From the NCBI GenBank assembly GCA_009777445.1, contig WRLV01000008.1, forward strand, positions 1 to 46,965: a stretch of DNA of 46,965 bases, given 5' to 3'. This DNA is from Oscillospiraceae bacterium (GTDB lineage: Bacteria; Bacillota; Clostridia; Oscillospirales; Ruminococcaceae). Position numbers and translations under genes: made by a program. The notes beneath the pieces were generated by a model. The model was not told where the DNA came from. It saw nothing but the letters and a program-made list of their open reading frames with translations, and made no database searches. This document shows positions 1 to 46,965 of this stretch, piece by piece; the stretch's first letter is position 1; every line of letters begins with the position of its first letter.

Positions 1-350
1 TCTACACTTTGCCACTCCCAATCTATGCCCACGATTTCATCATATTGTTCAAGACCTTTAGCCCAAATTCTCACGAAAAATCCGTCCTCAACGAGTATCT
101 GAAACCAACGATGAATATTGCTTGAACCGCCGTATTCTCGTGGTACGGCTTTCCATTGGATTCCGGTTCTCAAAACATAGAAAATGCCTGCTAATATTTT
201 ACGCATATCGGGTGGTTTCCGACCACCTCCGGGTCGGCGTTTATATTCGCGATTCGGGTCACGCTCAGACTTGGGAAGTTCATCTTTTATTACTTCCCAA
301 AATTCATCAGATATTGTCCATGATTGGTAACTGCTTTATTTTGCTTCCAT
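1..350 (-). pseudogene. IS5-type transposase, N-terminal part, with an early stop; cut by the window edge
   Basis: Read on the minus strand from the ATG at 350, the translation has the layout of the N-terminal domain (DUF4096-like) of IS5-family transposases: WTISDEFWEVIKDELP, then RRPGGGRKPPDMRKILAGI, FYVLRTGIQWKAVPREYG and HRWFQ. The catalytic DDE part would lie beyond base 1 and cannot be judged. Codon 5 is TAA (336-338); a single C-to-T change in CAA would explain it, because the frame is open on both sides and continues to the window edge. The remnant is therefore called a pseudogene. A later internal start is possible but I see no good ribosome site for one. Confidence 0.75.
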
Positions 351-392
351 TCTCATCACCCCTATGTTATATCGGTCGAAAATAGAAAAACT

Positions 393-503
393 TTATTGTT
401 GGATAGATTCTAAGGTATCCTCTTCGTTTTCCATTACAAGACGCTTATATTGACCCGTTTCGAGCAAATTCATGAGAGTATCTGTGCTTGCAAAATTTTT
501 CAT
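393..503 (-). CDS. 36-codon ORF of unknown function beside the transposase remnant
   Basis: The ORF starts at ATG 503, preceded by a GGAG at a usable distance, and encodes a 36-residue acidic peptide beginning MKNFASTDTLMNLLETGQYK. It ends 43 bases before the broken transposase start. I do not recognise it. It may be a genuine small protein or the 5' end of a gene cut by the insertion sequence. Upstream (504-610) the DNA is very AT-rich with no clear gene. Confidence 0.3.
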   Translation of the reverse strand: MKNFASTDTLMNLLETGQYKRLVMENEEDTLESIQQ

Positions 504-612
504 AACAATCTCCGTCTAATTTCATTAATTTCTATAAATTATAACATACATTTTAAACTTTGTCAATAGGGTTTTTAAAAACTTAAAAAGTTTTAAAAAA
601 TGCGAAAAATTA

Positions 613-682
613 CAACGTTACGGGACGAGCAAGCCCGTCCCCTACATAACTGTCAACTCTCAACTGTCAATTGTCCACTGTC
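613..682. repeat. Dispersed repeat: GC hairpin plus TTGACA/TCAACT short repeats
   Basis: Bases 622-641 read GGGACGAGCAAGCCCGTCCC, a near-perfect hairpin (one mismatch). It is followed to about 681 by short repeats of the type TGTCAACT/TGTCAATTG. The same composite occurs near 11350, 26068-26140, 30835, 38791-38868 and 44456. The short-repeat part overlaps the 3' end of the decarboxylase gene and supplies its stop codon. Confidence 0.8.
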
Positions 683-1938
683 AAAACCTCCTCCACCCCA
701 TTCCTTCTAAGCTCTTCAATGCACTCACTGTCTATTATTTCACCGGGCATGATTAAGGGGACTCCCGGGGGGCAGGGGGCTGTTACTTCGGCGCAGATTC
801 GCCCGTGGGCGTTTGCGATTGGGGTGAGCCGCGACTTTTTATAGAAAGCCTCGCGCAAAGGCAAGGCGACTTTCGGTTTTAGGATTATATGCTCTTTTGG
901 GGGCAGTCTTTTTTTTATGACTATTTCGCTAAAAGCACGAATGATTAAATCTGCCACCGGCAGCACGCCGGCTGAAAATATTAACACCAAAAATGTGTCA
1001 TCGCTCATTTCACATTCAATAAATTTTTCGCGCAGTTTTGCTGCAAGTTCAAAGCCGGTAAAGCCGCTCTCGCGTGCGTTAATGGTTATTCTCATGGCAT
1101 CGCTTTGAGCGAGCGCGAACCCCATTTTTGAGAGCGCGTTTTTCAACTGCTCGACTTGTTTGAAACTTCGCAGTGCCGTTTCACATTGGTTTTTTACATA
1201 AAGGTTACATAAATCCAACGACTCTAAAATCAGATAAGACGGGCTGGTTGTCCCGAAAAGCGACATTTGCCTTTTCAGTTCTTTGCGGTTGGTTGGCTCT
1301 TTCATATGCAGATAGCCGCCGCCCGTCAACACGGGGAGCGTTTTGTGCGCGCTGTCAGCAACTAAATCCGCGCCTTTTGTAATCGGGTGGTCGCCGCTGA
1401 ACACTTTATATGCCCCGTGAGCGTTATCGACTAACAGCAGAGCATTGTCGGGCAAATGCTCTGCCGCCGCCGCTATATCACATTCGCCGCCGTAATAATC
1501 CACGCTTGTCAAAAAGACACACGGGCTTTTCAGCGCACTCATCTCAACTTGCGACGACAGGTATTTTTCGGGGTAGAGCCATTCGATTTCTAAGCCCAAT
1601 AATATTGCGGTGTTCACCAAGCTTTTGTGTGAGTAACGTCCTGCCGCGATTTTCTCAAAGCCTTGTTGTTTGGCAAATCCCAGCATTGCTTGAATCGAGA
1701 GCGTAGAGCCGGAACACGAATAGCAAACACCGCCGCTTCCGAAAAGGGCGGCGGCGTTTTGTTCGCTTTTTAATATAATCGAACTGCTTTCATATAAACT
1801 GTCGGCACCAAAAATCTCGGTAATGTCAGAAGGGTTAGACATTCCACCCGGCATATGAAGACGTAAAAACCCGTGGGCATTATACTCACGCAAAAAATCG
1901 GCTATTGGAGTATTTAACTCCGCTATATTGAGACACAC
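667..1938 (-). CDS. Orn/Lys/Arg decarboxylase-family PLP enzyme
   Basis: This is a fold-type I PLP enzyme of the Orn/Lys/Arg decarboxylase group, similar in length and layout to B. subtilis YaaO/SpeA-type proteins. Visible motifs are HMPGGM near the N-terminus, SCSGSTLSIQAML, LLVDNAHGAY (the Asp that pairs with the PLP nitrogen), DSAHKTLPVLTGGGYLH (Schiff-base Lys) and the C-terminal PCPPGVPLIMPGE. At 423 residues it is the short form without the wing domain, expected to be cytosolic and to decarboxylate a basic amino acid; the substrate cannot be read from sequence. The start overlaps the FapA-like gene by 16 bases, suggesting coupling. The last residues (LTVDN, stop) are encoded by the dispersed TTGACA-type repeat. 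Confidence 0.85.
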   Translation of the reverse strand: MCLNIAELNTPIADFLREYNAHGFLRLHMPGGMSNPSDITEIFGADSLYESSSIILKSEQNAAALFGSGGVCYSCSGSTLSIQAMLGFAKQQGFEKIAAGRYSHKSLVNTAILLGLEIEWLYPEKYLSSQVEMSALKSPCVFLTSVDYYGGECDIAAAAEHLPDNALLLVDNAHGAYKVFSGDHPITKGADLVADSAHKTLPVLTGGGYLHMKEPTNRKELKRQMSLFGTTSPSYLILESLDLCNLYVKNQCETALRSFKQVEQLKNALSKMGFALAQSDAMRITINARESGFTGFELAAKLREKFIECEMSDDTFLVLIFSAGVLPVADLIIRAFSEIVIKKRLPPKEHIILKPKVALPLREAFYKKSRLTPIANAHGRICAEVTAPCPPGVPLIMPGEIIDSECIEELRRNGVEEVLTVDN

Positions 1939-3353
1939 TCGATTGCCCCCGATTTTCCTACTCTGACGGCTGTTCTGATATGCGCGTCTCTAACGGTTAA
2001 AACCTCTGCCCCGATTTTGATTGTCGTTCCCGGCCAAAGGTTCTTTCTTGCGTAAAGGGTTAAATCAGCCGCCTTCTGAAGTTCATAATTAATTTCTTTA
2101 ATTCTTTTCTTGATTTGGTTAATTTCACGTTGAAATGTGAACTTAGAACGAATCGCCGAGGCCAACATGCTTTCGCGCTCGGGGGGCAACGGCCCCGTCT
2201 TTTGCTTGTATTCTTGTAAAAGATTTGCCACTTGAATGAGCTTTTTCAGATTGGTTTCTAATGCCTTCACTCGTTCTTCAAGAACTAATCTCTCGTCAGA
2301 AATCAACGCCCCTCTTCCCAATGTGACCGAGGTTTTAGCATAGTTTTCAGAACCGATGATGTTGGCGTTAAATCCGCTTATTGCGGTATATTTGCCGCCG
2401 ACAACAACGCCCTTTCCTGTTGAAACATTCATTGCTCCACCGCAATAAATGTCGCTTAATATACAAGACTGTGAGGTGAAATCGCCCTGACAATCAACCG
2501 TTGAGTTCTCGCAAAAATTCAGCTTGATATTGCCTTTTGCCGAGAGACTTGAGTTAATCACTCCGAGACCCACGGTTATGTCGCCCTCAGCCACTAAGGT
2601 TGCGTTCGACACAAAGTTGTTTACTGTAATGTTCTTCTTCGATATAATGCTGAAGTTCTCTTTAACCTCGCCTTTAACCAAAACACTTCCGATAAACTCG
2701 ATATTTCCCGTAGAAGTCCCGACATTTTCGGGAATGACTAATGTATCTTCAACCACAAAACGGTCTTTGAGCCACCTTAAATTGCCGTCAACTTCTGCAA
2801 CCATGAGGGTGCCTTCTGACACAATCTTTGTGCCCGAACCGATTTTGAAGCCCGCTTCTCTGCCCGGTCTTGCGATTATAGTTCTTCCGAACACATCTGT
2901 TCCGTCTACCGCTTCACTCGGCAACTCGATTTTAGCTATAGGGGTTTCGGCTAAGATGTTGGTGACTAACCCTAAGTTCTTCATATCTTTCTCGCCGTAT
3001 CTCTTGTCCTTAGGGGCAAGCTCTACTGCGGGTTTAAAAAAGAACTGAATTCGCCCATCTTTTCCGTTGATAACAGGCGTTCCGCGCGCGATACACGCTT
3101 TTCGGCTATAGTCTTTATGCGCTAACATTTCTTTTGCAACATCTAAATCAATGCCGTGGGTAACACCCGCCAACTTTAATTCGGCTTCAACGTCAAGAAG
3201 TGTCGGCTCTCTACCACCGCCGAGCGGCTCGACTAACGAGATATACGCCGCGCTGTCGTCTGATGCAAACTCTAAAACAACCATTGCATCTTGCGAATTT
3301 GAGTTTTTATTATCGGTAGAAACCATATTTTCCGCCCCATTAACTTCCGACAC
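1923..3353 (-). CDS. FapA-like protein (DUF342)
   Basis: The protein matches the DUF342/FapA family: an N-terminal region ending in GTPVINGKDGRIQFFF, then KIELPSEAVDGTDVFGRTIIARPGRE, then a right-handed beta-helix of hydrophobic repeats (GNIEFIGSVLVKGEVKEN, KNITVNNFVSNATLVAEGDI) and a coiled-coil C-terminal part (LEERVKALETNLKKLIQVANLL). The family is poorly understood; members are cytosolic and have been linked to flagellar assembly and polymerising proteins. I place the start at GTG 3353 because AAAGGGGGTGAGG sits directly upstream. A TTG at 3389 would add 12 residues but has no such site and lies in an ACCGGC hairpin. The gene is coupled to the decarboxylase downstream. Confidence 0.85.
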   Translation of the reverse strand: MSEVNGAENMVSTDNKNSNSQDAMVVLEFASDDSAAYISLVEPLGGGREPTLLDVEAELKLAGVTHGIDLDVAKEMLAHKDYSRKACIARGTPVINGKDGRIQFFFKPAVELAPKDKRYGEKDMKNLGLVTNILAETPIAKIELPSEAVDGTDVFGRTIIARPGREAGFKIGSGTKIVSEGTLMVAEVDGNLRWLKDRFVVEDTLVIPENVGTSTGNIEFIGSVLVKGEVKENFSIISKKNITVNNFVSNATLVAEGDITVGLGVINSSLSAKGNIKLNFCENSTVDCQGDFTSQSCILSDIYCGGAMNVSTGKGVVVGGKYTAISGFNANIIGSENYAKTSVTLGRGALISDERLVLEERVKALETNLKKLIQVANLLQEYKQKTGPLPPERESMLASAIRSKFTFQREINQIKKRIKEINYELQKAADLTLYARKNLWPGTTIKIGAEVLTVRDAHIRTAVRVGKSGAIECVSI

Positions 3354-3381
3354 AACCTCACCCCCTTTTTGAATATTTTCA

Positions 3382-3398
3382 ACCGGCAAGCCGCCGGT
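3382..3398. repeat. ACCGGC/GCCGGT hairpin repeat, upstream of the FapA-like gene
   Basis: On the minus strand this reads ACCGGCGGCTTGCCGGT: a 6-bp stem with a 5-base loop. It differs by one loop base from the second hairpin inside the 5' end of gyrB (20311-20327), so it is a copy of a small dispersed element. It sits just before the ribosome site of the FapA-like gene. Confidence 0.7.
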
Positions 3399-3563
3399 AA
3401 CAGCCCTTTTTACACTATATATTATTATGATAACATATTTTGGAAATAATTTCTACACTTATTTAAAAAATATTGTATTTTTGTGTTTTTTTTAAATTTT
3501 TTTGTGGGTGGAAAGCCATGAGAGTATGGATTCCAACTCTTTTAAGTATATTATATCGCAAAT

Positions 3564-3794
3564 TCAAAACAATGTCAATGAAAACAGACCGGTTCCCCAA
3601 AGATTGTCTACTGCTCTTTGACCTAAGTCCGCGAAATAGTTTGCCACATTTATCAAAGACATGATTGCCCCTAAGCCATTGGCGACAATAGAAACTTTTA
3701 CCACCGGATTCTTAAGATATGATTTGTAACGTCTCATCTTACAAATCTCAACTAACCTCCAAACAAAAAACGGCAGAAAGAAAATAGACATCAT
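3564..3794 (-). CDS. Small hydrophobic protein of unknown function (76 codons)
   Basis: The ORF encodes a 76-residue protein with a hydrophobic N-terminus (SIFFLPFFVWRLVEIC), a basic stretch (KMRRYKSYLK) and a second hydrophobic segment around VSIVANGLGAIMSLINVANY, so a membrane protein is plausible. AAGG lies nine bases before the ATG. A 22-codon frame beginning MKGKIIELPRIWD ends on the ATGATG start, which could give translational coupling. I do not recognise a family. The 3395-3563 stretch downstream is AT-rich with nothing clear. Confidence 0.35.
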   Translation of the reverse strand: MMSIFFLPFFVWRLVEICKMRRYKSYLKNPVVKVSIVANGLGAIMSLINVANYFADLGQRAVDNLWGTGLFSLTLF

Positions 3795-3810
3795 TTTGGG
3801 TTACCTTGTA

Positions 3811-3846
3811 TAATAGAGTTATCCCAAATTCGGGGCAGCTCTATTA
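3811..3846. terminator. Inverted repeat, possible terminator (plus-strand reading)
   Basis: TAATAGAG (3811-3818) and CTCTATTA (3839-3846) are perfect inverted arms with an inner CCC/GGG pairing. On the plus strand the hairpin is followed by ATTTTTCC. It could be a terminator or a regulatory structure in the leader of the 76-codon ORF. Confidence 0.35.
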
Positions 3847-3923
3847 TTTTTCCTTTCATAAAATTTTGGTTATAAAAAAGGATACGTGGGCAGGTGAACT
3901 GTGGAAGCCTACAATGCGCCGCT

Positions 3924-4235
3924 CTACCACTCGGCGAAGCCGTAACGCCGCAGTGCTTCGGGGTCGCTCTCGGCGATAAACAGCACTCGCGCCGCCGCGC
4001 CGCTCGGTCTGCCGCGCCCGTACTCCCACGATTCCACGGTCTTTTTGGACACGCCGATGACATCTGCGAAAAACCCCTGCGACATATTCAGGTTGTCGCG
4101 GATTCTGCGGATTTCGTCGGCTGTATATTTCTTCGGCGGTGTCGCCGCTACATAGTGCGAATTTAACTCAATTTTGCCCTCGGCGTGACGGAGCATTTCT
4201 TCCAACCCGCGCTTAATGCTTTCGGATACGCTCAT
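3924..4235 (-). CDS. XRE-family HTH regulator, HigA/NadS antitoxin-like
   Basis: This 103-residue protein has a helix-turn-helix at about residues 52-80: LNMSQGFFADVIGVSKKTVESWE, followed by GRGRPSGAAARVLF. The KKYTADEIRRIRDNLNMSQ lead-in and SKKTVESWEYGRRxPSG core are typical of the HigA/NadS/MqsA-type antitoxin and autorepressor group. No RelE/HigB toxin is present on either side. The gene follows a consensus promoter with an internal inverted repeat and an 18-codon leader ORF whose TGA overlaps its ATG. An orphan or formerly paired antitoxin is the most likely reading. Confidence 0.75.
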   Translation of the reverse strand: MSVSESIKRGLEEMLRHAEGKIELNSHYVAATPPKKYTADEIRRIRDNLNMSQGFFADVIGVSKKTVESWEYGRGRPSGAAARVLFIAESDPEALRRYGFAEW

Positions 4236-4288
4236 TTCTTGTTACCCCCTAACTCTTTTTCGGTTTCTAACCGCCGCTTGTCCTCCAT
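4232..4288 (-). CDS. 18-codon leader ORF coupled to the HTH gene
   Basis: ATG 4288 follows AAGGGGCTTAGT, a fair ribosome site. The peptide is MEDKRRLETEKELGGNKK, and its TGA overlaps the ATG of the HTH gene (ATGA). It contains the HTH gene's own ribosome site (GGGGGT). It may be a leader that couples translation, or the tail of a lost toxin gene. Coding status is inferred from placement only. Confidence 0.4.
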   Translation of the reverse strand: MEDKRRLETEKELGGNKK

Positions 4289-4312
4289 ACTAAGCCCCTT
4301 TGTTTTACTTAC

Positions 4313-4342
4313 ATTATATCCCTATTTAATAGGATATGTCAA
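4313..4342 (-). promoter_or_regulatory. Promoter with internal palindromic operator for the HTH gene
   Basis: On the minus strand TTGACA (4342-4337) and TATAAT (4318-4313) are separated by 18 bases. The spacer and the start of the -10 box hold an inverted repeat, TATCC and TATT arms matched by AATA and GGATA (4317-4336), with one inserted base. This is the expected position for an autorepressor operator. Confidence 0.65.
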
Positions 4343-4418
4343 GTAGGTTTGAGAAAAAAGTTGCTTGAGGTGGCGAAGTGAGGGTAGGTGGGGCTGGAAA
4401 AATAAAATTTAAGCTTTT

Positions 4419-4447
4419 TTCAAGAATGGGTTGATTTTCTGTATAAT
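4419..4447 (+). promoter_or_regulatory. Probable promoter of the restriction-modification pair
   Basis: TTCAAG (4419-4424) and TATAAT (4442-4447) with a 17-base spacer lie 53 bases before the methyltransferase start. The -35 box is weak. No controller-protein gene and no obvious C-box is seen. Confidence 0.45.
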
Positions 4448-4499
4448 TTGTGTTAGAATGATATTAGTACAACTATATCTTGAAAGGTAAATTAAATAT

Positions 4500-5525
4500 A
4501 TGAGCAATTCAATTACGTTTGTTGACTTATTTTGCGGCATTGGTGGATTTCATCAAACATTCGCTTCGCTTGGAGCGGAGTGTGTATTTGCTTGCGATTA
4601 CGATAAATCCGCACGTCAAACCTATAGTGCAAACTATGGCTTTGAACCGTTTGGGGATATAAGAGAGTTAGAACCGAATATTCTTCCGGATTTTGACATA
4701 CTATGCGCCGGCTTCCCGTGTCAACCGTTTTCAATTGCGGGGGTGTCTAAAAAAATTTCACTCGGAAGAAAACACGGCTTTGAAGATGAAAAACAAGGTA
4801 ATCTATTTTTTGAACTTCTTAAAATAATCCAAAATAAAAGACCCAAAGTATTATTCTTGGAGAACGTAAAGAACTTAAAATCGCATGATAAAGGTAATAC
4901 ATGGAATATTATTGAGCGAAATTTAATTTCTCAAGGATATTATGTCTTTGCACAGATTGTTGATGCTAAGTATTTTGTTCCTCAACATAGAGAACGCATA
5001 TTTATCGTATGTTTCGATAGAATGGCTTTTCCTGACATATTCTTTGAATTTCCCGCTTACCCCAAACAGCGAATTACAGAACTCCGAGACATTATTGAGG
5101 AAAAAGTGGACAAAAAATACACATTAAGCGACAAATTGTGGCAATATTTACAAAAGCACAAAGAAAACAGCGCAAGAAAAGGCAATGGATTTGGTTATGG
5201 CTTGGTTGATTTAGAAAAGGACGAAATCACAAGAACAATGAGCGCAAGGTATTATAAAGACGGTTCTGAAATTCTTATTAAGCAATCAGGCGAAAATCCA
5301 CGACGCTTAACCCCAAACGAAGCGCGAAAGCTTTTCGGTTATCCGAGCGATTTTGTTATTTCGGTTTCAGATTGTCAAGTATATAAACAATTTGGGAACA
5401 CGGTTGTTGTCCCGGCGATAAAACACGTTGCAGAGCAAATATTGAAAACGCTTGATACGTATAACAAAGGCGGCGCGAGGGTTCGCTATATTCAACAATA
5501 CTTATTAATGGAGGAGGAAGTTTAA
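4500..5525 (+). CDS. DNA (cytosine-5-)-methyltransferase, type II
   Basis: All main C5-methyltransferase motifs are present in order: motif I DLFCGIGGF (residues 9-17), motif IV GFPCQPFSIAG with catalytic Cys74, motif VI ENVKNL (121-126), motif VIII QHRERIFIV (162-170), a short target-recognition region containing GNGFGYGLV and TRTMSARYYKDG, then motif IX (RRLTPNEARKLFGYP) and motif X (QFGNTVVVPAIKHVAEQI). At 341 residues it is of usual size. It transfers a methyl group from S-adenosylmethionine to cytosine C5 in a specific sequence, which I cannot assign. GAAAGG precedes the ATG. It ends two bases before the putative restriction gene, its expected partner. Confidence 0.93.
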   Translation: MSNSITFVDLFCGIGGFHQTFASLGAECVFACDYDKSARQTYSANYGFEPFGDIRELEPNILPDFDILCAGFPCQPFSIAGVSKKISLGRKHGFEDEKQGNLFFELLKIIQNKRPKVLFLENVKNLKSHDKGNTWNIIERNLISQGYYVFAQIVDAKYFVPQHRERIFIVCFDRMAFPDIFFEFPAYPKQRITELRDIIEEKVDKKYTLSDKLWQYLQKHKENSARKGNGFGYGLVDLEKDEITRTMSARYYKDGSEILIKQSGENPRRLTPNEARKLFGYPSDFVISVSDCQVYKQFGNTVVVPAIKHVAEQILKTLDTYNKGGARVRYIQQYLLMEEEV

Positions 5526-5527
5526 CG

Positions 5528-6259
5528 ATGTTATGCAACGAAGAATTAAAAACATTAGAGACCCTTAAATCCAAATATTATATGCCGCCACTAATTTCAA
5601 GATTAGACCGGTTAATTGAAAGATATGGGTATAGAGAATGTTTCCGATATTTGCATCCAACTATCAGAAATGCTCAAGATGAAGTGATGCAAATCATCGA
5701 AAAGAGGAAGGCGCAACAAATAATTACAGATGTAAAACAAGCTTCAAAGACTGTTGTAGGTGCAATTTTTTCAAATTGCATTGAATATTTATTTCTCAAA
5801 GCGAAAGAAGCGGGCGAAGTTAGAGAGGATATTTTCGTAACATCAAAAGTGAAACACTTCAGAAAATTAATTTCAATTATCGTTGATGGTGAAACTCAAA
5901 AACCAGATATGGATTTGGTATTTTACACCCTTGACACTGAACAAAATCCGTGTAATATGATGATTGTGTCACTTAAAACATCGCTCCGTGAGAGAGCAGG
6001 ACAAACATATAAATGGAAACTATTACTTGAAATCGCTACAACCGAAAACCCGATTAAAGAAAAGTACAATATTGTGTACCCGCTTAATAAAACGCCGCTT
6101 GTTTGCTTCGCCACTGTCAATTTTTATGATGAAATAAACAATCCTCAACATAAAGGGATGTTTAAGTTTTTTGACAAATCGTTTATTGGAAAACCAGTTG
6201 AAGCGGATTTTATTGATAATTTGTCCACTCTGATTGACTATGTGAACGAAAAACTGTAA
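5528..6259 (+). CDS. Type II restriction endonuclease, PD-(D/E)XK, BsaWI-like
   Basis: The gene follows the methyltransferase by two bases, with its ribosome site (GGAGGAGGAAG) inside the methyltransferase 3' end. The 243-residue protein has a helical N-terminal part (about 1-75) and a nuclease-like core. P126-D127 (KPDMDLVF) and K150 in SLKTSLRERAGQTYKWK form a PD...SxKTS-RER pattern. This pattern occurs in endonucleases of the EcoRII/NgoMIV/BsaWI superfamily, and the N-terminal MPPLISRLDRLIERYGYRECFRYLHP resembles my memory of BsaWI-type enzymes. The nuclease call is well supported by context and motif; the BsaWI relationship and any CCGG-containing target are inference. Confidence 0.75.
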   Translation: MLCNEELKTLETLKSKYYMPPLISRLDRLIERYGYRECFRYLHPTIRNAQDEVMQIIEKRKAQQIITDVKQASKTVVGAIFSNCIEYLFLKAKEAGEVREDIFVTSKVKHFRKLISIIVDGETQKPDMDLVFYTLDTEQNPCNMMIVSLKTSLRERAGQTYKWKLLLEIATTENPIKEKYNIVYPLNKTPLVCFATVNFYDEINNPQHKGMFKFFDKSFIGKPVEADFIDNLSTLIDYVNEKL

Positions 6260-6416
6260 AATACGGTTGCTTTTGTTGATTCTTTTGGGGGATGCGAGTA
6301 CGAGGGAGTATAGGGGATAGGGATATTAAGATTCGATTTTGAGGATTTGTGTATATTCCACAAATTTCGACAACTAAATGCCGAAATGTTCTACACACCA
6401 AAATATAGGCAAAATA

Positions 6417-6445
6417 TTGACAAGCATTTCTGCATATGGTATAAT
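6417..6445 (+). promoter_or_regulatory. Consensus promoter of the membrane receiver-domain gene
   Basis: TTGACA (6417-6422), a 17-base spacer, and TATAAT (6440-6445) make a near-perfect sigma-A promoter. Transcription would start near 6452, inside the CIRCE element. The untranslated leader of about 87 bases contains an unused AAGGAG at 6487-6492 and a 10-11-codon frame starting at 6511 that runs into the main start. Confidence 0.85.
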
Positions 6446-6449
6446 CTCC

Positions 6450-6476
6450 TTAGCACTCAAATGCGAGGAGTGCTAA
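6450..6476 (+). promoter_or_regulatory. CIRCE element (HrcA heat-shock operator)
   Basis: TTAGCACTC (6450-6458), nine bases, then GAGTGCTAA (6468-6476): an exact match to the CIRCE consensus bound by the repressor HrcA. It begins four bases after the -10 box, the usual location at groESL and dnaK operons. Here no chaperone gene follows; the downstream gene encodes a membrane protein with a receiver-like domain. No other CIRCE copy was noticed in the window. Confidence 0.93.
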
Positions 6477-6538
6477 TCATCAGAGGAAGGAGAAAAATTA
6501 GAAATAATTAATGTTAAATACAAAGCGAGGCGATATAA

Positions 6539-7315
6539 ATGGTTAATACTAATCAAGAAAAAAGGGTGCGTAAAATATCAAATCCACTGACAATACTGGC
6601 TCTGTTTGCTGGAATTGCAGAAACTGCAGGGACAATCGTACTACCATTTGTTTCAGAAAATTTACAAAAATATTTTATATGGTACGTTATGGGATTTCCC
6701 GTATTGCTTGTGTGTTTATTTTTTTATGTTCTAATTCGTTTTCCAAATAGCTTATATGCTCCAAGCGATTATAGAAATGAAGAGAATTTCATACGCATGC
6801 ACCAAAAACAATTGAATACTACTGTTGCACTTGCAGCAGCAACTATTCATGGTCATGAGGGCTGTTCAAAGGAAAGTTCGGATATAGAAAAAATACCCAA
6901 TATTGTTGTAAATGCATCTTCAAATCTTAAGGTAGACTCCCCAAATTGGAATAACCAAATACTTTGGGTTGATGATAGACCTGAAAATAATATTTATGAA
7001 AGAAAAGCATTCGAGGCTATAGGATTTGAGTTCACGCTTGCATTATCAACAAACCAAGCACATGAATTATTAAAAACTAATAGTTATATTGCCATTATAT
7101 CCGATATGGGGCGAAAAGAAGGTGAAAGAGAGGGCTATGTGCTTTTAGAAGGGATTCGTTCAAAAGGGATAACAACGCCATTTTTTATTTACGCAGGGTC
7201 GAATCTTCCAGAGCATAAAAAAGAAGCGAAAGATAAAGGGGCACAAGGTAGCACTTGTTACGCAGATGAATTATTTTCATTAGTAACAAATGAAATAATT
7301 AAACGGTCAAAGTGA
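6539..7315 (+). CDS. Membrane-anchored receiver-like (REC) domain protein under CIRCE control
   Basis: The 258-residue protein has two predicted membrane segments (about 16-38 and 46-67), a linker, and a C-terminal receiver-like domain (about 139-258). The domain has the acidic pair WVDD (143-146) and a candidate phosphoacceptor Asp189 (IIAISDMG-type strand: YIAIISDM). The conserved Thr/Ser and Lys of classical receivers are not evident (FIYAGS and GSTCYADEL lie at those places), so it may be a pseudo-receiver. There is no output domain and no adjacent histidine kinase. GCGAGG precedes the ATG. Its place directly after a restriction-modification pair and its heat-shock operator suggest a stress- or defence-linked role; the function is unknown. 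Confidence 0.75.
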   Translation: MVNTNQEKRVRKISNPLTILALFAGIAETAGTIVLPFVSENLQKYFIWYVMGFPVLLVCLFFYVLIRFPNSLYAPSDYRNEENFIRMHQKQLNTTVALAAATIHGHEGCSKESSDIEKIPNIVVNASSNLKVDSPNWNNQILWVDDRPENNIYERKAFEAIGFEFTLALSTNQAHELLKTNSYIAIISDMGRKEGEREGYVLLEGIRSKGITTPFFIYAGSNLPEHKKEAKDKGAQGSTCYADELFSLVTNEIIKRSK

Positions 7316-7336
7316 ACTCACCTTTGGAACTGCATT

Positions 7337-7468
7337 TTATTTCATTTTCAGACAAAACGTACGTTTGGTGTCATTGGTCTTGTCTTCTTTTGCCCTAAGT
7401 GTTAAATTGAAGGGCTGTGTTTGATTATTTAAATTCACATACTCTGCAACTAACGCTTTATTTAACAT
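7337..7468 (-). CDS. 43-codon ORF coupled to the 3' end of mfd
   Basis: The ATG overlaps the TGA of mfd (TGATG), a typical coupled arrangement. The peptide begins MLNKALVAEYVNLNNQTQPF and ends RTFCLKMK. I see no membrane segment or known domain. It could be a real small protein translated with mfd or the remaining 5' part of a longer gene. The end converges on the receiver-domain gene, only 21 bases away, with no clear terminator between them. Confidence 0.4.
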   Translation of the reverse strand: MLNKALVAEYVNLNNQTQPFNLTLRAKEDKTNDTKRTFCLKMK

Positions 7469-10400
7469 CAAAACCCCCCACCTCCATAAGCCTCAAGAAA
7501 CAGCTTAACCCCTTCAAGCGGTTCTTCTCCTTTATCAAGATTCAAGGTTATCCCGACTCGCCCGGTTAGGTTGAGCGAAAGGCGGTCGCCGCCGAGTTTG
7601 TTGATTGCCTTCATGAATTTTTGAATGTCGGGCGTTTGTATATAACAGTTTATTACGTCACCCGACTGAACTATTTCGCTAAAACTTAATTCTCGCGCTA
7701 AATTTCTCACTTGCGCCGCCCTGACTAACCCGTGAACCGAATTCGGCAGCTCGCCGTAGCGGTCTGTCAATTCATCAACCACATCTAACGCATCGTCTTT
7801 TGTCCTTATATCGGCTATTCGCTTATAACAGCTTATTCGTTGCGCTTGATTGCCGATATAGCTGTCGGGAATAAACGCATCTGCTTTTATGTCGATGACA
7901 CAGGTGTCATCTCCTTCTTTCGCTTTTGCTTGAGTGCCACTCTTTTCGGCAACGGCTTCATTCAGCAGTTTCAAATACATATCATAGCCAACCGCTGAGA
8001 GATGACCCGATTGTTTTTGCCCCAAAATTGAACCCGCACCGCGTATTTCAAGGTCTTTCATAGCAATGCGAAAGCCCGAGCCGAATCGTGTAAATTCGCG
8101 GATTGCGTTGAGTCTCTTTTCGGCAATCTCCGTCAACATCTTACCCCTTGTAAAGGTGAAGTAAGCGAACGCCCTTCTGTTAGTGCGCCCGACTCGCCCC
8201 CTTAACTGATGCAACTGCGCTAAACCCATGCTGTCAGCGTTTTCAATTACTAAAGTGTTTACGTTGGGAACGTCTATTCCCGTTTCAATAATGGTAGTGC
8301 AAACTAAGATGTCGATTTCGCGGTCAAGCAGTTTTTGCCAAACGTCCAACATCTCATTTTCTTCCATTCTACCGTGAGCAATTCCTATTCGCGCCTCAGG
8401 GCAAAGCTCATGTATTCTTGCCGCGCAACTCATAATGCTCTCTACCCGATTGTGAAGATAATAGACCTGCCCGTTACGGCGCAACTCTTTTTCTATGGCG
8501 GCTTTTATAACAGAATAGTCTAACTCTACCACATAAGTTGTGACAGGGCGGCGGTCTTCCGGCGGTGTTTCTATTACCGACATATCCCGTATTCCGCTCA
8601 TCGCCATATTCAAAGTTCGCGGAATGGGCGTGGCACTTAAAGTTAAAACATCGGCGTTTAAACAGACCGCTTTTAACTTTTCTTTGTGATTAACCCCGAA
8701 CCTCTGTTCCTCGTCGATGATGACCAATCCCAAATCTTTAAATTTAACATCATCTTGAACCAATCTATGGGTCCCGATTACCATGTCCACAATGCCTTTT
8801 TCCAATTTTTTCAAAACTTGTTTTATCTCGGTCGGCGTTCTGAAACGCGACAAAAGCTCTATATTAAAAGGAAAATGCTCCATTCGTTTAAGGGTGGTTT
8901 GATAGTGTTGCCATGCCAATACAGTTGTGGGACAAAGCAGCGCGCATTGTTTTCCGTCCATCACGCACTTAAACGCAGCCCTTAATGCAACCTCTGTTTT
9001 TCCGAAACCCACGTCACCACACAAGAGGCGTTCCATGGGGCGTTGGCTCTCCATGTCGCGTTTTATTTCGCTGATACAGCGCAATTGGTCTCGCGTTTCC
9101 ACAAAGCTGAAATGATTCTCAAAGTTGTGCATCTCTTCACCGTCGGGCGCGAAAGAGTGCCCCGTCTTTTTAAGACGTTGTGAATAAAGCGCGATTAACT
9201 CGTCCGCTAACTCAGATGATGCTGATTTCGCCTTCGCTTTGGCTTTAGCCCATTTGGTTGAATTTAACGAGCTTAACCTGATTGAGGATGTCTCGACATT
9301 CCCTATATAACGAGAAAGCAAATCTAACTGAGTGACCGGAACATATAACACATCTGTTCCCGCATATTTCAGTTTAATATAGTCACGGCTTATTTCTTCT
9401 TTAGTTAGCTTTGTGACACCTTCAAAAACCCCGATTCCGTAAGCAGAGTGAACTACATAGTCACCCACATTTATGTCGGTGAGCAAAATATCGGGGCCCT
9501 TTTTTTTGGGCGTTTGTTTTTTTATTACTTCACCCTCGTGTACCTGCAAAGAGCCGCCCGTCACCTTATTTCGTGTCGTGTGGGTTAAACAAGCGCAAAG
9601 AGCCTCGCCGTATTCAAAACCTGCACTCAAACCTCCGCTAAGAACATATATTTTTTTTGAAAACAATTTGTTGGGGCGCGCGGTATAATCGGCAGGAAGA
9701 TTATCATCTCTCAAATCAGTGGCAAGGGTGCGCGCCGCCTTTTCGGTTCCTGCAAACACTGCAACAGACCACCCTTTTTTAAGGTAGCCTTTCAAATCAT
9801 CGGTCAGCAGTTTATATTCACCGCTCCAGGGCGATAAAACGTTGGCGTTTATGTTCAAACGATTACCGCTTTTCGCAAAGGTGTCAAAAAAGGCGACTAA
9901 GCTTTGGTCAAGGGCGATTTCATATTCGTGCTTTTGAAGCATGTGGCAGTCGATTCCTCTGAAAATCGCGCCCTGTTCAAAGCCTTCTTTTAATTCTTCG
10001 TTATAAACGCTAACAGCTGTGTTAAAGTTTTCTTTAGCTTTCGCGCGCTCACAGACAATTGTAAAATCGGTATAATCAAACAGCCCACCACCGCCAACAT
10101 CAGACAACGGAAGGTATTTGTCCGGGTTCATAGGAAAAAGCCCTGTTTTGAGCGCGATTATATCTTCGTCTAATTGTTTTTTTGCTCGACTTTTCGACGA
10201 CAATTCTACTGTTTCAAGTTGCTTCAAAAGCTCACCGCAATTAAAAAGCGTTTCGGCGCAAGGGGGTAGCTCTACTTTTTTAACCGCTGTCTCTATTCTT
10301 CTTTGGGTTTCTATATCAAACGCCGTAATGGTTTCAATATCATCGCCCCATAATTCCATGCGCAACGGTCGCCCCGTATTAACCGGATAAATATCCACAA

Positions 10401-10965
10401 TCGAGCCGCGTATTGAGAATTGCCCTTGCCCTTCTATCATGTCACAACGAGTATACCCCAACTCGAGCAAGCGCGCGGACAATCCGTCTGTTGTAACACT
10501 GTCGCCTTTTTTCAAAACAATGGTTTTAGAAATAAGGGCTTCTTTATTTAAAGTAATCTGTGCGGCGGCGGCAGGGGTTGAAATAATGAGTTTTATGGGA
10601 TTGTCGCGGTTTACCGCCGCACACAGCACGTTTATTCGGCGATGTTCATATTCACGCGACATAGCGAAAGTGTTGCTGAAATTGAAGTCCTTTTCGGGAT
10701 ATAGCATAGCGACTTCAGACAAGGCTAATGTATTTATGTCCTCTGTCAATCTTAAAGCTTCGCCTTCGCTACCGCAAAGCACTAATCCGCAAGCGTGGCG
10801 CGGTATGCCGCCACCGACACAAAGTGCCCCCAAAAAATGGGCTTTGTGAATATGAGACAAGCCTGTTAGGGCCAACGGCTGTGCGTTGCCCCTAAAGTGA
10901 CTTACTGTTTGCGCCAACCGCCGATATTCAGGCAGTTGTTCGGCTATGATGTTGAAAAGATTCAT
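7468..10965 (-). CDS. mfd: Transcription-repair coupling factor Mfd
   Basis: At 1165 residues this has the full length and domain order of Mfd: UvrB-homology N-terminal region, RNA-polymerase-interacting domain (VGDYVVHSAYGIGVFEG), then the RecG-like translocase. Walker A is GDVGFGKTEVALRAAF (about residue 650), DEEQRFGV follows at about 751, and SATPIPRTLNMAMSG and the motif-VI region QLRGRVGRTNR are present. The C-terminal TRCF domain covers the last 150 residues. Mfd removes stalled RNA polymerase at lesions and recruits UvrA. The ATG lies five bases after the upstream Rpn-type ORF, so co-transcription is likely. Confidence 0.97.
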   Translation of the reverse strand: MNLFNIIAEQLPEYRRLAQTVSHFRGNAQPLALTGLSHIHKAHFLGALCVGGGIPRHACGLVLCGSEGEALRLTEDINTLALSEVAMLYPEKDFNFSNTFAMSREYEHRRINVLCAAVNRDNPIKLIISTPAAAAQITLNKEALISKTIVLKKGDSVTTDGLSARLLELGYTRCDMIEGQGQFSIRGSIVDIYPVNTGRPLRMELWGDDIETITAFDIETQRRIETAVKKVELPPCAETLFNCGELLKQLETVELSSKSRAKKQLDEDIIALKTGLFPMNPDKYLPLSDVGGGGLFDYTDFTIVCERAKAKENFNTAVSVYNEELKEGFEQGAIFRGIDCHMLQKHEYEIALDQSLVAFFDTFAKSGNRLNINANVLSPWSGEYKLLTDDLKGYLKKGWSVAVFAGTEKAARTLATDLRDDNLPADYTARPNKLFSKKIYVLSGGLSAGFEYGEALCACLTHTTRNKVTGGSLQVHEGEVIKKQTPKKKGPDILLTDINVGDYVVHSAYGIGVFEGVTKLTKEEISRDYIKLKYAGTDVLYVPVTQLDLLSRYIGNVETSSIRLSSLNSTKWAKAKAKAKSASSELADELIALYSQRLKKTGHSFAPDGEEMHNFENHFSFVETRDQLRCISEIKRDMESQRPMERLLCGDVGFGKTEVALRAAFKCVMDGKQCALLCPTTVLAWQHYQTTLKRMEHFPFNIELLSRFRTPTEIKQVLKKLEKGIVDMVIGTHRLVQDDVKFKDLGLVIIDEEQRFGVNHKEKLKAVCLNADVLTLSATPIPRTLNMAMSGIRDMSVIETPPEDRRPVTTYVVELDYSVIKAAIEKELRRNGQVYYLHNRVESIMSCAARIHELCPEARIGIAHGRMEENEMLDVWQKLLDREIDILVCTTIIETGIDVPNVNTLVIENADSMGLAQLHQLRGRVGRTNRRAFAYFTFTRGKMLTEIAEKRLNAIREFTRFGSGFRIAMKDLEIRGAGSILGQKQSGHLSAVGYDMYLKLLNEAVAEKSGTQAKAKEGDDTCVIDIKADAFIPDSYIGNQAQRISCYKRIADIRTKDDALDVVDELTDRYGELPNSVHGLVRAAQVRNLARELSFSEIVQSGDVINCYIQTPDIQKFMKAINKLGGDRLSLNLTGRVGITLNLDKGEEPLEGVKLFLEAYGGGGF

Positions 10966-10970
10966 ACAAC

Positions 10971-11282
10971 CTACTCTATATTAATTATTTCCTTAATCTC
11001 TTGCTCGGACATTCCGCGTTTTTTTAGTTTTTTAATAATTTCTTCTCGCCCTTCTTCTCGTCCTTTTTCCATTCCTTTCTCCTCACCCTCTTTTCTCCCC
11101 TGCTCTATGCCTTTTTCCATACCTTTTTCCATACCTATTTTCTCGCCGATTTTCTTACCTTCTTCTCTCCCTTTCTTTTTGCCTTCTTCTCGCCCTTTCT
11201 TCTCAGCTGAATAAAGTGCTGATTTCTCTTCTCTGAGCTGAACTTCGCGGGCTTCGACCTCTCTGACGAAAGTTTCGTCCAT
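10971..11282 (-). CDS. C-terminal tail of an Rpn/PD-(D/E)XK transposase-family protein
   Basis: The 103-residue ORF consists of FVREVEAREVQLREEKSALYSAEKKG followed by charged EGREEG/MEKGMEKG repeats and a helical end, SEQEIKEIINIE. This is the usual C-terminus of Rpn-family recombination-promoting nuclease/transposase proteins, which are about 300 residues long with an N-terminal PD-(D/E)XK domain. The catalytic part is missing, so it is a remnant or a stand-alone coiled-coil tail. A GCGAGG ribosome site before ATG 11282 means it may still be translated. It is placed just upstream of mfd. Confidence 0.6.
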   Translation of the reverse strand: MDETFVREVEAREVQLREEKSALYSAEKKGREEGKKKGREEGKKIGEKIGMEKGMEKGIEQGRKEGEEKGMEKGREEGREEIIKKLKKRGMSEQEIKEIINIE

Positions 11283-11339
11283 TTTTAGACCTCGCTTTCT
11301 TTACAGTTATGCAACCAATTCAAACCCGTCGCCGTAAGG

Positions 11340-11395
11340 CGACTCCACCATTGTCAATTGTCAATTGTACATTGTCAATTGTTCGTCAATTGCCA
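11340..11395. repeat. TTGTCAATTG short-repeat tract
   Basis: This tract is a run of TGTCAATTG-type units (from 11349) with interspersed TTGTACATTG and TTGTTCGTCAATTG. The same arrangement of about 40 bases occurs at 38820-38862, so the two are copies. It lies immediately after the stop of the YfhO-like gene. The GGGACGGGC hairpin is absent here. Confidence 0.75.
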
Positions 11396-14300
11396 TCACC
11401 CTTCTTTATTTTTATTCTTATCTATCAAAGTATCTACTTCCTTTTGGGGGAATAGGTCTTCCGCGCTTGCTTCGTAGCTTTCAAGGCGACCTTGTGACCA
11501 TGGCTTTGAAACTTCTTTGTATGGTATAATTTTAACCTGCCTTGCTGCTTCTGCCGGAGTGTCTTCATAACCTTGCGGCGATATAACCGAATTTATTTGC
11601 ATAAGGTCGGTGTAAATTTCGTCTAATCTTTCTCTGGCATCGTTGAGTGAATATTCATCAATGTCTTCATTGGGCGCGCCGTCATCGGGATGAGTGGGCG
11701 ATAACTCATAATCTTTCTCGCCATAGAATTTTTTGATTATTTTTGCGACAATGCTCATCATAATAAACATCATAATGCCCACCGCCGTGAGAATTAACGC
11801 TAACGCCCCATTTGGAACACTATATTTAAGCTCGACAACATTTTCACCCGGCTCTAACATTACCCCCATTAAAGCATCAACAAGCATTATTGGTTGCTCG
11901 ACCCTTCCGTTGACGGTTACTTTCCACCCGGGTTCAAGGGGAATAGAGGTGAACAGCAAGCGCTCTTCGGGGTGATTGGTGGTGACTCTTAAATGCGTGG
12001 GCGAAATCTTTTCCGTCACCGTGTTTTGGTTCATTTCTTTGAGTTTTGTATAGTCGCGCGCGTAAACCGGAGCATCTATATAGCCTATAAGCACATCTTT
12101 AAAATAAACGTTATCTGTCGTTAAGGTTAGGGTAACCGAAAATTCTTCTCCTCTTTTAAAATTTCCTAAGCTTTTTATATTATAATGCTCTGTTTCGTAA
12201 TAATTACCTTTCCATATGTGGTCGTTTACCCACACGTTGAGCTGTCTTTCAAAATCGCTCGGCATCCAAAGAAAATATTCGCTTTCAGAAGGAGCAACAA
12301 CCGTATATCTAAGTTGGGCGTTATGCCCCGCTTGGCTCACGGTATATATTGTGTGCATTGAAGCTGTTGACTCCCACACGTTTTCGGCCTCAAGAAAAAG
12401 GTCATTTTGAGGGATTGTCTTGAAATATTGATTTGGTCTCCTGTCGCCTAACATGTGTGAGAAAAAATTATTTTGTTTCGCGAATGGATTGTCTTTATCG
12501 GGGGAATGTTCACTAAAATAAAATTCACTGAACAATGGGTCTGCAAGATAAGCGAGCGGCATTGCATCGGCATTATATTCAACTGTAATATCCTCAGGCC
12601 CGGTAATTCTGCCGTAATCATCATCAGGGCAAGCTAAGATATATTTTACCCCGAAAAGGTCATCAATCAATGGTGTTGAACCGGTGTATTTAGTATAATG
12701 CCCACGTGAGGTAAACCCTAATTCTTCTAATAACGCAATCGGGCGGTCGTTCAAAGTACTTGAACTGTGGGTCATTCCGTACATTCTTAACGCTAACGGG
12801 TCATTTGCCGAACGGTTGAACTTCTTTTCAGACCTGAAAAAACCGTCATCTCGTGCGTGAATTTCATTCATCTTTTCACGCATATAGCTAATAGGAACAG
12901 CATAGCTTGTGCGTGTTGAATAGACTATATCGCCGTCTTGTTTATGAAGCTGTGTCAGCGTATTATAAAACATCTCTGAACTCACCAACACCACTAATAC
13001 TATAGGCATGAAACCAAAGCGAGAGCCTTTAGTTTCGCATTTGACATTCCCAAGCTTAGACTTTGATTGAACAAGAAAAGCTGTTATAATAGCTATAATT
13101 GCCGCCGCTATTGCTATTGTCGTTAATTCGGGCAATAAGTCGCGCTCTAACTCATCGCTGTAATTGTCGAATTTACCCAACAAAAGAGTTATGCCGAAAA
13201 TAACGGCACCCGTTGCGGCGATTTGCCCTTTTGTTACGTTTTTAATTTTGTCAAAACATTGCGCCGCCATAACGATAAGAACCATCGACACCATAAAACT
13301 GTAACGGTAAGGAAGCCAGTTAGGCATCTGCCCCCCATGCCACAACATATCCAACGGTCGCACAAACATAAACGCCGCCAAACTCATCAACAAAAAAGCG
13401 TTCGCGACTTTAGCGCGAGTTGCTATTTTTTTCGAGATGAAATAACACCCCACCATTATAATGGTCAGTATTCCGCAATACATGAACGGCAGCCCTTCCA
13501 TTCTTACGGTGTCATAACTGTTAGGCAAAAGTTTGCCAAATAAGTCAAATAGTATAAAGTTTTTTGCCGCCGAAAAATCGGGTTCAGTGAAAGCGAATTT
13601 CCCCAATTCAAGTGAATTATATACAGGGATTAACATAAAGCTGGAGCTTAACAAAGCCGTTATAGTCGTTGCCGCAAACAAGCCTATTTTTGAAAGAACT
13701 ACCATTATGTCCATTCGCTCATATGATTTAGAGAGCCAAAAATAAAAACAGAAATAAAGTCCCGTGAAAATCCCCACCATATAGCCTATATAAAAGCAGG
13801 AAACAAAAGCATAAACAAGTGCCACCGCCAAAAGGCGAAACCTACCCCTTCTGATAAGCTGTTCAACCCCATACATGATTAAGGGCAGTGCTATAACACC
13901 ATCTAACCACATAGGATTCATCGTTTGAACTATTACATAAGCGCATAAAGCATACATAATGCTGAAAATCAATGAAGTACTTTTTTTGTAATGTCTTCCC
14001 CTATAAAGATAAAAGCAACATGAAAGCCCCACCGCCCCAACTTTAGTCAAGAGCATTGTTAATACACCCTCGGTAATAAATTCACGCGGAAACAGCCAAA
14101 CAACAAAGCTGAAAGGGCTGGCTAAATAATAACCGATTATTCCCATAAACTCGCCGGATAAATTGCGACTCCACGAATAAAACAAGCTCTCTTTTCCGGC
14201 TAACACATCATATATATAATCATAATAATATATATATTGTGCGTTTAAATCAAGCGATAACACCGAGCCATGCGCAAGATTAAAGTCCTCACGCAATATA

Positions 14301-14590
14301 AACGCACTGTAAATTTCTTCAAATACGCTGCGCTCTTCGGGAATCACCATAGCAGGATACACCCCGAAACATATATAAGCTATAAATAATATTACCGCCG
14401 GTATAAAAAACGCTAAAATATAATGATTGTAATTATTAAAAAAGCCGGATAAAGCATTAACGCTCTTTTCTAATGAATACTTAAACATTTCTGTATTAAA
14501 TTTAGTTTTACTTGCAGTCTCTGCCGGTTCAGGTAATTCACCGACAAACACAGTCTCTTTTTGAGAATCAGAGTTAGGTATATTAGACAT
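11396..14590 (-). CDS. YfhO-family multi-pass membrane protein
   Basis: The 1064-residue protein has a cytosolic N-terminus, a dozen or so hydrophobic segments from about residue 57 to 540 (for example HYILAFFIPAVILFIAYICF and FRLLAVALVYAFVSCFYIGY), a large extracytoplasmic region, a final membrane segment near 940 (ALALILTAVGIMMFIMMSIV) and a charged tail. The sequence around NLSGEFMGIIGYYLASPFSF and PNWLPYRYSFMVSM fits the YfhO family, GT-C-like membrane proteins linked to glycosylation of cell-wall polymers. The exact substrate is unknown. It is preceded by AAAGG and lies ten bases after the DUF4097 gene, so the two are likely co-transcribed. Confidence 0.85.
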   Translation of the reverse strand: MSNIPNSDSQKETVFVGELPEPAETASKTKFNTEMFKYSLEKSVNALSGFFNNYNHYILAFFIPAVILFIAYICFGVYPAMVIPEERSVFEEIYSAFILREDFNLAHGSVLSLDLNAQYIYYYDYIYDVLAGKESLFYSWSRNLSGEFMGIIGYYLASPFSFVVWLFPREFITEGVLTMLLTKVGAVGLSCCFYLYRGRHYKKSTSLIFSIMYALCAYVIVQTMNPMWLDGVIALPLIMYGVEQLIRRGRFRLLAVALVYAFVSCFYIGYMVGIFTGLYFCFYFWLSKSYERMDIMVVLSKIGLFAATTITALLSSSFMLIPVYNSLELGKFAFTEPDFSAAKNFILFDLFGKLLPNSYDTVRMEGLPFMYCGILTIIMVGCYFISKKIATRAKVANAFLLMSLAAFMFVRPLDMLWHGGQMPNWLPYRYSFMVSMVLIVMAAQCFDKIKNVTKGQIAATGAVIFGITLLLGKFDNYSDELERDLLPELTTIAIAAAIIAIITAFLVQSKSKLGNVKCETKGSRFGFMPIVLVVLVSSEMFYNTLTQLHKQDGDIVYSTRTSYAVPISYMREKMNEIHARDDGFFRSEKKFNRSANDPLALRMYGMTHSSSTLNDRPIALLEELGFTSRGHYTKYTGSTPLIDDLFGVKYILACPDDDYGRITGPEDITVEYNADAMPLAYLADPLFSEFYFSEHSPDKDNPFAKQNNFFSHMLGDRRPNQYFKTIPQNDLFLEAENVWESTASMHTIYTVSQAGHNAQLRYTVVAPSESEYFLWMPSDFERQLNVWVNDHIWKGNYYETEHYNIKSLGNFKRGEEFSVTLTLTTDNVYFKDVLIGYIDAPVYARDYTKLKEMNQNTVTEKISPTHLRVTTNHPEERLLFTSIPLEPGWKVTVNGRVEQPIMLVDALMGVMLEPGENVVELKYSVPNGALALILTAVGIMMFIMMSIVAKIIKKFYGEKDYELSPTHPDDGAPNEDIDEYSLNDARERLDEIYTDLMQINSVISPQGYEDTPAEAARQVKIIPYKEVSKPWSQGRLESYEASAEDLFPQKEVDTLIDKNKNKEG

Positions 14591-14600
14591 TTTTTTTAAT

Positions 14601-15377
14601 TTACCTTTCTATTATTTTCTTCATAAATTCAAGGTCACCGCTTTTAGTTATGACTTGAAATTTAATTGGATTATCACCCATGACGGAATAATTATTCCCT
14701 TTGTTCTTGTTATAAGAAAACCTGAAAAAATCGCTTGTAAACGCGCCGCTTTGGGTTAAAAACGTCAATTTAGGCTGTTTGTTGTGCGGCATTAATATAT
14801 TAACGTCTCCACTTAGTGTTTCTATAAAAACCATTTCGTTAAATTCGAGAAAACTTATATTTATATCCGCGCTTACAGTATTTACATTAAGCCTACCGCC
14901 CGTGTCGGATATATTCAAGTTACCCGAACGTCCTGAAACATTCAGCTCGTTTGTATAAATATAACCCATTGTTACTTCACCTGATGTTGATATTATGGTA
15001 ACATTATTATAAATTCTATCGGGCAATAACACTCGCATGTGATAATTAAGCTGCTCTTTTGAAAACAAAGAGAAGGAAAAATCGGGGTCTTGCTTAATTG
15101 TTACCCCATAACTTGTTTCTTCTGTAATTAAGTCTGTTTCGCTGATATATGTGATTTTTATAACATCGCCGTTATATACATCAACAAAAAGAGGTATATT
15201 AGTCACCTCTATGTTGACATATTTTTTAAAATCAATTTTTTCTTCAAGCCTATAGACACTGCTCTCAAAACCAAAAAACGCAACCGCAATATATTGAGTT
15301 ACTATTGTCAATATAAGAGAGGCTAAAGCAAGAACTGATAAAAATATGATTGTTTTAAAGGTAATTTTAATTTTCAT
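14601..15377 (-). CDS. DUF4097-type beta-strand repeat protein with membrane anchor
   Basis: One N-terminal membrane segment (TIIFLSVLALASLILTIVTQYIA-type, residues 9-33) is followed by an extracytoplasmic beta-rich region: IEVTNIPLFVDVYNGDVIKITY, LNVSGRSGNLNISDTGGRLNVNTVSADINI, IETLSGDVNI. These short repeating strands mark the DUF4097 family. Such genes usually sit in PadR-DUF1700-DUF4097 operons connected with envelope stress. The start overlaps the upstream small membrane gene by 11 bases. The function is unknown; the family call is reasonably secure. Confidence 0.8.
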   Translation of the reverse strand: MKIKITFKTIIFLSVLALASLILTIVTQYIAVAFFGFESSVYRLEEKIDFKKYVNIEVTNIPLFVDVYNGDVIKITYISETDLITEETSYGVTIKQDPDFSFSLFSKEQLNYHMRVLLPDRIYNNVTIISTSGEVTMGYIYTNELNVSGRSGNLNISDTGGRLNVNTVSADINISFLEFNEMVFIETLSGDVNILMPHNKQPKLTFLTQSGAFTSDFFRFSYNKNKGNNYSVMGDNPIKFQVITKSGDLEFMKKIIER

Positions 15378-15687
15378 AAAGCCTATACCCGTTAAGGACT
15401 CGTGTAAATAAAACTAACGCCTTAGGAAAAGTAAATCTTATTAAAACCGCCGACAATAAAGCAAACGCGCCACAGAAAACCCCGGCAAAAAATATTGCCG
15501 CCGGAGCTAAGTCAGAGGCTATTCCCCCTAACAACCCCACCATGACACCTAAAGAAATCACGACAGAAGTTAAACTCAAGGCTGTAAAAATTATAATTGA
15601 CATTCCCACCAATAAAAAAAGTAAGATTATTGTTAAAAAAAACAACACAAACGGAAAAAAGAGAAAAAACTTAACGTATACTTTCAT
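15367..15687 (-). CDS. Small multi-pass membrane protein (DUF1700-like position)
   Basis: I place the start at ATG 15687, giving about 106 residues starting MKVYVKFFLFFPFVLFF, with three or four hydrophobic segments. A longer frame to 15729 would put its first codons inside a perfect promoter, so it is rejected. There is no ribosome site; transcription from that promoter would give a leader of only a few bases. Gene order with DUF4097 resembles PadR-DUF1700-DUF4097 operons, but the PadR gene and soluble DUF1700 part are missing. A DUF1700 relationship is inference. Confidence 0.65.
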   Translation of the reverse strand: MKVYVKFFLFFPFVLFFLTIILLFLLVGMSIIIFTALSLTSVVISLGVMVGLLGGIASDLAPAAIFFAGVFCGAFALLSAVLIRFTFPKALVLFTRVLNGYRLYEN

Positions 15688-15696
15688 AATACATAT

Positions 15697-15725
15697 ATTA
15701 TACAACATCAAACTTTGTTTGTCAA
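15697..15725 (-). promoter_or_regulatory. Perfect sigma-A promoter giving a near-leaderless mRNA
   Basis: TTGACA (15725-15720), 17 bases, TATAAT (15702-15697), minus strand. Only nine bases separate the -10 box from the ATG at 15687, so the mRNA would start 2-4 bases before the start codon. It faces away from dnaA and would drive the small membrane gene, DUF4097, YfhO and perhaps mfd. Confidence 0.8.
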
Positions 15726-15742
15726 CCACTGAAATTAATTAA

Positions 15743-15891
15743 CCTGTAACGTATTGTTGTCATTTTTACTAAACTTTTGAAAATTTTTGTTTAAAAGTTT
15801 TATCATAAAAATTTTTAAATAACTTGAAAATTTTTGTAAAATATGATAGAATGTATTATATTAATTTTAATTTGAGAGGTTATTTAAAAAA
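15743..15891. other. dnaA upstream region: promoter, direct repeats, possible part of oriC
   Basis: This very AT-rich stretch holds two exact copies of TTGAAAATTTTTGT (15777-15790 and 15824-15837). The second supplies the -35 box TTGAAA (15824-15829) of a promoter with TAGAAT at 15847-15852 and a 17-base spacer. GAGAGG precedes the dnaA ATG by 12 bases. I find no exact TTATCCACA DnaA box. Origin function is inferred from location. Confidence 0.45.
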
Positions 15892-17247
15892 ATGAATTCA
15901 TTTTCTGAAATCTTTGAGTTTATAAAATCAAAACTCGATTTATCCGACACTGCGACTAAACTTTGGATAGAACCCATAAAACCTATAAAATTAGCCAATA
16001 ATAAAGCTATTCTCTTTGTTTCATCGGAATATGGAAGGCAGATTGTTGCCGAAAACTTTACCCTTGTTTTTGAAAAAGAGTTTCAAGATGTTTTGGGGTT
16101 CCCTGTTGAAGTCGAGTTCCTTTGTGAAAATGACTTAACGTCTGAACAAAAACAAAAAATGCACATTCCCGAACTTCAAGATGATGAGTTTATCAAAAAT
16201 AAACTCAATCAAGCTGAGGTTGCCGGCTATTATAAGTATACATTTAATACATTTATAGTAGGCGACAGCAATAACTTAGCATACGCCGCCTGTAAAGGTG
16301 TGGCACATGGGACAGCAAACAGCGGATATAATCCGTTATACATATACAGTGAGCCGGGGTTGGGTAAAACTCACTTGCTTTCTGCTGTCAAACATGAAAT
16401 GTTGAAAAAATCTCCTAATCTCAACATTTCATTAGTTTCAGCCGACAGTTTTGTCAATGACTTTATATCGTCACTTAACTATAAAAATACTGATGAATTT
16501 AACAACAAATATCGTAATTTAGACATGCTTCTCTTAGATGACGTTCAATTTTTCTCTTCTAAGAAGGAAAGCCAAAACGCGCTGTTTCATATCTTTAACG
16601 AACTTCATAGCAAGGGCAAACAAATAATATTAACCTCAGACCGTCCGCCTAAAGAAATCAACGATATTGAAAGCAGATTAAGAAGTCGCTTTGAATGGGG
16701 GCTGTTAGCCGATATAGCTGTTCCCGAATTTGAAACAAGGTTAGCCATAATTAAAAGAAAAGCCGAACTCATAGGATTAGATATCCCGAATAATGTCATG
16801 GAATATATTGCGGACAAGCTTAAAAATAATATAAGACAGCTTGAAGGGGCAATCACTAAAATTAACGCACTCAGAGTGGTTACAGAAGTTTCACCCACTA
16901 TAGTAATGGCTCAAAATGTAATCAAAGACGTATTAAGCGACCAACAACCCATTCCAATAACCGTTGAAAAGATTATTAACGAGGTTTCAATAAGACACAG
17001 CGTTTTACCCGGTGAAATACGTTCACAAAACCGTTCGGCACAAATCTCAACAGCAAGACAGGTGGCAATCTATGCCGTTCACAGAATAACCAACCTATCA
17101 TACACAGCCATAGGCATAGAATTCGGTAACAGAGACCACTCAACCATAGTATACGCCATAAACAAAGTAAAATCAATCATGAACAAAGACAGTATATTCA
17201 AAGGCAAGGTCGAAGACCTAATTAAAAATATGACTAATATTATATAA
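15892..17247 (+). CDS. dnaA: Chromosomal replication initiator DnaA
   Basis: At 451 residues the protein has all DnaA domains: an N-terminal domain (1-80), a short linker, AAA+ core and C-terminal DNA-binding domain. The core has YTFNTFIVGDSNNLAYAA, the Walker A SEPGLGKTHLL (K159), Walker B LDMLLLDDVQFF and the sensor region LTSDRPPKEI. The DNA-binding domain ends with the DnaA signature GNRDHSTIVYAINKV. DnaA-ATP opens the origin and loads helicase. The P-loop has Ser153 where most family members have Gly. The gene starts the rightward dnaA-dnaN-yaaA-recF-remB group. Confidence 0.97.
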   Translation: MNSFSEIFEFIKSKLDLSDTATKLWIEPIKPIKLANNKAILFVSSEYGRQIVAENFTLVFEKEFQDVLGFPVEVEFLCENDLTSEQKQKMHIPELQDDEFIKNKLNQAEVAGYYKYTFNTFIVGDSNNLAYAACKGVAHGTANSGYNPLYIYSEPGLGKTHLLSAVKHEMLKKSPNLNISLVSADSFVNDFISSLNYKNTDEFNNKYRNLDMLLLDDVQFFSSKKESQNALFHIFNELHSKGKQIILTSDRPPKEINDIESRLRSRFEWGLLADIAVPEFETRLAIIKRKAELIGLDIPNNVMEYIADKLKNNIRQLEGAITKINALRVVTEVSPTIVMAQNVIKDVLSDQQPIPITVEKIINEVSIRHSVLPGEIRSQNRSAQISTARQVAIYAVHRITNLSYTAIGIEFGNRDHSTIVYAINKVKSIMNKDSIFKGKVEDLIKNMTNII

Positions 17248-17471
17248 ATAATATTATATTTATAATCATAATAATAAGGGCTGTTGAATTGTTTAAATCT
17301 CAAATAAAAACCTTTTTAAAGCTTTTTATTTTTAACGCCCGAATGTTGATAAAACTTTAAAAAGTTGAAAACTGAAAATTTTAAACAGTTTAATAAATTT
17401 TTAGATGTTTAAAAAGTAAAAATATGTTAAAAACTTATTTTTTCAAAAACCTAAAGAAGGAGTAGTGTATA
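17248..17471. other. dnaA-dnaN intergenic region, candidate oriC
   Basis: The 224 bases are extremely AT-rich. One DnaA-box-like site, TGTTGATAA (17344-17352; TTATCAACA on the other strand), is one mismatch from consensus. TGTTTAAA recurs at about 17288 and 17405 and also upstream of dnaA. AAGGAG before 17472 is the dnaN ribosome site. In many Firmicutes the origin unwinds here; this is inferred from position and composition. Confidence 0.45.
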
Positions 17472-18602
17472 ATGAAATTTAAGGCGGACAAGGGCAGGTT
17501 GTTTGAGGCGGTGGTTAATGCTTCTAAAGCCTGTGCTGTTAAAACTGTGTTTAATGCGTTAGACGGGGTTCTTTTAAGTCTTAGCGGTAATGTTCTTACG
17601 GTTACCGGTTATGATTTAGAGATTGGCATACGTACTAAGATTAAGGTTGAAGGGCAAGAAGACGGTGACATTGTTGTTGATGCGCGGTTATTCGGCGATA
17701 TGGTTAAGAGAATGCCGGGTGATATCCCTGTTGACGTTAGTGTTATTGACGGCAAAGATGTTAATATCCAATCCGGTAAAGTTAAACTTAAAATAGGTGG
17801 AATATCTGCTAAAGACTTTCCTAACATTATTGAATTGAATGACAGTGTGAGCCTTAAGTTAAAAGAGGTTATTTTAAAGAGCATGTTATCGCAGGTTCAT
17901 CATGCTATAGCGCAAAACGACACTAATCCCGGACTTAGAGGGGCGCGGTTTGAAATTAAAGAGGGGAACCTTTATATTGTGGGCACTGATAGTGTGCGAA
18001 TGGCTTTAAAGAAAGAAAATTTAAGTTTTGAAAATATAGCGTTTACCGTCCCCGAAAAGACGGTAGCTGAGTTGATTAGAAATTTATCTGATTCTGATGA
18101 AGATGAGGTTAGAATTATTATCGACAAAAATCAAATTTGTTTCATAAAAGAAAACTATATAATATTTTCAAGGCTTTTAGACGGCAAATTTATTGACTAT
18201 AACAGAATTGTTGATTTTGAGGTTAAGCGTGAATTTATAATTAACTGTCGAGATTTGATTCATTCTTTAGAGCGTTCATTGTTACTTATAACTGAAAAAT
18301 ATAAAAGTCCTGTTGTATTGAGTTTGTCTGACTCTAATGAAAAAGTTGAAGTTAAAGTCAGTTGTAAAACCAGCTTAGGCAGTTTTGAAGAATTCTTAGA
18401 AATTAGACAGAATATAATAGTTGAAGAAAACACAAATGAATTTTCGATTGCTTTTAACCCGCGATTTATGATTGATGCCCTTAAAAATTCGGGTTGTGAT
18501 GAGGTTAAGTTGTGCATAAAATCAGAGTTTTCTCCGATTAAAATTGTATCTTTGACAGAAGGTGATTTTGCGTTTATCGTTGTTCCGGTAAGGATTAAAT
18601 AA
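17472..18602 (+). CDS. dnaN: DNA polymerase III beta subunit (sliding clamp)
   Basis: The 376-residue protein has the three-fold repeated clamp architecture: MKFKADKGRLFEAVVNASKACAVK at the start, ALDGVLLSLSGNVLTVTGYDLEIGI, GISAKDFPNI, and the C-terminal AFNPRFMIDALKNSGCDEVKLCI with the conserved ending SPIKIVS...VVPVRIK. The clamp dimer encircles DNA and tethers polymerase III. The stop codon overlaps the ATG of the S4-domain gene (TAATG), so the two are translationally coupled. Confidence 0.97.
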   Translation: MKFKADKGRLFEAVVNASKACAVKTVFNALDGVLLSLSGNVLTVTGYDLEIGIRTKIKVEGQEDGDIVVDARLFGDMVKRMPGDIPVDVSVIDGKDVNIQSGKVKLKIGGISAKDFPNIIELNDSVSLKLKEVILKSMLSQVHHAIAQNDTNPGLRGARFEIKEGNLYIVGTDSVRMALKKENLSFENIAFTVPEKTVAELIRNLSDSDEDEVRIIIDKNQICFIKENYIIFSRLLDGKFIDYNRIVDFEVKREFIINCRDLIHSLERSLLLITEKYKSPVVLSLSDSNEKVEVKVSCKTSLGSFEEFLEIRQNIIVEENTNEFSIAFNPRFMIDALKNSGCDEVKLCIKSEFSPIKIVSLTEGDFAFIVVPVRIK

Positions 18603-18838
18603 TGAAAAATATTTATATTTTACCACCCTTTATAAAACTTGAACAATTTTTAAAGTTTGCCGGGGTGGTTGAGACGGGTGGACAGGCGAAGGTTATTATA
18701 TCAGACGGCTTAGTTTCTTTAAACGGCGAGGTTTGTTTAATGCGTGGGAAAAAAATTTACGATGGCGATATAATAGACGTTCATGGTATAGACCTGTTCA
18801 AATGTAAAATAGATGAAAATAAACAAAATTTATATTAA
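18602..18838 (+). CDS. yaaA: S4-domain RNA-binding protein YaaA
   Basis: This 78-residue protein is almost entirely one S4 fold: IKLEQFLKFAGVVETGGQAKVIISDGLVSLNGE...RGKKIYDGDIIDV. It matches the YaaA family found between dnaN and recF in Firmicutes. It probably binds structured RNA; its precise role is unsettled. It overlaps dnaN by one base and recF by 26 bases. Confidence 0.9.
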   Translation: MKNIYILPPFIKLEQFLKFAGVVETGGQAKVIISDGLVSLNGEVCLMRGKKIYDGDIIDVHGIDLFKCKIDENKQNLY

Positions 18839-19973
18839 AAATTTCAGAAACATAAGCGAGTGTGAACTTTTGTTTTCAGAAATGGGCAATAACATTTTTT
18901 ACGGTAATAATGCCGAAGGCAAAACGAATTTGCTTGAGGCTATTTCTTTGTGTGTTGGCAAGAGTTTTAGAAATTCTAAAGCAAGCTCTTATGAACCTTT
19001 TGCTCAACCCGGTTGTTCGCCTTTAATTAAACTTTATTATGAAAGTGATGACTATCCTGGGCGTGAAAATGTGGTTGAATATAAGTTCAACAACAATAGA
19101 GCTGTTATAAAAATAAATGACATAACACGCGAAAACGCAGCGGATTTATACGGTGAGATGAAATATGTTGTTTTTATACCCGAACAACTGTCTTTGATTA
19201 AAGAAAAGCCCGAATTAAGAAGAGAATACATAGATAACATAGTTATGCTTCAAAACAAGTCACATAAAAAAATCATGAGTGGCTATAAAAAGATTTTAAA
19301 TCATCGCAATACTTTGCTCAATTTTGACTGTGTTGATTTATCAATGTTGTCGCTTTGGGATGATATGTTAGCAAAACAGGGAATTAATCTTATATTCGGG
19401 CGGCTTAAATATTTAAATCTATTAAAAAAATACGCTCAAGAAATCTATCGTGAAATTTCATGCAACAAAGAAGAACTTGAACTTTATTATAACAGCACGA
19501 TTTACGGAAAAATAGATAATCTCAATACATTCGATGACAAAGATCATTTATATGAATGCTATATAAAAAAGTTAAAAGAAAATCTAAATAGCAAGAGCTA
19601 CTCACCTTTCAGAACCGGCGTAGGCCCACACCGCGATGATATAATATTTTTGATAAACAATCAAAACGCAAGAGAATACGGCTCTCAAGGGCAGATTAGA
19701 AGTATTTGTTTGTCTTTAAAATTAGCACAGGCAAAAATGATAAGGGAATATAACAACGAGACACCTGTTTTACTTTTAGACGAAATTTTATCAGAGCTTG
19801 ACAATTTCAGGCGTTCGTTTGTTCTAAAAAACATAAAAAATGCACAAGTCTTCATAACATCATGTAACCTGAGCGACTTTTCCGGCGAGTACGGTGAGCC
19901 GCCGGTGACAAACCAAAATAAAATATGGAAAGTAAATGGTGGTAATTTTGAATTATGTACATTTAGGGAATGA
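18813..19973 (+). CDS. recF: DNA replication and repair protein RecF
   Basis: The 386-residue protein begins MKINKIYIKNFRNISECEL and has Walker A GNNAEGKTNLLEAI (about 31-44), the ABC signature-like region near YGSQGQIRSICLSLKLAQ, and the Walker B/D-loop LLLDEILSELDNFRR. RecF works with RecO and RecR to load RecA at single-strand gaps. The start overlaps the yaaA end by 26 bases and has no strong ribosome site, so coupling is likely. The end overlaps remB. Confidence 0.95.
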   Translation: MKINKIYIKNFRNISECELLFSEMGNNIFYGNNAEGKTNLLEAISLCVGKSFRNSKASSYEPFAQPGCSPLIKLYYESDDYPGRENVVEYKFNNNRAVIKINDITRENAADLYGEMKYVVFIPEQLSLIKEKPELRREYIDNIVMLQNKSHKKIMSGYKKILNHRNTLLNFDCVDLSMLSLWDDMLAKQGINLIFGRLKYLNLLKKYAQEIYREISCNKEELELYYNSTIYGKIDNLNTFDDKDHLYECYIKKLKENLNSKSYSPFRTGVGPHRDDIIFLINNQNAREYGSQGQIRSICLSLKLAQAKMIREYNNETPVLLLDEILSELDNFRRSFVLKNIKNAQVFITSCNLSDFSGEYGEPPVTNQNKIWKVNGGNFELCTFRE

Positions 19974-20190
19974 CGTTTCTCTCTTTGAAAAAGACATAGT
20001 GGGGGTATTTGACATTGAGAAAACCAGTATAAAAAAGAGCATAAACGAGTTTTTAAAGAAACAACAAAAAAACGGCAAAATTTATTATTGCAGCTTAGAA
20101 ATGCCTAAAAGCTTTATATTATCGCAAAATAAGACATTTATTTCAAATGTAAGCACGCTAACTTTAATAAAAAGATTGGTAAATACTTGA
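19948..20190 (+). CDS. remB: RemB-like regulator (DUF370)
   Basis: The core YVHLGNDVSLFEKDIVGVFDIEKTSIKKSINEFL matches the DUF370/RemB family (YaaB of B. subtilis), small DNA-binding regulators of biofilm genes encoded between recF and gyrB. Family members start a few residues before the YLHLG segment, so I prefer the TTG at 19948, preceded by GGTGG. The ATG at 19936 is an alternative that adds four residues. It overlaps the recF 3' end. The C-terminal third is Ser/Leu-rich and diverged. Confidence 0.85.
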   Translation: MNYVHLGNDVSLFEKDIVGVFDIEKTSIKKSINEFLKKQQKNGKIYYCSLEMPKSFILSQNKTFISNVSTLTLIKRLVNT

Positions 20191-20215
20191 AAAAATTTTA
20201 TTGTTGTGGTATACT
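20187..20215 (+). promoter_or_regulatory. Promoter of gyrB
   Basis: TTGAAA (20187-20192), a 17-base spacer and TATACT (20210-20215) lie 39 bases before the gyrB ATG; the -35 box overlaps the remB stop. The leader contains TATATAATATATAA and a GTGGGG ribosome site. Confidence 0.65.
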
Positions 20216-20253
20216 ATATATAATATATAAATTATAGTGGGGTAATTAAAAAA

Positions 20254-22344
20254 ATGATGTTGAATGAGCAAGAAATCAATAAGTCTGCTACCGGAGGCTC
20301 TCCGGCTGCTACCGGCGGCTCGCCGGTGTTGGAGGAGCAAGAGATATTAGATATTAAAGAGTTAGAGCAGGTAGAGAGCGATTATGGTGCTGATGATATT
20401 ATGGTTCTTGAAGGGCTTGAAGCGGTTCGCAAACGCCCCGGAATGTATATCGACTCAACCGGCCCATCGGGACTCCACCACTTAGTCTATGAAATAGTTG
20501 ACAATGCTATTGACGAGGCTTTAGCAGGGTTTTGCACTAAAATTTCGGTCGAAATTTTACCTGACAACTATATAAAAGTTGAGGACAACGGTAGGGGAAT
20601 ACCCACGGGAATACATCAGCAAGAAGGTATTTCGGCGGCAACGGTTGTTTATACCATTCTTCACGCGGGTGGAAAGTTCGGCGGTGGCGGATATAAAGTT
20701 TCGGGCGGCTTACATGGTGTGGGCGCGTCTGTAGTTAACGCGCTTTCTGAAAATTTAGAGCTAACTGTTTATGACGGCGAGAATACCCACTTTCAACGCT
20801 TTGAGCGTGGCGAATATAGTGAAGAAATGAAAATAATAGGAAAAACCACTAAAACAGGAACAATGGTTAAGTTCAGAGCCGATTCGCAGGTTTTTCCCGT
20901 GGTTCATTTTGACTATGATACTTTAAGAGACCGATTTCGTGAACACGCGTTTCTTAACGCGGGGTTAGAAATATCTATTGCCGATTTAAGAGATGAAAAC
21001 GATGTAAAATCAAAAACCTTCCACTATGAAGGGGGAATTGTAAGTTATATTGACTGGCTTCAAAATAAAAAACGTGCTGATGTTTTGCATGAAGACATTA
21101 TATATATCAACGGCGTTATAGATGACATTATGGTTGAAGCGGCTTTGCAATATAACACCGATTTTAACAGCGAGGCTATTCGTTCTTTCGCTAACAATAT
21201 TCACACAGGCGATGGGGGAACTCATGATGCGAGTTTTAAAAAAGCCCTGCAAAAAGTGGTCAACGATTTTTATAAGAAAAACAATGAAGATAAACAAAAA
21301 AAATCTAAAAAGCCCACACGAAATCCAAAAGGCAAACAAAAAGAAGATAATCAAGTTTTAAATCTTTCGGGTGAAGCAATAAGAGAAGCGATTAATGCAA
21401 TAATTAGCGTTAAACTCCCCGAGTGTGAATTTAGGGGGCAGACTAAATCAAAATTGGGCAACCCCGAGGTGGGGCCGGTGGTATATAGAATCATATCAGA
21501 AAAATTGACATATTATTTTGAGGAAAATCCTGAAACTGCTAATGCAATCGTCCAAAAATCTATAAACTCACAAGCGGCAAGAGATGCGGCAAGGCGCGCA
21601 ATGGAAGCAAAACGTAAGTCCGCTTCAGACGGTGGGCTACCCGGTAAACTTTCAGACTGCTACAGCAAAGAAAAAGAAAAAACCGAAATATATATTGTGG
21701 AAGGTGATTCAGCGGCAGGAAGCGCCAAGAGCGGACGGGACAGTGAATTTCAGGCAATTCTGCCCATGTGGGGGAAGATGCTTAACGTTGAAAAATCCCG
21801 AATAGAAAAGGTGTTCGGGAACGAAAAGCTCTATCCCTTAGTTAAAGCGTTAGGGACAGGTTTAGGCGAGGACTTTGATTTAACCAAGTTAAGATACGGC
21901 AGGGTGGTTATAATGGCGGATGCTGATGTTGACGGCTCACATATCAGAACATTGTTGTTGACTTTCTTTTTCAGATTTATGCGACCGCTTATTGAAGAAG
22001 GACACATTTATATTGCACAGCCGCCGCTGTTTGCCATAAAACGCGGAAAGCAAATCAGATATGCCTATGACGACCATCAAAGAGACGTTTTTATTAAAGA
22101 ATTATCGGGGGACAACCCTTCACAAAAGGTTGAAGTCGAAAGATATAAAGGTTTGGGTGAAATGAGTGCAGACCAACTTTGGGACACAACAATGGACCCT
22201 TCAAAACGAACTATGCTTAAAGTAGAAATTGATGATGCGGCAAACGCTGATTTAGTCTTCTCAATTTTAATGGGCGACAAAGTTGAACCACGCCGCGAAT
22301 TTATCGAAGCAAATGCGCGTTACGTTTCAAATCTTGATATATAG
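20254..22344 (+). CDS. gyrB: DNA gyrase subunit B
   Basis: The 696-residue GyrB has the GHKL ATPase (EIVDNAIDEALAGFC, EDNGRGIPTGIH, GGLHGVGASVVNALS), transducer (QTKSKLGNPEV) and TOPRIM domains (YIVEGDSAAGSAKSGRD; MADADVDGSHI). Two oddities are visible. First, about 30 extra N-terminal residues precede the usual start (ELEQVESDYGADDIMVLEG); they contain two copies of ATGGSPA encoded by the ACCGGC-type hairpin repeat. Second, a Lys-rich insert (NEDKQKKSKKPTRNPKGKQK, about 345-364) lies before NLSGEAIREA. With GyrA it introduces negative supercoils. A downstream start is possible but no better ribosome site is seen. Confidence 0.96.
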   Translation: MMLNEQEINKSATGGSPAATGGSPVLEEQEILDIKELEQVESDYGADDIMVLEGLEAVRKRPGMYIDSTGPSGLHHLVYEIVDNAIDEALAGFCTKISVEILPDNYIKVEDNGRGIPTGIHQQEGISAATVVYTILHAGGKFGGGGYKVSGGLHGVGASVVNALSENLELTVYDGENTHFQRFERGEYSEEMKIIGKTTKTGTMVKFRADSQVFPVVHFDYDTLRDRFREHAFLNAGLEISIADLRDENDVKSKTFHYEGGIVSYIDWLQNKKRADVLHEDIIYINGVIDDIMVEAALQYNTDFNSEAIRSFANNIHTGDGGTHDASFKKALQKVVNDFYKKNNEDKQKKSKKPTRNPKGKQKEDNQVLNLSGEAIREAINAIISVKLPECEFRGQTKSKLGNPEVGPVVYRIISEKLTYYFEENPETANAIVQKSINSQAARDAARRAMEAKRKSASDGGLPGKLSDCYSKEKEKTEIYIVEGDSAAGSAKSGRDSEFQAILPMWGKMLNVEKSRIEKVFGNEKLYPLVKALGTGLGEDFDLTKLRYGRVVIMADADVDGSHIRTLLLTFFFRFMRPLIEEGHIYIAQPPLFAIKRGKQIRYAYDDHQRDVFIKELSGDNPSQKVEVERYKGLGEMSADQLWDTTMDPSKRTMLKVEIDDAANADLVFSILMGDKVEPRREFIEANARYVSNLDI
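20290..20327 (+). repeat. Tandem ACCGG hairpin repeat inside the gyrB 5' end
   Basis: Two units with a 21-base period (20290-20306 and 20311-20327) each form a hairpin; the second is ACCGGCGGCTCGCCGGT. The 7-codon period keeps the gyrB frame open and encodes ATGGSPA-ATGGSPV. A copy differing by one loop base lies at 3382-3398. Confidence 0.75.
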
Positions 22345-22356
22345 AGAGGTTTTTTA

Positions 22357-22893
22357 GTGATAAGTATAGAATATGACAATACCATAGAAGAGATTAAGAA
22401 GGGGTATCATAAGTTCCGCTTTAAGTTTTCGTTAGTGCGAACAGTTGCTATGACTGTTTTTTTCGGCGCGACGTTTGTCCTTGCCGCCGACATTTTTATA
22501 AAGTCAGAGCCAAACGAAAATTATATAAGCGCGCTCACTATGGCTTTATGCCTTGCCCTTTTGGTGTGGCAGTGGGTTAAACCTTATGTGACTCTTAAAA
22601 GATTAGTCTCGACTATTGAACAGCTCCCCGATGAAAGATATTGTGCTAAGTTTTATAACGAAAAAATTATAATCGAGACTATTATAAGAGAGAAGAATCA
22701 AGGCGAATTGGGGGAAGAAAAAGTTGTCCCCAATGAGTATAGCTTTTCAAGCGACCGATTGGAGTCTTTTGTCGATGATGAAATGTTTTTGTTGTTTGTT
22801 AACCGTTCGCTGATTTACATTTTTCCTAAAAGATGTTTCAGCGAAGAGCAAATAGCCGCGCTCTCAGAATATTTTAACGATAAGGGAATATAA
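22357..22893 (+). CDS. YcxB-like membrane protein
   Basis: The GTG start at 22357 follows AGAGAGG. The 178-residue protein has two membrane segments (about 26-47 and 58-75: VRTVAMTVFFGATFVLAA and ALTMALCLALLVWQW) and a C-terminal soluble region (YSFSSDRLESFVDDEMFLLFVNRSLIYIFPKRCFSEEQI) that resembles the YcxB-like domain. The function is unknown. It lies 12 bases after gyrB and 13 before the antitoxin gene, apparently in one operon. Confidence 0.65.
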   Translation: MISIEYDNTIEEIKKGYHKFRFKFSLVRTVAMTVFFGATFVLAADIFIKSEPNENYISALTMALCLALLVWQWVKPYVTLKRLVSTIEQLPDERYCAKFYNEKIIIETIIREKNQGELGEEKVVPNEYSFSSDRLESFVDDEMFLLFVNRSLIYIFPKRCFSEEQIAALSEYFNDKGI

Positions 22894-22906
22894 GGGAGGA
22901 ATTAGT

Positions 22907-23194
22907 ATGCCACAAACTTCTTTGATACAGGTTAAAGTTGATGAAGAATTTAAAGTAGAGGTTGACAATTTGTTTTCCGATTTGGGATTTGACACGTCAA
23001 CGGCTATACGGATTTTTTTAAGGCAGGCACTTAAATGGCGCGGTTTACCTTTTGAGGTAAGCCAAATCCCGAACGCTGAAACCATAGAAGCGATAGAAGA
23101 AGGCGAAAGGCTTTTAAAAGACCCGAACGCAAAACGATATACAAATTTTTCTGAGATTTTAGAAGAGGTTAAGAATGAAATATCAAATACTTAG
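22907..23194 (+). CDS. RelB/DinJ-family antitoxin
   Basis: The 95-residue protein has the ribbon-helix-helix N-terminus of RelB/DinJ antitoxins (LIQVKVDEEFKVEVDNLFSDLGFDTSTAIRIFLRQAL), the following PFEVSQIPNAET, and a C-terminal toxin-binding tail. A GGGAGG ribosome site precedes the ATG. It overlaps the YafQ-like toxin by 20 bases. Such antitoxins normally repress their own promoter, but none is visible in the 13-base gap upstream, so expression probably depends on the gyrB transcript. Confidence 0.9.
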   Translation: MPQTSLIQVKVDEEFKVEVDNLFSDLGFDTSTAIRIFLRQALKWRGLPFEVSQIPNAETIEAIEEGERLLKDPNAKRYTNFSEILEEVKNEISNT

Positions 23195-23459
23195 AACTTC
23201 TAAATTTAAAAAAGACTTAAAAACGGCAATAAAAAGAGAATATAAAATTGAACTATTGCAGGAAATTGTAGATAAGTTATCAAAAGGCGAAAAATTGCCG
23301 GAAAAAAACAGAGAACATAATTTATCCGGTGAATATAAAGGTTGTAAAGAGTGCCATATCACTCCCGACTGGCTGTTAATTTATAAAATCGAAAAAGACA
23401 AATTGGTATTAATGCTAACCAGAACAGGTACACATTCAGATTTATTTAAAAGTAATTAA
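23175..23459 (+). CDS. YafQ-family mRNA interferase toxin
   Basis: The 94-residue protein fits YafQ/RelE toxins. The residues used for catalysis in E. coli YafQ are kept in place: His48, His61, Asp65, Trp66 and His87 (EHNLSGEYKGCKECHITPDW and RTGTHSDLF). It should cleave mRNA on the ribosome and be neutralised by the upstream RelB/DinJ protein. It appears intact. It lies 21 bases before gyrA. Confidence 0.9.
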   Translation: MKYQILRTSKFKKDLKTAIKREYKIELLQEIVDKLSKGEKLPEKNREHNLSGEYKGCKECHITPDWLLIYKIEKDKLVLMLTRTGTHSDLFKSN

Positions 23460-23480
23460 GATTGAAAGGTATGTCTAAAC

Positions 23481-26087
23481 ATGATTATTAAAATGCACCC
23501 GGATGAGAGCGTTAAAATTGTTGAGATTAAAAACGAGATGGAAAAATCGTTCTTGGATTATTCTATGTCGGTAATAGTTTCGCGCGCCTTGCCTGATGTG
23601 CGCGACGGGTTAAAGCCGGTGCACAGGAGAATTTTGTTTACCCAATTTAAAAAGGGGCTGACGAACGATAAGCCGTATCGTAAATGCGCCGACATTGTCG
23701 GTTCAACTCTCGGTGAATTTCACCCACATGGCGATGCGAGTGTTTATGATGCGTTGGTGAGATTGGCGCAGGACTTTTCAATGCGCTATCCCTTGGTTGA
23801 CGGACACGGAAACTTCGGCTCGGTTGACGATGACCCACCCGCCGCACAAAGATATACCGAAGCAAAGCTTGCAAAAATATCGGGTGAAATGTTAAGCGAC
23901 ATTAATAAAGACACCGTTGATTGGCGTTCAAACTATGATGACCGTTTGCTTGAGCCTGTGGTGTTGACGGCGCGCTTCCCTAACCTTTTGGTGAATGGAA
24001 GTACCGGCATCGCTGTAGGAATGGCAACTAACATTCCCCCCCATAATTTGAGAGAGGTAATTGATGCAGTTTTAATGCTGATTGATGAGCCTGATGCGAC
24101 TCCCGAACAGTTAATGGGAGTTATAAAAGGGCCTGACTTTCCAACGGGCGGCATTATAATGGGGCATGCCGGTATTCGCTCAGCTTATTATACCGGAAGA
24201 GGAAGAATCATTTTAAGAGGAAGGGCTGAAATTGTTGAAGATAAAGACGGCACTAAGATAATAATTACCGAGATTCCCTATATGGTAAACAAAGCGAAAA
24301 TGGTAGCTGCCATTGCTAACCTGTCAAAGGAAAAGAGAATCGAGGGAATTATCGGAATTCCGCGCGATGAGTCTGACCGCAAAGGTATGCGAGTGGTGAT
24401 TGAGCTTAGAAAAGACGTTAATCCGCAAGTCGTTTTAAATAAAATATACAGCTTTACACAACTTCAAGATACAGTCGGCGTGATTATGCTTGCGTTGGTT
24501 AACGGTGAGCCTAAAATTCTGCCGCTCAAAGACATATTAACCCATTATTTAGACCATCAAGAAGACGTAATTACTCGCCGCACTCGCTATGATTTAGCTA
24601 AGGCAAAGGCGCGCGCGTGCTTGTTGCAGGGTTTGGTTTTGGCTTCTGACCACGTTGATGAGGTAATATCAATCTTACGCGAAAGCCGCAATATTCCCGA
24701 GGGTAAAGAGCGGCTGATTGAGCGGTTCAAAGATGTCGATATGTCAAAGCTGATTGAGAGAGCTATTTTGGCTCACCCCGAAATAGAATTTGAGCGCGCT
24801 GTCGGGTTAAACGCCGAGCAGGCTGATGCGATTGTCGCTATGCGTTTCGGGCAATTGACAGGGCTTGAACGCGAAAAATTAGTGGACGAGCTTTCAGATA
24901 TAATGGAGAAAATAGCCGAATATTTAGGGATTTTGTCTGAGCGTTCAAAGGTCATGGAGGTAATTGCCGCAGACCTTAAAGATATAAGGGCAAGATACGG
25001 TGACGAACGTCGAACATCAATAGAGTCGGTGAGCGGCGAGGTTGATATTGAGGACTTAATTCCGGTTGAGGAAAGTGTTTTAACTTATACAAACATAGGT
25101 TATATTAAGCGGCAGCCCGTTGAAGTTTATAACATACAAAAGCGTGGCGGCAAAGGTGTTTCGGGCATGAAGCAGCGCGATGAAGATTTTGTGGAAGACA
25201 TGTTTATCGCCTCTTCACACGACAACATTTTATTTGTCACCAATCGCGGTAACATGTATAAACTAAAATGTTATGAAGTTCCCGAGGGTTCAAAACAAAG
25301 CCGCGGAACAAACATAGTCAACCTTTTGCAACTGTTGCCCGGAGAGCGAATCGCCGCCATGATGAAAACGGCTGACTTTGCCGAGAATAGGTATTTTATC
25401 TGTGTAACAAAACAAGGGTTAGTCAAGCGCACAGGGCTTGATAAATACAGGAATATCCGCAAGTCGGGGTTAAGGGCTGTGGGGCTTAACGAGGGCGATG
25501 AAATTGCCGCCGCTTATCTCACCGAGGGTGACAGTGCTGTGCTTGTCGCAACTAAAAACGGGCGCGCCATTCTCTTTGACGAGACGACTTTACGCCCGAC
25601 AGGCAGAATTTCTCACGGAGTAAAGGCGATTAGACTTCGCGGCGATGACACGGTTGTCGGCGCGGCAAAGATTTATGATGAGAACAGCACAATCCTCACC
25701 GTAACCGACAAAGGCATGGGCAGACGAACTTTGCTGAACTCATACCGAAAACAGCGCAGGGGCGGTTATGGGGTTTTAAATTATAAAACCGGAGACGAAA
25801 AAGGCTCTGTTTGCGGAATTAAGACGATTTATTCTGACGATGACGTTATTTTAATATCTGACAGCGGAATTATAATAAGAATAAGGGCAAACGACCTACG
25901 CACGATGGGTCGCTATGCTTCGGGCGTGAGGGTAATGCGCCTCCAAAACGATGGGCGAGTGGTAACCTTCACCCGCACCGAACACGACGATTCCGCCGAA
26001 CTCGCCGAAGTAGAAGCCGCAAACGAAGAAGATATAAGATTAGCAGAGCTGGCAGAGAGGGATGAACAATTGACAGTTGACAATTGA
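23481..26087 (+). CDS. gyrA: DNA gyrase subunit A
   Basis: The 868-residue GyrA has YSMSVIVSRALPDVRDGLKPVHRRIL, the catalytic Tyr125 (AAQRYTEAKL), the coiled coil and C-terminal beta-pinwheel. The GyrA box appears as QKRGGKG instead of QRRGGKG. In the quinolone-resistance region HPHGDASVYD, Ala86 stands where E. coli has Ser83, as in mycobacteria. GyrA breaks and reseals DNA in the gyrase tetramer. The gene is in line with gyrB but separated by a membrane-protein gene and a toxin-antitoxin pair. The final residues LTVDN and the stop come from the TTGACA-type repeat. Confidence 0.96.
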   Translation: MIIKMHPDESVKIVEIKNEMEKSFLDYSMSVIVSRALPDVRDGLKPVHRRILFTQFKKGLTNDKPYRKCADIVGSTLGEFHPHGDASVYDALVRLAQDFSMRYPLVDGHGNFGSVDDDPPAAQRYTEAKLAKISGEMLSDINKDTVDWRSNYDDRLLEPVVLTARFPNLLVNGSTGIAVGMATNIPPHNLREVIDAVLMLIDEPDATPEQLMGVIKGPDFPTGGIIMGHAGIRSAYYTGRGRIILRGRAEIVEDKDGTKIIITEIPYMVNKAKMVAAIANLSKEKRIEGIIGIPRDESDRKGMRVVIELRKDVNPQVVLNKIYSFTQLQDTVGVIMLALVNGEPKILPLKDILTHYLDHQEDVITRRTRYDLAKAKARACLLQGLVLASDHVDEVISILRESRNIPEGKERLIERFKDVDMSKLIERAILAHPEIEFERAVGLNAEQADAIVAMRFGQLTGLEREKLVDELSDIMEKIAEYLGILSERSKVMEVIAADLKDIRARYGDERRTSIESVSGEVDIEDLIPVEESVLTYTNIGYIKRQPVEVYNIQKRGGKGVSGMKQRDEDFVEDMFIASSHDNILFVTNRGNMYKLKCYEVPEGSKQSRGTNIVNLLQLLPGERIAAMMKTADFAENRYFICVTKQGLVKRTGLDKYRNIRKSGLRAVGLNEGDEIAAAYLTEGDSAVLVATKNGRAILFDETTLRPTGRISHGVKAIRLRGDDTVVGAAKIYDENSTILTVTDKGMGRRTLLNSYRKQRRGGYGVLNYKTGDEKGSVCGIKTIYSDDDVILISDSGIIIRIRANDLRTMGRYASGVRVMRLQNDGRVVTFTRTEHDDSAELAEVEAANEEDIRLAELAERDEQLTVDN

Positions 26088-26145
26088 GAGTTGAGAGTTG
26101 AGAGTTGATAGTTATGTAGGGGACGGGCTTGCCCGTCCCGGATTT
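26065..26145. repeat. Dispersed composite repeat after gyrA
   Basis: Short repeats (TTGACAGTTGACAATTGAG, then GAGTTGAGAGTTGA units) start inside the gyrA 3' end and are followed by the perfect hairpin GGGACGGGCTTGCCCGTCCC (26120-26139) and GGATTTA. The terminator hairpin follows 16 bases later. This is the most complete copy of the composite. Confidence 0.85.
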
Positions 26146-26155
26146 AACGCGAATT

Positions 26156-26182
26156 AAAAACCGCCCTTTCAGGGCGGTTTTT
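26156..26182. terminator. Rho-independent terminator after gyrA
   Basis: AAAAACCGCCCT, a two-base loop, AGGGCGGTTTTT: a GC-rich stem with A and T tracts, so it can work in both directions between gyrA and convergent hicB. The same hairpin recurs at 30874, 43106, 44414 and 46788. Confidence 0.9.
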
Positions 26183-26209
26183 ATTTTGTTATGCAGATTG
26201 ATATATAAC

Positions 26210-26608
26210 TCAGGAAATTTCAAGGTGTTGTTTCAAGCCTTGCTGCAATATCTGAGAAAAGTTCACGTTTTTCTTTTCTCCGGCTTCTTTCAGCCACAAC
26301 GGAATAGTCGCATTAATTTTGACTGATTTTTCCTCAAAATAATTCTTATAAAATTTTGTGTTACAGGCTATAAGTGTCACGATGTCGTCTTCATCGGCTT
26401 TAATATCGCGAATGTTTTGCGGCACGGGGAGAGAAACGCCTTGTTTTTCCAACTCATACAACATAAGACACAGGGCATCTTCGGCATTCTCAACACATTC
26501 GGGTAATGTCTCGCCTTGAGAATAACAACCTTCAATATCAGGAAAATAAATTGAATAACCGCCCTCTTCTTCTTTTTCAAAAACAGCAGGATAACTGTAT
26601 TTTGCCAT
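26210..26608 (-). CDS. hicB: HicB-family antitoxin
   Basis: The start is ATG 26608 because GGAGG lies eight bases upstream; a GTG at 26617 would fall inside that ribosome site. The approximately 132-residue protein has the HicB fold (YPAVFEKEEEGGYSIYFPDIEGCYSQGETLPECVENAEDAL) followed by a ribbon-helix-helix-like C-terminus (KINATIPLWLKEAGEKKNVNFSQILQQGLKQHL). It should neutralise HicA and repress the operon. It lies 12 bases after hicA. Confidence 0.92.
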   Translation of the reverse strand: MAKYSYPAVFEKEEEGGYSIYFPDIEGCYSQGETLPECVENAEDALCLMLYELEKQGVSLPVPQNIRDIKADEDDIVTLIACNTKFYKNYFEEKSVKINATIPLWLKEAGEKKNVNFSQILQQGLKQHLEIS

Positions 26609-26620
26609 TAAAAACACCTC

Positions 26621-26806
26621 CTATTTAATACCTGCATCTTTTAAGATTCTGTTTAACGTTCCTTTTTTAACGTCTTCGGTATCGTGTCTGCCAACCTGAA
26701 AAACTCGACCGCGACTTGCTCCGACCCAGTTTTCATGCTTTGAACCTTCGGATATTTTGCAACAGCCGTTTTTCTTTAACAGTTTTTTCAGCTCTGAATA
26801 TTTCAT
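26621..26806 (-). CDS. hicA: HicA-family mRNA interferase toxin
   Basis: The 61-residue protein is a complete HicA: ELKKLLKKNGCCKISEGSKHENWV with the catalytic His24, then VGRHDTEDVKKGTLNRILKDAGI. HicA is a double-stranded-RNA-binding-fold toxin that cleaves mRNA. The toxin gene is first, the usual hicAB order, and follows a consensus promoter. Confidence 0.92.
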   Translation of the reverse strand: MKYSELKKLLKKNGCCKISEGSKHENWVGASRGRVFQVGRHDTEDVKKGTLNRILKDAGIK

Positions 26807-26837
26807 TGTTAATGAATTCCCTTCGTCTACTATTTAC

Positions 26838-26866
26838 ATTATACTCCTTTTTATGCGTATTGTCAA
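26838..26866 (-). promoter_or_regulatory. Promoter of hicAB
   Basis: On the minus strand TTGACA (26866-26861), a 17-base spacer and TATAAT (26843-26838) lie 31 bases before the hicA ATG. I see no strong palindrome over it. Confidence 0.8.
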
Positions 26867-27043
26867 TAGGTGTTAGAAATTTTAATCACTCTCATCGTCA
26901 TGCCTATATATGCCTTTGTTCTTTCTGAATTTGTCCATCACTTTTTCAATACGGCAATCCCCATAATTTATTTTATATTTCCATATCAGAATTATCGAGG
27001 GCATATTCAATGCATTTTACGACAAGTTTATATAATAAAAACA

Positions 27044-27064
27044 GCCGCCCGAAAAACAGACGGC
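27044..27064 (-). terminator. Terminator of the XRE regulator gene
   Basis: On the minus strand GCCGTCTG, five T, CGGGCGGC form an 8-bp stem with two G-T pairs, followed by TGTTTTTATT. It lies 14 bases after the regulator's stop codon. Confidence 0.65.
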
Positions 27065-27077
27065 ATATAAAACAAAT

Positions 27078-27311
27078 TTAATCAAATATGAGTAATTTAT
27101 ATGGTTCAACGCTTAATTCTTCAGCTATTTTAAAAAGAGTGCGCAAAGATATAGGTTTATAACAACCTGCCGCTTCTATTTGTGAGTAATAGGACACAGA
27201 TATATTCAATTTTTCCGAAAAGGTTTCTTGCGTATATCCTTGCACTTTCCTATAATATGCTATTTTCAATCCAACCTTACGAAACATATCCCTGTATTCG
27301 TTTTTTTCCAC
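27078..27311 (-). CDS. XRE-family HTH regulator divergent from the BspA-LRR gene
   Basis: The protein (about 77 residues) is a single Cro/CI-type HTH: FRKVGLKIAYYRKVQGYTQETFSEKLNISVSYYSQIEAAGCYKPISLRTLFKIAEELSVEP. I choose GTG 27311 because AAAGGG is eight bases upstream; GTG 27320 is the alternative. It is divergently oriented to the large LRR surface-protein gene with about 110 bases between them, which hold two palindromes, so it is the likely regulator of that gene and of itself. Confidence 0.85.
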   Translation of the reverse strand: MEKNEYRDMFRKVGLKIAYYRKVQGYTQETFSEKLNISVSYYSQIEAAGCYKPISLRTLFKIAEELSVEPYKLLIFD

Positions 27312-27320
27312 ATTAATCAC

Positions 27321-27338
27321 CCTTTATAATTATAAAGG
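27321..27338. promoter_or_regulatory. 18-bp perfect palindrome in the XRE/LRR divergent region
   Basis: CCTTTATAATTATAAAGG is a perfect palindrome. It contains TATAAT on the minus strand and the AAAGG of the regulator's ribosome site, so a protein bound here could block regulator expression. Confidence 0.55.
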
Positions 27339-27339
27339 C

Positions 27340-27396
27340 TTGACAAGTAAAATAAAACTATGTATAATATTAGTAAATACTACCATATAGGTAGTA
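27340..27396 (+). promoter_or_regulatory. Promoter plus palindromic operator of the BspA-LRR gene
   Basis: TTGACA (27340-27345), 17 bases, TATAAT (27363-27368). Nine bases later comes a perfect inverted repeat, TACTACC-ATATA-GGTAGTA (27378-27396), spanning the early transcribed region. The ribosome site is AAGGAG before ATG 27422. Confidence 0.85.
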
Positions 27397-27421
27397 ATAA
27401 ATATTTTAAGGAGATTCAAAA

Positions 27422-30400
27422 ATGATTAAATCAGTAAAAAAGAGGATTATGTCGCTATTCTTAGCAACGGTAATCGCAATAAGTTTTATTTCAGGTGGAA
27501 TGTTAAGTGCGAGTGCGGAAGCTTCCGGCGATGGTTGGTCGTTAGATGGTGATGGGTTGTTGACTATAATGAGTAATACCGGTATGATGAACTGGATAAA
27601 CAATGGGCGTTCCCATAATAGAGAAGCGGTGCGTATAGTTGTTATTCAAAACGGCGTGACAAGTATAGGCAGTTGGGCATTTGATGGTTGCACGGGGTTG
27701 ACGAGCGTGACAATCGGTAATGGCGTGACAAGTATAGGCAATTGGGCATTTGCCTATTGCACAGCGTTGACAGAAATAACAATCCCCGACAGCGTGACAA
27801 GCATAGGCAGTAGTGCTTTTTCCGGTTGCGCGAAGTTAACGAGTGTGACAATCGGCAACAGCGTGACAAGTACAGTTGAGGGGGCATTTTTCGGTTGCAC
27901 GGCGTTGACAGAAATAAAAGTTTCAGCCGATAACCAAAATTATAGCGATATAGACGGAGTGTTATTTAATAAAACCGCTACAACTCTTTTGCAATATCCA
28001 CCCGGAAAGCAAGGGAGCTATACAATCCCCGACAACGTGACAAGTATAGGCGTGAGGGCATTTGGCTATTGCACGGGGTTGACGAGCGTGACCATCGGTA
28101 ATGCCGTGACAAGTATAGGAGACTTTGCATTTCAATATGCGGGGTTGACCGAAATCACAATCCCCGATAAAGTGACAGGTATACCCAATCAGGCATTTTC
28201 CGGTTGTGCTGGGTTGACGAGTGTGACAATCGGCAATGGCGTGACAGTGATAGGCTATGCTGCATTTTCCGGTTGCACGAGATTAACTGAAATAACAATC
28301 CCCGATAGCGTAACAAGTATAGAAGCGAGTGCATTTTCCGACACAGCATTTCTTAACAATCAGCCCGATGGAGTAGTTTATGCCGGGAACTGGGTAATCA
28401 AATACAAAGGAAGTATGCCCTCAAATACAAGCGTAATATTACGCAATGATACGCGTGGAGTTGCTGATAGTGCTTTTCAGAATCAATTAAATCTAAGTGA
28501 AATGCACTTACCAGACAGCGTTGAAAGTATAGGTCATTCTGCATTTGACGGTTGCACGGGGTTAATGGAAATAGAAATACCCAACGGCGTGACAAGTATA
28601 GGTGCGTATGCATTTAATCGTTGCACGGGGTTGACGGAAATAATAATCCCCGACAGCGTGACAGGTATAGACCGGGGAGCATTTAGCGGTTGCACAGGGT
28701 TGACGGAAATAATAATCCCCGATGGTGTGATAACTATAGGCGAAAGAGCATTTTCCTATTGCACGGGGTTAACGAGTGTGACAATCGGCAACAGCGTGAC
28801 AAGCATAGGTGATTTTGCGTTTGAGGAGTGCCGGGGATTGATAAGTGTGACACTCGGGAACAGCGTTGAAAGTATAGGAGATTATGCATTTTACCGTTTG
28901 GAATTGACGGAAATAATAATCCCCGACAGTGTGATAACTATAGGCGAAAGGGCTTTTTCCTTTTGCACGGAATTGACGGAAATAATAATCCCCAACCGTG
29001 TGACAAGTATAGGAGAGAGAGCGTTTTCCAGTTGCACGGGGTTGACAAGTGTGACAATCGGCAACAACGTTGAAAGGATAGACAGAGGGACGTTTTCTAA
29101 TTGCACAGGTTTGACGGAAATAATAATCCCCGATAGCGTGATAAGTATAGGTAATTCTGCATTTTCCAATTGCACGGGTTTGACGGAAATAATAATCCCC
29201 GACAGCGTGACGAGTATAGGCAATATGGCGTTTTCTAATTGCACAGGTTTGACGGAAATCACAATCCCCGACAGCGTGACAAGTATAGGCGATTATGCAT
29301 TTTCCGGTACGCCATTGCATTATGGATATAACGAAGTGGTTTATGTGGGAAAATGGGCGGTTGCCTATAATGGAACTTTGCCTTCTAACACAAGCATAAC
29401 ATTACGCAATGATACGCGTGGAGTCGCTGATAGTGCTTTCAGCAGTCTGCCAAATCTAACTTCGATAATAATTTCAGATAGCGTGACAAACATAGGCAAT
29501 TGGGTATTTTACAACTGCACTGAGTTGATGAGTGTAACTTTTAAATCTAAGACACCGCCTTTGTTTGGTGATTCCGATGTTTTTCGAGATGTCCCTTCAA
29601 GCATGACAGTGTATGTCCCTTTAGGTGCAAAAATGGTGTATGAAGAAGTTGCAGTGTTGGGGGGTTATGCGATAAAAGAACTTGGTTTATTCCCTTGTGG
29701 CGAGCACTGTAAGGGTGTGGAGGAGTGTGACGAGCCTTGCATAAAACCGGTAATCGGCACGGATTGGACGTTAGATGGTGACGGTTTGCTTACTATAACG
29801 AGCGATTCCGGTATGCTGGATTGGGCAGGCAACGGGAGAAACTTTCCTGCTAACAGAAACGCGGTTCGTGCGGTTACTATTCAAGACGGCGTAACAAATA
29901 TAGGCAATGAGACATTTTCCGGTTGCACGGGGTTGACAGAAATCATAATCCCCGACAGCGTGACAAGTATAGGTAATATGGCGTTTTACAATTGCACTGA
30001 ATTAATGAGCGTGACACTCGGTAACGCTGTTGAAAGTATAGGCAGAGGAGCATTTTCTAATACAGCATGGCATTACAACCAACCTAACGGGTTAGTTTAT
30101 GCAGGAAATTGGGTAATCGAATATAAAGGAACTATATCTCCAAACACAAGCATAACATTACTAAATGATACGCGCGGGGTTGCCGACAGTGCTTTTCAAA
30201 ACCAATCAAATCTAACCGCAATAGCAATCCCCGATAGTGTGATAAGTATAGGCTATTCCGCATTTTCCGGTTGCACGGCATTGACCGAAATAACAATCCC
30301 CGACAGCGTGACGAGTATAGGCAACGCTGCATTTGCTAATTGCGCAGGGTTGACAAGCGTGACAATCGGCACCGGCGTTATAAGTATAGGCACTGCTGCA

Positions 30401-30823
30401 TTTGCTGCCTCTTTCTTTGTGAGTACTAGTTTGACGAGCGTGGTTTTTAAATCTCAAACTCCGCCGGTACTTGACTATGAAGTTTTTTTCGGTGTCCCGT
30501 CAAGCATGACAGTGTATGTCCCGATGGGTGCGAAAGCGGCTTATGAAGCTGTAGGTGAGTTGCGCAGATTCAATATTATTGAAGGTGAGCCAAAGCATGA
30601 ATACAGACTCGGCGACTGTAACCATGACGGCAAAATTAATATAGCCGATTTAACTTATCTCAAACGAGTTGTTGTGGGATATATGCCGGAAATTTTCATA
30701 AACCACCCCGAATGTTGGCTTGACCCCGAAACAAGGGCAGAGGAAAACCCCATGCCCAAAGCGGCAGATATAACACGGCTTAAAGATTTTCTCACAGGGA
30801 AATCGAGAACTTTGACTGATTGA
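27422..30823 (+). CDS. Secreted BspA-type leucine-rich-repeat protein with dockerin-like C-terminus
   Basis: The 1133-residue protein has a signal peptide (MIKSVKKRIMSLFLATVIAI..., cleavage near SASA), a WSLDGDGLLTI cap, and many 23-residue LRR_5 units of the form CTGLTEIIIPDSVTSIGNxAFSN. A Cys-rich linker (FPCGEHCKGVEECDEPC, about 757-774) is followed by a second cap (DWTLDGDGLLTI, about 780) and more repeats. The C-terminus (about 1063-1133) begins GDCNHDGKINIADLTYLKR, a dockerin calcium loop; the second half (PKAADITRLKDFL) lacks the Asp ligands. It is probably an exported adhesion or scaffold-associated protein. Near-identical signal peptide and cap occur in the protein at 44492-46297. 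Long antisense frames here are repeat artefacts. Confidence 0.9.
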   Translation: MIKSVKKRIMSLFLATVIAISFISGGMLSASAEASGDGWSLDGDGLLTIMSNTGMMNWINNGRSHNREAVRIVVIQNGVTSIGSWAFDGCTGLTSVTIGNGVTSIGNWAFAYCTALTEITIPDSVTSIGSSAFSGCAKLTSVTIGNSVTSTVEGAFFGCTALTEIKVSADNQNYSDIDGVLFNKTATTLLQYPPGKQGSYTIPDNVTSIGVRAFGYCTGLTSVTIGNAVTSIGDFAFQYAGLTEITIPDKVTGIPNQAFSGCAGLTSVTIGNGVTVIGYAAFSGCTRLTEITIPDSVTSIEASAFSDTAFLNNQPDGVVYAGNWVIKYKGSMPSNTSVILRNDTRGVADSAFQNQLNLSEMHLPDSVESIGHSAFDGCTGLMEIEIPNGVTSIGAYAFNRCTGLTEIIIPDSVTGIDRGAFSGCTGLTEIIIPDGVITIGERAFSYCTGLTSVTIGNSVTSIGDFAFEECRGLISVTLGNSVESIGDYAFYRLELTEIIIPDSVITIGERAFSFCTELTEIIIPNRVTSIGERAFSSCTGLTSVTIGNNVERIDRGTFSNCTGLTEIIIPDSVISIGNSAFSNCTGLTEIIIPDSVTSIGNMAFSNCTGLTEITIPDSVTSIGDYAFSGTPLHYGYNEVVYVGKWAVAYNGTLPSNTSITLRNDTRGVADSAFSSLPNLTSIIISDSVTNIGNWVFYNCTELMSVTFKSKTPPLFGDSDVFRDVPSSMTVYVPLGAKMVYEEVAVLGGYAIKELGLFPCGEHCKGVEECDEPCIKPVIGTDWTLDGDGLLTITSDSGMLDWAGNGRNFPANRNAVRAVTIQDGVTNIGNETFSGCTGLTEIIIPDSVTSIGNMAFYNCTELMSVTLGNAVESIGRGAFSNTAWHYNQPNGLVYAGNWVIEYKGTISPNTSITLLNDTRGVADSAFQNQSNLTAIAIPDSVISIGYSAFSGCTALTEITIPDSVTSIGNAAFANCAGLTSVTIGTGVISIGTAAFAASFFVSTSLTSVVFKSQTPPVLDYEVFFGVPSSMTVYVPMGAKAAYEAVGELRRFNIIEGEPKHEYRLGDCNHDGKINIADLTYLKRVVVGYMPEIFINHPECWLDPETRAEENPMPKAADITRLKDFLTGKSRTLTD

Positions 30824-30833
30824 CACAAATGCT

Positions 30834-30900
30834 GTAGGGGACGGGCTTGCCCGTCCCGGATTTACTGCGAAACAAAAACCGCCCTTCAGGGCGGTTTTTT
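30834..30900. terminator. Composite repeat with terminator after the LRR gene
   Basis: The hairpin GGGACGGGCTTGCCCGTCCC (30838-30857), GGATTTACTGCGAAAC, then the CCGCCCT/AGGGCGG terminator with T tract (30874-30900). It has the same order and spacing as at 26120-26182, and the reverse orientation of 44414-44475. It separates the LRR gene from convergent cmk. Confidence 0.88.
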
Positions 30901-30906
30901 CTAATG

Positions 30907-31581
30907 TCATATCGCTTCATTTCGCGCCGCGACAATAGTCTCATACAGCTTTTGTGCGGTTTGTTCAAAACTTAGTCCTGTTGAGTCTATAAGAACTGCA
31001 TCTTTTGCTTGTTTGAGGGGGGCTATTTCGCGGTGTGTGTCGTTATGGTCGCGCTTTCTCAACTCCTCTAACACCTCTGAATAGCTGATTTGCGCGCCTT
31101 TCTCGATGAGTTCTTCGTGGCGACGTTTGGCTCTTTCGGTGTCGGCGGCGGTTAAGAAGATTTTTACGTCAGCGTTGGGTAATATAACCGTGCCTATATC
31201 TCTGCCGTCCATGATTACCGAGTTAGTTTCTGCCATGTCGCGTTGAAGCTTTAGCAAAAACTCACGAACAAAAGGGAGTTTTGAGACATCTGATGCCCAC
31301 ATCGAGACCTCGTCACGTCTGATTTTCTCGCTCACGTCTTCGCCGTTTGAAAACACCCTCTGCTCGCCGTCAATAAGCTTGATTGAAAGTTTCAGCTTTC
31401 CTTCAATTGTTTTGCGAACCTCTTCCTCATCATTAACGCCGACTCCTTTTTCACTGCAAAACAGTCCGACTGCGCGATATAATGCCCCCGTATCGACATA
31501 GACAAACCCTAATCGTTTTGCCAAATTGCGTGATAAAGTGCTTTTTCCCGAACCTCCGGGGCCGTCAATTGCTACTTGCAT
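30907..31581 (-). CDS. cmk: Cytidylate kinase
   Basis: The 224-residue protein has P-loop GPGGSGKSTLSRNLAKRL, DTGALYRAVGLF, the NMP-binding insertion, MDGRDIGTVILPNADVKIFLTA and RKRDHNDTHREIAPLKQAKDAVLIDST. It phosphorylates CMP and dCMP. AAAGGA precedes the ATG. The gene ends at a shared terminator. Confidence 0.97.
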   Translation of the reverse strand: MQVAIDGPGGSGKSTLSRNLAKRLGFVYVDTGALYRAVGLFCSEKGVGVNDEEEVRKTIEGKLKLSIKLIDGEQRVFSNGEDVSEKIRRDEVSMWASDVSKLPFVREFLLKLQRDMAETNSVIMDGRDIGTVILPNADVKIFLTAADTERAKRRHEELIEKGAQISYSEVLEELRKRDHNDTHREIAPLKQAKDAVLIDSTGLSFEQTAQKLYETIVAARNEAI

Positions 31582-31642
31582 ATTTTTTAGTCCTTTCTAT
31601 TTAATCTTATCCCTTTATCGACGAAATTAAAAATTATTTCGC

Positions 31643-31813
31643 TCACAAAGATGAAAGGGCAGAAATACTGACTTTTTTGGATTTCGTTGATGATGATTTT
31701 TGGAAAATATGTTTATAGGATTGGGTTTCGCCAATATTGGTCACATCAATCTCTTTTATAACATCTTTTTCCATGAGCCACGGCAGGGCTTTTCGAGTTT
31801 TCTTAAATTTCAT
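31643..31813 (-). CDS. 56-codon ORF of unknown function
   Basis: ATG 31813 follows GAGG with an eight-base spacing. The peptide starts MKFKKTRKALPWLMEKDVIK and is basic and Lys/Ser-rich at its end. It lies 14 bases after the 115-residue hypothetical gene and probably shares its transcript. I recognise no family. Confidence 0.45.
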   Translation of the reverse strand: MKFKKTRKALPWLMEKDVIKEIDVTNIGETQSYKHIFQKSSSTKSKKVSISALSSL

Positions 31814-31827
31814 TCGCCTTACCTCGT

Positions 31828-32175
31828 TTACGCTATCGACTTACCGACTTCCATCTCCTCTAAAATGTCCTCGTATGAAAAGTCATTTATATCATCGCTA
31901 CCGTGACTGTTGCCATAGATGAATTTCAAAACATTCTTCAAAAACCATTCCTCGTCCGTATAATCAATCAATTCAGAATGAATCATAGCATAATGGTCTT
32001 TATGCTTAAGTTTTGTGGCGATATAGACCCGTGTTCCGTCCGGCTCTACCCAATGTCTATCCATAAGAGCCTCCTTGATGAAAGATTCATCTAAGGTTTC
32101 ATAAATCTTTTCAAGTGAATATTTTTTCTCGGCGAGTATTTTTTCCTCATTCATTTTAACCTCGACTTTATACAT
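31828..32175 (-). CDS. Conserved-looking hypothetical protein (115 residues)
   Basis: The start has a good ribosome site (GAGAGG). The acidic protein reads MYKVEVKMNEEKILAEKKYS, with YETLDESFIKEALMDRHWVEPDGTRVYIATKL and DYTDEEWFLKNVLKFIYG. No membrane segment or known motif is visible. It lies 31 bases after the flavoprotein gene and 14 before the 56-codon ORF. A paired regulatory or toxin-antitoxin-like role for the two small genes is possible but unsupported. Confidence 0.6.
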   Translation of the reverse strand: MYKVEVKMNEEKILAEKKYSLEKIYETLDESFIKEALMDRHWVEPDGTRVYIATKLKHKDHYAMIHSELIDYTDEEWFLKNVLKFIYGNSHGSDDINDFSYEDILEEMEVGKSIA

Positions 32176-32206
32176 AATGCACCTCTCTGTTTAATATTTT
32201 TTCCAC

Positions 32207-33430
32207 TTAACCTATCGCCGCAAGATACCCTGTGCTGAATGCTATTTGCAGGTTGAATCCTCCTGTTAGGGCGGCTACGTCAATTACCTCGCCGCAAAAG
32301 CGCAGGTTCTCGACTATTTTCGACTCCATGGTTTTGGGGTTAATTTCTTTTGTGTCAACGCCGCCATCGGTAATCACGGCGTTTTCTGCTTGAAAGCCTG
32401 TAAAAGTGAACTTGAAGTTCTTCATTAGTGTTATTATTTTTTGTCGCTCGTGTCGGGTTATTTCGTTTACCCTCTTTTCGGGTTCTATTCCGACTTTTTT
32501 GACAAAAGGTGGAATGACTTTAGCGGGTAAAATTTTATTCAGCGAGTTGATAAACTGCTTGTTTTTACTCTCTGCGAAGTCTCTGAGAAGTCGCTTGTCT
32601 AACACAGCTTGGTCGAGAGCGGGTTTAAAGTCAATTGATATAGTATAGCGTTCTTGTTCGGATTGTTTGATATAACTGCTTAGTGTTAATATTAACGGGC
32701 CTGACAGTGCCGTGGGGGTGAAAAGCATTTCTCCCAGCCCCTTGTAGAGTGACTTGTTTGAATGACGCTCGTGAAGACAAACGCCGACATTTTTTAAGGA
32801 CAGACCGGACATTCCACCCAAAAGAACTTTTTCTGCAACTTCAATTGGAACTAACGAGGGTTTAAGCGGGATTATGGTATGCCCGAACTCCGATGCTAAA
32901 CTGTAACCGTCACCGGTTGAGCCGGTCTTGGGGTAGGACATGCCGCCGGTGGCTATGATTATTTTTGTCGCATTGTATGTCTGCTTTTCGCCGTGCAGGG
33001 TGAACAGAACGCTTTTTGTTGCACGAGTTATTCTGTCGCGAATTACCTCTATTTTGAGCCGCCTTGTTTCTTTGAGCAGGGCGTTCACTATATCTTGTGC
33101 TTTGTCAGAAACGGGAAAGACCCTGCCGCCGCGTTCGGTTTTCAGCGGAACACCTATTTTCTCGAAGAAGTCCATTACATAGCGGCTGTCACACGCGCTC
33201 AACGCGCTGTAGAGAAAGCGTGCGTTTTTTGGAATATTTTTCATCATTGTTTCGATGTCACAGTTGTTTGTGAGGTTACAACGTCCTTTTCCTGTTATGG
33301 CGAGTTTGCGCATTAGCTTTTCGTTGCGCTCGATTATGGCGACTTTCACTCCTTGGCGTGCCGCGTGAATTGCGGCAAAAACGCCTGACGCTCCGCCGCC
33401 AATTACAATGACATCATATATTGGGGACAA
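32207..33430 (-). CDS. BaiN/HI0933-family FAD-dependent oxidoreductase
   Basis: The 407-residue protein has the FAD-binding GGGASGVFAAIHAARQG near the N-terminus, the family signature KLAITGKGRCNLTNNC, IIATGGMSYPKTGSTGDGYSLA, and the C-terminal VITDGGVDTKEINPKTMESKIVENLRFCGEVIDVAALTGGFNLQIAFSTGYLA. This is the HI0933/YhiN group, which includes BaiN. The physiological substrate is unknown. It overlaps serS by 17 bases. Confidence 0.93.
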   Translation of the reverse strand: MSPIYDVIVIGGGASGVFAAIHAARQGVKVAIIERNEKLMRKLAITGKGRCNLTNNCDIETMMKNIPKNARFLYSALSACDSRYVMDFFEKIGVPLKTERGGRVFPVSDKAQDIVNALLKETRRLKIEVIRDRITRATKSVLFTLHGEKQTYNATKIIIATGGMSYPKTGSTGDGYSLASEFGHTIIPLKPSLVPIEVAEKVLLGGMSGLSLKNVGVCLHERHSNKSLYKGLGEMLFTPTALSGPLILTLSSYIKQSEQERYTISIDFKPALDQAVLDKRLLRDFAESKNKQFINSLNKILPAKVIPPFVKKVGIEPEKRVNEITRHERQKIITLMKNFKFTFTGFQAENAVITDGGVDTKEINPKTMESKIVENLRFCGEVIDVAALTGGFNLQIAFSTGYLAAIG

Positions 33431-34703
33431 TTTTTTCTTTCCCCCCCATATACGGTTGAAGTGCGCGCGGAATACTAACCGTGCCGTCGGCGTTCAGGTT
33501 GTTCTCGAAGAAACAGATTAGCATACGTGGCGGCGCGACAACGGTGTTGTTCAGCGTGTGGGCGATATATTTTTGCCCGTCTTCGCCTTGAACGCGGATA
33601 GCCAATCTTCTTGCTTGGGCATCCCCCATATTTGAGCAACTTCCGACTTCAAAATATTTTTGTTGGCGCGGCGACCACCCCTCAATGTCCACAGAGCGGA
33701 CTTTTAAATCTGCCAAATCGCCCGAGCAACACTCTAACGCCCTCACGGGAATGTCAAGCGTTGTGAAAAATTCAACTGTGTTTTTCCAGAGCTGTTCATA
33801 CCAAAATTCGCTGTCTTGCGGCTTGCAGACGACAATCATTTCTTGCTTTTCAAATTGGTGTATGCGATAGACACCGCGCTCTTCTAAGCCGTGCGCCCCG
33901 ACTTCTTTGCGAAAACAGGGTGAATAGCTTGTTAGTTTATGGGGAAGTTCTTGCTCTTTTATTATGGTGTCTATATATTTGCCAATCATACTATGCTCTG
34001 ACGTTCCGATTAAGAATAAGTCCTCGCCCTCTATTTTATACATCATGCCTTCGAGTTCGGCGAAAGACATCACGCCGCTGACCACGCTCTCCCTAATCAT
34101 ATACGGGGGAATGGTATAAACAAAACCTCTGTCAATCATGAAGTCGCGCGCATACGAAAGAATAGCGGAATGAAGCCGCGCCACATCACCACTCAAGAAG
34201 TAAAAGCCGTTGCCGGAGGTTTTACGCGCACTTTCTATATCAATTCCGCTGAAACTTTCCATCAGTTCGACATGATAAGGCACCTCAAAATCGGGGACTT
34301 TCGGCTCTCCGAAGCGGCAGACCTCGACATTTTCAGAGCTGTCCGCTCCGATAGGTGTGTGCGGCGAAATCATCTGCGGAATCTGCAACATAAGCTCTCT
34401 GACTTTTTCTTCAAGCTCTCTTTCCTCCCCCTCTAAAGAGGCAAGCTCATCGTTAAAGCCGACGACCTGTTGCTTCGCATCTTGCGCTTCTTGTTTCATG
34501 CCTTTTGCAAAAAAGCCGCCTATTTCTTTGCTAATCTTATTACGCAACGCGCGTAGTTCGTCACAGCGCGCTCTAATCTTGCAAAACTTTTCATGAGCCG
34601 CGACAACCTCATCCACAAGAGCTAATTTTTCTTCTTTAAACTTTTTTCTTATATTTTCTTTGACCATTTCGGGGTTTTGGCGCAAAAACTTTATATCAAG
34701 CAT
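33414..34703 (-). CDS. serS: Seryl-tRNA synthetase
   Basis: The 429-residue protein has the N-terminal coiled-coil arm and the class II core: motif 2 CFRKEVGAHGLEERGVYRIHQFEKQEM and motif 3 GTVSIPRALQPYMGG. The region DIEGWSPRQQKYFEVGSCSNMGDAQARRL differs in wording from the common DLEVW...EISSCSN...DFQARR, suggesting a diverged subtype. It charges tRNA-Ser. It lies ten bases after parB and overlaps the flavoprotein gene. Confidence 0.95.
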   Translation of the reverse strand: MLDIKFLRQNPEMVKENIRKKFKEEKLALVDEVVAAHEKFCKIRARCDELRALRNKISKEIGGFFAKGMKQEAQDAKQQVVGFNDELASLEGEERELEEKVRELMLQIPQMISPHTPIGADSSENVEVCRFGEPKVPDFEVPYHVELMESFSGIDIESARKTSGNGFYFLSGDVARLHSAILSYARDFMIDRGFVYTIPPYMIRESVVSGVMSFAELEGMMYKIEGEDLFLIGTSEHSMIGKYIDTIIKEQELPHKLTSYSPCFRKEVGAHGLEERGVYRIHQFEKQEMIVVCKPQDSEFWYEQLWKNTVEFFTTLDIPVRALECCSGDLADLKVRSVDIEGWSPRQQKYFEVGSCSNMGDAQARRLAIRVQGEDGQKYIAHTLNNTVVAPPRMLICFFENNLNADGTVSIPRALQPYMGGKEKIVPNI

Positions 34704-34713
34704 ATCTTCTCCT

Positions 34714-35586
34714 TTAAATTGCTAATTTATTTATAATTTCTTTAAGCTCGTCATCGGTTGCGAGAACTATTTCGAGGGTTATTTTGTTCTTTGTTTTGTT
34801 TATTCTTACGGGTTTTTCGAGGGCGTTGCTCAAAGACAGTTGAGCCTCAACATAAAAGTTATCCCGTTGAGCGTTTTCATCGGGGGGGAATGTCTGTGTG
34901 CTAACCGCGGTGTTTGTTCTTTCAGCGTGAGCGTTTTTCATCAACCTTTCTAAGGCGTGGACGGACAATCCGCTATTTTTAATTCTAACCGCGTATTCAA
35001 GAATCTCGTCATCGCTTTTTGCCGACATAAGAACTTTGCAGTGCCCCTTAGAAATCTCCCCTTTGCGCACCATAGTCAACACCGTGTCAGGCAAAGATAA
35101 AAGCCGCAACGCGTTTGTGACAGAAGAGCGCGCTTTGCCGATTTTCTTTGCAACATCTTCTTGTTTCATGCCGTATTTATCAATTAAATCACGATAACCC
35201 ATAGCTTCTTCAATCGGGTTTAAGTCTTCTCGTTGAAGGTTTTCGATGAGGGCAACCTGCATGACTTGAACGTCTGTCAGCTCCATAATCCGCACGGGGA
35301 GTTGAGAAAGCCCGGCAATTCTTGCTGCACGCCAACGGCGTTCCCCTGCTATTATTTTATAGCCGTCACCACAAGGGTGGACGATTAACGGTTGAATTAT
35401 TCCGTGGGCGGCGATTGATTCTGCTAAGTCCGCTAACTTTTCGTTGTCAAAATCTTTGCGCGGTTGGTCGCGGTTCGGTTCAATTTCGTTTATATTGAGG
35501 GAAGTAATCGCCTCGTTTTCGTCCGCCAACGGGTCTTCGCCGAAAAGGTCTTGATAGTTATCACCCAATCCTGATTTCTTAGCCAC
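34714..35586 (-). CDS. parB: Chromosome-partitioning protein ParB (Spo0J)
   Basis: The 290-residue protein has NRDQPRKDFDNEKLADLAESI, the CTP-binding box GERRWRAARIAGL, ALIENLQREDLNPIEEA and the HTH region KYGMKQEDVAKKIGKARSSVTNALRLLSLP, then a C-terminal dimer domain. It loads at parS sites as a CTP-dependent clamp. It overlaps parA by eight bases. A second parB-like gene lies at 38855-39724. Confidence 0.95.
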   Translation of the reverse strand: MAKKSGLGDNYQDLFGEDPLADENEAITSLNINEIEPNRDQPRKDFDNEKLADLAESIAAHGIIQPLIVHPCGDGYKIIAGERRWRAARIAGLSQLPVRIMELTDVQVMQVALIENLQREDLNPIEEAMGYRDLIDKYGMKQEDVAKKIGKARSSVTNALRLLSLPDTVLTMVRKGEISKGHCKVLMSAKSDDEILEYAVRIKNSGLSVHALERLMKNAHAERTNTAVSTQTFPPDENAQRDNFYVEAQLSLSNALEKPVRINKTKNKITLEIVLATDDELKEIINKLAI

Positions 35587-36361
35587 TTACACGCACCCCC
35601 CGTTCAAACTTTCTCAAAACTTCGCCACTGAGTTTTATGTAGGCTTCCGCGCCTTTTGACGCGCTGTCATAATAAACGATAGGTTGTCCGTGACTTGGGG
35701 CCTCGGCGATTTTAACATTGCGCGGAATTTCTGTTTGAAAAATCGTTTCAGGTGGAAACTTCTTGCGAATGTTCAGCATAACGTCACGATTAATGGTCAG
35801 CCTTTTGTCAAGCATGGTGAAGACAATCCCCATAACTTGAAGATTGCGGTTGGCTTTTTTCTTCACACGTTTAACGGTTGAGAAAAGCTCGGCGACACCC
35901 TCAAGGCTATAGGGTTCACACTGCATAGGGATAATAATTCTGTCACTCGCGCACAAGCCGTTTAAGGCGAGAACATCTAAAGCAGGCGGGCAGTCGATAA
36001 AAATCACATCATAGTTGTCACGAATTTGGGTGAGTGCTTTTCTCAACTGCATATTTCGATTTTCAAGGCGCAAGAGATTAATTCCGGCGTGCGCTAAACT
36101 TTGTGTCGCGGGAATAATGTCAACGTTTTTAAAGCCTGTTTTAACGACAGTCTCGCTCGGGCGCGCATCACCCATAATCAATTCATAGGTGGTGTTATTG
36201 AGTGCCGCTTTTTTAATGCCAAAACCACTGCTGGCATTGCCCTGCGGGTCAAGGTCAACTAACAAAACTTTCTTTCCGCTCTTGCCCAAAGCCGCCGAAA
36301 GATTTATTGCGGTGGTGGTTTTAGCGACACCGCCTTTTTGATTAACTATTGCAATTACCAT
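35579..36361 (-). CDS. parA: Chromosome-partitioning ATPase ParA (Soj)
   Basis: The 260-residue MinD/ParA ATPase has the deviant Walker A NQKGGVAKTTTAINL (an Ala where Gly is commonest), LLVDLDPQGNASSGFG and FIDCPPALDVLALNGLCASD. It works with ParB in origin segregation and, in Firmicutes, modulates DnaA. AGGAGT lies five bases before the ATG; an extended -10 element (TGTTATAAT on the minus strand, near 36437-36445) lies upstream. Confidence 0.95.
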   Translation of the reverse strand: MVIAIVNQKGGVAKTTTAINLSAALGKSGKKVLLVDLDPQGNASSGFGIKKAALNNTTYELIMGDARPSETVVKTGFKNVDIIPATQSLAHAGINLLRLENRNMQLRKALTQIRDNYDVIFIDCPPALDVLALNGLCASDRIIIPMQCEPYSLEGVAELFSTVKRVKKKANRNLQVMGIVFTMLDKRLTINRDVMLNIRKKFPPETIFQTEIPRNVKIAEAPSHGQPIVYYDSASKGAEAYIKLSGEVLRKFERGVRVSG

Positions 36362-36568
36362 TTTTTACTCCTAATTTTACCTTCCAAATTTTTATCCGCG
36401 CAATTAATAGCCGCGAACACGTCTATTAATTAATTATAACATAAATCTGCGCAGAAATAAACCCCAAAACAAAAAATTGTAAAAATCATGAAAAAACCAC
36501 ACCCCAAAGCAACAAACTTTGTAGATATGGTCTTTTCTAATATGGAAGGGTTCGGGTTGGCGTATTTA

Positions 36569-36584
36569 TGTTCCACGTGGAACT
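36569..36584. promoter_or_regulatory. parS-like site upstream of parA
   Basis: TGTTCCACGTGGAACT matches the parS palindrome except for the last base. It lies about 210 bases upstream of parA, where ParB could bind. A perfect copy is at 40341. Confidence 0.8.
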
Positions 36585-36621
36585 ATGAGAGTCAATTAAA
36601 ATAATTGCTTGGAGTCCCCTC

Positions 36622-36650
36622 TTGACTTAATGGGTTCTATGTGATATAAT
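36622..36650 (+). promoter_or_regulatory. Promoter of mazEF module 1
   Basis: TTGACT and TATAAT with 17-base spacing. About 30 bases, including the spacer (TTCTATGTGA), are nearly identical to the promoter of the next module at 37294-37322, so one arose by duplication. Unlike that copy, the distal operator arm has been lost here. Confidence 0.75.
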
Positions 36651-36697
36651 AAACAAATAAACAAATAAACATATAAACAATGTTGTGAGGTGATACT

Positions 36698-36943
36698 ATG
36701 GAAACTACAGCTAACCGTTGGGGAAATGCTCTTGGCTTTCGCATTCCCAAATCGTTACAGGATATTTCAAATATTCACGATAAGACGAAAATCAAAATCG
36801 AAGCTGAACCGAATCGACTGATTATAACAAAAATCCCTGAACGCTTGACGTTAGAGGCTATTTTTGAAAATTGGGATGGCGAAAAATACGACAGCTATGA
36901 CTGGGGCGAGCTTGAAATGCCTGCCGGAAAGGAAATGATATGA
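36698..36943 (+). CDS. MazE-like antitoxin, module 1
   Basis: The 81-residue protein has an AbrB/MazE swapped-hairpin N-terminus (TANRWGNALGFRIPKSLQD...KTKIKIEAEPNRLIITK) and an acidic C-terminal tail (WDGEKYDSYDWGELEMPAG), which in MazE binds the toxin. GAGGTG precedes the ATG. The stop overlaps the mazF start (ATGA). Confidence 0.85.
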   Translation: METTANRWGNALGFRIPKSLQDISNIHDKTKIKIEAEPNRLIITKIPERLTLEAIFENWDGEKYDSYDWGELEMPAGKEMI

Positions 36944-37266
36944 GCTTTCAACAGGGGGACATAGTTATCGTAAATTTCGACCCGACTCTTGGACATGAAC
37001 AAGCGGGACGGCGTCCTGCTTTAGTTGTCAGCAAAGGGCTTTACAATCAAAACACAAATCAGATACTCGTATGTCCTATAACATCAAGAGCAAAGCCGCT
37101 TCCTATGAGAATTAAACTTGATAGTAGAACGAAAACACAGGGATTTATCATGTGCGACCAAATCAGAACGTTCGATATTGATGCGCGAAAGCCCAAATTT
37201 GCCGAAAAGCTCCCGGAAGACACTTTGGAAAAGATTAAACAAACCGTTTCAGCCATAATCATATAG
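36940..37266 (+). CDS. MazF-family endoribonuclease toxin, module 1
   Basis: The 108-residue protein is a complete MazF/PemK: QQGDIVIVNFDPTLGHEQAGRRPALVVS, LVCPITSRAK and GFIMCDQIRTFDIDARKP. The conserved Arg24-Arg25-Pro and the Thr of CPITS, used in catalysis in E. coli MazF, are kept. It should cleave single-stranded RNA at a short motif and be held by the upstream antitoxin. It appears intact. Confidence 0.92.
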   Translation: MSFQQGDIVIVNFDPTLGHEQAGRRPALVVSKGLYNQNTNQILVCPITSRAKPLPMRIKLDSRTKTQGFIMCDQIRTFDIDARKPKFAEKLPEDTLEKIKQTVSAIII

Positions 37267-37293
37267 GCAACCTCTGAAAACTTTTCAAAATTC

Positions 37294-37337
37294 TTGACTT
37301 AATGTGTTCTATGTGATATAATAATCATATAGAACAC
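37294..37337 (+). promoter_or_regulatory. Promoter and inverted-repeat operator of mazEF module 2
   Basis: TTGACT (37294-37299), 17 bases, TATAAT (37317-37322). GTGTTCTAT (37304-37312) and ATAGAACAC (37329-37337) are perfect 9-base arms flanking the -10 box, a likely antitoxin operator. Confidence 0.8.
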
Positions 37338-37359
37338 AATTTTTTGAGGAGGTCTTATC

Positions 37360-37611
37360 ATGGAAACAACTTTACAGCTTGCTTCATGGGGAGACTCAAC
37401 TGCTTTGAGAATCCCAAAAATTTTTTTGCGACAGTTAAACATGACTGACAAATCAACTGTAAAAATCAAGATTAACCACAACAACGAACTAATTGTCACG
37501 CCATATGTAAAGCGAATGACAATTCAAGAACGCTTTGCAATGTATCCGGGGGATTATATGAGAGAAGTAGAACTTGATTGGGGCGAAGATGTAGGGGAGG
37601 ATTTTATATGA
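37360..37611 (+). CDS. MazE-like antitoxin, module 2a (no toxin of its own)
   Basis: The 83-residue AbrB/MazE-type protein reads METTLQLASWGDSTALRIPK and KSTVKIKINHNNELIVTPYVKR with an acidic tail ending ELDWGEDVGEDFI. Its stop overlaps the ATG of a second MazE-like gene, so two antitoxins precede one toxin. Its N-terminal half closely matches the module 3 antitoxin (38283). It may be left from a deleted mazF or act as an extra antitoxin. Confidence 0.8.
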   Translation: METTLQLASWGDSTALRIPKIFLRQLNMTDKSTVKIKINHNNELIVTPYVKRMTIQERFAMYPGDYMREVELDWGEDVGEDFI

Positions 37612-37880
37612 CTACTACAATAAATCGTTGGGGAACAGATTATGGGATTAGAATAACAAAGCCTATACTTGAGCAATTTCCCATTAGTGATAAACAAAAA
37701 TTAAGTGTTGAAATTGAGGGAGATAGAATTATTTTTACGCGTTCTAAAGAAGTCAAACCACACAAATCGCTTGCAGAATATTTGAAAGAATACGGTTGGG
37801 ACGGTAAAACCCCTGAATTAACGAAAGAGGACAAAGAATGGTTGAATATGTCTGCAGTCGGGGAGGAAATAGAATGGTAA
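37608..37880 (+). CDS. MazE-like antitoxin, module 2b
   Basis: The start ATG 37608 overlaps the previous stop (ATGA) and follows GGGGAGG. The 90-residue protein has TINRWGTDYGIRITKPILEQF, then KPHKSLAEYLKEYGWDGKTPELTKEDKEWLNMSAVGEEIEW. This tail is like that of the antitoxin at 43804. The stop overlaps the mazF start. It is the direct partner of the downstream toxin. Confidence 0.85.
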   Translation: MTTTINRWGTDYGIRITKPILEQFPISDKQKLSVEIEGDRIIFTRSKEVKPHKSLAEYLKEYGWDGKTPELTKEDKEWLNMSAVGEEIEW

Positions 37881-38209
37881 AGCAAGGAGATATAATTAAA
37901 ACAGACCTTGACCCGACAAAAGGACACGAACAAGCAGGTTATCGCCCCGCCCTCGTAATCAGTCCGCCCCTCTTCATGCAAGCAAGCAATTTAACGCTGA
38001 TTTGCCCAATCACTAACACAGATAGAAAACGGGCAATGCACATTAAGCTTGAAAACACACAAACAACAGGATTTGTAATGACCGACCAAATAAGGGCGAT
38101 AGACCTTAAAAGCAGACCGTTTCGTATAATAGAACGTGTTTCAAAGGATTTTGCGGAAGTTATATCCAACCTCATCAAAGCTTCGGTTGACATCTTAGAG
38201 GAGTATTAG
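37874..38209 (+). CDS. MazF-family endoribonuclease toxin, module 2
   Basis: The ATG at 37874 is chosen since it gives the family N-terminus MVKQGDIIKTDLDPTKGHEQAGYRPALVIS and overlaps the antitoxin stop. The protein (about 111 residues) has LICPITNTDRKRAMHIKL and GFVMTDQIRAIDLKSRP. It is closely similar to the toxin at 44076 (MVKQGDIIKTDLEPTKGHEQ), so these two are recent duplicates. It appears intact. Confidence 0.92.
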   Translation: MVKQGDIIKTDLDPTKGHEQAGYRPALVISPPLFMQASNLTLICPITNTDRKRAMHIKLENTQTTGFVMTDQIRAIDLKSRPFRIIERVSKDFAEVISNLIKASVDILEEY

Positions 38210-38221
38210 TCATCTTTATTC

Positions 38222-38267
38222 TTGACAAAAAGTGATACATGTGATATAAATAGATATAATATCACAT
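38222..38267 (+). promoter_or_regulatory. Promoter and inverted-repeat operator of mazEF module 3
   Basis: TTGACA (38222-38227), 17 bases, TATAAA (38245-38250). ATGTGATAT (38239-38247) and ATATCACAT (38259-38267) are perfect 9-base arms over and just past the -10 box. The arm sequence differs from modules 2 and 4. Confidence 0.8.
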
Positions 38268-38282
38268 AAAGGAGGTCTTATC

Positions 38283-38537
38283 ATGGAAACAACTTTACAG
38301 CTTGCTGCATGGGGAGGCTCAACTGCTTTGAGAATCCCAAAAAATATCTTACAACGATTGAATTTAAACGAAAAATCAACGGTTAAAGTTAGAATTGACA
38401 ATGATGAAATAATCATAAAACCTGTTTATCCCCACAAAACACTTAAAGAACGTTTTGAAGGGTGGGTCGGCAACTATGAATTAACCGATGAAGATAGAGA
38501 ATGGCTCAATTTAGAACCAATGGGAGAAGAAGTTTGA
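38283..38537 (+). CDS. MazE-like antitoxin, module 3
   Basis: The 84-residue protein (METTLQLAAWGGSTALRIPK, STVKVRIDNDEIIIKPV) ends in the tail HKTLKERFEGWVGNYELTDEDREWLNLEPMGEEV. AAAGGAGG precedes the ATG. The first 15 codons and ribosome site are nearly identical to the 37360 gene. Its toxin partner downstream is truncated, so it may now act alone or in trans. Confidence 0.85.
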   Translation: METTLQLAAWGGSTALRIPKNILQRLNLNEKSTVKVRIDNDEIIIKPVYPHKTLKERFEGWVGNYELTDEDREWLNLEPMGEEV

Positions 38538-38597
38538 AAATAAATCACCGTAAATATAGGAGAACATATTTTCAAAGCGCGTTTGTGCAGAAAGGGC

Positions 38598-38774
38598 ATG
38601 TCTAAAAGAATGAAAAACGGAAAACCCGAACACGGCGATATTATCAGAGTGAATCTAAATCCTACGTTGGGGCATGAACAATCGGGAACTCGCCCTGTAT
38701 TGGTTGTGAGCGAGGGTGGGCTTGCCCCCACCCCCTTTCTTCTAAACACCTATTTCGGGACGGAAAGGCTATAA
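38598..38774 (+). pseudogene. Truncated mazF, module 3, broken by a GC-hairpin repeat
   Basis: The frame gives KPEHGDIIRVNLNPTLGHEQSGTRPVLVVSE, the first third of a MazF, then abruptly changes to GGLAPTPFLLNTYFGTERL and stops. The break coincides with GGGTGGGCTTGCCCCCACCC (38714-38733), a variant of the GGGACGGGC hairpin; a standard copy follows at 38791. The CPIT and DQIR parts are absent, so it cannot be active. Start codons at 38598 or 38610 are both possible. Confidence 0.85.
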
Positions 38775-38868
38775 AACATCTGCAAATTGCGGGACGGGCA
38801 AGCCCGTCCCCTACAATCATTGTCAATTGTCAATTGTACATTGTCAATTGTTCGTCAATTGTCCGTCA
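38714..38868. repeat. Cluster of dispersed repeats in the mazF remnant and noc-like 3' end
   Basis: The cluster contains a GGGTGGG/CCCACCC hairpin (38714-38733), the perfect GGGACGGGCAAGCCCGTCCC hairpin (38791-38810), and TTGTCAATTG-type short repeats (38819-38868) matching those at 11349-11392. The short repeats run into the 3' end of the parB-like gene and supply its stop. Confidence 0.8.
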
Positions 38869-39724
38869 GTTTTATCCTCACCAAATACTCTATATATTCA
38901 TCCGTTTTGTTCTGTTCGCTTGTGCAGCTTATTCCTGCTTCTTTCATGGTTTTTATTGTTTGGTTAAAGCTGTTGATGTAAAGACCCACTTGTTTGAATT
39001 GCCAGTTTCTCTTTTCTCTTTTGGGCGTGTCTGTTTTGGTGGTGGCAGCTATTACCTCGTCTATAAACTTGTCCGTTTGGGCGGTGTTGAGTTGCAATGC
39101 GCTGATTTTTTCAACCGCCCCGATTCTAAGCTCATTGGGAAGTTTCAATAACGCCCGCGCTTGTCTTTCGTTAAGTCTATAACGCAATACCGCCGCTTTT
39201 TCTTCATCAGTGAGCCTAAGAAGCCTAAGTTTATTCGCCACGGTCGACTGTGCCACACCGAGTTTCGCCGCCGCTTCTTCTTGAGTAATTCCAAAATGTT
39301 CAATCAACCCCTTTATCGCCAAAGCCTCTTCTATAAAATTGAGGTCTGAGCGTTGTATGTTTTCGAGAATAGCCAATACTGCTGAATTTCTGTCGTCTGC
39401 CTCGATGACTATTGCGGGAATGGTGTCAAGACTGATTAACTTTGCCGCGCGTAGACGGCGTTCGCCCGAAATAAGCTCATAGGGGCGTTCGCCACTCACA
39501 CGCCGAACAGTGATGGGTTGCAACACCCCGTTTTGCTGAATACTCACCGCAAGTTGTGAGAGTTCATAATCGTCAAAAATAAATCGCGGCTGCGACGGAT
39601 TGGGCGCAATCTCTGCCACAGGAAGTTCAACCACGTTGTTGACCGCCCGCACTATCGGTTCGCTCTCATTAATTTGTTGTTCGCTGTGTTGTTCTTGCTT
39701 TTGAAAAATCGGAATAAATCCCAT
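38855..39724 (-). CDS. Noc/ParB-family DNA-binding protein
   Basis: This second ParB-like protein (289 residues) has NPSQPRFIFDDYELSQLAVSIQQNGVLQPITVRR, GERRLRAAKLISL, AILENIQRSDLNFIEEALAIKGLIEHFGITQEEAAAKLGVAQSTVANKLRLLRL. Placement next to rsmG fits Noc, the nucleoid-occlusion paralog of ParB in Firmicutes, though an amphipathic membrane-targeting N-terminus (MGFIPIFQKQEQ) is only suggestive. The last residues, LTDN and stop, come from the short-repeat tract. Confidence 0.85.
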   Translation of the reverse strand: MGFIPIFQKQEQHSEQQINESEPIVRAVNNVVELPVAEIAPNPSQPRFIFDDYELSQLAVSIQQNGVLQPITVRRVSGERPYELISGERRLRAAKLISLDTIPAIVIEADDRNSAVLAILENIQRSDLNFIEEALAIKGLIEHFGITQEEAAAKLGVAQSTVANKLRLLRLTDEEKAAVLRYRLNERQARALLKLPNELRIGAVEKISALQLNTAQTDKFIDEVIAATTKTDTPKREKRNWQFKQVGLYINSFNQTIKTMKEAGISCTSEQNKTDEYIEYLVRIKLTDN

Positions 39725-39831
39725 TTATCCTTCCCTCCTTGTGTTGGAATATAACCATAACCACATTATAGCAGAAAATATTTCAATATTCCACCCAAAA
39801 GTTTCGACACGCCACAGCGGCAGAAAACAAC

Positions 39832-39866
39832 AAAAACCCTCTTTTGACATTTCAAAGAGGGTTTTT
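39832..39866. terminator. Bidirectional-type terminator after rsmG
   Basis: AAAAACCCTCTTT and AAAGAGGGTTTTT flank a short loop. It overlaps the last codons and stop of rsmG (39852). On the minus strand it would end mnmG-rsmG transcription before the noc-like gene. Confidence 0.8.
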
Positions 39867-40520
39867 AGAAATATTTACTCTGTTTCTTGGGTATTGTGTC
39901 GGCGTTTGCGATATTTTTCTGATTACAACGAGAGAACGTTTGTCGCCCGATGGCAACGCGTATCTGAAAACCTCCTCGACTTTTCCTCCTAACGTTTTTA
40001 TGGCGGTGGTGGCTTCGGCTGTCTCGTCGCGTTCTCCCTTCATTGCGGCGAAAAGACCGCCGACTTTGACTAAGGGCAGAACATATTCCACCAAAGCCGA
40101 AAGATTTGCAACGGCTCTTGAAATTCCGACGTCGAACTTTTCTCGAAACTCGTCTTTGCGTGACAACTCCTCGCTTCGCGCATGGATAATCGAAAAGTCA
40201 AGCCCCAACTCTGCCTTTAAAAACTCAAGGTAGGTTGTTCTTTTTTTCAGACTGTCAACCAAAGTCAACTCTAAATCAGGGCGCGCGATTTTCAAGACAA
40301 CGCCCGGGAACCCGGCACCCGTTCCAATGTCAATTATAGATGTTCCACGTGGAACATCATGTAGTAGCTCAAGTGGCAACGCGCTGTCTATATAGTGCTT
40401 CTCAAATATTTCATCGTTTTGCGTTATCCGTGTTAAATTAACTTTGGCGTTATATTCGAGCATGAGCTTGCTCATTTTATTTAAAAGGAATGTCTCGCGC
40501 TCAGAGAAAACGTAGTTCAT
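39852..40520 (-). CDS. rsmG: 16S rRNA (guanine527-N7)-methyltransferase RsmG
   Basis: The 222-residue protein has NLTRITQNDEIFEKHYIDSALPLELL, the SAM-binding DIGTGAGFPGVVLKIARPDLELTLVDSLKKRTTYLEFL and DVGISRAVANLSALVEYVLPLVKVGG. It methylates G527 of 16S rRNA. GAGGAGGTG lies six bases before the ATG and overlaps the last codons of mnmG. A perfect parS palindrome lies inside the gene. Confidence 0.96.
   Translation of the reverse strand: MNYVFSERETFLLNKMSKLMLEYNAKVNLTRITQNDEIFEKHYIDSALPLELLHDVPRGTSIIDIGTGAGFPGVVLKIARPDLELTLVDSLKKRTTYLEFLKAELGLDFSIIHARSEELSRKDEFREKFDVGISRAVANLSALVEYVLPLVKVGGLFAAMKGERDETAEATTAIKTLGGKVEEVFRYALPSGDKRSLVVIRKISQTPTQYPRNRVNISKNPL
40341..40356. promoter_or_regulatory. 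parS site inside rsmG
   Basis: TGTTCCACGTGGAACA, perfect 16-base palindrome extending to 20 bases (40339-40358). It matches the ParB/Spo0J site consensus, and lies within codons for DVPRGTS of RsmG. In B. subtilis parS sites also lie in genes near the origin. Confidence 0.9.
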
Positions 40521-40523
40521 GGT

Positions 40524-42428
40524 TCACACCTCCTCTTGTGGCAACAACGGCGACATAGCGGAAGATGTTGCGATTAGCAACACTGATATGTCGGCAGGGT
40601 TGACTCCCGATATGCGCCCCGCCTGCCCGATTGAGAGCGGCTTGTGGAGGTTCAGCTTCTCTTGCGCCTCAATTCGCAAACCCTTGATTTTTGAGTAATC
40701 AAGAGCCGGCGAGAGTTTTCGGCGTTCAAGCTTTCTCATTTGTTTGATTTGTTCGGTCTGGGTTTTGATGTAGCCCTCATATTTAACGGCTATTTCTAAC
40801 TTATAGACTAACAAAGGGGTTAAGTTGCTTAGGCTTATCAACGGCGCGAATTTAATAAGAGCTTCATAAGAAAGTTGCGGACGTTTAAGCAGTTCATACA
40901 GGCGAACGCTTTGAGAGATTGGCGTTGTCCCCTTTTCAAGCAACATTGCGTTCAGCTCGTCACAAAATCTGACACTTGTTTTCTTTAAAAGTTCAAGCTC
41001 GTGTGCCAACTTTTCTTCAAGCGCGCACAGTTTTTGATAGTTTTCTTTGGTTTGAAGCCCTATTTCATAGCCGATTTTAAGCAGTCGTTCAGGGGCATTG
41101 TCTTGCCTTAATATAAGACGGTATTCTGAACGCGAGGTCATCATTCGGTAAGGTTCAACGCACCCTTTAGTGACTAAATCGTCAATCAACGTTCCGATGT
41201 ATGATGAGGCGCGGTCTAAGATTAACGGCTCTTTGTTTGCAATAAGGCGTGCGGCGTTGACACCGGCAATCAGCCCTTGCGCCGCCGCTTCTTCATAGCC
41301 CGATGTGCCGTTGAACTGCCCTGCCCCGAAAAGCATTTTAATGTTCTTAAACTCTAACGTGGCATGCAACTGCAAAGGCTCGGCGCAATCGTATTCAATA
41401 GCATAGCCCGGGCGAATTACCTCGACATTTTCAAGACCTATTATGGTTCTCATGAGTTTAAGCTGAACATCTTCAGGCAGGGAAGAGGACAGCCCTTGCA
41501 GATACAGCTCGTCTGTATCGGTTCCCATTGGCTCAATAAAGATTTGATGTCGCTCTTTATCGCCAAAGCGGACAACCTTATCTTCAATACTCGGGCAATA
41601 GCGTGGCCCGACACCGCGAATCTCGCCACTGTAAAGCGGTGAACGTTCAAGGTTTTTGAGTATGATGTCATGGGTGTCTTTATTGGTGAATGTAATGTAA
41701 CACGGAAGCTGTTTTCCATAACCGCTTTCATCGGGAAAGGAAAAACGTGGAGCGAACTCGTCCCCGTCCTGTTGAGCAACTTTGCTGAAATCTACTGAGC
41801 GACGATGAACTCGCGGGGGAGTACCTGTTTTAAACCGCCGTATAGACATTCCCAAATCTATAAGCGATTCAGTAAGAGCAGTCGGCGCGCAAAGACCATC
41901 GGGCCCGCCTTCATAACTCGATTCGCCGATAAAGATTTTGCCGCCCAAATATGTTCCGGTGGTTATTATAACCGCGCGCGCCCCATAAAACGCGCCCTGT
42001 TTAGTTCTAACACCTGTTGTTATACCTGCTTCAACACAAATTTCAACGACTTCGGCTTGTTTTAGATATAAGCCCGGCTGTTTTTCAAGTGCGTTTTTCA
42101 TATATCGGCTGTATTTTGCTCTGTCGCTTTGAACCCTAAGCGAGTGAACCGCCGCGCCCTTTCCGCGATTTAGCACGCGCGCTTGCAGGGCAGTGGCATC
42201 AGCTGCCCTACCCATTTCACCCCCAAGGGCATCAATTTCAGAGACGATTTGACCCTTCGCACTTCCGCCCACAGACGGGTTGCAAGGCATATTCGCCACG
42301 GTGTCAGGCGAGAGGGTAAAAATCGCGGTTTTCATATTCAACCGCGCCGCCGCCAAAGCCGCCTCACACCCGGCATGTCCCGCCCCAATCACAATAACAT
42401 CAAAATTTTCAAGTTTATATTCTTTCAC
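40524..42428 (-). CDS. mnmG: tRNA uridine-5-carboxymethylaminomethyl modification enzyme MnmG (GidA)
   Basis: The 634-residue protein has the FAD motif VIGAGHAGCEAALAAAR, NMPCNPSVGGSAKGQIVSEIDALGGEMG, GTYLGGKIFIGE, RFKTGTPPR and PEPYRMMTSRSEYRL-type C-terminal (CVEPYRMMTSRSEYRLILRQDNA). With MnmE it modifies the wobble uridine of several tRNAs; mnmE is not in the window. The start is GTG 42428 with AAAGGG at a longer distance. It is co-transcribed with rsmG. Confidence 0.97.
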   Translation of the reverse strand: MKEYKLENFDVIVIGAGHAGCEAALAAARLNMKTAIFTLSPDTVANMPCNPSVGGSAKGQIVSEIDALGGEMGRAADATALQARVLNRGKGAAVHSLRVQSDRAKYSRYMKNALEKQPGLYLKQAEVVEICVEAGITTGVRTKQGAFYGARAVIITTGTYLGGKIFIGESSYEGGPDGLCAPTALTESLIDLGMSIRRFKTGTPPRVHRRSVDFSKVAQQDGDEFAPRFSFPDESGYGKQLPCYITFTNKDTHDIILKNLERSPLYSGEIRGVGPRYCPSIEDKVVRFGDKERHQIFIEPMGTDTDELYLQGLSSSLPEDVQLKLMRTIIGLENVEVIRPGYAIEYDCAEPLQLHATLEFKNIKMLFGAGQFNGTSGYEEAAAQGLIAGVNAARLIANKEPLILDRASSYIGTLIDDLVTKGCVEPYRMMTSRSEYRLILRQDNAPERLLKIGYEIGLQTKENYQKLCALEEKLAHELELLKKTSVRFCDELNAMLLEKGTTPISQSVRLYELLKRPQLSYEALIKFAPLISLSNLTPLLVYKLEIAVKYEGYIKTQTEQIKQMRKLERRKLSPALDYSKIKGLRIEAQEKLNLHKPLSIGQAGRISGVNPADISVLLIATSSAMSPLLPQEEV

Positions 42429-42517
42429 TTTTCTAAGCGCGCCCTTTCTTAAATTTTTATGCTATTTTTATTATATAATATTTTTATAAAATTTACAAGT
42501 GAAATTTTTTGAAGGTG

Positions 42518-42558
42518 TTGACAAAAGTCACAATATATTGTACAATATAAAGTACAAT
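42518..42558 (+). promoter_or_regulatory. Promoter and operator of the yefM-yoeB locus
   Basis: TTGACA (42518-42523), 17 bases, TACAAT (42541-42546). ATTGTAC (42537-42543) and GTACAAT (42552-42558) form an inverted repeat over the -10 box. YefM/YoeB pairs are known to autoregulate through sites containing TGTACA-like cores, and TGTACA is present here. Confidence 0.8.
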
Positions 42559-42577
42559 GATGAAAGGGTTGAAGTTT

Positions 42578-42832
42578 ATGTTAGCTGTAAATTACTCCAC
42601 CATTCGCAATAAGCTAAAAGATTATTGTGACAAAGTAACAGATAGTTACGAAACAGTTATTGTTACCCGAAAAGATGAAAAAAACGTTGTTATTATAAGC
42701 CTTGAAGAATACAACGCACTTATCAAAGCCTCTAAAAACGCCGCTTATTTGGATATGCTTGACCGCTCAATGGGACAAATTGCGAGGGGTGAAGGCAAAA
42801 TCCATGAGCTGATAGAGGTAGATGATGACTAA
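42578..42832 (+). CDS. YefM-family (Phd/YefM) antitoxin
   Basis: The start is ATG 42578, nine bases after AAAGGG. The 84-residue protein has the Phd/YefM N-terminus MLAVNYSTIRNKLKDYCDKV and VIVTRKDEKNVVIISLEEYNAL, then an acidic C-terminus. It should neutralise YoeB and bind the upstream operator. It overlaps the toxin frame at its end. Confidence 0.92.
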   Translation: MLAVNYSTIRNKLKDYCDKVTDSYETVIVTRKDEKNVVIISLEEYNALIKASKNAAYLDMLDRSMGQIARGEGKIHELIEVDDD

Positions 42833-43089
42833 AATTTGGTCTGATAAAGCGTGGGATGATTATCTTTCGTGGCAAACGGAAGATAAAAAAACGTTAAAAC
42901 GCATTAACCAACTCGTGAAAGATATTGAACGAAACGGGCTATCTAAAGGAATAGGTAAGCCCGAGCCGCTGAAATATCCGCAAGGCATGGAGCAGAAAAA
43001 TAGACCACGCAAACAGGCTTATTTACAACTTTGACGAGAAGAAAAACTTGTTATTATACGCTTGTAAGGGGCATTATGACGATAAATAA
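42825..43089 (+). pseudogene. YoeB-family toxin with a one-base frameshift
   Basis: The frame from 42825 gives TKIWSDKAWDDYLSWQTEDK and GKPEPLKY, a proper YoeB N-terminus, then goes out of frame. Removing one C at 42978-42979 restores RKAWSRKIDHANRLIYNFDE and LLYACKGHYDDK, ending at TAA 43087-43089, with the family's catalytic Arg and C-terminal His-Tyr. As read, the protein is inactive. A sequencing error is possible. Confidence 0.88.
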
Positions 43090-43090
43090 A

Positions 43091-43133
43091 TAGCTCGCAA
43101 ATTAGAAAAAACCGCCCTGAAAGGGCGGTTTTT
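43091..43133. terminator. Repeat-type terminator after yoeB
   Basis: TAGCTCGCAAATTAG (43091-43105) followed by AAAAAACCGCCCT, GA, AAGGGCGGTTTTT (43106-43133). Both the flank and hairpin recur at 46773-46813, so the copied unit is larger than the hairpin. Confidence 0.88.
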
Positions 43134-43161
43134 GTTTTGGGATTGTCTTGCTGATAATTGT

Positions 43162-43251
43162 TTACAGATTCAGCCACAAAGCGGGGCGAACGCCGTAGTT
43201 GTTGTCGACACGGTGACCGCCGAGAAAGATGTTGCCGTCACCATTTGCTAT
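43162..43251 (-). pseudogene. C-terminal fragment of a DUF6273-type protein
   Basis: On the minus strand this stretch encodes ANGDGNIFLGGHRVDNNYGVRPALWLNL and a stop, the typical C-terminal signature of DUF6273 proteins. No start is present. It lies in the same frame as the upstream Ltp ORF, separated by two in-frame TAA codons, which suggests a decayed composite gene. Confidence 0.6.
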
Positions 43252-43257
43252 ATATTA

Positions 43258-43542
43258 TTAGTATCCATTTGCAGTTGCGCCGTGTACAGCTTGCTCGTGG
43301 GTAAATCCATCGAATTCCAACATCTCTATCAAACTTTGCCGTGAAAAAGAAGAAACCCCCAAGAAATTTTTTGCAGATTTTGCTGCTTGCTCGTACCAGT
43401 CAGCACCACAATTATCTGCTCCGTAAGCCGCCTCACTGTAGGCATATCCCTCAAATTCCAATTGCTCAATTAACCCGGTATAAGAAAACGCTGTAATCTT
43501 CAAGTATTCTTTCGCCGACTTTAAAGCGTTCTGCTCGCCCAT
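43258..43542 (-). CDS. Protein with two Ltp-type (PF07553-like) repeats
   Basis: The 94-residue ORF contains two similar units of about 45 residues: ALKSAKEYLKITAFSYTGLIEQLEFEGYAYSEAAYGAD and AAKSAKNFLGVSSFSRQSLIEMLEFDGFTHEQAVHGA. These match the Ltp/host cell surface-exposed lipoprotein domain. Ltp lipoproteins of some streptococcal phages block superinfecting phage DNA entry. Here no signal peptide or lipobox exists. AAGGTG lies five bases before the ATG, but the frame is open further upstream without a start, so it may be a fragment. Confidence 0.65.
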   Translation of the reverse strand: MGEQNALKSAKEYLKITAFSYTGLIEQLEFEGYAYSEAAYGADNCGADWYEQAAKSAKNFLGVSSFSRQSLIEMLEFDGFTHEQAVHGATANGY

Positions 43543-43602
43543 AGTTGCACCTTGTGCCTGCCTTGTTTCGTCAGTTGCACCTTGTGTCTCCCTTATTTCG
43601 TC
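43543..43602. repeat. Two tandem 30-base repeats before the Ltp ORF
   Basis: Two 30-base units (43543-43572 and 43573-43602), each starting AGTTGCACCTTGTG on the plus strand, differ at a few bases. In the Ltp frame they would encode DETRQAQGAT-type decapeptides. 43603-43730 upstream is AT-rich with no gene seen. Confidence 0.75.
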
Positions 43603-43733
43603 TAACCGATAAGCACAAATTAAAAATCGTTCGTGTTTTTGAAAAATTCGCCGAACTTTATAAAGATGATTTTAAATAAATTTTTAAGGTGCGTTGTCAA
43701 GGTCAAGTAGTGTTTTTTCGCTTGTTTTGAATG

Positions 43734-43781
43734 TTGACATTTCTTTTCAAATATGATATACTATATCCTATAGAGTATATC
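43734..43781 (+). promoter_or_regulatory. Promoter and inverted-repeat operator of mazEF module 4
   Basis: TTGACA (43734-43739), 17 bases, TATACT (43757-43762). GATATACT (43755-43762) and AGTATATC (43774-43781) are perfect 8-base arms covering the -10 box and start site. Confidence 0.82.
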
Positions 43782-43803
43782 CATCGCTTGAAAGGAGTTT
43801 TTG

Positions 43804-44082
43804 ATGAACGGGACGAGAACACTTCGCGTAAATCGCTGGGGTAATGGCTTGGGAATACGTCTTCCAAAAGATTTCGCCGAGAAGGAAGGAATTACCGAAA
43901 CTTCACGGGTAGAGGTGAGCATAACCGATAAGGGATTAATGATAACCCGTGCAAAGGAACCGCGCAAACACATTCCTCTTTCAGAGCGGCTAAAAGGGTG
44001 GGACAGCAAACCATATGAGCTTTTGGACGAGGACAGGGAGTGGCTTAATATGAAAAGCGTGGGGGACGAAGTGGAATGGTAA
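43804..44082 (+). CDS. MazE-like antitoxin, module 4
   Basis: The start is ATG 43804, six bases after AAAGGAG. The 92-residue protein has TRTLRVNRWGNGLGIRLPKDFAEKEGI, VEVSITDKGLMITRAKEP and the tail SERLKGWDSKPYELLDEDREWLNMKSVGDEVEW. It overlaps mazF by seven bases. The tail resembles modules 2b and 3. Confidence 0.88.
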   Translation: MNGTRTLRVNRWGNGLGIRLPKDFAEKEGITETSRVEVSITDKGLMITRAKEPRKHIPLSERLKGWDSKPYELLDEDREWLNMKSVGDEVEW

Positions 44083-44414
44083 AGCAGGGTGACATTATAA
44101 AGACCGATTTAGAGCCAACAAAGGGACACGAACAGTCGGGATATCGCCCTGCTGTTGTAGTTAATAACGTTTCGCATTCACGGGCAAGTAATATGATTTT
44201 AGTTTGCCCTGTCACTAACACCGACAGAAAAAGCCCTCTGCACGTTAAATTAGAAGGAATGGCAACAACGGGTTTTGTTATGTGTGACCAAATTCGGTCT
44301 GTAGACCTCAAAGCACGTGAATATAGAATTATAGAAACGCTTGACGAGGACACGCTTTGGGAAATATGCGATATTGTCAAAGGTTCGGTTGATATAGAAA
44401 CCGCGAATATGTGA
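44076..44414 (+). CDS. MazF-family endoribonuclease toxin, module 4
   Basis: The 112-residue MazF/PemK protein reads MVKQGDIIKTDLEPTKGHEQ, SGYRPAVVV, LVCPVTNTDRKSPLHVKL and GFVMCDQIRSVDLKAREY. It is intact and strongly similar to the module 2 toxin over its whole length. It is followed at once by a repeat-type terminator. Confidence 0.93.
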   Translation: MVKQGDIIKTDLEPTKGHEQSGYRPAVVVNNVSHSRASNMILVCPVTNTDRKSPLHVKLEGMATTGFVMCDQIRSVDLKAREYRIIETLDEDTLWEICDIVKGSVDIETANM

Positions 44415-44480
44415 AAAACCGCCCTGAAGGGCGGTTTTTGTTTCGCAGTAAATCCGGGACGGGCAAGCCCGTCCCCTACA
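44414..44480. terminator. Terminator plus GC-hairpin composite between mazF and the LRR gene
   Basis: The CCGCCCT/AGGGCGG hairpin (44414-44439) is followed by TTTCGCAGTAAATCC and GGGACGGGCAAGCCCGTCCC (44456-44475). This is the exact reverse-complement order of 30838-30900. It lies between convergent genes. Confidence 0.88.
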
Positions 44481-44491
44481 GTCCGCAATTA

Positions 44492-46297
44492 TTAAGCTCC
44501 AATGACAAACCCCGGGTGTCTCATAATGAAACCTTTCAAAAACGTCAAATCTGCCGCATTAATTCTGCCATCAGCGTTTATATCGCACTCGTCATTAACC
44601 GAAAAGCCGGGTGCCATTACCAACACTCTTTTCAAATAAGTAATATCGGCTACATCGATTTTGCCGTCTTGATTACAGTCGCCGCGTATAAAAACGGGCG
44701 GCTGAATAATTTCCACTAAAGTAACACCCCCCGAAACATACTCAACATCAAGCGTTTTCGCATTTATATCCGAAACGCTTGAAAGGTTGGCTACAATCGA
44801 AATCTCTTGAAGCACATCAACGGGAGCATTATCCAAAACCTCTAATTCCAAAGTCACAAGCAACTCGCCGCTATAACTGCCAAGCCCCTCAGCCGAAAGA
44901 ACCACACGCGAATAACCGGAAGAATTCCCAATAAAACTATCCCCTATACGCATGCCGCCCACGTCACTAAAACCTGTTAATTTTAATCCGGCAGGAATGT
45001 CAAAGTACAAAACCGCAGAGTTAATTCCCGGGTTACCGCCCGAGCTATTGTCAACTATATCGTTATACTCTACAGTCACCGGAACACTGACAACCCCTAC
45101 ACCGGATGAAGTACTCACTTTTCCAACACTAACAACAACAGGCTCAACATCATCATCAAAATCAACTTCAACAATATTAAACCCACTCAACTCACTTTCA
45201 GCTTCATAAGCCGCTTTAGCACCTATTGGGACATACACTGTCATGCTTGATGGGACATTCCCGAAAACACTCCATAAAGCAAAAAACGGCGGCATTTGAG
45301 ATTTGAATGTTACACTTTTCAATTCTACGCAACAGTAAAATGCAGAGCTTCCTATAGTTGTAATGCTGTTGGGAATTTTTATCTCTCTCAAATTTATGCA
45401 ATTAAAAAACGCAAAGCTTTCTACACTTGTCGCGCCTTTGGGGATTATGATTTCCGTCAAACTTGTGCAACCCATAAACGCTCCCTCTCCTATACTTTTC
45501 GTGCCCCCACCTATGGACACACTTGTCAACCCCGTGCAATCGCTAAATGCACCACTGCCTATACTTATCACGCTGTCGAGAATTATTATTGAGGTTAGAT
45601 TTGACAAACTTGCGAAAGCACCACTGCCAATCGCTCTCGTATCATTGCGTAATGTTATAGTTGTGTTTGTGGGCATTTCTCCTTTATAGCCGACCGCCCA
45701 TTTTCCTACATAAACTACCCCATCGGGCTGATTATTGAATAATGCCGTGCCGGAAAATGCTGAACTACCTATACTTGTCACGCTATCGGGGATTTTTATT
45801 TCTGTTAACTTTGTGCAATCTTGAAACGCTGAAAAACCTATACTTCCAACACCAACACCTATTGTAACGTTCGTTAATCCCGTACAATTACTAAACACAT
45901 ATATGCCTATACTTTCAACGCCACCGGGAATGGTTATTTCCGTTAAACTCAGACAATTGAAAAACGCCCACATCCCTATATTTTTAACAGTGTCGGAGAT
46001 TGTTATCTCGCTTAATCCCGTGCAATTGGAAAATGCATTACCTTCTATAAACGTAACCCCATCTTGGATAACAACCTCGCGCACTGCGTATATATTAGAC
46101 GTGGTTCCTCTCCCATTGTCAACCCAGTCAGTCATACCGACATCATTTTCTATAACCAACACCCCATCATCATCTAACGACCAACCATCGCCGGAGTCTG
46201 CCGCGCTTGCACTTAACATTCCACCTGAAATAAAACCTATTGCGATTACCGTTGCTAAGAATAGCGACATAACCCTCTTTTTTACTGATTTAATCAT
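44492..46297 (-). CDS. Secreted BspA-type LRR protein with cohesin and dockerin domains
   Basis: The 601-residue protein has a signal peptide almost identical to the 27422 protein (MIKSVKKRVMSLFLATVIAI, SASA), a WSLDDDGVLVI cap, LRR_5 repeats to about residue 375, then a domain at about 388-527. That domain (VSVGKVSTSSGVGVVSVPVTVEY, INSAVLYFDIPAGLKLTGF, GELLVTLELEVLDNA) fits a cohesin. The C-terminus (about 534-601) is a complete type I-like dockerin with two calcium loops, GDCNQDGKIDVADITYLKR and CDINADGRINAADLTFLKG. Cohesin plus dockerin in one chain suggests an adaptor in a cell-surface protein complex. AGGAGG precedes the ATG. Confidence 0.88.
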   Translation of the reverse strand: MIKSVKKRVMSLFLATVIAIGFISGGMLSASAADSGDGWSLDDDGVLVIENDVGMTDWVDNGRGTTSNIYAVREVVIQDGVTFIEGNAFSNCTGLSEITISDTVKNIGMWAFFNCLSLTEITIPGGVESIGIYVFSNCTGLTNVTIGVGVGSIGFSAFQDCTKLTEIKIPDSVTSIGSSAFSGTALFNNQPDGVVYVGKWAVGYKGEMPTNTTITLRNDTRAIGSGAFASLSNLTSIIILDSVISIGSGAFSDCTGLTSVSIGGGTKSIGEGAFMGCTSLTEIIIPKGATSVESFAFFNCINLREIKIPNSITTIGSSAFYCCVELKSVTFKSQMPPFFALWSVFGNVPSSMTVYVPIGAKAAYEAESELSGFNIVEVDFDDDVEPVVVSVGKVSTSSGVGVVSVPVTVEYNDIVDNSSGGNPGINSAVLYFDIPAGLKLTGFSDVGGMRIGDSFIGNSSGYSRVVLSAEGLGSYSGELLVTLELEVLDNAPVDVLQEISIVANLSSVSDINAKTLDVEYVSGGVTLVEIIQPPVFIRGDCNQDGKIDVADITYLKRVLVMAPGFSVNDECDINADGRINAADLTFLKGFIMRHPGFVIGA

Positions 46298-46314
46298 TGC
46301 TACCTCCTAAAATT

Positions 46315-46369
46315 CGGTAAAATTTACCGTTGATATTCATATTATAGCTTATTCTAATTTCTTTGTCAA
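46315..46369 (-). promoter_or_regulatory. Promoter and palindromic operator of the second LRR gene
   Basis: On the minus strand TTGACA (46369-46364), 17 bases, TATAAT (46346-46341). Eleven bases downstream is the palindrome CGGTAAA-A-TTTACCG (46315-46329). Layout is the same as at 27340-27396, but the palindrome differs. Confidence 0.85.
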
Positions 46370-46463
46370 GTGAAAAAGACATTATATGAAATTAAATAAA
46401 TTTCTTTTTATGTTAATGACTATTCCGTTATGTTGAGTTATTATTATACAAGAGGTGATAATA

Positions 46464-46739
46464 ATGATAGCAGAAAGAATTAGAGAATTGAGAGAAGAAA
46501 GAAAGTTGTCGCAAACAGAATTGGCAAAAAAACTTGGGCTAACAAGGGGTGGGGTAAATAGTTGGGAATCTTCAACCTCGTTGCCTTCAATTCGTTATCT
46601 TGTTGAGTTGGCGAAGTTTTTTAATTGCGCGACTGATTATATGCTGGGTTTAAGCGAACGCACAAGCATTGAAATAACAGGCTTGAAAAAAAGCGACATT
46701 GCTTTAATATCCGACATTGCCGATAGACTAAGAAACTAA
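46464..46739 (+). CDS. XRE-family HTH regulator divergent from the second LRR gene
   Basis: The start is ATG 46464, after AAGAGGTG; GTG 46455 lies in that ribosome site. The 91-residue protein is a Cro/CI-type HTH (IRELREERKLSQTELAKKLGLTRGGVNSWESSTSLPSIRYLVELAKFFNCATDYMLGLSE) with a short C-terminal helix. It lies back to back with the cohesin-dockerin LRR gene with about 165 bases between them and is the likely regulator of it. Confidence 0.88.
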   Translation: MIAERIRELREERKLSQTELAKKLGLTRGGVNSWESSTSLPSIRYLVELAKFFNCATDYMLGLSERTSIEITGLKKSDIALISDIADRLRN

Positions 46740-46772
46740 AGCAAAAGTTAGCGATTGTCATGAGCGGAAAAG

Positions 46773-46813
46773 TAGCTCGCAAATTAGAAAAAACCGCCCT
46801 GAAGGGCGGTTTT
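46773..46813. terminator. Repeat-type terminator after the XRE gene
   Basis: TAGCTCGCAAATTAG (46773-46787) plus AAAAAACCGCCCTGAAGGGCGGTTTT (hairpin 46788-46813), matching 43091-43133. From 46814 to the window end (46965) I see no convincing gene. Confidence 0.85.
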
Positions 46814-46965
46814 AATGCTATTCATAGGGCTAAATCAATGGAACTATAAACCGTTAAGTGTAAATGGAATAATCTTCCAAAAATAACCAATACTTTTATT
46901 GCGGCAAAACAGGGCAACGCTGAAGAGCGACCCGACGCGTCCGCGGCTTAAACGGCAAAACGGTG

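Follow-up and report, generated by a model that had tools for sequence, protein, structure and literature searches.

A single gene in the window (the whole 46,965-nucleotide stretch of Oscillospiraceae DNA analysed here), located at 6539–7315 on the forward strand and encoding a 258-residue protein with a two-helix membrane hairpin and a non-canonical receiver, lies behind a perfect CIRCE, the operator of the heat-shock repressor HrcA. The operator and the fold are known; what is unusual is their pairing, with an anchor family that lacks known function. The best explanation, which we hold with slightly better than even confidence, is that a conflict gene of the phage or mobile-element type has been captured by the HrcA regulon; judging by its control region, overload of the folding machinery is probably what switches the gene on.

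The CIRCE, TTAGCACTC-AAATGCGAG-GAGTGCTAA, occupies 6450–6476 on the forward strand with 0 mismatches to the HrcA operator consensus in a pattern scan, and it is the sole match in the window even when up to three mismatches are allowed. It starts 4 nt after the TATAAT of a sigma-70 promoter (6417–6445, forward strand), where TTGACA (6417–6422) and TATAAT (6440–6445) are separated by a 17-nt spacer, all 12 of 12 hexamer bases agree with the consensus, and a TG precedes TATAAT as in an extended -10 element; a perfect CIRCE just after a consensus -10 box, as claimed in the sequence-only reading, is therefore what the sequence holds. Promoter-like sites in 6100–7470 number 4, against 5.8 in shuffles, so that the 12/12 match is notable and the number of sites is not. 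In the leader, AAGGAG (6487–6492) is unsuitably positioned for the gene at 6539; the first ATG after it, at 6511, opens a putative 11-codon ORF (6511–6546) which overlaps the start of the gene. The same reading took this AAGGAG to be unused by the gene, which holds, and as a sign that the control region might have been copied from a chaperone operon, which is not supported for want of clear similarity past the motifs: identity outside the hexamers to 70 CIRCE promoters averages 30% (sd 6%), the best being 26 of 58 bases with one htpG promoter, and a DNA search gave a weak match to the htpG promoter of one genus member, G019 (73% over 78 bases, E 4e-5), over a stretch that includes the shared motifs.

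With both arms intact at a promoter, the window CIRCE would be active by analogy with other bacteria. HrcA is reported to need GroELS for repression and to lose its hold once GroELS is occupied (PMC3842655; PMC7737663). In L. lactis, altering one base of a CIRCE arm raised the output of the groESL promoter more than twofold (PMC4585701), and the functional CIRCE sites reported for Mollicutes carry at most two changes (PMC5138195).

The genome assembly (91 contigs, 1.98 Mb, 92% complete) contains four CIRCEs at up to three mismatches, every one of them perfect, in front of groES-groEL, htpG, hrcA and the window gene, while a reversed control pattern finds one match at the same tolerance. The repressor gene, on which the sequence-only reading depended, is present in the same genome (hrcA, PF01628, 1.9e-45). 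Across the genus, CIRCE occurs in 60 of 60 genomes, with 188 sites at no more than one mismatch. The 75 distinct sites that were read (80 rows) comprise 73 of these 188, our own included, from about 30 of the 60 genomes, plus 2 from the same order; eight listed places in G002, G032, G460 and G468 lie outside the read set. They precede groES (23), hrcA (23), htpG (20), hsp20 (7), lon (1) and the window gene (1). BLAST supplied the groES, hrcA and htpG labels, apart from a single htpG and a single hrcA assigned by eye, and Pfam supported the lon label and two of the seven hsp20 labels. A heat-shock gene thus stands behind 74 of 75 distinct CIRCEs, and the window gene is the sole exception to what is, as far as read, a chaperone and protease set. 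HrcA regulons are usually viewed as closed chaperone sets, a view that the other 74 sites fit; a clean exception on a mobile-type gene offers a direct test of chaperone titration switching an accessory gene, possibly during infection. The TTGACA-17-TATAAT-4-CIRCE spacing of the genome's own htpG is identical to that of the window gene, and at least 9 of 12 hexamer bases at the window gene's offsets are found in 19 of 22 hrcA promoters, 2 of 19 htpG promoters and 0 of 21 groES promoters. Two variations were seen in passing: in one genus member (G002, locus L117), lon (1059–3329, reverse strand) lies directly downstream of a perfect CIRCE, and at four hsp20 loci (L082, L086, L107 and L110) the gene follows a one-mismatch CIRCE, with a TTGACA-like hexamer overlapping the spacer and the right arm.

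The protein has hydrophobic stretches at residues about 16–38 and 44–74, and a structure model (pLDDT 82) gives helices at 16–37 and 40–67 with a very short turn between them, followed by a helical linker and a receiver fold, in agreement with the two membrane segments that had been claimed. The membrane-hairpin module, residues about 8–90 (6560–6808, forward strand), belongs to phrog_26238 by profile (E 4e-23, residues 8–87) and alignment, and carries the NPL, FP, P.D and E.NF motifs common to that family. By sequence, the anchor finds no solved structure with E below 0.2, and its Pfam matches to UNC-93 (0.001) and Frag1 (0.005) are weak and under cut-off. Pfam holds SLATT models, and no SLATT name is among the Pfam matches of the window protein; similarly, a PADLOC family scan up to E 1, CBASS 2TM/SLATT-type effectors included, gave no match.

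The phrog_26238 hairpin is found on 78 IMG/VR contigs, in phages F116, H66, RHEph21 and EKP1, and on plasmids. Its cargos were labelled by patterns and by eye in 97 proteins, 84 of them distinct, in a set that omits L158 and L224 of the 78 IMG/VR loci. The 84 distinct proteins carry PD-(D/E)XK-like cargo (28), none (24), winged helix (11), other (7, including L027 and L216, which are nuclease-like in look), IWLG (6, our own name for one cargo domain), receiver (6), FHA (1) and a pentapeptide-like cargo (1), that is, six recognisable kinds; the receiver and FHA labels have Pfam support, the latter from PF00498 at 1e-11. The nuclease-type cargo shows the D and ExK pattern and yields a confident model, whose best matches, to Can2, are weak; EcoO109I and McrC rank lower. 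The anchor is followed in 21 contigs by a gene from a single small-protein cluster, of which two members were scanned: both are phrog_26297 and pentapeptide-like under the Pfam cut-off. This two-gene phage unit, a stand-alone phrog_26238 hairpin and then a pentapeptide-like gene, is seen in L168 (5001–5569), L154 and others, and in L179 the phrog_26297 family is fused to the anchor itself. The family listed in PHROGs solely as "unknown function" is thus an exchangeable two-helix anchor with many cargos, and it merits testing whatever the trigger of the window gene may be.

On sequence comparison, the window gene is a mosaic drawn from this exchangeable anchor family. Its receiver half is 61–70% identical to those of five other receiver types, whose hairpins are only 32–38% identical to its own, while the window hairpin is 62% identical to that of L023 (FHA) and 57% identical to those of L007 and L018 (winged helix); this identity contrast alone indicates re-pairing of cargo and anchor. 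The closest hairpin is that of a hairpin-FHA fusion in an Oscillospiraceae MAG (L023, 4504–5184). A single clade of receiver-bearing hairpins was rejected (AU test, p 0.005), and in the hairpin tree, built from 83 distinct hairpins and 76 columns and having long branches, the window's included, the window hairpin and the other receiver-type hairpins fall on opposite sides of a starred branch. CIRCE was found in 1 of 102 family entries (a count with some duplicates, such as L011/L207, and with 150 bases upstream in the case of L202), the window gene itself, and the next best site has 5 mismatches. The operator is thus not conserved in front of the gene's relatives, a recurrence that the sequence-only reading had proposed as a check; since no other entry among the 101 carries it, the CIRCE wiring is local and not a family trait, and conservation lends no support to selection for the wiring.

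Full-length members of the receiver type are rare. No other full-length copy was found in 59 relatives (two partial matches), nor among 397 further genomes from the phylum, a set that partly overlaps with these relatives (again two partial matches). In a collection of 84,980 species there are at least three receiver types, L020 from Sulfuritalea, L021 from Acidithiobacillus, and L022; IMG/VR has at least L035 plus four contigs carrying the E. coli receiver type, and in E. coli this type occurs in 26 of 5,426 genomes. The window protein alone as query found nothing in genome contigs or viral contigs, and the relatives in the species collection and in IMG/VR were recovered by a two-row alignment query with two peptide patterns per collection; since only two patterns were used for each, the counts for these two collections are lower bounds. 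A related receiver (44.7% over 110 residues) was also noted in a 1509-aa Rhizobium protein (L014, 2276–6805), which has in addition a SLOG-cluster domain and adjoins a MoxR ATPase.

Upstream of the window gene, on the same strand, lie a C5-cytosine methyltransferase (4500–5525, PF00145 2.4e-85) and a BsaWI-type restriction endonuclease (5528–6259, PF18643 5.3e-12), so that the adjoining restriction-modification pair proposed from the sequence is real. The next large ORF after the gene is mfd (7468–10965) on the opposite strand, which leaves the window gene alone downstream of its promoter, also as proposed. In 29 other genomes of the genus, the flank 3' of mfd contains neither the window gene nor the BsaWI-type endonuclease; these flanks are 1.5 kb long in 26 genomes and 778, 276 and 270 bases in three, with the methylase beyond their reach. 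The locus 3' of mfd is variable and the window gene accessory. Two of the six receiver-type loci have restriction-modification genes alongside, which rules these out as a fixed partner and lends no support to a steady association. Of the two kinds of company that the sequence-only reading asked of homologs, CIRCE was absent, and phage or defence neighbours did appear at several family loci. For instance, the L035 gene overlaps a CAP12/Pycsar-type TIR gene (PF10137 8.6e-23), and roughly 1.1 kb downstream of it, on the opposite strand, lies a type II methylase for which no endonuclease was recognised; the E. coli receiver-type gene adjoins an AriA/PtuA-like AAA ATPase, and both E. coli genomes that were read place it after yfgI and the AAA ATPase, with guaA next in one and prophage genes in the other; and L029, with IWLG cargo, has a CBASS-type cyclase and effector two ORFs away. 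No recognised defence system was seen next door to L020, L021 or L022 by eye (two L021 neighbours were scanned, one of which is at the Pfam cut-off for a PD-(D/E)XK family). A search for an RNA element upstream of relatives gave no Rfam match in 4 loci, and the integron attC site suspected at L021 is still compatible with this.

According to the preferred explanation, HrcA would repress the window gene while free GroEL is plentiful; when GroEL becomes occupied, by heat, misfolding or possibly phage proteins, the gene would be released jointly with groESL, hrcA-dnaK and htpG. The protein would be inserted in the membrane with its N- and C-termini both facing the cytoplasm, and its receiver would serve as a cargo for protein docking or sensing rather than as a standard phosphorelay output. 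It would act against phages or other mobile elements, as defence or superinfection exclusion. Such a role is the most likely one because phage contigs show the same anchor with cargos of the nuclease-like and winged-helix kinds, and because elsewhere it has TIR, CBASS, AAA-ATPase and restriction-modification genes close by. Effector action, and the link to phage defence or restriction-modification stress suggested in the sequence-only reading, are hypothetical. A less probable alternative is that the gene is a true member of the HrcA regulon acting in proteostasis or envelope stress, as an adjunct to the chaperones with no anti-phage role. The company it keeps speaks for this, the 74 other CIRCE genes read being chaperones, hrcA or a protease, as does CAC2705 of C. 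acetobutylicum, a membrane protein of unknown function with a predicted HrcA site (PMC3828012); however, the window gene is rare, patchy and mosaic, and its anchor is found in phages. CAC2705 also differs from the window gene in that its site is common to the adjacent groESL operon, and the likeness is drawn from the description given in that source (PMC3828012).

More tentatively, HrcA may serve as a phage alarm: phage proteins would occupy GroEL, HrcA would release the gene, and the swappable membrane-anchored receiver would stop the infection. We regard this as rather unlikely, and the same low weight applies jointly to its broader part, namely that phrog_26238 is an anchor of phages and bacteria whose cargos are exchanged like toxin tips, and that hosts can rewire single copies of it to stress regulons. 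The logic of the HrcA-GroE circuit (PMC3842655; PMC7737663) would allow such sensing, the anchor is phage-linked, and there is a precedent in bNACHT25, a defence protein reported to detect phage via DnaJ (PMC12169576). However, our literature search found no report of HrcA release during infection, the relatives do not carry CIRCE, and induction after GroEL has been consumed may come too late. The search likewise found no report of CIRCE before a phage or defence gene; a table of CtsR and HrcA targets from L. plantarum, both predicted and verified, does include prophage operons (PMC3842655).

The receiver-fold domain covers residues about 139–258 (6953–7312, forward strand). The solved structures closest to the modelled domain are response-regulator receivers, the best being 6ont (E 1.5e-6), so that comparison with REC folds upholds the receiver-like assignment; PF00072 matches the protein at E 9e-5 and 23 bits, under the curated cut-off of 30.2. 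WVDD is at residues 143–146 and is followed by Asp189, and Asp145, Asp146 and Asp189 are invariant in 6 of 6 aligned receiver-type members. The Thr/Ser switch position, by alignment to RcsC, is Ala219, with Ala in 6 of 6 members, and no Lys occurs within 234–246 in any of the six; the retained and missing residues are thus those named in the sequence-only reading. An ordinary phosphorelay, with Asp189 phosphorylated by a histidine kinase and the signal relayed to the membrane portion, would suit the fold and the three invariant aspartates but is quite improbable given the absent switch and lysine residues and the lack of a kinase gene among the neighbours examined. From sequence and model, we infer that docking or sensing is a better fit for this receiver than ordinary phospho-switching.

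CIRCE palindromes also occur in viral contigs. IMG/VR yielded 104 stretches with perfect palindromes, 80 of which were taken as loci; an ORF could be tested at 86 sites, of which 26 match hsp20, groES or htpG references and 60 do not. A promoter score of at least 10 was reached by 13 of 87 sites, compared with 72 of 2400 control positions, and the unmatched palindromes often have no promoter or lie within longer inverted repeats. At least one of the 60 unmatched sites (L260) precedes a gene that is Hsp20-like by eye. Six viral loci (L253, L264, L278, L282, L299 and L306) have two to three perfect CIRCE palindromes, or a CIRCE within longer inverted repeats, with genes that match no chaperone reference. 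CIRCE as a phage-carried element was considered, and these data give nothing firm. That the window CIRCE arose by chance or is a relic, outside HrcA control, as such perfect palindromes away from chaperone-reference matches might suggest, is very improbable: with up to three mismatches allowed, 0.01 matches are expected in the window (1 of 100 shuffles with a match), the promoter geometry is exactly that of the genome's own htpG, and no longer inverted repeat surrounds the site when the sequence is read by eye.

Several known systems resemble the captured conflict gene that we favour. It shares a perfect operator, native promoter geometry and a resident hrcA with the class I heat-shock (HrcA/CIRCE) regulon, but the target here is an accessory membrane receiver and neither chaperone nor protease, at 1 of 75 sites read. 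Its anchor half is phrog_26238, as in the phage units with phrog_26297, but it has a receiver cargo and no phrog_26297 partner was seen. SNIPE, a membrane-anchored anti-phage nuclease, similarly combines an inner-membrane anchor with cytoplasmic domains, and its N-terminal parts vary between homologues, which we count as a likeness; unlike the window protein, it is described as having one TM, DUF4041 and GIY-YIG, with two TMs predicted in 7% of homologues (PMC13190303). The phrog_26238 family, in contrast, keeps the two-helix anchor and varies the cargo, and the window member has no nuclease domain and no Pfam match to DUF4041 or GIY-YIG. MXAN_4468, an orphan response regulator, is likewise a receiver protein with a connection to the HrcA circuit, but it binds HrcA as well as the DNA of its own gene and undergoes phosphorylation (PMC9040617), whereas the window receiver is itself a CIRCE target.

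Two further features of the window were observed. An HTH_3 gene (3924–4235, reverse strand; PF01381 8e-8, MqsA-like 2e-4) has fapA on one side and the methylase on the other; no toxin partner is apparent. In addition, 36698–38209 contains a run of short gene pairs with repeated promoter-like leaders, as seen by eye, which we take to resemble MazE/MazF toxin-antitoxin modules.
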